From: a virus
Length of the DNA: 20,807 nucleotides
IMG/VR virus record: IMGVR_UViG_3300037553_000436
Location: 1 to 20,807 of that record
Strand: one strand, 5' to 3'
The notes beneath the pieces were generated by a model, which did no database searches, had not been told where the DNA came from, and saw only the letters and a list, made by a program, of their open reading frames with translations. How positions within the stretch are numbered: the first letter of the stretch is position 1; each line of letters starts with the position of its first letter. Shown here one piece after another: positions 1 through 20,807 of this stretch. Both the position numbers and the translations under genes were made by a program.

Positions 1-198
1 ACCCTTGACTGAATAAATTCTATTATTTAGTCTTCGTCCAGAGTGGCTTAAGTCATAAGTAATCACAAGGCCTCGATTTTCACGTCTCGTGTCAAGTGCA
101 GCATCGATCAGGCTCACCTTGTCCTTTAGGGACAGGGAGCACATCTTTTCATCAGGGTTGATTCTGATGAAGTCGATTAACTTAAACTCTCCAGACAT
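1..198 (-). CDS. Probable prohead (capsid maturation) protease, N-terminal part
   Basis: An open frame of 66 codons starts at ATG 198-196 and runs off the left edge, so only the N-terminus is present. GGAGA lies 5 to 9 nt upstream of the ATG, which supports this start. The visible protein has a short charged N-terminus and then the segment SHSGRRLNNRIYSVKG (residues 51-66). A basic GR.NNRIY-like element near the N-terminus is typical of T4 gp21-type and related prohead proteases, which cleave scaffold and capsid precursors during head maturation. It follows the portal gene, which is the usual position for a protease in terminase-portal-protease-capsid gene orders. The catalytic residues would lie outside the window, so the call rests on a short motif and position. 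It could instead be another head protein. Confidence 0.5.
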   Translation of the reverse strand, partial: MSGEFKLIDFIRINPDEKMCSLSLKDKVSLIDAALDTRRENRGLVITYDLSHSGRRLNNRIYSVKG

Positions 199-318
199 CC
201 GATCTCCAAGTTATCACTGTGCTGGTTGCATCCTATAAATCTATTAATACTTTCAAGACTCTAGTATTACAAGTAATTCTAAAAAACGCTAGTCTGTGTG
301 AGTGGAAATATTATAGAT
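199..318. promoter_or_regulatory. AT-rich gap between portal and protease genes
   Basis: This is the only sizeable gap in the leftward gene block. Read on the minus strand it contains several TATA-like and TTGAAA-like words but no pair with convincing sigma70 spacing. There is no strong hairpin followed by T residues, so I see no terminator. A promoter for the protease and capsid genes is possible but not shown. Confidence 0.2.
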
Positions 319-2178
319 TTAGTCATCAATAGTCAAATCAGGTTGGGATCTTTGCGCAATAGTAACATACTTTAGAGTTAAATCTCTGAATCTCCATTTA
401 AAACTATCAAGTATGGTTTCTGATTTTACACCAAGTGACTTAAATTCTGTAAGTCGCTTATCAAGTTGCATTGAAATTCTATCAAAGTCATGCTCGTAAT
501 TCTCTATGAGAATTCGAAGATAGTTTGAATTAACAGGGTTGTCAACATCATGCGCTTCTGCATAAGCTAGCGCTATTTCAGAGATTCCTTGCTCAAGCTC
601 ACCAAGCCATTCCTTGTATGCATCTCTTGAATACTTTTGAGCTGTACGCTTTCCATTCTGATTTTCTGGTCTCACTTTTGCCTCATTTGCTCGTTGTGCT
701 CCAACGGAGGAAGGGTTTGCTGGGCGACCTACTGCCGCCGTTCTTTCAGCCTGTGCCTCACCTCTTTTTACTCCTTCAGAAGTAATCGACGAGGAGACTG
801 ACTCAGATAAAGCATCATCAGCAGCAGCGAACCCAAGGAATTTCAACAAAGCCAGGGGCTCTTGGTACAACTTGAAGTTTGTATCTTCTCTAGCTTCGTC
901 TGATACAGGAGGAAGTCCGAGATCTTTCCGAGCCTCATGTTCGGTAAGGAGATTGTTAAGCCACAACTGAATAGTTTGATTCTCTAGTCTAGATCTTTCT
1001 TCTTTATCAACAATACCAAATTTAATATACACACGATCCTGCCTGTTAGAAAGCTCGTTAACATAGCCGCCTTCTAGTAGCAACTCATTAAAGATATAGA
1101 ATTCGATAAATTCTTTTACAATCTGCTGCAAAGCTTCAACATCTTGAAGTGCGCTCTTGGAGAGCGCGTTAGCAGTTGAGCGATTAGATGTATCACCCTC
1201 ACCCATATCCACGCCAGAAACACCAAGGCCAGCAAACACTCTCTTTTTAAAGTGTTCGAGATAAGTATCAATTCGAAGAGCACGCCCTTCAGAGCCTATC
1301 GCAGATATGCTGTGTCTATGATCTGATATATATATCCCTCCAGCAGGCATGTACTCAAGTGTAGTTTTTACTACATCTGTTTCCTTGATACCGTCGGGAC
1401 CATACCTTTCTGGGAAGGCATCGCTTCCAACCTGATAGTGAAATAACGGATACAAGTTAGACTCAATAAGTTCTTCTACGTTTTCTTCTATCCTTCTCAA
1501 TAGAGCGATATCATCTAGTACGGGAGATACCTCTGGAGTGCCGATGGCAAATCCAGGTTTTTTGTTTGTATAGAAGTGAACGATATCGTCAGGCGGAAAC
1601 TCTTTAGTTTCTCCATACGGGGTTCTCTGCATTAATTTCTTTATGTCCCCATTGGACTTTGTCTTAAATCGCAAAGTCTCAAAAGGAAGAATAAAGTATC
1701 CTGCAACAGGATCCAGTTCCTTGCCAGTTGCACTTGTACGAATCTTACCGCTAGACGCTTTATTGTCTCGAACTTTGGCCCACATACAGTTGGAATACCG
1801 CACCAAGTCGTGAGCAGTTTGAGTTACTAAAACATTGAATGGAGTGTTGGTTGCCAACTCAATTTCTCGCAGCCTACCTTTAACATAATCGAGGGTCTCA
1901 AGGTTGTCTCCAACAACCTCCCAGCCAGCGATCATGAATCTATTTGTCTTCTTTTGAAGAGCTTTGAATAGATAGCTATCTGTATCTTGGGCTATCTGTA
2001 TCTCTTCTAAATCGTACTCTGGTCGGAACCACTGTCCGCGATGACGATGAGTGTAAGATAGCGTTCTACTTGTTACCTTCTTCAAGCCTGTACCAGGAAT
2101 AGACGTCTTTTTACGCTTAGGCGGGTTACTCTTTGCGTCAAAAACGGATAATGCTAGCTCAAAAAGTTCTGGTTTCAT
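319..2178 (-). CDS. Portal protein
   Basis: The product (619 aa) is recognisable as a phage portal, the dodecameric ring at one head vertex through which DNA enters and leaves and onto which terminase docks. Portal-like features are the segment PPDDIVHFYTNKKPGFAIGT (residues 195-214), the helical stretch after it with LLRRIEENVEELIE (227-240), and the 314-340 region VFAGLGVSGVDMG followed by NRSTANALS. The length is within the usual 400-700 aa range. Residues from about 450 onward are charged, less ordered in appearance and end in TIDD. The start ATG overlaps the stop of the preceding gene by four bases, suggesting translational coupling. Its place downstream of terminase and before the protease fits the canonical head-gene order. 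It is complete with no sign of damage. Confidence 0.85.
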   Translation of the reverse strand: MKPELFELALSVFDAKSNPPKRKKTSIPGTGLKKVTSRTLSYTHRHRGQWFRPEYDLEEIQIAQDTDSYLFKALQKKTNRFMIAGWEVVGDNLETLDYVKGRLREIELATNTPFNVLVTQTAHDLVRYSNCMWAKVRDNKASSGKIRTSATGKELDPVAGYFILPFETLRFKTKSNGDIKKLMQRTPYGETKEFPPDDIVHFYTNKKPGFAIGTPEVSPVLDDIALLRRIEENVEELIESNLYPLFHYQVGSDAFPERYGPDGIKETDVVKTTLEYMPAGGIYISDHRHSISAIGSEGRALRIDTYLEHFKKRVFAGLGVSGVDMGEGDTSNRSTANALSKSALQDVEALQQIVKEFIEFYIFNELLLEGGYVNELSNRQDRVYIKFGIVDKEERSRLENQTIQLWLNNLLTEHEARKDLGLPPVSDEAREDTNFKLYQEPLALLKFLGFAAADDALSESVSSSITSEGVKRGEAQAERTAAVGRPANPSSVGAQRANEAKVRPENQNGKRTAQKYSRDAYKEWLGELEQGISEIALAYAEAHDVDNPVNSNYLRILIENYEHDFDRISMQLDKRLTEFKSLGVKSETILDSFKWRFRDLTLKYVTIAQRSQPDLTIDD

Positions 2179-4016
2179 TCCATACTCCTAGCCAGGTCTT
2201 CTGCCCACTGCAAGCGCAGAGTCTCTTCTTGAGCATCAGTAGTGCATGAGGGGTCTTCCGGAGGTGCTATAGTCATTGATGCCGAGCCCTGTTCAATAGT
2301 AACTTGCTGGTCTTCGTTAAGACTGACAGTAGCATTAGGATAAACAATTTTTAGCCACTCTTTAACCCTATCTGGGTTCTCTTCAAGCTCCCTACACCAA
2401 TCAGCAAGATCACCTGTTCCCATATTTGATTTCATCTTTATTATTAACATTACTAGTGAAATAAGATCAAGGATTGTATTTATAGCTCCAAGTCCACCAA
2501 TTTGCAATCCTAGAGATCCACCCATAAAAGCATCTAGACTTTTTAAAGCAAATAGAATGTTACCAAAAAGCTCTTGTATCCAAGTCTTAACTTCTTTAAC
2601 TGCAACTATAGCTTTGTCAATAGGATTTACATACTTCCAATTTTGCTCTTTCATTCTTTTGGCTAAAGTATCTTTTGCTTTCAACCCTACGCCAACGGGA
2701 ATTCCGAAACTAACTGACTTGCTACCGCCACCACTCAGCCCCTGTTGAAGAGCTGCAAGTTTCTGCCCAAGAGGTCCAGTTACGCCATAATCCCCAACAC
2801 CACTCGGAGCACCTTCACTTTGCTGTGCTTCTGCTGTGCCAGAGCCAAATAGCGAGAATCCACCTTGCCCTCCTACCTCACCAATATTTGATGTGATCCC
2901 AGGCAGTTCTGGCAGTCCACCGATTGCATCACCAAAGCTTGGTATAGCAAATGCACTACCTCCATCCCATCCAATTTCACCACCACCTACACCGTTTGCT
3001 TCTCCGGCAAGGAATGGTATCGAGGAAGGTGCTTGTCCTGCACCCGGGTTAGCGCCAGCGAATGTATCTCCTAAAGCTTGCCCAGCAGCTACAGCGGTTT
3101 TTGCTACATTTATACCCTCCTCGAATAGCCCAGAGGCCATCTCGAGCGCGTTTATAATACAGACCAATGGCTGAACAATGATTGCTATTATTTGCTCAAG
3201 AAGCATTGTCATCGCATCAACGATTAGCTTTAGAAGCGGTCCAACTATTGATGTCCAATCCAACTTAATATCTAAAGTGAACATGATGTACTTCTTGAGA
3301 AGCATCTGTAGCGAAATCATAAACATTATTAAATCTGGAGGACAAAAGAACTTAAACGCATCAAGCATCAAGCACAGATCTTCTAGCATTCCAAAGGGAT
3401 TGATTGCATCAAGAACCTGATTCACGATATTCTCTATATCTTGAAGTAGATCGCCAATTGGTCCCAATAGAGACATTGGTTTGAGCTGCCAATTGAACTG
3501 GATGCTTAGCTCACAACCAAGACATTCATCAAACCAGTCTCTTGTCTTTTCTGGATCTATGTCCCAGTTGGCAAAATCCTCGTTCAACTTAGAGAATAGT
3601 TCTCTTAGTGGATCAACTCGCTCGCCCTGAGCGATAACAACTTGAGGAGTTGTAGTGTTCTGCATAAGCGTTTCAACGTCAAACAGATCAAAGTTATCAT
3701 CACAAGCAGGGCTGTTGTCCTCTGTCCCCTCGTTTTGAGAATCGATACCTGGACTTTCAGGAAATTCTGGACCCATCTCGTTGAAGAATTGAGGGGCAGC
3801 TGGAGTCGGCATCGTTGGGCCAATTCCTCTAAGTATATTTTCTTGAGACTGAAGAATCTGACTCATCGTAGCAAGCGGTGAACGCATTGCCAGCCAGCTG
3901 CCTTCTCTAGTTTCGCTAGAGATAGCTTCTTTTTCTACCTCGTCAACAATCAGAGAAGCCCATTGGTAGAGATAATATTCGTCGCTCTTCTTCACTGTAC
4001 TAGTCGTCCAGAACAA
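2175..4016 (-). CDS. Large hydrophobic/glycine-rich putative virion protein
   Basis: I do not recognise this 613-aa protein. It has a charged N-terminal part (1-180), a long hydrophobic and probably helical region (about 182-320), a glycine/proline/serine-rich low-complexity stretch (about 321-440), a second hydrophobic helical block (about 480-528) and a hydrophilic tail. The alternation of membrane-like helices and glycine-rich linkers is seen in phage internal or ejected proteins, but that role is inference. The start is uncertain. The longest frame begins with TTG at 4016 and overlaps the previous gene by 17 nt. A GTG at 3995, four bases after the previous stop, is an equally good choice. 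Neither has a clear ribosome site. It sits directly upstream of the portal and overlaps it by ATGA, so it is probably made with the head genes. Confidence 0.75.
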   Translation of the reverse strand: MFWTTSTVKKSDEYYLYQWASLIVDEVEKEAISSETREGSWLAMRSPLATMSQILQSQENILRGIGPTMPTPAAPQFFNEMGPEFPESPGIDSQNEGTEDNSPACDDNFDLFDVETLMQNTTTPQVVIAQGERVDPLRELFSKLNEDFANWDIDPEKTRDWFDECLGCELSIQFNWQLKPMSLLGPIGDLLQDIENIVNQVLDAINPFGMLEDLCLMLDAFKFFCPPDLIMFMISLQMLLKKYIMFTLDIKLDWTSIVGPLLKLIVDAMTMLLEQIIAIIVQPLVCIINALEMASGLFEEGINVAKTAVAAGQALGDTFAGANPGAGQAPSSIPFLAGEANGVGGGEIGWDGGSAFAIPSFGDAIGGLPELPGITSNIGEVGGQGGFSLFGSGTAEAQQSEGAPSGVGDYGVTGPLGQKLAALQQGLSGGGSKSVSFGIPVGVGLKAKDTLAKRMKEQNWKYVNPIDKAIVAVKEVKTWIQELFGNILFALKSLDAFMGGSLGLQIGGLGAINTILDLISLVMLIIKMKSNMGTGDLADWCRELEENPDRVKEWLKIVYPNATVSLNEDQQVTIEQGSASMTIAPPEDPSCTTDAQEETLRLQWAEDLARSME

Positions 4017-4299
4017 TTAGGTCAGGATATACTGTACTGCCATCAGTTTCTGTATCCAGAAATCCCTTGTACTCCAGTGCTCTAGCTAGAGCACCACTTG
4101 TTGACAGCGTATCAATTGGTACCTGACCCATAGGCCCCATTAGTAGTAGCATTTCTCTTATTATTCGTTGAAAATCGTCACGATGAACAAAATCTCGTCC
4201 AATTTTCATATACATCTTTTCGTAGTCTTCTTCTCTCTGCTCTGGATCATTTTCATGATCTGGTCCCTCACCGTTTGCCCCATCCTTTAAAAAGCCCAT
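4000..4299 (-). CDS. Small acidic hypothetical protein
   Basis: This 99-aa product has a very acidic N-terminal third (residues 8-27 rich in D and E), followed by a predicted helix REMLLLMGPMG and a short C-terminal region ending in VLDD. I do not recognise a family. The start is well supported: GAGGA precedes ATG 4299 by about five bases and lies inside the end of the upstream gene, whose stop is one base before the ATG. The tight spacing suggests co-translation with its neighbours in the head-gene cluster. A small head or head-completion protein is possible, but nothing in the sequence proves it. Confidence 0.65.
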   Translation of the reverse strand: MGFLKDGANGEGPDHENDPEQREEDYEKMYMKIGRDFVHRDDFQRIIREMLLLMGPMGQVPIDTLSTSGALARALEYKGFLDTETDGSTVYPDLIVLDD

Positions 4300-4300
4300 A

Positions 4301-4792
4301 CTAGTCCTCTTTTGTAAATAAGTCTGGAATCTGCTCGTCCTCTAACTTCTTTTTGATAGCCAGTGCTTCCTTATACATTGTATATGTAATTACATCTGTT
4401 TTTTTACCAAATAGTACTTTGACTGCTTTTTTTAACCTAGGCTTTTTATCAATCCTAAGAGTGTATGATACTTCTTTTTCGCCGTGAGAGAGCAGGCTAT
4501 CAATCTGCGTTTCGCTATCAAGAATCTTAGATCTAATTCTTTCAATATGGTTGAGCAGTTGCTCAATCTTCTTGTCAACAATCTCAGCTTCTTCTGGAGT
4601 TAGCGGCAGTTTTGGTTTAGATGACAAGAGCTCTGAGAGAGCCCTTTTATTGTTAACGCTTCTTATGCTCTTTTGTTTTTCCTGAACAGAAGTAACATTA
4701 ACGAATTCTCTAATCCTGAGATTCTTTGGTAAAAATTGTGGCTGGTACAGATCATCAAATATTGATGTTGGATCACTCTTCTGCCTGGACAT
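4301..4792 (-). CDS. Coiled-coil hypothetical protein
   Basis: The 163-aa product is hydrophilic. Its central region (about 68-105: EEAEIVDKKIEQLLNHIERI and onward) has heptad-like spacing of hydrophobic residues and is probably a coiled coil. The C-terminal part is lysine-rich (KKPRLKKAVKVLFGKKTD) and then mixed charged. There is no recognised family. The start ATG shares its A with the TAA stop of the preceding gene (TAATG), a classic coupling arrangement, while its own ribosome site is weak. The position between terminase and portal suggests a structural or assembly factor such as a scaffold or chaperone. This is inference from shape and place only. Confidence 0.65.
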   Translation of the reverse strand: MSRQKSDPTSIFDDLYQPQFLPKNLRIREFVNVTSVQEKQKSIRSVNNKRALSELLSSKPKLPLTPEEAEIVDKKIEQLLNHIERIRSKILDSETQIDSLLSHGEKEVSYTLRIDKKPRLKKAVKVLFGKKTDVITYTMYKEALAIKKKLEDEQIPDLFTKED

Positions 4793-5226
4793 TACGCACC
4801 GACTTTTCTAATGAAATAAGAAACTTTCACTTGCATGTTCTCTCGAAGCTGAGCTGGCTCTGCTCCTGGACAGTATACTCGAATCCAAATGGGATGATTC
4901 GTAAATGTATCCGCTGCCTCCGTAGTTCCAATATCAGGAATTGCAAGAGCATCTCCTGAGCGAAGTAGATCCCATTCAACCTCTGTTGGTCGCCTTTTAC
5001 CATACATAAGCTTTACGGACCAGCCCGTTGTTCCGAATCCACCTGCGTCATTGTAGCCACCAATAAACTCAGGTGTAAGAATTATATTAGTATAATAAAT
5101 AGAAGAATCATGGTTTCTTAAATACCATAGCTCTTCGTGAGCTTGGCCAAGATATCCATTATGATAAGTTCTTAAGGGATCTGCATTGAAGGGCTGCAGC
5201 GCCTCATCGTAAATTGTCAGTGCCAT
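4792..5226 (-). CDS. Putative beta-rich virion protein
   Basis: This 144-aa protein looks like a compact beta domain. It has alternating hydrophobic residues, many aromatics and few long helices, for example YYTNIILTPEF (44-54), WSVKLMYGKRRPTEVEWDLL and PIWIRVYCPGAEPAQ. The late segment, with a strand, a CPG turn and a final strand VKVSYFIRK, is reminiscent of beta-sandwich connector or decoration proteins in phages, but I cannot name a family. The start ATG overlaps the previous stop (TAATG) and has GGGAG nine bases upstream. It is part of the continuous leftward head cluster. The virion role is inferred from context. Confidence 0.65.
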   Translation of the reverse strand: MALTIYDEALQPFNADPLRTYHNGYLGQAHEELWYLRNHDSSIYYTNIILTPEFIGGYNDAGGFGTTGWSVKLMYGKRRPTEVEWDLLRSGDALAIPDIGTTEAADTFTNHPIWIRVYCPGAEPAQLRENMQVKVSYFIRKVGA

Positions 5227-6071
5227 TAAATTCTACTCCCACGAGTTTGGTTGAACCCTCTTGAGTGATTCTTCTTCCTGTGACCGAAAACAGCTCCTCC
5301 GAGAGCGGCTCCTGCAAACATAGCATGCCTGTCAGCACCATAGGTGCTTACCAATTCACCAGCTTTACCGAGAGTAGCAGCCCCAAAAGCCTCAGGATAT
5401 TGTTTAGAAATATTCTTTGCAAAACCCGGAAACCCCCTAGCAGCGTAGCGGGCTCCAAAACCTAGAGTAGCTCCTGTAAGGGCTCCTCTAGGAACGTCTG
5501 TCCAGTCTCCTGTTGCAAATGCTGCGACACCACCAATGCCAGCTGTTGCTGCAGTTCCGAGTCCACCTCCAGCCTCCAGCCAACCACCAGCGCCAGCCAT
5601 TCCACCTGTAGGTGTAAATTGGTCTGCTGGGGGTACTATTGGACCTTTGTTAGAAGCTGGTGATGGCGCTGAGCCTTTTGCTCCTGGCAGCTCTATTTTT
5701 CCCGTGGTCTCGTTGAGCTTGAGGGGAGCGCCTCCTGTTACTTCGCTAAGGGGCATTACGGGTGGCTTTCCCGGCGTTATGTTGGAAACTTGCTGAACTA
5801 GCGATGCTTTTGGCGGAGGACCCCTTCGGGCAACATCTATTATGCTGTCGACCTCGGGAGCACGGCCAGTTCGAAATTGTTCATCCATAAGGCTAGGATG
5901 GGGATATTCATCTACGTCGTACATCAGGGCATTAGTCTTAGGTTCTCTTGCACTTGCCCCTCCCCTTGTTGGCAACGGAGGTGCCTTTTTGCCGAAAGGG
6001 AGTGCCTCAGCCACTCTCTGTAAGAGGCTTGGCTTTGTCTGTTTCGAAAGTAAATTGATTTTCATTGCCAT
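5226..6071 (-). CDS. Pro-rich / Gly-rich hydrophobic protein with basic tail
   Basis: The 281-aa product has two halves. Residues 1-155 are proline-rich and probably flexible. Residues about 156-262 are rich in glycine and alanine with repeated small-residue spacing (GGLGTAATAGIGGVAAFATG and AGAALGGAVFG), like glycine-zipper membrane segments. The last 18 residues are basic (HRKKNHSRGFNQTRGSRI). AGGAG lies seven bases before ATG 6071, inside the end of the terminase gene, which supports the start. A proline-rich arm, membrane-like segments and a DNA-binding-like tail would suit an internal or ejected virion protein, but no family is recognised. It resembles the gene at 8346-9266 in overall plan though not clearly in sequence. 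Confidence 0.65.
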   Translation of the reverse strand: MAMKINLLSKQTKPSLLQRVAEALPFGKKAPPLPTRGGASAREPKTNALMYDVDEYPHPSLMDEQFRTGRAPEVDSIIDVARRGPPPKASLVQQVSNITPGKPPVMPLSEVTGGAPLKLNETTGKIELPGAKGSAPSPASNKGPIVPPADQFTPTGGMAGAGGWLEAGGGLGTAATAGIGGVAAFATGDWTDVPRGALTGATLGFGARYAARGFPGFAKNISKQYPEAFGAATLGKAGELVSTYGADRHAMFAGAALGGAVFGHRKKNHSRGFNQTRGSRI

Positions 6072-6073
6072 GG

Positions 6074-8344
6074 TTATCTCCTACCAAACTTTCCACGACC
6101 TTTTCGTCGAGATGGGCCTCTCCGGCCCGGTTCCACCCTGTGAGGTTTAGAAAGTTCTTTTACACTGTTAATACTTTCCATGTCGAATTCGTGACCCATA
6201 CCATGGTTAGACTTCTTTGCAAGACCCCCGAATATAGATTCAGTGTCCTTTTTTGGACGACCTATCTCACCACGTGAACGCCTCTTGCCAAAGTGTCCGC
6301 TTGCCAACTGCTCTTCAGCTTTATATTTTTGCTTTATTAGTCGGTCATCTTCAAGCCCTTGACCTCTAATAATCTTTAACACATTAGCAATAACAGGAAC
6401 ACCGTGCTTTTGAGCACCCCTTATTATATCGTCCGCTTCTTGATGAGGAGAGATATAATCGTCTTGACTGGAGTCACCTCTTGCAACAAGAGCAGGCCTA
6501 GATATAGGCAAACTCTTTCCACTATAGACAGACTCTTCTAGAGAAAGTCCAGCTAAGGCAAGCATCATTGCGTCTAGCCTGTGATCGCCAATAATCTTGT
6601 TATCCATACCATATACAGGGCGATGTGTGCTGCCGCTTCTTCTTACTATAATATAGTTCATTAGCTGCTTGGTTAACACCTCGTCAGATTCAGGATAAAA
6701 GAACTTACCGTCCTCGATGATCCTGACAGCATTTTCTACAATAAAATGCTTTCCTGGCTTCTTTAAAATAGAACCATCAATTGGATCTCTGAGCTCTACG
6801 TTAGAAGAGAAGTTAAATGATACAAGGCGGTCTTCTAGCTTAACTGTCTCCTTGTCCATCAAGGACTTGGTTGGTTTGCCTTTAAGTCTATGAGCATATA
6901 GAAGAATGTCTTCGATGATGGTGTGTCCGTAACCTTCATCGGCATAGATCCAGTCTGGCTTCCACTTGTAGTTTAAACGTATTACTTCTTCCATCCATTT
7001 CTTAGCGGAAAACTCTGAAGCAGCTACATTTATCCCCTCTAAAGCTATCCACCTTCCACTGGAAGCGGAATACCCAATGACAAAGAATTCTGTTCCTGCG
7101 TTTTTATTCCAGTCAATGCCCATACAAATAATCATATTTGCTGGGTCTGATATTCCCATACGATTTCTTAGAAACTCGTAGTTTGCTACCTGTTCGTATG
7201 TATAGTCTGCTCGTGCAGCTTGTATCCAGGATGGGCGGAAAACTCCGTATTTACTCTCAACGAACTCCGCCATGTACTCTGCAGCAAAACTTTCTTTAGT
7301 ACTTTCTTTTTCTAGCTCTTCTTTAATCTTATCCCAGTGCGGAAGAACGCTTGAGGGATAGTAATCTTCTTTAAAGTCGGGCCTATCAAGACACCAAGAG
7401 TAAAACTTAGCTCTTTTTCCAATAGGTGTTGATGTTGCAAGCAACCAAACCTCTGGCTTGGTGAGTAAGATAGGTGTAATGACCTTGTCTAGAATTTCTT
7501 CTGGGATCATGTCCATCTCATCGAGATAAATGATATCAGCTGATGCACCTCGAATAGTACCACCGCCGGAGCCATCTCCCTTTACTCCCAGACCAGAAAC
7601 AAAACCTACTATCCTTGCCCCATTAACAAACTCCATCTTAAACATAGGAGTCTTAATATATAGGTTGTCACCAGTTCCAGAGGATACTGCAGCTGTTAGC
7701 TCAACATTTCTTTTTATAAGAGCTTCTATCTCATTAAAGATGTTTATTAGCTGTGATTGGTATGGTGTAACTACCATAATGATCGGGCCTGAAAGAACTG
7801 CTTCGCCCTGAGCATCACGACCTTGCTCTACCTTAAGGTTGTAAGCATAGTGAATAAGCTTAAGTGCCATAGCAAAAGTCTTGCCGGCTCGTCGGCCTTC
7901 TCGAATAGAGGTACGAAAAGCAGTACATCTCAGCTGCTCTTTCTGATAGGGCCGAAGACTCCACTTCTCATCATCATCGCTAAATCCAAACATCAGTTCG
8001 GACCAAGCTACCGGATCTATAGTTGAAAGAAGTATCTTCTTCGCTCTTTCAAGAGGAATGTCCGATGCGATTGCTAAGTCTTTTATCCTAGCTGAAGCTC
8101 CAGCGGGAAGAGCTCTTGGTATGTAGCTGCAGGCAATTTTAAACTCTTTAACGCCAGCGCTTTTATACTTTGAAATCTGTCGTATCTGACAGTTTATACA
8201 AGTTCTGTGTACGTCGGTCCTGATGCCGTATTTATCTTTGTAATGCTCAACCAGCCTTGGGTCTGGTTTCGCGTTCGGGTCCTGGTGCTTGTAGCCATAT
8301 TCGTTAACTACAAAAAGCTTATTTTCTAAGGCTTCTATACTCAT
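6074..8344 (-). CDS. terL: Terminase large subunit (TerL)
   Basis: This 756-aa protein is the ATP-driven DNA packaging motor and genome-cutting nuclease. The ATPase domain shows Walker A GRRAGKT (150-156), Walker B IIYLDEMD (271-278, catalytic E276) and the coupling motif ATSTP (303-307). The RNase H-like nuclease domain shows the three expected acidic sites: D411 in MGIDWN, D469 in YADEG, and D587/D591 in GDHRLD. All key residues are present, so it should be active. The N-terminus (1-120) carries a CINC pair and another cysteine at 72, possibly metal-binding. After about residue 640 there is an extended hydrophilic tail ending in a strongly basic RRGPSRRKGRGKFGRR, longer than in minimal terminases and possibly contacting DNA. 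Its ATG lies one base after the stop of the preceding gene. No separate small terminase is recognised with certainty. Confidence 0.96.
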   Translation of the reverse strand: MSIEALENKLFVVNEYGYKHQDPNAKPDPRLVEHYKDKYGIRTDVHRTCINCQIRQISKYKSAGVKEFKIACSYIPRALPAGASARIKDLAIASDIPLERAKKILLSTIDPVAWSELMFGFSDDDEKWSLRPYQKEQLRCTAFRTSIREGRRAGKTFAMALKLIHYAYNLKVEQGRDAQGEAVLSGPIIMVVTPYQSQLINIFNEIEALIKRNVELTAAVSSGTGDNLYIKTPMFKMEFVNGARIVGFVSGLGVKGDGSGGGTIRGASADIIYLDEMDMIPEEILDKVITPILLTKPEVWLLATSTPIGKRAKFYSWCLDRPDFKEDYYPSSVLPHWDKIKEELEKESTKESFAAEYMAEFVESKYGVFRPSWIQAARADYTYEQVANYEFLRNRMGISDPANMIICMGIDWNKNAGTEFFVIGYSASSGRWIALEGINVAASEFSAKKWMEEVIRLNYKWKPDWIYADEGYGHTIIEDILLYAHRLKGKPTKSLMDKETVKLEDRLVSFNFSSNVELRDPIDGSILKKPGKHFIVENAVRIIEDGKFFYPESDEVLTKQLMNYIIVRRSGSTHRPVYGMDNKIIGDHRLDAMMLALAGLSLEESVYSGKSLPISRPALVARGDSSQDDYISPHQEADDIIRGAQKHGVPVIANVLKIIRGQGLEDDRLIKQKYKAEEQLASGHFGKRRSRGEIGRPKKDTESIFGGLAKKSNHGMGHEFDMESINSVKELSKPHRVEPGRRGPSRRKGRGKFGRR

Positions 8345-8345
8345 C

Positions 8346-9266
8346 TTACCGACCGTATGAAGAGAAGTAGTTGCGAGGCATGTGCATCAGAGTTGCTTCT
8401 CCACCAAGAGCAGACCTAGCGTTTAAGTGTGAGTTCCTCATCTGTTGTACGGCTCTGGACCTCATCGTCATAGCGTTTTGCGTAAAGAACGAGGCGGTAT
8501 CTCCAGCTGTATGAATCATCTTTGCATCTTGCCGCTGTCGATATCCTGTTTTCAACAAGGAGAATGCACCCTTTCCGGCAAGATAAGCCCCTCCCATTGA
8601 AACAGCAGCACCAGCAGCAACTAGTGGATGCCTTCCAATCAAGCCACCCACATAGCCACCAAAGAATGCTCCGGGAGCACCCAAAACAGACTGGCCCATG
8701 CTTGCACCAGTTCCTGCTCCAATTGCTGTTGTGAGAAAGCTAAACATTCCGCGAGATCGAGTAACGGTCTTGCCTGCTTCCGTAACTCTTCTAAAAGCAT
8801 GAGCAGCAATAGCAGAGCTTGTAGCCACATCCCAGATTCCCGCTTCTGCTGCCCCACCGATACCTGACTTTTCGCTAAGGTTGCCTTGATAGCCTTGGTA
8901 TAAAAAGTAAGCACTTACTGCTGGACCAAGAGCTGACATCGCTGCCTTTCCTCCTGATGGTCTAAATGCATTTCTATAATGAGCAGCAGCATCAGCTTGG
9001 CTTGAAAACTTATGTGTTCCTGCTTGAACTTGTCCCGCTCCAATAGCATCACTGGCATTAAGAATTTGCATCCCTGCTGGTCGACCAAATTCAGACGGAG
9101 CCGTTCTTAGGAATTGCTGACCTCCCCAGCCCCAGAGCGAAGATCCTTGCGGAGAGGTTATCCCAAAGTTTTTGAATCCAGTTTCTGGCATATACCCAGC
9201 AGTAAACATAGCTCCCTGAGAGCTATAATTCTGAAAGCGCAGCATCATATCTTTTAAAAGACCCAT
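8346..9266 (-). CDS. Glycine-rich hydrophobic putative virion protein
   Basis: The 306-aa product has a Gly/aromatic-rich N-terminal part, an Ala/Gly segment around 105-155, and a strongly hydrophobic, glycine-spaced region at about 175-236 (AIGAGTGASMG, FFGGYVGGLIG, AAGAAVSMGGAYLAG). This looks like several glycine-zipper transmembrane helices. The C-terminal 60 residues are polar and rich in R, Q, N and M (MRSRAVQQMRNSHLNARSAL). AGGAT lies about ten bases before ATG 9266, and the stop is one base from the terminase start. I do not recognise a named family. A protein that inserts into the host membrane at injection, or lines the portal or tail channel, is possible from shape and context only. 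Confidence 0.65.
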   Translation of the reverse strand: MGLLKDMMLRFQNYSSQGAMFTAGYMPETGFKNFGITSPQGSSLWGWGGQQFLRTAPSEFGRPAGMQILNASDAIGAGQVQAGTHKFSSQADAAAHYRNAFRPSGGKAAMSALGPAVSAYFLYQGYQGNLSEKSGIGGAAEAGIWDVATSSAIAAHAFRRVTEAGKTVTRSRGMFSFLTTAIGAGTGASMGQSVLGAPGAFFGGYVGGLIGRHPLVAAGAAVSMGGAYLAGKGAFSLLKTGYRQRQDAKMIHTAGDTASFFTQNAMTMRSRAVQQMRNSHLNARSALGGEATLMHMPRNYFSSYGR

Positions 9267-9270
9267 TTAA

Positions 9271-12200
9271 CTACATCCTGTGGTGCCCTATTGGGCTTTG
9301 AAACATTTGGTGATTTACTCTTCTCTGGGCCATGGCCATCTGTTGCCGGCGATCTTGAGCTGTACTCCTTGTACCGTAGATACGGTTTGCATTTGATGAT
9401 CGATGTGTCCAAACACTGTTAGTCGATCCAAGCGTATCCAATACTAGTGCCTTGTCAAGGCTACCATAATTACCCCTTCTACGTAATCTATTAGTAACTG
9501 AAGAACCTCTTGTCGAACTCATCTTAGCAGTGTCCTCCAGCATTTCAGATAAGTAGCTGTTATGTGGAGCATTTTTTCGTCGCATAAGGATCGGATCTTG
9601 GTAATCCGGCCTGTAACCGGCATCGTTAAATCTTTTCCCAATGAAGGCTGCTTCAGTTGCAGCAGCATTTCCGTAGAAACCCTGTGCTTCTGCATTCTGC
9701 ATCAAGGAGGTAGCAGACATCATCGTTGCGTTCTTAGCAATCTTGTCGATTTGCGTAAACGTATTGAAAGTAATTGTCTGCCCTGATGCTGTTGTTATAT
9801 CCCTATAGGCTTGGAAGAATGGGGTTCCCCACATACCTCGATCAGCACCTTGCGAGAGCTTATTCGCTCTACTAAACATTTGCTGATCATACATTTCTAA
9901 AACGCCCTTCTTCTTGAAGGGCAGGTATGAAGCCAATCCACGCTTCAGCAGATCAACATTTATATTTCGGCCATCGTCATAAACCATACCAACAGCACGA
10001 CCATAAGTTATATTGTTCGGGTCGAAAATGAGTTCGAGGTTGCTCGATCCAGAAAGAATCTGCTGTAAAGCAATTTTACCTGCGTTGGCATACGGCTGAG
10101 CTCTGTGAAAGCCACTACCTCCGGCGTGTTCGGTTTCTGGAGCATCGATACCAGCTAGGCGGAATTTGACAGCTCCTACACCTTTATCAAAACCGAAAAA
10201 GCCGTTCAATGCACCCGCTACCCCTGCACGTTTAACAACAATTGTATCGGCGTCTTCAGCTTCTGCTCGCCACCTTCCGCTAGATAGATCTATTCTTAGT
10301 AAGTTTCGTCCTCTAAGACCTGCATACGCTTGGGTGTCTAGAACTGTTTCTACTGGTCCATCTATATATTGATGTACTGTCGACACAGCAGCTTTAGTTG
10401 AAAATAAGCTTCGAATACTGCTACTGAAAGAATGAGCATCTCCACCTGAATCTACCCTTAAGCTTCTGAGACCTTTAATGACACTTGTTTCAGGATCGAG
10501 ATGCTGTGCGACATACATGAATCGGAGATACTTCTCTCTTTCTGCAAGAAGCTCTTGCTGTTGAAAAACAGCTTGTGTAGCAATTGGACCCTGATAGGGA
10601 GAGCCAAAGTCAGAGAAGTAACCTCGTTTCCTGCCAGCAACTCCACCCTCTTGCATACCGCTAAAGGGCTGAGCTTCTAGCCATCTTTTGTAATCCATAG
10701 TATGCAGAGATGCTGGGCGATCTCGATCTCCACCCCTTTGCCCTCCAGCAAACCCTACTATTCCTAGAGCTGCGGCAGCCAATCCAACTCTAGCTCCCAT
10801 CCCCCGAGGAATCGGCAAGTCGGCCAAGCCTCTACGAGCTGCTGCTAACCGTGCAGCACCACCAGGAGGTCTACCCATAGCCTCTCTGGAGAGAAGATTC
10901 TGCCAACGACCACTTGATTGTAATTGTTTGGCTTCTTGTCGGAACAATGTTTCTGGACGTCTCTCTGCATAGCGGACTGAAGCCTGACGAAGTCTCTCTG
11001 CATTTATAATTTCTGCTTCATTACCCCGCATCCTGATAGCACCTGACTTCTCTAGGTACCTGTGTAGCCTCGCAGTTTCTTTGTCAAAATCTGCTGCTCC
11101 GTATTGTCCGGTTGACCTCATATACTCAAGTGCAGCTTCTCCACTAAAGAATGGGTTTGTTACTGGTATGTTTATAGGAGCTTTTATTCGGGCACCTTCT
11201 CTTGTTACTTGTTCGATAGCACCAGCCTTGTAATGGCTAAACTGCCATGTAGCGGGTTTGGGAGTTCGCCCTTCTTGCCCTGCAAGAGTAATTTCTTTTG
11301 CAAAGTCCTCATACATCCTTGTCACTCTCTTGACAAGATTGCCACTCTGGATGGCGGGAGCAAGCTCTTCCTTTAGCTTACCGTATATCATGGCTTCATA
11401 TAGAAGCCCACGGCCTGATTTTGCCTGCTCAAGAAACTCCTTGCCTGCAGCACTGCCAATAGATACCTGTCTAAGAGCTTCTGTACGGTCCAAAGTTCCG
11501 GTTAGAACACGTTCGGATAGAATATTATCTAAAGCAGCAACGTGAGGCTCTGACATGGAGAGACTCTTCGATACTAAATCCCACCTACCGCCTGTTGCAG
11601 CCTGTGTTGCGTGCTCAAGCCTCCAACTGGATTCTATTCCTAGAGAATAAAGAGGTCCACCCTTCTTCATTACCCCCAGTTCTTGCATGTAAGATTGCTG
11701 AGCCTTAATAACGTCGATGATATCGCGGACTTCGCCTGTACCTGGGCGGGTGTGTTTGAGGTACGCCTCGTATACCCCTCTCCAGTCACCCGTTCTAGCA
11801 GCTAGAGCCTTTGCTCTCTGTACTTCAACTCCAGTCACATAGAGCATCTCAGAGCCACGCATGCTCGTTGCTGGTAGGATGTCTCTGAGCCCAGTGGCTT
11901 GCCGTAGCTGCCTGTGTAGTTGCTCCTCGTCAATCAATCCCGCAGCGTGAGCGTCTCTTGCAGCCCGCTCTAACAGCGAGATCTGGGCTCCAAATTGCTC
12001 TGACTCAAACTGCGCGTTTGCCACCCAGATGGTATGCCCTTTTAGTTTCCGCATTAGTGCAGAATCAGGCTGTAACGCTTCCGACATAGCAAGCCGATGG
12101 GTTTTGAAGTTTTTTGCATCTACTCCAAGTTTTTTCACCTGGGCCTGCATGTAGGCATCTTGCTGAGCTAAAGTTTTTACTTTGCCTTCAGCATCAGGGA

Positions 12201-12630
12201 ACCATGGATAAGCCTCTTCTTTTATCATCTTGTAAAGCCAGGTATCATCTGACTTCAGCATCTTCATCAATTCGCTTGGCGATATGTCTTGGGAAAGACG
12301 CTCTACTTTGCCTCTCATCATGAGGACTCGCGCCGTTATAGCATCCTGCCAGCCTAGGGGCTTACCCTTCTTGCCAAGCTGTGCCGCCCTCTCCGCGAGT
12401 TCAGGAGAAGCAGCGAATTTGTCACTATAGCTAGACGTCAGCCCGAGTACATCCGACTGTCGCAAATTTTCCGCCACGGTTAGATGGGGGCGGAGGATAA
12501 ACTGATCTAGCTCCCGTGTTCCAAGATTAAGTATAGAGATCTCATGGATCGCAGATATCTCCCGCATCAAGCCAAGAGTTTCTGTATCTGCGATTATGGC
12601 TTGTTGTAGTAGTGAGTGAGTACTTCCCAT
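9271..12630 (-). CDS. DnaQ-like exonuclease / SNase-like nuclease fusion protein
   Basis: The 1119-aa product carries two nuclease domains. The N-terminus looks like a DEDDh (DnaQ) 3'-5' exonuclease: motif I ADTET (D15, E17), motif II VANAQFES (around 203-210) and motif III HVAALD (H363, D368). Motif II has glutamate (E209) where aspartate is usual, and the domain is longer than normal. Residues about 400-610 are unassigned, followed by a short hydrophobic glycine-rich segment (about 612-630). Residues about 750-910 form a staphylococcal-nuclease-type domain with DADT (793-796), RLAGIDAPET (R824, D829, E832) and YGRAVG (R878). All of these match the catalytic positions of SNase, so activity is expected. 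The tail is basic and rich in Q, R, H and M. The ATG directly follows the upstream stop. The location between a Cys-cluster gene and terminase suggests a packaged or packaging-linked nuclease, which is inference. Confidence 0.85.
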   Translation of the reverse strand: MGSTHSLLQQAIIADTETLGLMREISAIHEISILNLGTRELDQFILRPHLTVAENLRQSDVLGLTSSYSDKFAASPELAERAAQLGKKGKPLGWQDAITARVLMMRGKVERLSQDISPSELMKMLKSDDTWLYKMIKEEAYPWFPDAEGKVKTLAQQDAYMQAQVKKLGVDAKNFKTHRLAMSEALQPDSALMRKLKGHTIWVANAQFESEQFGAQISLLERAARDAHAAGLIDEEQLHRQLRQATGLRDILPATSMRGSEMLYVTGVEVQRAKALAARTGDWRGVYEAYLKHTRPGTGEVRDIIDVIKAQQSYMQELGVMKKGGPLYSLGIESSWRLEHATQAATGGRWDLVSKSLSMSEPHVAALDNILSERVLTGTLDRTEALRQVSIGSAAGKEFLEQAKSGRGLLYEAMIYGKLKEELAPAIQSGNLVKRVTRMYEDFAKEITLAGQEGRTPKPATWQFSHYKAGAIEQVTREGARIKAPINIPVTNPFFSGEAALEYMRSTGQYGAADFDKETARLHRYLEKSGAIRMRGNEAEIINAERLRQASVRYAERRPETLFRQEAKQLQSSGRWQNLLSREAMGRPPGGAARLAAARRGLADLPIPRGMGARVGLAAAALGIVGFAGGQRGGDRDRPASLHTMDYKRWLEAQPFSGMQEGGVAGRKRGYFSDFGSPYQGPIATQAVFQQQELLAEREKYLRFMYVAQHLDPETSVIKGLRSLRVDSGGDAHSFSSSIRSLFSTKAAVSTVHQYIDGPVETVLDTQAYAGLRGRNLLRIDLSSGRWRAEAEDADTIVVKRAGVAGALNGFFGFDKGVGAVKFRLAGIDAPETEHAGGSGFHRAQPYANAGKIALQQILSGSSNLELIFDPNNITYGRAVGMVYDDGRNINVDLLKRGLASYLPFKKKGVLEMYDQQMFSRANKLSQGADRGMWGTPFFQAYRDITTASGQTITFNTFTQIDKIAKNATMMSATSLMQNAEAQGFYGNAAATEAAFIGKRFNDAGYRPDYQDPILMRRKNAPHNSYLSEMLEDTAKMSSTRGSSVTNRLRRRGNYGSLDKALVLDTLGSTNSVWTHRSSNANRIYGTRSTAQDRRQQMAMAQRRVNHQMFQSPIGHHRM

Positions 12631-13401
12631 TTAATCGTCCAGTAATACCTCGTCAGACATTTCTAACTTTAAAGGCTCGTCGGTTTCGAGGCTGGTTATG
12701 GCTGTTCGCAGTTTTTCTATTTCAGCTAGGATCCTACTATCATTATGTGCTCCTCCCACCTTGGCTGCCCAGTCGGCTTTCGCCTTTCTCGTTTCCATCA
12801 GCTTATCCAGCCAGTTCTGTCGCCGCTTCTCAAGCTTATCTAGCATCTCGACAGCAGGGTGGAGCTTCGCTGTCTCTGCGGTTTCTCCGTGCTCGCTAAA
12901 GCCCAGGATGTCCACCCGCATAAAATCCCTTCCCTGTCCGCTCTTATCACCCGCTGACATCACCATTAAGGATCTATTCTTATAGAGGTCGATTAGAGCT
13001 AACTCATTCACTATTGACATCTCTACAGGGTTAGCCGGGTCAACGTTTAAGTGCTCTACATACTCGATAATTTTTTGCTGCATATAGAATTTCTCAAGTA
13101 TACACTCTCTGCCCATAGGGTAGTTCTCAATGTCCCCGAATTCCACTGCCCCCTTGGGATCTCTTTCTGGAATGGGACACTTGGCTATAAAAGGGCATTT
13201 CTCTGGCCCAAGACACATGATTGGGGCCACCGCGTGTAGCCCCGTCTGGATCCGGTTGATTGAGTTAACAATCCGCTGCTTTTTTTCCGGGGGTAGGCTT
13301 TCGAGATAGTTTTCGTACTCCGGCTCTATTACTGATATCTGATCTATTATCTCTTGTCTGGTTGGGACTACAGCAAGCTTTAGGGTTGTTTTATCACTCA
13401 T
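12631..13401 (-). CDS. Cysteine-cluster protein, possible metal-binding packaging factor
   Basis: The 256-aa protein has four cysteines in its middle: C63, C69 and C75 (IMCLGPEKCPFIAKCPIP) and C100 (YPMGREC). This spacing suggests one bound zinc ion or iron-sulphur cluster. After this come helices with EMSIVNELALIDLYKNRS and, at about 185-240, a charged helical region with likely coiled coil. The end is acidic (EVLLDD). Proteins of this general pattern occur near terminase genes in large phages and could act as a small-terminase or DNA-recognition subunit, but I cannot assign a family with certainty. The start ATG 13401 lies within the end of the preceding gene, with GGAA about six bases before it. 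The gene is complete. Confidence 0.75.
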   Translation of the reverse strand: MSDKTTLKLAVVPTRQEIIDQISVIEPEYENYLESLPPEKKQRIVNSINRIQTGLHAVAPIMCLGPEKCPFIAKCPIPERDPKGAVEFGDIENYPMGRECILEKFYMQQKIIEYVEHLNVDPANPVEMSIVNELALIDLYKNRSLMVMSAGDKSGQGRDFMRVDILGFSEHGETAETAKLHPAVEMLDKLEKRRQNWLDKLMETRKAKADWAAKVGGAHNDSRILAEIEKLRTAITSLETDEPLKLEMSDEVLLDD

Positions 13402-13684
13402 CGCTTTTCCGTTTTATATAATCCAGAATGTTTATAACATCTGCATCATGTGGGGTTGGAATGGTACCAATCTCATGACTGGAGTCTTCCAACTGTATGA
13501 TTGTGGAGACATCACCAGTAACTTCTGCTGGAATCGCACTGAGAATTATGCTGGCCGTATTATATCCAGGTGGACCTCCGACAGTCCAGGAAGCTACTGC
13601 TACATCTGCCAGGTGTTCACCTGTCTTAGCATGTACAAGGAAGGTTCCATCCAAGGTTCCATCAGAAATGAGTTTGATCTTCAC
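13394..13684 (-). CDS. Small hypothetical protein, likely beta-rich
   Basis: This 96-aa product starts with GTG at 13684, and AGGAG sits four bases upstream inside the previous gene, which makes the unusual start credible. The sequence alternates hydrophobic and polar residues (FLVHAKTGEHLADVAVASWT, ASIILSAIP, VSTIIQLED), suggesting a small beta domain, with a short basic helical tail. No family is recognised. It overlaps both neighbours (23 nt upstream, 8 nt downstream), so it is translated as part of the leftward operon. A minor structural or regulatory role cannot be distinguished. Confidence 0.6.
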   Translation of the reverse strand: MKIKLISDGTLDGTFLVHAKTGEHLADVAVASWTVGGPPGYNTASIILSAIPAEVTGDVSTIIQLEDSSHEIGTIPTPHDADVINILDYIKRKSDE

Positions 13685-13931
13685 TAGGCTCCTCTAGTTC
13701 TGCTAAGGCTATGGCTACTATGTCGCTTATCTTGGTTAGGTGGCCGCGAAGATCTGAGAGTTGGTGTACGCCCAGCTCTTTAGTTCGCTTGGCGAATGAG
13801 CATTCGATACCAAATTCAGAACCATCAACGAGGATTCGATAACGGTAGTAGTGGAACTGGTCTAGACCTTTAGCAAGACGAGTTAATTCATTAAGAGCAT
13901 TAGAGTGGGCGTATAGTTCTTCTTCAGTCAT
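13662..13931 (-). CDS. Small hypothetical protein, first gene of the leftward operon
   Basis: The 89-aa product begins at ATG 13931 with only a weak upstream ribosome site. It is mixed alpha/beta: a helix MTEEELYAHSNALNELTRLA, a YYRYRILVDGSEFGIECSF hairpin-like stretch, then a helix with SDIVAIALAELEE. I recognise no family. It is the first gene read leftward from the divergent spacer, so its promoter probably lies in 13932-14000. It overlaps the next gene by 23 nt. The reality of this gene rests on its place, the overlap and normal amino-acid make-up. Confidence 0.55.
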   Translation of the reverse strand: MTEEELYAHSNALNELTRLAKGLDQFHYYRYRILVDGSEFGIECSFAKRTKELGVHQLSDLRGHLTKISDIVAIALAELEEPSEDQTHF

Positions 13932-13963
13932 AAAACCATCATAGCATCTAGGGTAAACATGGG

Positions 13964-13992
13964 TTATGGCGGGCCGATATTGGAATTATAAT
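13964..13992 (+). promoter_or_regulatory. Candidate sigma70-type promoter
   Basis: A perfect -10 box TATAAT (13987-13992) is 17 bp from a poor -35 TTATGG. If real, it would start a transcript about 220 nt before the first rightward gene, and that transcript would cross the hairpin at 14156-14173. Confidence 0.3.
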
Positions 13993-14011
13993 ATATTTTC
14001 AAAAAATAAGG

Positions 14012-14029
14012 GGCTAAACAGGCTAAACA
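14012..14029. repeat. Tandem direct repeat GGCTAAACA x2
   Basis: Two exact 9-bp copies lie side by side, with a degenerate third copy at 13951-13960 on the other side of the TATAAT box. The layout around a divergent promoter suggests an operator. Confidence 0.6.
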
Positions 14030-14155
14030 TACACGTAAGTACTTGAAAGTCAAGTGAAAACAGGGGGGAATGGCGGGAAATCTTCCGTAAGGGAAGGGGA
14101 AAGTTGTAAAAATAGTAGGGATAGGGGAGGTATTGGTTATTACTTTTAAGTTTTA

Positions 14156-14190
14156 GTGGGGTTTTTAGCCCACCCCCCTTTTTTATTTAA
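14156..14190 (+). terminator. Hairpin and T-run before the first rightward gene
   Basis: GTGGG (14156-14160) pairs with CCCAC (14169-14173). A C-run and then TTTTTT-A-TTT follow. The stem is weaker than at the later sites. Its presence upstream of the first gene implies transcription already entering from the spacer. Confidence 0.5.
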
Positions 14191-14203
14191 CGAGCGATTG
14201 CTC
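14179..14203 (+). promoter_or_regulatory. Leader cassette copy 1
   Basis: The tract TTTTTTATTTAACG is followed by the mini-hairpin GAGC-gatt-GCTC (14192-14203), then AAAGGGG and the ATG at 14221. Confidence 0.6.
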
Positions 14204-14220
14204 AGAAAGGGGTAAGCAAC

Positions 14221-14406
14221 ATGAAAACTTATCGCATTACGTTTGAGGACGGAACCTTCTTCCATGGTGAGACATATGGAGAGATGGTTACGGAAATCAT
14301 CCAGCGGTATAGTTTGCTGTTTGTTATCTGGAGCTATGCAGACAAAAAGGCTGGCCACTGGATGATTGATGGCAAGCTGGAGATGGTGCGAAACTATATT
14401 CACTAA
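14221..14406 (+). CDS. Small hypothetical protein
   Basis: The 61-aa product is soluble-looking: a beta-hairpin-like start (MKTYRITFEDGTFFHGETYG), a helix (EMVTEIIQRY), a strand (LFVIWSYADK) and an end KLEMVRNYIH. There is no recognised family. AAAGGGG precedes the ATG by eight bases. It is the first of the rightward small genes and has its own leader cassette and downstream terminator, so it is probably a single-gene unit. Such stand-alone small genes in large phages often encode host-takeover proteins, which is inference here. Confidence 0.75.
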   Translation: MKTYRITFEDGTFFHGETYGEMVTEIIQRYSLLFVIWSYADKKAGHWMIDGKLEMVRNYIH

Positions 14407-14421
14407 GAGGAAAAGGGAAAG

Positions 14422-14456
14422 CCTTGGCGCATAGCGTCAAGGGCCCTTTTTCTTTT
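14422..14456 (+). terminator. Hairpin terminator
   Basis: CCTTG (14422-14426) pairs with CAAGG (14438-14442), extended inward by a G-T and C-G pairs. CCC and TTTTTCTTTT follow directly. Confidence 0.75.
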
Positions 14457-14480
14457 AATGAGCACTCCATTCGTGTGCTT
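14447..14480 (+). promoter_or_regulatory. Leader cassette copy 2
   Basis: TTTTTCTTTTAATG is followed by GAGCAC (14460-14465) pairing with GTGCTT (14475-14480). AAAGGAG follows before the ATG at 14499. Confidence 0.65.
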
Positions 14481-14498
14481 TGAACAAAGGAGAAGACT

Positions 14499-14615
14499 AT
14501 GTTTAGGTACATATTGTTCTGTATCCTCGTGCCCTACATCATTCTGGAGTGTATCTGCTTCCAGAACTTTGGGACCAGCACACCAGTGTACGACTGGTGC
14601 TGTCCCCCTGAGTAG
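14499..14615 (+). CDS. 38-aa membrane micropeptide
   Basis: A short frame of 38 codons begins at ATG 14499, seven bases after AAAGGAG, and ends with TAG at 14615. The peptide is MFRYILFCILVPYIILECIC and then a polar end with a CC pair. Residues 4-20 are hydrophobic, so it is probably a single-pass membrane peptide with several cysteines. It has its own cassette upstream and terminator downstream exactly like its longer neighbours, which is the main reason to accept such a small gene. The family is unknown. Confidence 0.7.
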   Translation: MFRYILFCILVPYIILECICFQNFGTSTPVYDWCCPPE

Positions 14616-14631
14616 GAGCGAGAGAGAGGAA

Positions 14632-14676
14632 GCCCGGTCGCGTGTGCATGCACGTGTACCGGGCCTCTTTTTCTTT
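14632..14676 (+). terminator. Hairpin terminator
   Basis: GCCCGGT (14632-14638) pairs with ACCGGGC (14658-14664), with inner CGTG/CACG pairs. CTCTTTTTCTTT follows. Confidence 0.8.
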
Positions 14677-14704
14677 AATGAGCACTCCACTTATGAGAGT
14701 GCTT
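14668..14704 (+). promoter_or_regulatory. Leader cassette copy 3
   Basis: TTTTTCTTTAATG is followed by GAGCACTC (14680-14687) pairing with GAGTGCTT (14697-14704), eight base pairs. The start of this leader nearly repeats that of copy 2, but the 3' half has changed together with the stem. Confidence 0.65.
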
Positions 14705-14732
14705 TGAATTGTTCTCTTGAAAGGAGAATATT

Positions 14733-15035
14733 ATGTTTGAAGGTCTTTTCATTCTTGGCTTGTTGGTCATCGCGATCCTGACCTGTCTTCGATGCGTACG
14801 ACTTGAGTGTCGTGCCCTCAAGGCGGAGACGGAGATCGTTGATCTCCAGATCAAGGTCGAGGAGCTCCAGGCAGCACAGCCGTCCCGGGAGGCTCTCATC
14901 GTATTGGGCTTACTGGTTGGCACCTGTGAGGCCGATGGACCGTTCCGAACCCCTAATGGGAGCCCCTTCTGGGCTACGAAGCCTCTGGAGGTCTTCGTCC
15001 GGGAGCCGGATATGAACCTAGTGAAGATCAGCTAG
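14733..15035 (+). CDS. Membrane-anchored coiled-coil protein
   Basis: The 100-aa product has an N-terminal hydrophobic segment (about 4-18, LFILGLLVIAILTCL), then a likely coiled coil (about 22-48, ALKAETEIVDLQIKVEELQA) and a polar C-terminal region. AAAGGAG lies seven bases before the ATG. This plan of one membrane helix plus coiled coil recurs at 19528-19887 and, in shorter form, at 16688-16891. It would suit a small inner-membrane protein that assembles with itself or a host partner. The family and function are unknown. Confidence 0.75.
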   Translation: MFEGLFILGLLVIAILTCLRCVRLECRALKAETEIVDLQIKVEELQAAQPSREALIVLGLLVGTCEADGPFRTPNGSPFWATKPLEVFVREPDMNLVKIS

Positions 15036-15060
15036 TCAACTAGCGGTCTAGAGAGAGGGA

Positions 15061-15106
15061 GCCTGGTGTGCGTGTTTAACACGCATGCCAGGCCCTTTTT
15101 CTTTTA
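15061..15106 (+). terminator. Hairpin terminator
   Basis: GCCTGG (15061-15066) pairs with CCAGGC (15088-15093), and inner GCGTGT (15070-15075) with ACACGC (15079-15084). CCTTTTTCTTTT follows at once. Confidence 0.85.
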
Positions 15107-15123
15107 ACGAGCAACTTACGCTC
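15096..15123 (+). promoter_or_regulatory. Leader cassette copy 4
   Basis: TTTTCTTTTAACG is followed by GAGC (15109-15112) pairing with GCTC (15120-15123). Confidence 0.6.
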
Positions 15124-15139
15124 AGAAAGAGAGAAGCTG

Positions 15140-15301
15140 ATGCTGAAGCTGAAGATGTTGTGGAACAGGCTGCAGAGGAACTGGCTTCCTATACTCGTGG
15201 TGGTGCTCTTGGTAGCAGTCACTGGGAGCATCTGGAAGACTCACCATGTCCATGTGGAGCGTGGTCTCTATGACTGTGATACCAGTTATCACAACCACTA
15301 G
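15140..15301 (+). CDS. 53-aa single-pass membrane protein
   Basis: Fifty-three codons run from ATG 15140 to TAG 15301. The N-terminus is basic (MLKLKMLWNRLQRN), residues about 15-28 are hydrophobic (WLPILVVVLLVAV), and the C-terminus is histidine-rich (KTHHVHVERG and YHNH). This is a clear small membrane protein with a positive inside-type N-terminus. AGAGAG about five bases upstream is a modest ribosome site. A longer overlapping frame at 15085-15273 starts inside the terminator hairpin and lacks a ribosome site, so this frame is preferred. The family is unknown. Confidence 0.7.
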   Translation: MLKLKMLWNRLQRNWLPILVVVLLVAVTGSIWKTHHVHVERGLYDCDTSYHNH

Positions 15302-15325
15302 CAGATAGGAGAGACAGAGGAGAAA

Positions 15326-15360
15326 GGGTCTGGACGAAAGTCCGGGCCCTTTTTCTTTTA
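15326..15360 (+). terminator. Hairpin terminator with GAAA loop
   Basis: GGGTCTGGAC (15326-15335) pairs with GTCCGGGCCC (15340-15349) around a GAAA tetraloop, ten pairs including two wobbles. TTTTTCTTTT follows immediately. Confidence 0.85.
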
Positions 15361-15376
15361 ACGAGCAATCATGCTC
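15350..15376 (+). promoter_or_regulatory. Leader cassette copy 5
   Basis: TTTTTCTTTTAACG is followed by GAGCA (15363-15367) pairing with TGCTC (15372-15376), loop ATCA. Confidence 0.65.
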
Positions 15377-15391
15377 TGAAGGAGGTGTCTA

Positions 15392-15700
15392 ATGGCTAAC
15401 CTACAACTCGTGGCGCTCCAGCGGGAGATCGCTGAGGATATGTGCGTATGGGCTTTGCTCATGCGCCAGATTCTCAGCATCCTCAGCGAGGGCGTTGAGA
15501 CCGACATGATCCACACGAACAAAATTCAAGTCTTCGACCGAGATGGTCGCCGGCTTCAGCTTTGGTCGTGTGGAACAATCTATTATCGGGTCGATAAGAC
15601 CGAGAATAGGGTCCATGTCCCTGACTCGTTTCGTGATAGCGCGAGAGCGTTGCTCACGCAGGCGAACGAGTGGGCGATCCGAGTGAACCTGGGGATCTAG
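15392..15700 (+). CDS. Small soluble hypothetical protein
   Basis: The 102-aa product has an N-terminal helix (LQLVALQREIAEDMCVWALL), a central beta-like part (KIQVFDRDGRRLQLWSCGTI) and a C-terminal helix (DSARALLTQANEWAIRVNL). There is no membrane segment. GAAGGAGG precedes the ATG with good spacing. It is unrecognised. It stands between its own leader and a terminator, so it is likely a single-gene unit. Confidence 0.75.
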   Translation: MANLQLVALQREIAEDMCVWALLMRQILSILSEGVETDMIHTNKIQVFDRDGRRLQLWSCGTIYYRVDKTENRVHVPDSFRDSARALLTQANEWAIRVNLGI

Positions 15701-15719
15701 GTTCACATCGAGGAGGCAA

Positions 15720-15761
15720 CCCGGTACACGTAGCAATACGTGTGCCGGGCCCTTTTCTTTT
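15720..15761 (+). terminator. Hairpin terminator with GCAA loop
   Basis: A 13-bp stem joins 15720-15732 to 15737-15749 around GCAA (15733-15736), with one T-G wobble. CCCTTTTCTTTT follows. Confidence 0.85.
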
Positions 15762-15797
15762 AACGAGCTCTCTTCGGGGATTATCCCGGAGCAGCTC
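15752..15797 (+). promoter_or_regulatory. Leader cassette copy 6
   Basis: TTTTCTTTTAACG is followed by GAGCT (15765-15769) pairing with AGCTC (15793-15797). The enclosed 23 nt can form a second hairpin (CGGG with TCCCG region). This is the longest leader hairpin of the set. Confidence 0.55.
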
Positions 15798-15812
15798 TGG
15801 AGGTACAGTCAA

Positions 15813-16253
15813 ATGACTGCACTAGAACACTTGGTGTTCCTCGTTCTCGTCAGCATCCTGCAGGCGGGTGGAACTATCGAGACCAATGGTCCCGAAATCT
15901 TCCACACGGTCAACACTGGTGGTCCGAGTGGCGCGGTAAAGCATTACTGCGTTCACTCTGGCAACCAGTATGCTCAGCAGGGTGTCAACAGAGCAATGGT
16001 TGATACTGGTTCTCGGTACAATGACGTTCGTTACGTCATGGTACTTGACGGAGCTGATGTCGGCTACTGCCTGGAAGCTGAGAAGCCAGGAGCACTCAAC
16101 CGTGATGGTGACACATGGCGCTTCTTCGATGACAAGGAGCAGCTCATGATCGCCACAATGGTGGAGCAGAGTGGATTCGGTACCTGGGATATCCCGTGGG
16201 AGACCGGTTACCACCTCACCCTGCCCCTACCAACTCCACCTACGGGGGAGTAG
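15813..16253 (+). CDS. Putative exported small protein
   Basis: The 146-aa product begins with a hydrophobic stretch (MTALEHLVFLVLVSILQAGG, residues 7-17) that could be a signal peptide, possibly cleaved near AGG, although its N-terminus lacks a clear positive charge. The remainder is polar, rich in G, D and aromatic residues, with only two cysteines (YCVHSG and GYCLEA) that could form a disulphide. GGAGG lies ten bases before the ATG. No family is recognised. An alternative is an N-terminal membrane anchor with an outward-facing domain. Confidence 0.75.
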   Translation: MTALEHLVFLVLVSILQAGGTIETNGPEIFHTVNTGGPSGAVKHYCVHSGNQYAQQGVNRAMVDTGSRYNDVRYVMVLDGADVGYCLEAEKPGALNRDGDTWRFFDDKEQLMIATMVEQSGFGTWDIPWETGYHLTLPLPTPPTGE

Positions 16254-16269
16254 AACCTTCGACAAGCTT

Positions 16270-16343
16270 GGGGGTGTACGTTGCAATATGGCCTACTGAA
16301 GGCTGAGCAGCGTGCACTCCCGGGTTGTCCTCCTTTTTCTTTT
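16270..16343 (+). terminator. Branched hairpin, terminator-like
   Basis: GGGGGTGTACG (16270-16280) pairs with CGTGCACTCCC (16311-16321), enclosing a small GCC/GGC hairpin. The T-rich tract starts about 12 nt after the stem, so this is less canonical than the others. Confidence 0.55.
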
Positions 16344-16360
16344 AATGAGTAACTATGCTC
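16334..16360 (+). promoter_or_regulatory. Leader cassette copy 7
   Basis: TTTTTCTTTTAATG is followed by GAGTA (16347-16351) pairing with TGCTC (16356-16360). The T-G wobble replaces the C-G of the usual GAGCA form, so pairing is kept. Confidence 0.6.
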
Positions 16361-16374
16361 TGAAAGGACAAACC

Positions 16375-16602
16375 ATGAAAGTTGTGAAAGACCTTGCTTT
16401 GTACATCCTGATGGCCTGCAGTATGATCTGCTGTATCGGCATCGGACACTGCGGTGCCTCCAACGGACTGACAACCGAGCAGGTCTCGGAATGTCAGCTG
16501 CTGCTGTTGGAGAAGGAAGTCTATGAGGCTCAGCGGAAGAAGGCGATGAGGTGGTCTGAGGACGCTGCCTACCACATGAAGAGGGCGATGCAGCAGCAGT
16601 GA
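16375..16602 (+). CDS. Small membrane or lipoprotein-like protein
   Basis: The 75-aa product starts at ATG 16375, eight bases after AAAGGA. A longer frame from 16312 would begin inside the preceding hairpin and is rejected. The N-terminus has two lysines and then a hydrophobic, cysteine-rich segment (about 7-22, LALYILMACSMICCIG). LMAC at 12-15 loosely resembles a lipobox. The rest is polar and helical (TEQVSECQLLLLEKEVYEAQ). It could be a lipoprotein or a single-pass membrane protein. The family is unknown. Confidence 0.7.
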   Translation: MKVVKDLALYILMACSMICCIGIGHCGASNGLTTEQVSECQLLLLEKEVYEAQRKKAMRWSEDAAYHMKRAMQQQ

Positions 16603-16611
16603 CTGTGATTG

Positions 16612-16652
16612 GGGCCGGCGCATTTCGATGCGTCGGCCCTCCCTTTTTATTT
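16612..16652 (+). terminator. Hairpin terminator with UUCG loop
   Basis: A 12-bp stem (16612-16623 with 16628-16639) is capped by TTCG. CTCCCTTTTTATTT follows. Confidence 0.85.
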
Positions 16653-16675
16653 AATGGTCTCCATGAAGTGAGACT
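16644..16675 (+). promoter_or_regulatory. Leader cassette copy 8
   Basis: TTTTTATTTAATG is followed by GGTCTC (16656-16661) pairing with GAGACT (16670-16675). The stem sequence is entirely different from the GAGCA/TGCTC type but the position is the same. Confidence 0.65.
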
Positions 16676-16687
16676 AGAGAGGAGGTC

Positions 16688-16891
16688 ATGATGACCTTTA
16701 TACAATTGTCGGTCCTCGTGGTGGCGGCGGTTAATGTCGCTATCTGCTCGGTGTTGTTATATGTTGTGTGGGAGCAGCGAAAGCTGTCTCAGCGCATCAG
16801 CCGAGTCAATGGGCGAGTCGATCGCAACTGGCGTGATTATATGTCAGAAGCGGACGAGGATGCTCAGATCACAAACGGCAGCATCTGCTGA
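16688..16891 (+). CDS. Small membrane-anchored protein
   Basis: The 67-aa product begins with two methionines. GGAGG is two bases from the first ATG (16688) and five from the second (16691), so the second may be the true start. Residues about 4-27 are a clear membrane helix (FIQLSVLVVAAVNVAICSVL and on). The rest is charged, with heptad-like LSQRISRVNGRV. It is the last gene before the long structured RNA. The family is unknown. Confidence 0.75.
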   Translation: MMTFIQLSVLVVAAVNVAICSVLLYVVWEQRKLSQRISRVNGRVDRNWRDYMSEADEDAQITNGSIC

Positions 16892-16908
16892 TTGTTGATT
16901 GAGGTGTT

Positions 16909-16966
16909 GGTCCCCGGCGTGTACGTTTTTACGTGCACGCCTGGGGCCCACTTTCTTTTTCTTTAA
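16909..16966 (+). terminator. Long hairpin terminator before the structured RNA
   Basis: GGCGTGTACGT (16916-16926) pairs with ACGTGCACGCC (16931-16941) and CCCC (16912-16915) with GGGG (16943-16946). TTTCTTTTTCTTT follows after CCCAC. It is one of the longest stems in the set. Confidence 0.85.
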
Positions 16967-16970
16967 CGGT
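16951..16970 (+). promoter_or_regulatory. Leader cassette copy 9, in front of the structured RNA
   Basis: CTTTCTTTTTCTTTAACGG matches the tract seen before the protein genes. The hairpin after it (CATGTGG 16974-16980 with CCACATG 17012-17018) serves as the first helix of the RNA. No ribosome site and start codon follow. Confidence 0.6.
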
Positions 16971-17344
16971 TCTCATGTGGACGAACTGAAAACGGCGAAA
17001 GCTGTATATAACCACATGTAGTAGAGTCGAAAGGCTTTGGTTCTATACCTCTGTACGAGGTCCGAAAGGGGCAAGTACAGGGGCGAATATGTAGTTGTTA
17101 GAGGTCGAGACATGTTCTCGATATCTGAGGTCAACCTTAATAGGAAAGTTGTATAACTCCTGAACAGGCCAACTCAGAGAAAGACGTAACTGATACCTCG
17201 TAACGCCTACTCAGCTTAGGTTGAGTAGCCGGTTGGTCGTAGCTGCCAGATGCGACCATACCGGGCCCCGATGCTCTCTGGGAGAGCTTAAGGGAGGTGT
17301 GACTTTGGGTAACCTTGCGGGACTACTGTAAAAGGTAGTTGGAG

Positions 17345-17433
17345 CTTGGAGACCCTTGGCGGAAAGTAGGAGTGGGTCCGAAGCCCTTCTCATGCAAACT
17401 ACTGGAAGCCAGGGTGTTCTCCAAGAAACCCTG
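17345..17433 (+). other. Predicted pseudoknot inside the structured RNA
   Basis: CAGGGT (17410-17415) and ACCCTG (17428-17433) form a stem. Its loop contains TCTCCAAG (17418-17425), which is an exact complement of the upstream CTTGGAGA (17345-17352). An eight-pair loop contact this close is unlikely by chance but is not proof. Confidence 0.5.
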
Positions 17434-18106
17434 CCCCTCGTAGCTGTCAGAAATACGAGATCACATCTTCAGGGAGTACCATCCTCTGGTTAACTTACTT
17501 ACCAGATGGACCGGTCTCGGGAAGGGGTGCCGCCTTAGTAGCGAATTGTTTCGTGTAACTCTGGCTGAGTCTGCAGTGGAGATTGGTGTTAGCCGATCAA
17601 AACTGCAGACAAGGCTGGGGTCTATCACTTACTAAGTTCTAAGGCCAGGTAGAGAGGCGAGACGCTTGCCAGACTTACCTGACGGTACCTAGACCGAAAA
17701 TCTAGGTTGAGGTTGACTGTAACCTTATCCAACAAAACAGTCGTCAGCGAGTTTCGACTTGCTGACTATGGCACTGTCCCGGTGTCATGAAAGTTCGTAG
17801 ATATGGGACGCTGCTCCACACAGCGTAGGTGTCAAAGCCGGGTTCATCTCCACGGTTATTAGCATCTGGTTGCAAGTGCTTTTTGGTACTTGCATTAAGG
17901 GCGTTTCCACCTGCAGATAAGGTGGTGAGTAGATCTCCCCTACAAGAATGAAGCACGGAAGGACGAATCTGGTCATTTCGTGTGGATTCAACCTGCCTAG
18001 GGAGGCCCCAACCTCTGGGCGCTATGTAAGAGACTTGGTACATCTCATCATAGCAAGTGAGGCCTTAAGAGTTCTAGTGGACTCTTGCTCCTTAAGTGGA
18101 GCGTTA

Positions 18107-18157
18107 AAGAGCGGAAAGGTATGTGCCGTTCTTGAAATATAAATGCAATCCACCTTT
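18107..18157 (+). other. Predicted H-type pseudoknot near the RNA 3' end
   Basis: AAGAGCGG (18107-18114) pairs with CCGTTCTT (18126-18133). The loop starts with AAAGGT (18115-18120), which pairs with ACCTTT (18152-18157) just before the final hairpin. Confidence 0.5.
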
Positions 18158-18159
18158 GT

Positions 18160-18185
18160 CTGGGGGGCCCTTCGGGGTCCCCCAG
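18160..18185 (+). terminator. UUCG hairpin at the RNA 3' end, no T-run
   Basis: Eleven pairs (18160-18170 with 18175-18185) are capped by TTCG inside C-G. Unlike the other hairpins it is followed by GCACC, not by T residues. It may stabilise a 3' end or act as a weak terminator rather than stop transcription fully. Confidence 0.5.
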
Positions 18186-18194
18186 GCACCTTAG

Positions 18195-18256
18195 CCTGTC
18201 GTGGGATCTGATATGGGATCAGATTCATTTGATCTTGTATGAGATCTCACGGCAGG
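18195..18256 (+). promoter_or_regulatory. Long imperfect hairpin with four GATC sites
   Basis: CCTGTCGTGGGATCT (18195-18209) pairs with AGATCTCACGGCAGG (18242-18256), 15 continuous pairs including two wobbles. The loop holds GATCA/TGATC (18217-18221, 18230-18234). An alternative pairing ATCTGAT (18206-18212) with ATCAGAT (18218-18224) excludes the inner part of the long stem. It lies 20 nt upstream of the next ribosome site and could be an RNase III cut site or a regulatory switch. GATC recurs at 18205, 18217, 18231 and 18243. Confidence 0.6.
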
Positions 18257-18292
18257 TCCTACCAACCAATGAAAGAAAAGGAGAATGAAGTT

Positions 18293-19201
18293 ATGTACTT
18301 CATCAAGCGAATGATACTGTGGGTGCTCTCAATTCTGGGAGTGGCCTTCTTCATGGTCTGCACTCTGATCTCGACGGTTCTTGGTAACAAGAACTCGACG
18401 GCGAAGTGTGGGAACTGGATGCGGGGACAGTGGTACCTCTTCATCGAGGAGCCGACAGTGGTCCTCCACTGGCTCTCGGGCTGGCGGAGTGGCCTCGTGT
18501 CTCGCTTCAACGGCTGGAGGGCTGCTCGTGCCGAGAAGAAGGCTGCAAAGCTGAAGCTGAAGGCTGAGGCTGCAGAGGCTGCAAAGCTGAAGGCAGACAA
18601 GGCAAAGGAGGCGAAGAAGGCCAAGGGACATTGGTTCCAGCGCTTCGTCTGCTGGAGCGGCTTGCTGTTCCTCGATGCGCTTGAGGCGAGAAATCGTCGA
18701 GTTCTCTCGGACTATGAGTTCGTGGGAATGCGCATGCCGGATGGCGAGTACATTCCGGTGCAGCCTGGTCAGATGCCAGAGGCGGTGTCTTCGGACATTG
18801 CTGATGGTGACGAGGGTGGCGACTGCGATGAGGAGTTCCTCATCGAGACCGAGCCGGTGGATCCCTTGGGGGACACCGACGAGGTGCTGGCAGTCGTGAC
18901 TCTGCACGATGAGGATGAGGGGCCTTTCGGGCTCCCCACCGAGACGGACGAGATGCGGACGATGCTTGAGCAGGTAGCTCAGGTCAGTGAGTTTCGACTC
19001 GCTGGCATGAGTCTGACCTGGCAGGAGCAGCTGAAGCTCTGGTCTCACATCTGCAGAGACCGGAACAAGAGCGATCGGAGTAAGCTCGCCGTTCAGGAAG
19101 CTCTGACGAAGGAGGTCGAGAGCTGGACTGGCGACGAGGGTAGTGCTCAGCAGTCTATCCGGGCTAACCTGAGCATTGGTCGCTACCCCGAGTTCCCGTG
19201 A
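18293..19201 (+). CDS. Membrane-anchored protein with Lys/Ala coiled coil and acidic region
   Basis: This is the largest gene of the right arm (302 aa). AAAGGAG (18277-18283) is nine bases from ATG 18293, which is therefore preferred over an in-frame ATG at 18239 inside the upstream hairpin. Residues 5-30 form a membrane helix (KRMILWVLSILGVAFFMVCT). Residues 76-112 are rich in K, A and E and probably a long helix. Residues 165-225 are strongly acidic, and the C-terminal third is mixed helical. The DNA for the K/A/E region contains a direct repeat. A long antisense frame covers the same bases but has no ribosome site. It lacks the standard cassette and follows the structured RNA, so it may depend on read-through or processing. 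The family is unknown. Confidence 0.8.
   Translation: MYFIKRMILWVLSILGVAFFMVCTLISTVLGNKNSTAKCGNWMRGQWYLFIEEPTVVLHWLSGWRSGLVSRFNGWRAARAEKKAAKLKLKAEAAEAAKLKADKAKEAKKAKGHWFQRFVCWSGLLFLDALEARNRRVLSDYEFVGMRMPDGEYIPVQPGQMPEAVSSDIADGDEGGDCDEEFLIETEPVDPLGDTDEVLAVVTLHDEDEGPFGLPTETDEMRTMLEQVAQVSEFRLAGMSLTWQEQLKLWSHICRDRNKSDRSKLAVQEALTKEVESWTGDEGSAQQSIRANLSIGRYPEFP
18541..18592 (+). repeat. 16-bp direct repeat inside a coding region
   Basis: GGCTGCAAAGCTGAAG occurs at 18541-18556 and 18577-18592, exactly 36 bp (12 codons) apart. It encodes the repeated AAKLK in the helix of the 302-aa protein and suggests internal duplication. Confidence 0.7.
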
Positions 19202-19398
19202 GTTGCGGGGACTGTGGTGCTGAGACTTACCTTCGGAAGGAAGGTAAGGATTGGTACCGGGTGTGTCGAGGCTGTGGAGCGAAAGCGAAGCAGTCTCGAC
19301 ACAATCCTCCATCGGTGATTGAGTTCACTGGTGGAGGTGTTCATGGTGCTTGCCTGCCTTGCGGTTGCGCCATTGAGCAGTGTGAATGCAAGGAATAG
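19198..19398 (+). CDS. Small zinc-ribbon-like cysteine-rich protein
   Basis: The 66-aa product starts with GTG at 19198 and overlaps the previous stop as GTGA, so translation is probably coupled. It has two CX2C pairs (C3/C6 and C23/C26) in the style of a zinc ribbon, with YLRKEGKDWYRVCRGCG between and across them. A second cysteine cluster follows near the end (C52, C55, C57, C62, C64), which could hold another metal. Nine cysteines in 66 residues is striking. Zinc ribbons of this kind often bind nucleic acid or RNA polymerase, which is family knowledge rather than something shown here. Confidence 0.7.
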   Translation: MSCGDCGAETYLRKEGKDWYRVCRGCGAKAKQSRHNPPSVIEFTGGGVHGACLPCGCAIEQCECKE

Positions 19399-19421
19399 AG
19401 GGGGCTAGATAGTCCCTGGTG

Positions 19422-19475
19422 TGTGGGAGCGGGGCCTTCGGGCCCTGCTTCCCCACATCCCCTTCTTTTTATTTA
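19422..19475 (+). terminator. Hairpin terminator with UUCG loop
   Basis: GCGGGGCC (19429-19436) pairs with GGCCCTGC (19441-19448) around TTCG, with one wobble. Outer TGTGGG pairs with CCCCACA with small bulges. CTTCTTTTTATTT follows. Confidence 0.8.
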
Positions 19476-19503
19476 GTGAACTTGTGCGCTCAAGTATGAG
19501 TTC
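19463..19503 (+). promoter_or_regulatory. Leader cassette copy 10
   Basis: TTCTTTTTATTTAGTG, a variant with AGTG instead of AAYG, is followed by ACTTG (19480-19484) pairing with CAAGT (19491-19495). An outer GAA/TTC pairing is possible. Confidence 0.55.
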
Positions 19504-19527
19504 TTACCAAGAAGGGAGGTTCCTATC

Positions 19528-19887
19528 ATGGGACTTCTTATGATGAGTGTTATCCTGGGCCTTGCGGTGGCTTGCCACCTGATGCAAGCTCGTCTCAAGC
19601 GGCTGGAGAGTCGCTTCATGCAGAGCGAGCTCAACGTCAATAAATACCGGCGAGAGCTCACTGCGGGTGTTCGGCAGAACGGTGTGAGCATCGGCAAGCT
19701 GACCGAGCGTCACAGCGAAGCTATTCTGCGGCTGGGTGAAGATGTCTTGATGCTGGAGAAACTGATGACTGGGTTGGCACCCGCTTCGGCTTCGGCGTTG
19801 ACTATCGAGATCGGTGACGCCGATTGCGATCACCTCCTGGAGAGTTCCACCCTCACGGTGGAGATCGACGACACAGAGCGCCAGTAG
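19528..19887 (+). CDS. Membrane-anchored coiled-coil protein
   Basis: The 119-aa product begins with a short hydrophobic helix (MGLLMMSVILGLAVACHLM), then a basic, heptad-like helical region (about 20-60, QARLKRLESRFMQSELNVNK and onward), another helix near 65-85, and an acidic polar tail. GGGAGG precedes the ATG. Its plan matches the protein encoded at 14733-15035, but sequence similarity is not obvious by eye. The family is unknown. Confidence 0.75.
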   Translation: MGLLMMSVILGLAVACHLMQARLKRLESRFMQSELNVNKYRRELTAGVRQNGVSIGKLTERHSEAILRLGEDVLMLEKLMTGLAPASASALTIEIGDADCDHLLESSTLTVEIDDTERQ

Positions 19888-19913
19888 GTAACTGCTACAG
19901 GCACAACAGGAAC

Positions 19914-19953
19914 GGGGGGCTCCTTCGGGAGTCCCCCCACTTCCTTTTTCTTT
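19914..19953 (+). terminator. Hairpin terminator with UUCG loop
   Basis: GGGGGCTCC pairs with GGAGTCCCCC across TTCG (about 19914-19937, ten pairs including one wobble). ACTTCCTTTTTCTTT follows. Confidence 0.85.
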
Positions 19954-19970
19954 AACGAGCAATTTTGCTC
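19945..19970 (+). promoter_or_regulatory. Leader cassette copy 11
   Basis: TTTTTCTTTAACG is followed by GAGCA (19957-19961) pairing with TGCTC (19966-19970), loop ATTT. Confidence 0.65.
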
Positions 19971-19988
19971 AGAAGACAAGGAGAAGTT

Positions 19989-20231
19989 ATGCGTTCGTTT
20001 TGGACTAAGTCTAGTTTCCCAATCTTGACGATTATGGCATTCCTGTTGCCAATGGTCACCTTCGTTGCATTGATCTCGATCTTCGGATCGGGTTATCTGA
20101 ACTTCGAAGAGTACGTCGGTGAGCCGTGGGGTGAGGTCTGCACGACAGTGTTCTTGATCTTACTGTTCGGTAGCGGTGGCCTGCTTGCCAGGAAGGTCGG
20201 CTATTGGGAGGTGGATATTTACGACAACTAG
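19989..20231 (+). CDS. 80-aa protein with two membrane helices
   Basis: ATG 19989 is preceded by AAGGAG at about seven bases. An in-frame ATG at 19965 lies in the leader hairpin and is rejected. Residues about 10-33 (FPILTIMAFLLPMVTFVALI) and 49-67 (EVCTTVFLILLFGSGGLLAR) are hydrophobic, giving a two-pass hairpin membrane protein with both ends on one side. Size and topology fit a class II holin or another small phage membrane protein. No lysis partner is visible nearby, so I do not call it a holin. Confidence 0.75.
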   Translation: MRSFWTKSSFPILTIMAFLLPMVTFVALISIFGSGYLNFEEYVGEPWGEVCTTVFLILLFGSGGLLARKVGYWEVDIYDN

Positions 20232-20252
20232 CCTCGGCTAGGTTCCGCCTGT

Positions 20253-20306
20253 GGGGGCCCCGAGTCACACTTCGGTGTGGCTCGGGGTCTCCCCCTTTTT
20301 CTTTTA
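20253..20306 (+). terminator. Long hairpin terminator with UUCG loop
   Basis: CCCCGAGTCACAC (20258-20270) pairs with GTGTGGCTCGGGG (20275-20287) around TTCG, thirteen pairs including one wobble. Outer G and C runs extend the stem. CCTTTTTCTTTT follows. Confidence 0.85.
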
Positions 20307-20312
20307 ATGAAT
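20295..20312 (+). promoter_or_regulatory. Leader cassette copy 12, without a clear mini-hairpin
   Basis: CTTTTTCTTTTAATGA matches the tract exactly, but the sequence after it (ATACCAATCTCTCG) does not form the small hairpin seen elsewhere. AAAGGAG and the ATG at 20337 follow as usual. Confidence 0.55.
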
Positions 20313-20336
20313 ACCAATCTCTCGAAAGGAGAAATT

Positions 20337-20660
20337 ATGAAGATATATCGTTACTTAGAGGTCACCGGGCGCAAGGGGCTGATCGGGCGGTTCGCGCTCC
20401 ATAGGCGAGCGGGCGAGCACATCCTAGGGCCCTTCCGGGATGAGGCGATTGCTAGTGGGTCCACTCTTGAGGAGTGGATTGACGATGCCGAGGTCGATGA
20501 GGAGTGGGCGCTGTTCCAGTGGGCTGGTCGCGTCGGGCTCTCGCAAGTGATTCCGGCCCGGTGCCCGCAGCGAGTACCGGCGTTCAAGATCACCGCCGTC
20601 CTCGACGTTGAAGAACCGAAGAGTCGCACCGTCATGCTGAAGCGGATCTACGCAAAGTGA
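20337..20660 (+). CDS. Small soluble hypothetical protein
   Basis: The 107-aa product starts at ATG 20337, seven bases after AAAGGAG. An earlier in-frame ATG at 20277 lies in the terminator hairpin and is rejected. The sequence is mixed alpha/beta: MKIYRYLEVTGRKGLIGRFA at the start, an acidic centre (EEWIDDAEVDEEWALFQW), and a C-terminal strand region (FKITAVLDVEEPKSRTVML). There is no membrane segment. The family is unknown. Confidence 0.75.
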   Translation: MKIYRYLEVTGRKGLIGRFALHRRAGEHILGPFRDEAIASGSTLEEWIDDAEVDEEWALFQWAGRVGLSQVIPARCPQRVPAFKITAVLDVEEPKSRTVMLKRIYAK

Positions 20661-20666
20661 AAACCA

Positions 20667-20710
20667 GGGAGCCCCTTTCGGGGGGCTCCCGCAACCCCCT
20701 TTTTCTTTTA
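20667..20710 (+). terminator. Hairpin terminator with UUCG loop
   Basis: GGGAGCCCCT (20667-20676) pairs with GGGGGCTCCC (20681-20690), ten pairs including a T-G pair that closes the TTCG loop. GCAACCCCCTTTTTCTTTT follows. Confidence 0.85.
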
Positions 20711-20713
20711 ATG
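20699..20713 (+). promoter_or_regulatory. Leader cassette copy 13
   Basis: CTTTTTCTTTTAATGG matches the tract. No mini-hairpin is obvious in the short stretch before GAAGGAG. Confidence 0.5.
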
Positions 20714-20736
20714 GCCCGTACTAACTGAAGGAGTAT

Positions 20737-20807
20737 GTGGAAGCTGACCTGGCGTTCTTGTTCGCAAGAGTGTTAACAAAGCTACGGTCCAGGAGAATAG
20801 GTATACG
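20737..20807 (+). CDS. Start of another small gene, cut by the window edge
   Basis: After the last cassette, GAAGGAG is followed three bases later by GTG at 20737, and this frame stays open to the end (VEADLAFLFARVLTKLRSRR and on). The overlapping ATG at 20735 is only one base from the ribosome site and its frame stops after 13 codons. The spacing is short for both, and the region can also fold (CTTG-ttcg-CAAG at 20756-20767; CCTGG/CCAGG), so a second structured RNA is an alternative. Confidence 0.4.
   Translation, partial: MEADLAFLFARVLTKLRSRRIGI

Follow-up and report, generated by a model that had tools for sequence, protein, structure and literature searches.

A gene-free stretch in a large-phage genome

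The locus described here raises the question of what a phage keeps in more than a kilobase of plus strand that encodes no credible protein. The window, that is, the whole 20.8-kb virus record that was analysed, is accompanied by three further records from the same virus; its minus-strand half encodes the portal protein, the terminase large subunit and an SNase-domain protein, and small genes occupy its plus-strand half. The terminase is 46–67% identical to terminases of other uncultured viruses, on contigs of up to 192 kb, and is distantly related (25–31% identity) to those of four cultured phage records; the virus belongs to a group of large phages about which little is known. A 67.6-kb contig of the same group (L209, PBNR01000029.1) was binned in a Gammaproteobacteria MAG, which may be a host hint or may reflect a mis-binned virus.

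The initial annotation had claimed that positions 16967–18186 hold no credible gene, and this was borne out: the longest plus-strand open reading frame (ORF) inside is 64 aa, a second ORF scan found one 46-codon frame, and a scan filtered for Shine-Dalgarno-like sequences gave an ORF-free gap of 16892–18292. Comparison of 32 frames of at least 25 codons with relatives yielded no credible match (best E 0.05), and the conserved protein frame that had been named as counter-evidence is absent from the stretch.

Predicted folding of the plus strand

On the plus strand, 16960–18200 folds to −500.7 kcal/mol as against −415.0 kcal/mol (sd 11.1) for 40 dinucleotide shuffles, the lowest of which reached −443 kcal/mol (z −7.7), and 16967–18256 gave a z of −10.8 (20 shuffles). 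The minus strand of 16960–18200 folds to −416.8 kcal/mol (z −5.8); the plus strand is thus better folded than its complement by 84 kcal/mol. An excess of stems over chance, also proposed in the initial annotation, holds for uninterrupted Watson-Crick stems of at least 6 pairs (13 vs. a shuffle mean of 2.2, maximum 7) and for stems of at least 8 pairs with G-U allowed (12 vs. 3.8, maximum 8), but not when all 6-pair stems are simply counted with G-U allowed: 25 vs. a mean of 17.4 (maximum 27) is unremarkable. The GAAA-capped hairpins (two; shuffle mean 0.14) and the UUCG-capped 3′ hairpin are present as described, with two UUCG-capped hairpins in all (shuffle mean 0.07).

Neighbouring stretches have equal or lower raw folding energies, and raw energy alone would therefore not single out the region; plus-strand folding is strong across the right half of the window because the small genes there follow terminator hairpins. 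This frequency of hairpins in the same half of the window favours the idea that the stretch has no RNA function and is either a fast-changing, hairpin-rich sequence into which terminator-like repeats have grown or an element that acts at the level of DNA, an idea that we regard as very unlikely and against which the strand preference speaks.

Boundaries and parts of the RNA

The RNA is about 1.3 kb long, and 16962 to ~18257 describe its bounds better than 16967–18186 (Table 1). A repeated module stands ahead of about twelve plus-strand genes in the window; it is made up of a G/C hairpin, a CCCTTTTTCT-like tract, a TTTAA(C/T)G element and a short leader hairpin, and may combine a terminator with a phage promoter. 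Since the RNA opens with this gene-type module at 16962, we infer that its own transcription unit starts there. The module copies, about a dozen, span 14186–20710 (+), each before small genes, and a TTTAACG-type element also opens the counterparts in G004, G009 and G039 described below. No T-run follows the UUCG-capped hairpin, which is therefore not a terminator; the pairing of the long hairpin downstream of it was revealed by a chance match to a miRNA model. As a separate observation, L200, L202, L197 and L199 repeatedly show a GAGCCCACCGGGG-like motif ahead of the start module, upstream of the RNA or of nearby genes.

Table 1. Features of the window and lengths of the syntenic counterparts
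Feature	Position	Strand	Length	Remark
Conserved 256-aa protein	12631..13401	-	256 aa	Synteny anchor, separate from the RNA
Terminator-like G/C-rich hairpin (16912-16946) plus pyrimidine-rich tract	16912..16961	+		Directly 5′ of the RNA; from sequence
TTTAACG element, presumed transcription start module	16962..16968	+		RNA start
Large structured noncoding RNA	16967..18257	+		Folding statistics, stem counts
TTACCTGACGGTACCT	17675..17690	+	16 nt	Identical in G004 counterpart, sole sequence element common to both
12-pair UUCG-capped hairpin	18159..18186	+		Near 3′ end
Long hairpin between RNA and next ORF	18195..18257	+	~60 nt	Sequence, folding
302-aa protein ORF	18293..19201	+	302 aa	N-terminal membrane helix (hydropathy 2.65), charged repeats
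G004 counterpart			990 nt	z −7.0
G009 counterpart			443 nt
G039 counterpart			481 nt
L196 counterpart			939 nt
L199 counterpart			1049 nt
L200 counterpart			805 nt
L202 counterpart			876 nt
L017 and L053 counterparts				Both clipped by contig ends

Syntenic counterparts in related viruses

Searched against 50,697 phage records, the window RNA sequence had no homologue, and its matches were confined to the same virus and to short matches in related records; the counterpart RNAs of G004, G039, L199 and L053 likewise gave no convincing match in the phage collection. When 48 related records were searched by blastn, one exact 16-nt match, TTACCTGACGGTACCT, was found in G004 (66% terminase identity), where it sits in a 1-kb gene-free stretch at the equal position and in the equal orientation. 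By our own simple count, the odds of a 16-nt identity between two such stretches are about 3 in 10,000; blastn itself gave E values between 0.01 and 0.1 in the different searches. Five further viral contigs, beyond the same virus and G004, carry the exact 16-mer in positions that were all read as within genes, and a near-match in L030 was dismissed as it falls within a gene. A plain alignment of the window and G004 RNAs (42% identity) was unreliable and was therefore left out of the covariation analysis.

Because the 16-nt match lies in a syntenic stretch, synteny was used to seek counterparts, with the 256-aa protein as anchor and inspection of the stretch upstream of it. Nine further viruses carry gene-free, folded counterparts at the same locus, with lengths from 0.44 to >1.2 kb (Table 1). 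Weaker candidates occur in L195, L197 and L206 with z values of approximately −1.5 to −2.5, which, like the other z values of the screening scans, were computed with an approximated standard deviation and are meant for ranking alone. Structured gaps in L026, L182, L184 and L156/L159 were dropped, as they proved to hold small genes on reading by eye. The anchor protein itself is cysteine-containing and adjoins the packaging genes; weak matches to it come from Moorella phage MTATph1 and Bacillus phage vB_BauM_KLEB27-3.

Sequence similarity of the counterparts to the window RNA is almost nil, consisting of one 16-nt match in one virus, and common descent with it rests on position, not sequence. 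Such poor conservation would also suit a stretch devoid of RNA function, as would the ordinary genes found at the locus in G012 and in L209, the closest relative by anchor protein (73%); against this stands the fact that about ten viruses share both locus and orientation. From the ordinary genes in L209 and G012 it follows that the RNA is dispensable or movable, which weighs against the reading preferred below.

Compensatory changes in the counterparts

As the window RNA has no alignable homologue in the collections searched, compensation was examined in the counterparts only, in sets of two and three sequences, and the helices shown to be kept are those of the counterparts, not of the window RNA. 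The alignment of G009 and G039 (436 columns) contains 84 consensus pairs, of which 26 changed on both sides yet were kept, as compared with a mean of 12.4 in column shuffles, none of which (0 of 100) attained 26. The consensus energy of this pair gave a z of −7.3 against column shuffles, while 11 coding stretches of these two viruses, taken as controls, ranged from −2.9 to +1.0, and the plus strand (z −6.1) was better folded than the complement (z −4.5). L200, L202 and L196 have in common a 3′ domain with compensatory pairs immediately before the next ORF, and a model built from L200 and L202 retrieves L196 with an E of 2e-4. Covariance models R1 and R2 did not retrieve the window RNA; R2, run unfiltered, hit only a 14-nt hairpin (E 0.09).

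That compensatory changes exceed those of column shuffles further argues against a stretch without RNA function. The proposal of the initial annotation, a large structured phage RNA and possibly a new class, is thereby upheld as regards folding, syntenic counterparts and compensation in two counterpart subgroups, although not in its mention of GOLLD and ROOL. We consider it highly probable that the stretch is a functional structured RNA; it probably represents a family of large, structured phage RNAs that is new. To our knowledge, there are only a handful of RNA classes this large and complex, and the phage-borne ones among them are without known function.

Comparison with known RNA families

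No match to the window was obtained with cmscan at the Rfam gathering thresholds, 4,227 Rfam models at E ≤10 gave short chance-level matches only and no large-RNA family, and the models for GOLLD, ROOL, OLE, group I and group II introns and tmRNA did not match. A tRNA was found neither in the window nor in a 30-kb record from this virus, and the window holds no tmRNA. Six counterpart loci were likewise without a match at the gathering thresholds, and three counterparts searched at E ≤10 gave chance-level matches only. GOLLD or ROOL membership, with no Rfam match at E ≤10 and no tRNA nearby, is thus unsupported. The size, phage setting and GAAA-capped hairpins might still be those of a too-diverged member of GOLLD, ROOL, OLE, group I/II introns or tmRNA, or the stretch might be a degenerate gene, but the results with the 4,227 models and the lack of credible matches for the frames of the region make this extremely improbable.

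GOLLD and ROOL, ornate RNAs of phages and prophages, form multimeric cages (PMC12286853), and the predicted window RNA resembles them in being large, gene-free, densely folded and phage-encoded. It differs in failing their covariance models, in lying directly before a membrane-protein ORF, in the 0.44 to >1.2 kb range of its counterparts and in having no tRNA island; GOLLD is often near phage tRNA genes, a neighbour that the window RNA lacks. An RNA-only cage or oligomer acting like GOLLD or ROOL, with no part for the neighbouring protein, would be in keeping with the size, the hairpin density and the phage setting of these multimeric cages (PMC12286853), yet we find it distinctly unlikely in view of the missing Rfam match and tRNA island and of counterparts as small as 0.44 kb. 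A kissing-loop arrangement through GGUACC palindromes was considered and set aside; shared palindromic loop sequences showed no significant enrichment, which also counts against such a cage.

ORF-less transcripts are made by other phages. ICP1 produces an abundant one of ~800 nt, which adjoins the start of the lysis cluster in a genome without tRNAs (PMC7567579), and phage K produces abundant lnc001 and lnc002 (PMC9241854); these transcripts show that lytic phages make such RNAs. The likeness to the window RNA lies in gene-free stretches of ~0.6–1.2 kb in lytic phages, with the difference that the ICP1 and K transcripts were detected by RNA-seq, whereas the window RNA is predicted only and found no match by sequence among the phage records searched.

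A membrane-protein gene downstream of the RNA

No terminator lies between the RNA and the 302-aa ORF, nor between counterpart RNA and next ORF at eight counterpart loci; in G004, a single T-rich 8-mer lies 145 nt ahead of the ORF. The next ORF encodes an N-terminal membrane protein at nine of the ten loci with a readable ORF, the window included; the helix is borderline in L196 (1.68), and L195, without an N-terminal helix, is the exception. Five of eight other module-led genes in the window also have such a helix, and the membrane link is therefore not specific there. The corresponding count in relatives is 3 of 24, and the link stands out in these viruses, with the qualification that the nine loci share ancestry and hence are not independent. 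The membrane proteins of the loci are barely similar (G004/G039, E 0.002). The 302-aa protein matched no family in Pfam and, used as a query for homologues, retrieved the same virus only.

The absence of a terminator at nine loci is what would be expected of a giant cis-acting leader, an extreme 5′ untranslated region that controls the membrane-protein gene through stability or translation and does nothing in trans. An unstructured CAACAAC-like linker in G009 and G039, which leaves the ribosome-binding site open, points the same way. Leader needs are, however, far exceeded by 0.4 to 1.3 kb, the leaders of neighbouring genes that bear this module are short, and the size varies threefold, and we judge a purely cis-acting role to be rather unlikely.

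We prefer, as quite possible though tentative, a large structured RNA located 5′ in the membrane-protein mRNA that would have a structural role and would plausibly be tethered to the membrane by the neighbouring protein, by analogy with OLE. In its favour count the folding and stem statistics, the lack of a gene, the strand preference, the syntenic counterparts with compensated helices, the start module, and the missing terminator and membrane helix at nine loci. The OLE partner OapA was found through adjacency to a membrane-protein gene (PMC11332333), and OapA takes OLE to the membrane (PMC10898510). Like OLE, the window RNA is large and immediately adjoins a membrane-protein gene; unlike it, the window RNA comes from a phage and not from a cell, does not match the OLE model, and its neighbouring proteins have no OapA-type (CNNM-like) domain in Pfam. 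The RNA would be made as the leading section of the mRNA for the membrane protein, would fold during synthesis and may act as a structural RNA, in an RNA or RNA-protein particle, and the neighbour-encoded protein might recruit it to the membrane as OapA does OLE RNA. The bolder form of this tethered-RNA reading, a fast-evolving, phage-specific giant RNA class, detectable by synteny only, that would make up the 5′ half of the membrane-protein mRNA and form a membrane-bound ribonucleoprotein with that protein during infection, is doubtful as a whole. A family at one locus beside one type of protein gene, beyond the reach of sequence search, offers a concrete partner to test, and synteny can reveal large RNAs missed by similarity searches.

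Other gene-poor stretches in the virus and its relatives

A second ORF-poor, hairpin-rich stretch of ~2 kb occurs in the same virus (L086 6515–8521, equal to G002:26515–28521), and it has a CCCCCCGACAGGGGG-type hairpin in common with L087 4032–5053 (−). Gene-poor stretches of ~1–2 kb are also present in relatives, at L102 12919–14875, L134 6050–8329, L125 10647–11563 (−) and L107 3691–5636, lying 16–19 kb from the terminase where this was measured. Rfam gave no match inside those searched (L102, L107 and L134). The stretches of L102, L134 and L125 are partly alike; T-arm-like GGTTCRATYCC segments, not called as tRNA, occur in L102 and L107. Two related viruses carry tmRNA genes, at L143 12159–12549 (−) and L157 10298–10698 (+).
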